Positions 1 through 5,392 of a stretch of DNA of 5,392 nucleotides are shown in pieces. Under the pieces are notes generated by a model. That model saw only the letters and a list, made by a program, of their open reading frames with translations. It was not told where the DNA came from and ran no database searches. The DNA is from Candidatus Fermentibacterales bacterium. GTDB taxonomy: Bacteria > Fermentibacterota > Fermentibacteria > Fermentibacterales > JAFGKQ01. Location: NCBI GenBank assembly GCA_016928495.1, contig JAFGKQ010000151.1:1-5392 (forward strand), in the 5' to 3' direction. The position numbers and the translations under genes are program-made. The stretch's first letter is position 1. Each line of letters opens with the position of its first letter.

Positions 1-1166
1 AAGCACCTCGCCATCGCGAAGTACTTGCCGGGCACCGAAGGCCCCGACGCCAGGCAGCGCGCGGACAGGGAGGTCCCCTGGGAGCGCAGCACAGGGCGCA
101 GGGCCCTCTCCCGGCTGAAGCTGTAGCCCCAGCCCCGTCCTCCGGTCTCCGCTCCGTCCTCGTGGGCCCTTGCCACCCGCTCCATCACCTCCGGAGGGGG
201 CGGTTCGACGCGGACGCCCTCCGCGAGGTAGTAGACATCGTGAATGTCCCTCGCGGGATGGTACTGGGGCATGAAGAGGGCATCGTTGTTCCAGAACTCA
301 CTCTCCGAGATGGGTCCGGTCATCTCGACGAAGCCCATGGAGACGAAGCGCCTCCTGACCCTGTCGAGGAACTGCCTGTAGGGGTGAAGCCGGCCGAGGT
401 GGATCCTGGCGGGGGGAATGTCCAGGTCGTACCTCCTGAACCTGGCTTCCCGCCAGCTTCCATCCCCGATCATCTCCGGGGTCAGCATGCCGACCGCCCC
501 GGCACCCTCGCGCGACGAGGCAAGGACGCTCGTGCCCCGGTCGGTGATCGAGAGGACCCTGCAGGTCCTTTCCCTGGTGACGAACTCGGCCCTGCCCTTT
601 CCCCGGCGAGGGCTCCTCGAGAGAACGAGCGAAGAGAGCTCACGCGGCAGCTCCTCGAGCATGACTCGACGGCCCTCGATCAGAGGCGAGTAGACCTCGC
701 GCCAGACCTGCGCGAAGACCCCTCCGCCAGCCTCGAGGCGCTCGACGGAGCCCCCCTCCGCCCTCGCGACCAGACCCTCCCTCAGAAGAGCCCCGAGGGC
801 GCTGCCCCACCGTGCGGGGGAGAACCTGTCGTCCTCCCGGATCCCGGCCGGGTCGCTCACCCCACGGTCGAGGAGCTCGAGCAGCGCGAGCTCGGGAGTA
901 GTCCCCGCCCTGGCCGCCTCCTCGCCCAGAGGACCGAGCCCGACCTCCGTCGTAACCGTGGAGCTGGTCTCCTCTGCGAGACGCCTCGAGATGACCCATT
1001 CCGCCGCCCGCCTGTAGGAGCCTTCGTCCAGGCCGCTTCCGGCGATGATCTCCTCGTCGCTTGCGTCAGGAACGGCAGAGAGGAAGCTCAGGAGGCGGTG
1101 CTCGAGGGGGTGGAGCTCCCTCTCGCCGGCTGCCCCGCTACCGCCCTTCGCCGCAGATGAGGACAC
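1..1166 (-). CDS. pheS: Phenylalanyl-tRNA synthetase alpha subunit, archaeal/eukaryotic type (3' end cut by window edge)
   Basis: Charges tRNA-Phe with phenylalanine in the cytoplasm, normally as an alpha2beta2 enzyme with PheT, which is not in the window. 388 complete codons are visible; archaeal-type alpha chains are usually about 500 residues. The N-terminal 220 residues look like consecutive winged-helix segments: LHPLEHRLLSFL at 18-29, PELALLELLD at 91-100, and a basic third part at about 150-215. The class II catalytic domain begins near 258. Motif 1 lies at 278-307, with GFVEMTGPISESEFWNNDAL and then HPARD, a signature of the archaeal/eukaryotic branch rather than the usual bacterial one. 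The reading ends in KYFAMARC, the start of motif 2. The usual RTHTT before it reads RSQGTS (361-366). I chose the GTG start because no in-frame ATG occurs until residue 169 and AAGGA sits 5 bases upstream. The gene begins 21 bases after the protease stop, so the two are probably cotranscribed. Confidence 0.9.
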   Translation of the reverse strand, partial: MSSSAAKGGSGAAGERELHPLEHRLLSFLSAVPDASDEEIIAGSGLDEGSYRRAAEWVISRRLAEETSSTVTTEVGLGPLGEEAARAGTTPELALLELLDRGVSDPAGIREDDRFSPARWGSALGALLREGLVARAEGGSVERLEAGGGVFAQVWREVYSPLIEGRRVMLEELPRELSSLVLSRSPRRGKGRAEFVTRERTCRVLSITDRGTSVLASSREGAGAVGMLTPEMIGDGSWREARFRRYDLDIPPARIHLGRLHPYRQFLDRVRRRFVSMGFVEMTGPISESEFWNNDALFMPQYHPARDIHDVYYLAEGVRVEPPPPEVMERVARAHEDGAETGGRGWGYSFSRERALRPVLRSQGTSLSARCLASGPSVPGKYFAMARC

Positions 1167-1171
1167 GTCGT

Positions 1172-1176
1172 TCCTT
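1172..1176 (-). promoter_or_regulatory. Ribosome binding site of pheS
   Basis: AAGGA on the minus strand, within AGGGAAGGAA, lies 5 bases before the GTG at 1166 and inside the 21-base gap after the protease stop codon. It is the main reason for choosing this GTG, as no ATG is available near the conserved N-terminus. Confidence 0.65.
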
Positions 1177-1187
1177 CCCTGGGTGAG

Positions 1188-3581
1188 CTATCGCCAGACG
1201 ACTCTGTCGCCGTCCATGAAGAGCCCCTGCTCCACGTGCGGAATTGCGCCCTCGCCCTTGAGGACCTCCCCGCACTCCGGGCACACGGTGGCGCCGAACG
1301 GGAGCTCGCAGTCACAGAACGGGCATATTCTATCAAGTCTCGCGGAGACGTAAACCGCTAGCTCCGATGCGGTGATGTCCCCATCCGCGTTGCTGTCGGC
1401 GGCACCCCTCGAGCCGTCCAGCAGGATCGGCGTGAGGATGCGCTCGCTCACGCTGTTGTCCTCAGCGGCCGCAGCGAGGATCAGCAGGTCGCCGGAGCCC
1501 TCGAAGTCGTTGACGAATCCTCCCGAATGGCAGGCATCGAGGAAGAGCAGCACCTCGCCCGCTGCGGAGGAGCGGACGAGCCGGGCGAGGTCGTCGTCCG
1601 AGAGGTCTCCGTCGTAGAGGCAGAGCTCCTCGTTGGCGGCGTCCTCCTCCTCGCTGCCCCCAGAACCGGGGGCCAGCTGGTTTCCATGACCGCTGAAGAA
1701 CAGGATGGCACGATCCTCGCTCCCGGCCCTGGAGAACAGCTCCTCCAGCCAGGACTCGAAGGAATCGAGGGTCGCCATCCGATCCACCAGCATCACGACG
1801 TGGTCCTCGGGCACCAACTGGTCCTCCGTCAGGAACCGGTGGAAGTCCATCGCATCCATCGTAGATCGGTTGAGAGCCCCGCTACCCTCGTACCCGCTTA
1901 TTCCCACGACCAGCGCCCATGTCTCGGGGACTCCGGCGGAGGGGCCGGCGAATCCATGAACCGGCACCGTCCTGCTGGTGATCGTGTAGCTGCCCACTCC
2001 AGCCCGCTCGTAGGCGTAGACCGTGATGCCGTAGCTTCCTCCCTCACCCGTGTAGACGGCGACGGACTCGTCCCCCGCCCTGTCGACCGAGCTTATCCAC
2101 CCGGCGGCGACGACGTCTGCCTCGGGGCCGGAGACGAACATGTCCAGGTCGCTCTCCCTCTCCTTGCCGGTCATCTCGATGAGGAGAATGGAGTTGGGCA
2201 GCGACTCGACCCTGTAGAAGTCCCTGGGGTGACCCTCCGGCGAGTCCACCCTTCCCTCGACGAGACCCTCCAACGCTGCCGCGCATGCCTCCATGAAGCC
2301 GATGGTGACGGGACCCGGAGAAGACGAGTCCAGGGACTGAGGACCGAGCCAGAGCGTGTCCGCCGCGCCGATCCAGACGATGTACTCCTCCTCGGGCTGA
2401 CCGGTCGAGAGCACGACGGACGGCCCTCCGGGCTCACGGTAGAGGGCCAGGTCGCCGCTGGAAGCCTTGGGGCCCGCGCTCGACCAGACCGTGTAGAGAC
2501 CCTCGGCCCCGGGAGCCAGCCCGACCAGCGCGGCCTGCTGTGCTGAAGCCTCGATGCCGGTCTCGAAGGGCGGCCTGCGATCATGGACCAGCATGGGCTC
2601 CTCGAGAGCAAGCCGGAACCTCGTGCTCTCCTCCGAGCCCAGGTCGAAGGCAACGACCTCGGCGACCAGCTCTCCCGCGCCGGCAGGCAGGAGGACGCCC
2701 TCGGAGGCGGAGTAGCTGGCCGAGCCGTAGAGGTACTCCCCGCTCGACGGGTCCCTGACCGTGAGATCGAGATCCGCATCGAGGTCCTCGCCCTCGAGAG
2801 ACAGCAGCAGGGGCGAGTCGGCGGACAGGTCGGCGACGTACCTGCGGACGGGCTGGCTGCCGTGCAGCCTCCCGCTGGCTGCCTCTCCGGGCCCCAGGCC
2901 CTGGAGGCCGGCCCTGCGTCTCGCCTCGAGCCTGAAGCTGCCGTCGCCCGACTTGTCGTACCTGCTCACTACGACCAGCACGTCCTCACCCTCCAGGGCC
3001 TGGCAGTCCAGGCTCTCGCTGCCCTCCGCGGAGTAGCTGCCCCCCCAGAGGTTGTTGCCGGTGCCGTAGATCTCCAGGTCCAGATCGGTAGGGCTCAGGC
3101 CTTCCAGCTCTATCCTCCATTCGCCCGTCTCGCCGGGACGGAAGACGTAGTGGGCGGCCATCCTGTTCAGTCCGACGCTACCCCTCGCCGTGCTCCCTCC
3201 GAGCTGGATCGGCTCGTCCTCGGTGAGGCTGATCCTCACGACTCCTGAGTAGTCCGGGTCGAGAGACTCGAGCATCACGTAGAACCAGTAGTGGCTCACC
3301 GCACTCAGGAACAGGTCCTCGCCTCCGGAAGAGGAACAGAGCACGTCACCCCGGTCGTCGTAGGCCACGAGCCTGATCTGCGCCCCCGCCCGCGCGTCAG
3401 TCCGGAGACGGAGCGAGACGTAATCCTCCTCCAGGACCCTGACCCATGCCGAGCCGCCAGCCTGCAGCTCCACCTCGAGAGTCTGTCCCCTGCTGATCAC
3501 GGGAATCCTCTCGGCGTCCGGGATGAACTGGGACGAGGCAGACGCCCAGAGGAGGAGCATCAATGAGACGGTGCGGGTCAT
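1188..3581 (-). CDS. Secreted metacaspase-like C14 peptidase with PPC-like repeats, EF-hand loop and C-terminal zinc ribbon
   Basis: Predicted exported cysteine protease of 797 residues. Residues 1-17 form a short signal peptide: MTRT, a hydrophobic stretch VSLMLLLWASA, and an A-S-A site suggesting cleavage after 15. Residues 30-537 look like about five beta-rich PPC-like domains (roughly 30-118, 125-222, 227-328, 335-430, 432-537). The second, third and fifth carry the DLDL/DLDM strand motif at 166, 270 and 478. The C14 caspase domain spans about 553-750: it opens with TWALVVGISGYEG, has catalytic His632 in FFSGHGNQ and Cys684 in FLDACHSGGF, with an acidic loop between them (EEEDAANEELCLYDG). 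Asp682, two before the Cys, matches the metacaspase DxC pattern linked to Arg/Lys specificity; that specificity is inferred. A canonical EF-hand loop (DSNADGDITASE, 729-740) follows, then a zinc ribbon CPFC-x10-CPEC (753-770) with an extra Cys758. No C-terminal membrane anchor is seen. The ATG start has a strong ribosome site. Substrate unknown. Confidence 0.88.
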   Translation of the reverse strand: MTRTVSLMLLLWASASSQFIPDAERIPVISRGQTLEVELQAGGSAWVRVLEEDYVSLRLRTDARAGAQIRLVAYDDRGDVLCSSSGGEDLFLSAVSHYWFYVMLESLDPDYSGVVRISLTEDEPIQLGGSTARGSVGLNRMAAHYVFRPGETGEWRIELEGLSPTDLDLEIYGTGNNLWGGSYSAEGSESLDCQALEGEDVLVVVSRYDKSGDGSFRLEARRRAGLQGLGPGEAASGRLHGSQPVRRYVADLSADSPLLLSLEGEDLDADLDLTVRDPSSGEYLYGSASYSASEGVLLPAGAGELVAEVVAFDLGSEESTRFRLALEEPMLVHDRRPPFETGIEASAQQAALVGLAPGAEGLYTVWSSAGPKASSGDLALYREPGGPSVVLSTGQPEEEYIVWIGAADTLWLGPQSLDSSSPGPVTIGFMEACAAALEGLVEGRVDSPEGHPRDFYRVESLPNSILLIEMTGKERESDLDMFVSGPEADVVAAGWISSVDRAGDESVAVYTGEGGSYGITVYAYERAGVGSYTITSRTVPVHGFAGPSAGVPETWALVVGISGYEGSGALNRSTMDAMDFHRFLTEDQLVPEDHVVMLVDRMATLDSFESWLEELFSRAGSEDRAILFFSGHGNQLAPGSGGSEEEDAANEELCLYDGDLSDDDLARLVRSSAAGEVLLFLDACHSGGFVNDFEGSGDLLILAAAAEDNSVSERILTPILLDGSRGAADSNADGDITASELAVYVSARLDRICPFCDCELPFGATVCPECGEVLKGEGAIPHVEQGLFMDGDRVVWR

Positions 3582-3590
3582 GGTCGGTCA

Positions 3591-3596
3591 ACCTCC
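3591..3596 (-). promoter_or_regulatory. Strong ribosome binding site of the metacaspase-like gene
   Basis: GGAGGT on the minus strand lies 9 bases before the ATG at 3581. It is the best Shine-Dalgarno match in the window and fixes the start, which in turn places the hydrophobic signal peptide at the N-terminus. Confidence 0.8.
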
Positions 3597-3640
3597 GGTG
3601 TGGTCGCGGACAGCGAGGGCGAGAATCGGCAACGTCAGCA

Positions 3641-3670
3641 AGAATAGGGGGAGCGACGACCTTGCGGCAA
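3641..3670 (-). promoter_or_regulatory. Weak sigma70-like promoter candidate for the metacaspase-like gene
   Basis: In the only sizeable intergenic gap, the minus strand has TTGCCG (3665-3670) and TATTCT (3641-3646) separated by 18 bases. Each hexamer matches 4 of 6 consensus positions. A transcript from here would have a leader of about 50 bases before the ATG at 3581. Such matches arise by chance, and the -35 half overlaps a hairpin, so this is only a candidate. Confidence 0.2.
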
Positions 3671-3689
3671 TGCCGCGGCGGTGCGCCGC
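3664..3689 (-). terminator. Two overlapping GC-rich hairpins directly after the MBL hydrolase stop
   Basis: On the minus strand, immediately after the stop at 3690, GCGGCG-CAC-CGCCGC (3689-3675) forms a 6-bp stem with a 3-base loop. It overlaps by two bases GCGGC-ATT-GCCGC (3676-3664), a 5-bp stem with a 3-base loop. Both stems are perfect. No T-run follows (AAGGTCG instead), so this is not a classic intrinsic terminator. It could attenuate transcription or protect the 3' end of the upstream mRNA. Confidence 0.35.
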
Positions 3690-4406
3690 TCAGGCGAGGA
3701 AGGGGTTGTGCGCTCTCTCCTCGCCCACCGTCGTGCTGGGCCCATGCCCCGGATGGATGACCGTGTCGTCCGGCAGGACCAGCAGCCTCTTCCTGATCGT
3801 CTCGATCTCGGCTTCGAGCGACGCCCCCCAGAGCGGGCCGTGCCCCGGGATGCTGTCGGTCCCGACCGATCCCTGGAAGAGTATGTCCCCCGAGATCACG
3901 AAGCCGGGCCCCTCTCCCGGCCCCGCTGTCCAGCGGAGCCCGATGCTTCCCGGGGAGTGGCCGGGAAGACCGAGCACGGTCAGGGAAGGGCCGCCGGCAT
4001 CCAGCTCGAGCAGGTCGCCTTCGCCAAGGCTCAGATCGAGCCTGTCCCTTGCGAGGAAGATGTCGCGACCCAGCGCTCTGGAGGCATTGAGCACAGGATC
4101 GGTCATGAGGGGAAGATCGGCCTCGTTGCCGGCCAGGGGAGCACCGAGCTGATCCGCCCAGTACTCGGCATCGCAGATGTGATCGGGATGGCCATGAGTG
4201 AGGACCACGGCGAGCACGCGGCCGCGCCCGGGCCCGGGCAGGAGGCGGGAGCGCAGGTGCTCTCTCTCCCTGTCGTCGACCGTCGAGGGGTCGATCAGCA
4301 CGGAGTTGCCGGACGACACGCTCTCGACGAGATAGCACCGAGTCCAGGTCCAGTCCCTGGCCACCTGCGTCGAGGACACGCGCACCGGGCAGCTCACTCC
4401 TGGCAA
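3690..4406 (-). CDS. MBL-fold metallohydrolase (glyoxalase II-like)
   Basis: Predicted cytoplasmic, zinc-dependent hydrolase of the metallo-beta-lactamase superfamily, with no signal peptide. At 238 residues it is of normal length for stand-alone members, and the full ligand set is present: LTHGHPDHI (His71, His73, Asp75, His76), His150 in GLPGHSPGS, Asp174 in ISGDILFQGS, and His221 in HPGHGP, followed by the usual ERAHNPFL tail. The layout resembles glyoxalase II-like hydrolases, but the superfamily covers many substrates, so none is assigned. The start is uncertain. TTG at 4406 has GGGAG 5 bases upstream. GTG at 4397 overlaps the stop of the preceding gene as GTGA. GTG at 4385 has AGGAG 11 bases upstream. 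Homology to the usual N-terminus begins only near residue 10, so all three remain possible. Either upstream choice overlaps the preceding gene, implying translational coupling. Confidence 0.88.
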   Translation of the reverse strand: MPGVSCPVRVSSTQVARDWTWTRCYLVESVSSGNSVLIDPSTVDDREREHLRSRLLPGPGRGRVLAVVLTHGHPDHICDAEYWADQLGAPLAGNEADLPLMTDPVLNASRALGRDIFLARDRLDLSLGEGDLLELDAGGPSLTVLGLPGHSPGSIGLRWTAGPGEGPGFVISGDILFQGSVGTDSIPGHGPLWGASLEAEIETIRKRLLVLPDDTVIHPGHGPSTTVGEERAHNPFLA

Positions 4407-5080
4407 GCGAACTCCCGGAACGACCCGAACCGGACCGGGACGCCGTCCGAGGTCCTGAGCCTCAGAGCCAGGTCATACGCCACGAGCAGCACGTAGCCCC
4501 TCAGCTCCGGCGAGAAGGTCACGCAAGCCGGAATGGTCTGCCCCTCGAACAGCAGCGACATCTCGATCCTCTCCTCGTAGAGCGGAGCGGGCGACCACGT
4601 GCAGAAGACGACCCGCAGGGCGGGGCTGTGCGGGTCGGGGATCCTCAGCAACTCCCGGAAGAGCCCGAAGTCCCCTCCGAGGTGATGAATGGCGGCCTGC
4701 ATCTCCTTCGGCGTCCTCCTCGTGTTCGAGGAGGGCTGAGGGACCCTGGTGACGAACTCGAGCCCTTCCTGCTCGGGGTAGCCGAGCTCGAGAAGAGCCT
4801 CCGCCTCGGAGAGACCGGCGGCCAGGAGAGCCGAGGCATCCGCGGGAGGAAGAGACGCGGCCACGTCCCCGGAGCCGGCGGACCACAGACCGGGGGACCT
4901 CGCGAGCATTGAGACCCTGTCGCCGGCAGCGCTTCTCGAGATCTCCCGGACATGGCTCCTCAGCGACGCGAACTGCGGGATCCAGACGGAAGAGCGCCTT
5001 CCGCCAGCCCACACGGAGAGGTGGTAGAGGGCTCTTCCGACCTGCCACGGATTCTCGAAGAGGGAGGGGAAGACCAGCAT
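4394..5080 (-). CDS. Hypothetical protein, 228 residues, family not recognised
   Basis: I do not recognise this protein. It is a complete frame from an ATG 5 bases after the recombinase stop to a TGA overlapping the start region of the MBL hydrolase, so it is probably translated as part of a three-gene unit. There is no signal peptide or clear membrane segment. The N-terminal third is rich in Trp and Arg (NPWQVGRALYHLSVWAGGRR at 10-29). Residues 78-101 look helical (ASALLAAGLSEAEALLELG). The second half alternates hydrophobic residues as in a beta sheet: LRVVFCTWSPAP at 155-166, RIEMSLLFEG at 171-180, and GYVLLVAYDLALRLR at 195-209. The C-terminal half looks like an alpha/beta domain. No catalytic motif stands out. 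The ribosome site is weak (GAGG about 11 bases upstream), consistent with coupling to the recombinase. That the frame is real follows from its fit between two good genes with minimal spacing. Confidence 0.7.
   Translation of the reverse strand: MLVFPSLFENPWQVGRALYHLSVWAGGRRSSVWIPQFASLRSHVREISRSAAGDRVSMLARSPGLWSAGSGDVAASLPPADASALLAAGLSEAEALLELGYPEQEGLEFVTRVPQPSSNTRRTPKEMQAAIHHLGGDFGLFRELLRIPDPHSPALRVVFCTWSPAPLYEERIEMSLLFEGQTIPACVTFSPELRGYVLLVAYDLALRLRTSDGVPVRFGSFREFACQE
4412..4416 (-). promoter_or_regulatory. Candidate ribosome binding site for the MBL hydrolase TTG start
   Basis: GGGAG on the minus strand, inside the end of the preceding gene, lies 5 bases before the TTG at 4406 and 14 bases before the GTG at 4397. 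A competing AGGAG (4397-4401) lies 11 bases before the GTG at 4385, so this site does not settle the start. Confidence 0.35.
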
Positions 5081-5085
5081 CTCGC

Positions 5086-5392
5086 TCAGGGCCTCGGGTG
5101 GAAGCTCCTGAGAACCTCGCTGAGGTAGCTCCGGTCGATGTTGGTGTATATCTCCGTCGTCCTTATGTCAGCGTGCCCGAGAAGCTCCTGGACCACTCTG
5201 AGATCCGCTCCGCCCTCCAGCAGGTGAGTGGCGAAGGAATGCCTGAGAGTATGGGGATGGACCTCGCGATCGCCAAGACCGGCCATGATGGCCGACCTCC
5301 TGACCACGTTCCAGACGGTCATCCTCGTGAGAGGCCTGCCCCTGTAGCTGAGAAAGACGTTGTCGTGCCTGTCACAGCCCGGCCGGAAAAGG
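5086..5392 (-). CDS. Tyrosine recombinase, XerC/XerD type, C-terminal part (5' end cut by window edge)
   Basis: C-terminal 101 residues of a tyrosine site-specific recombinase; the N-terminal SAM-like domain and first catalytic Arg lie beyond the right edge. The frame stays open to the edge, so the ATG at 5322 is internal and not the start. Visible catalytic residues, counted from the first full codon, are His47 and Arg50 ([19 protein letters not shown], the H-x-x-R box), His73 in LLGHADI, and the nucleophile Tyr82 in TTEIYTNI. The tail ends in FHPRP, close to the HPR ending of many XerC/XerD proteins. Spacing and motif wording match the chromosome-dimer resolvases better than typical phage integrases. 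No dif-like site is visible, and XerC versus XerD cannot be decided from this part. The next gene starts 5 bases after the stop, suggesting cotranscription. Confidence 0.9.

Follow-up and report, generated by a model that had tools for sequence, protein, structure and literature searches.

The stretch of DNA analysed here (the window, 5,392 nucleotides) is an entire 5.4-kb contig, part of a 2.3-Mb metagenome-assembled genome from the phylum Candidatus Fermentibacterota (Hyd24-12, including Fermentibacter, Aegiribacteria and Sabulitectum). It carries a gene for a 797-aa C14 metacaspase-like protein, which lies at exactly the coordinates given in the original prediction and on the minus strand, which that prediction had left unstated. 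All other genes of the window (xerD, a gene for a 228-aa protein, an MBL-fold hydrolase gene and an incomplete pheS) share this orientation (Table 1). A chance reading frame is ruled out by full-length orthologues (42-47% identity), the absence of internal stops and occurrence in about 30 genomes. The RNA families searched gave no match in the window, its DNA repeats are only short and of a chance type, and the single promoter-like match (1327-1354) falls within the protease gene itself.

Table 1. Genes of the window and predicted features of the C14 protein (residue numbers refer to the 797-aa product).
Feature	Positions	Strand	Basis or remark
xerD	5086-5391	minus	
Gene for a 228-aa protein	4394-5080	minus	no significant family match; between xerD and the protease gene
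MBL-fold hydrolase gene	3690-4406	minus	upstream of the protease gene
C14 metacaspase-like protein gene, 797 aa, apparently exported	1188-3581	minus	stop included; ORF, full-length orthologues, structure
Hydrophobic leader, residues 1-17, putative short Sec signal peptide	3531-3581	minus	hydrophobicity; pLDDT <50
Beta domain D1, residues 22-124	3210-3518	minus	8 strands; profile match D1-D3 60%
Beta domain D2, residues 126-224, DLDL motif	2910-3206	minus	ColG fold match; profile match D2-D5 97.7%
Beta domain D3, residues 225-331, DLDL motif	2589-2909	minus	KP-43 fold match; profile match D2-D3 87%
Beta domain D4, residues 332-431	2289-2588	minus	8 strands; profile match D2-D4 74%
Beta domain D5, residues 432-541, DLDM motif	1959-2288	minus	PF04151 E=2.1e-4; profile match D2-D5 97.7%
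Caspase p20 subdomain, residues 550-695	1497-1934	minus	PF00656 555-695; AtMC4 Z 22.4
Catalytic His632 codon	1686-1688	minus	invariant; aligned to metacaspase catalytic His
Catalytic Cys684 codon (DACHSGG)	1530-1532	minus	invariant; aligned to metacaspase catalytic Cys
p10 subdomain, residues 696-797, including final core strand 794-796	1191-1496	minus	metacaspase, legumain and paracaspase alignments reach 797
EF-hand-like loop, residues 729-740	1362-1397	minus	same motif and place in other-phylum C14 proteins
Zinc-knuckle insertion CPxC-x10-CPxC, residues 753-770	1272-1325	minus	four invariant Cys; inside p10
pheS, incomplete, next gene downstream	3-1166	minus	NCBIfam PRK04172 E=1.3e-78; phylum-wide adjacency

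The N-terminal part of the protein had been predicted to contain about five PPC-like beta domains, three of them with a DLDL/DLDM strand motif. The family alignment was cut into five segments of ~100 residues, which were then compared profile against profile. The segments matched one another (from 60% for D1-D3, through 74% for D2-D4 and 87% for D2-D3, to 97.7% for D2-D5), and no repeat exceeded 1.1% against the catalytic or the zinc part. The AlphaFold2 model of the 797-aa protein (pLDDT 83.5, pTM 0.77) builds every one of the five segments from approximately eight strands, and a separate model of D1-D3 reached a pLDDT of 91.8 and a pTM of 0.86. A fold search with the latter aligned D2 with the collagen-binding domain of ColG (Z 13.5, rmsd 2.0, 94 residues aligned); fold searching also related D2 to the PPC domain of the Bacillus anthracis collagenase (Z 12.9) and D3 to the beta domain at the C-terminus of protease KP-43 (Z 10.7, rmsd 2.2, 93 aligned). 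The assignment to the PPC/collagen-binding-domain fold is thus based on structure for D2 and D3 and on profile comparison for D1, D4 and D5. The PPC profile itself (PF04151) matches residues 466-523 of the window protein (E=2.1e-4) with 22.5 bits, missing the curated cut-off of 25.9, and is matched at E<=0.1 in 27 of 29 family members (best 4.1e-8), the matching domain (D2, D3 or D5) varying between members. The DLDL/DLDM motif was found in three domains, as anticipated (residues 166-169 in D2, 270-273 in D3 and 478-481 in D5), and degeneration within the array is strongest in D1 and D4. Foldseek matches of the array to CUB, SIDT and parts of botulinum haemagglutinin were set aside as generic beta sandwiches. 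Overall, the PPC matches across the family, the segment profiles and the predicted strands bear out five beta domains, and profiles and structure prediction support a long PPC-type array placed ahead of the caspase fold; its five members are predicted to be homologous eight-stranded domains of the PPC/collagen-binding type.

The C14 assignment of the following part, with an intact His632/Cys684 pair, proved correct. All 29 family members compared match PF00656, the window protein over residues 555-695 (E=1.9e-12, 47.8 bits against a cut-off of 21.4), and both catalytic residues are invariant in the 27 rows of the alignment, together with Ser630, Asp682, Asp647, Asp662, Asp663, Asp692 and the four putative zinc-ligand cysteines. 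Residues 552-797 of the model align best with AtMC4 (Z 22.4, rmsd 2.4, 208 aligned), followed by other metacaspases, legumains (Z ~20), MALT1 and caspases; the Pfam C13 (legumain) profile also matches 29 of 29 members (best 3.8e-8). With the EACC1-type caspase model (NF047832), the window protein scored 42.7 bits, short of the cut-off of 140. The catalytic part is accordingly modelled as a metacaspase-type fold with an intact His-Cys dyad.

The Lys-binding pocket of AtMC4 contains Ser84 and Asp137, located two residues before His86 and Cys139, respectively (PMC7206013). Ser630 and Asp682 occupy the same H-2 and C-2 positions in the aligned window protein, and from the conservation of these S1 residues we infer that the C14 protein cleaves after Arg or Lys. 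The calcium ligands reported for CgMCA-I are Asp198, Asp214 and Asp245 (PMC9622860). In the alignment, D662 corresponds to Asp214 and D663 to Asp215, N650 takes the position of Asp198 (an Asp in the second-phylum relatives described below), and D692 is one residue away from Asp245. As the calcium-site positions, like the S1 residues, are mostly kept, the predicted Arg/Lys cleavage is also predicted to be calcium-controlled. No Lys or Arg is found at the p20-p10 junction of the window protein, so that the self-processing between subunits that is usual for metacaspases is not evident.

Two further elements of the predicted chain, an EF-hand loop and a C-terminal zinc ribbon, are present and conserved, but neither is an added terminal or separate domain. 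The loop follows the pattern AD-x-N-x-DG-x-I-T-x-x-EL, which alignment showed to be common to other bacterial C14 proteins; it is an ordinary part of the bacterial p10, and its reading as an extra domain was rejected. The four cysteines of the putative zinc site (C753, C756, C767 and C770, in two CxxC pairs) are invariant, and most family members match zinc-ribbon Pfam profiles weakly, the window protein remaining below the cut-offs (DZR, 14.5 bits vs 27.3; Zn_ribbon_3, 11.1 vs 27). A C-terminal tail was rejected because the caspase fold runs on to residue 797. Since the caspase core includes strand 794-796, and CPxC...CPxC is replaced in other bacterial C14 proteins by a short loop or an insert free of Cys, the zinc knuckle is best placed, by alignment and model, as an insertion within p10 that precedes the last caspase strand.

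The predicted signal peptide was upheld insofar as a conserved hydrophobic stretch begins the protein, but this stretch is very short (10-13 hydrophobic residues across the family) and lacks any preceding Lys or Arg in 29 of 30 N-termini. The hydrophobicity of the N-terminal 10 residues is 2.07 for the window protein and 2.84 on average for the family, compared with 0.2-1.7 for cytosolic neighbours, and the family leaders fall within the range of secreted LysM neighbours. Residues 1-17 have a pLDDT under 50 in the AlphaFold2 model. Signal-peptidase-like ALA/VTA sites are present in several members, and PPC-type domains occur in exported proteins. Export is graded as probable rather than proven on account of the short leader devoid of basic residues. 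As a separate observation, the leaders of the family (window 3531-3581; L032-L067, L099 and L100) differ from the ordinary signal peptides that LysM neighbours encoded at the same loci carry.

A contig scan with the single sequence returned no relatives, whereas an alignment-based scan returned 36 loci. Full-length orthologues, 42-47% identical from end to end, occur in nearly every Fermentibacterota genome: 37 of 42 contain a PF00656 gene and, with two exceptions, these 37 have no other C14 gene. When fragments at contig ends are counted, a trace of the gene is found in 39 of 42 genomes, the remaining three being 66-88% complete. In Ca. Sabulitectum silens (L064), the reading frames of the C14 gene and of pheS are both broken, so that sequencing errors look likelier than gene decay. 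Full-length relatives are also present in four of four genomes of a second small phylum, with the dyad and the zinc cysteines kept in all three proteins compared. A third small phylum encodes independent proteins (L101 3118-5778, L102 2250-4919) in which C14 is preceded by four strong PPC domains and the zinc knuckle is missing. The search further returned ten long proteins with LPP20, WD40, Big_7, Sel1/TPR or C13 contexts, or with PPC and no C14. The full chain was absent from other lineages in two sets of ~385 genomes covering many bacterial families, and a pattern search of viral contigs found no relatives. The architecture is unusual, as originally proposed, but it is no isolated oddity: the gene is a core gene of Fermentibacterota and of the second phylum, and a PPC array ahead of C14 is also seen in the third. 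In Fermentibacterota it looks like a core, vertically inherited, single-copy gene.

Throughout the phylum the genes keep the order xerD - 228-aa gene - (MBL) - C14 - pheS, with pheT and uvrB coming next in loci that extend far enough, and the gap between C14 and pheS is 11-17 bp in most loci. Distances between C14 proteins track those of pheS (r=0.966; the highest value among 1000 permutations was 0.31). Second-phylum loci read rny-ymdB-folD-xseA-C14-alaS, and genes there overlap (names other than C14 were read from the sequences). Some Aegiribacteria carry insertions upstream of C14; the C14-pheS link is intact wherever a locus shows both. The spot between the 228-aa gene and the protease holds variable cargo (L035 3113-9983; L058 1779-10001; L059 2553-5047), including, as judged by eye, patatin-like, nucleotidyltransferase-like and AAA ATPase-like genes. 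The 228-aa gene is conserved across the phylum; the MBL-fold gene occurs only in some Fermentibacter-side genomes (L041, L044, L048, L049) and is missing from Aegiribacteria and Sabulitectum loci. As to the secretory background, the type IX secretion (T9SS) translocon protein SprA was found in 38 of 42 Fermentibacterota and four of four second-phylum genomes, with 10-33 gingipain-like C25 peptidases per genome in the former (G000-G041) and 9-18 in the latter. By these counts, Fermentibacterota appear as a strongly proteolytic, type IX secreting phylum.

With one copy in nearly every member of Fermentibacterota, next to a housekeeping tRNA-synthetase gene, the C14 gene looks as if it encodes a core enzyme rather than an accessory function in cell death or defence. 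Our favoured reading, held with moderate confidence, is an exported, vertically inherited, single-copy C14 cysteine endopeptidase of the envelope, metacaspase-like and of orthocaspase type, that would be calcium-controlled and Arg/Lys-specific and would have a housekeeping job. The housekeeping role is suggested by the copy number, the adjacency to pheS with its short gap, the correlation with pheS distances and the xseA/alaS overlap in the second phylum. The protein would be made together with PheS. Calcium may order the active site via the acidic loop ~647-663 and residues 691-692, the zinc knuckle of p10 could shape or stabilise the catalytic core, and the array might set the protease on, or space it from, the envelope or a substrate polymer; the prodomain and the surface/glycan-binding stalk of the original prediction are both candidate roles for it. 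The job of the protease could be, for example, to turn over or mature envelope proteins and secreted ones. A bolder version, by which this would be a phylum-defining, indispensable core enzyme of the envelope that depends on Ca and Zn and, as a processing protease or a ligase, brings about the maturation of type IX secreted or envelope proteins in both phyla, a physiological role for a bacterial caspase unconnected with cell death, is speculative and in our view rather unlikely.

The occurrence of SprA and of many C25 peptidases in both phyla, combined with the C13 profile matches and legumain-like fold, invites a more specific assignment, in which the enzyme matures or sorts T9SS or C25 cargo by cutting prodomains or joining cargo in the manner of the clan CD transpeptidases legumain, GPI transamidase and PorU. 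However, PorU-sized C25 proteins (~1130-1170 aa) are already there, the C14 gene is present without an SprA match in one genome that is 98% complete (G001), and co-occurrence across two related lineages cannot tell function from ancestry; we regard this assignment as unlikely, if worth keeping in mind. Comparably low is the probability of a scavenging protease for external protein, whose array would bind substrates that are collagen-like or otherwise fibrous, as ColG/ColH do. The collagen-binding domains of these enzymes are the closest to D2 and secreted C25 peptidases are plentiful in the phylum, but a single copy, strict conservation and coupling to pheS or alaS are unlike a niche enzyme, and a type IX tail is missing, as the protein ends with the final caspase-core strand.

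A cytosolic protease, with a leader that is no signal and a zinc knuckle reflecting the reducing cytosol, would account for the short leaders devoid of basic residues and for the translation-gene neighbours. It is made quite improbable by leader hydrophobicity far above that of cytosolic neighbours, by the PPC-type domains and by the ALA/VTA sites noted above. The least credible possibility, which we consider very improbable, is a programmed-cell-death or anti-phage effector. Other bacterial C14 proteins have been discussed in connection with cell death, and the generic 'caspase' model of PADLOC matches the window protein (2.6e-20); this match, however, is to the generic model only and spans just the shared caspase module, whereas vertical inheritance, a housekeeping operon, a lack of defence neighbours and the lack of viral relatives in the pattern search all speak against such a role.

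The roles of bacterial caspase homologues are largely open, and published surveys depict them as patchy and architecturally diverse. A C14 protein that is single-copy, syntenic, vertically inherited and phylum-wide, like the envelope endopeptidase favoured here, offers a good case in which to ask what a bacterial metacaspase contributes to the living cell, and its p10 zinc knuckle is a structural variation absent from the other C14 proteins compared. The main text of a 2012 survey (PMC3501461) lists 671 prokaryotic metacaspases with 71 Pfam domain types, WD40, TPR and Sel1 being the commonest partners, and reports metacaspase operons with translation genes; PPC, EF-hand and zinc ribbon are not mentioned in that main text. 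A later survey (PMC6426788) describes archaeal orthocaspases with EF-hand motifs and with Big_7 domains at the N-terminus. Our literature search retrieved no paper pairing pre-peptidase C-terminal with caspase.

Compared with known systems, the protein shares with bacterial metacaspases/orthocaspases (MEROPS C14, PF00656; GSU0716, 3bij) the p20-p10 fold, the His-Cys dyad, the residues of a predicted acidic S1 pocket and the EF-hand-like p10 loop; unlike them, it carries a zinc knuckle in p10 and five PPC-type domains ahead of the protease. Its closest solved folds are AtMC4, CgMCA-I and Yca1 (Z 18.8-22.4), with S1 and most calcium-site residues in common. In contrast to eukaryotic metacaspases, it is without a long self-inhibitory linker or a junction Lys/Arg and has an N-terminal array and predicted export. 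The eight-stranded fold of PF04151 and of the ColG-ColH collagen-binding domains is common to D2 and D3, whereas here five such domains follow one another, N-terminal to the protease and mostly under the Pfam cut-off. The PPC4-C14 proteins of the third phylum have the same array-before-C14 layout and a similar C14 module, but their array can be aligned to the Fermentibacterota family only next to the catalytic domain. Overall, the domain chain is unusual while every part of it is of a known kind; what is new here is the zinc-knuckle insertion in p10, the phylum-wide core status and the synteny.
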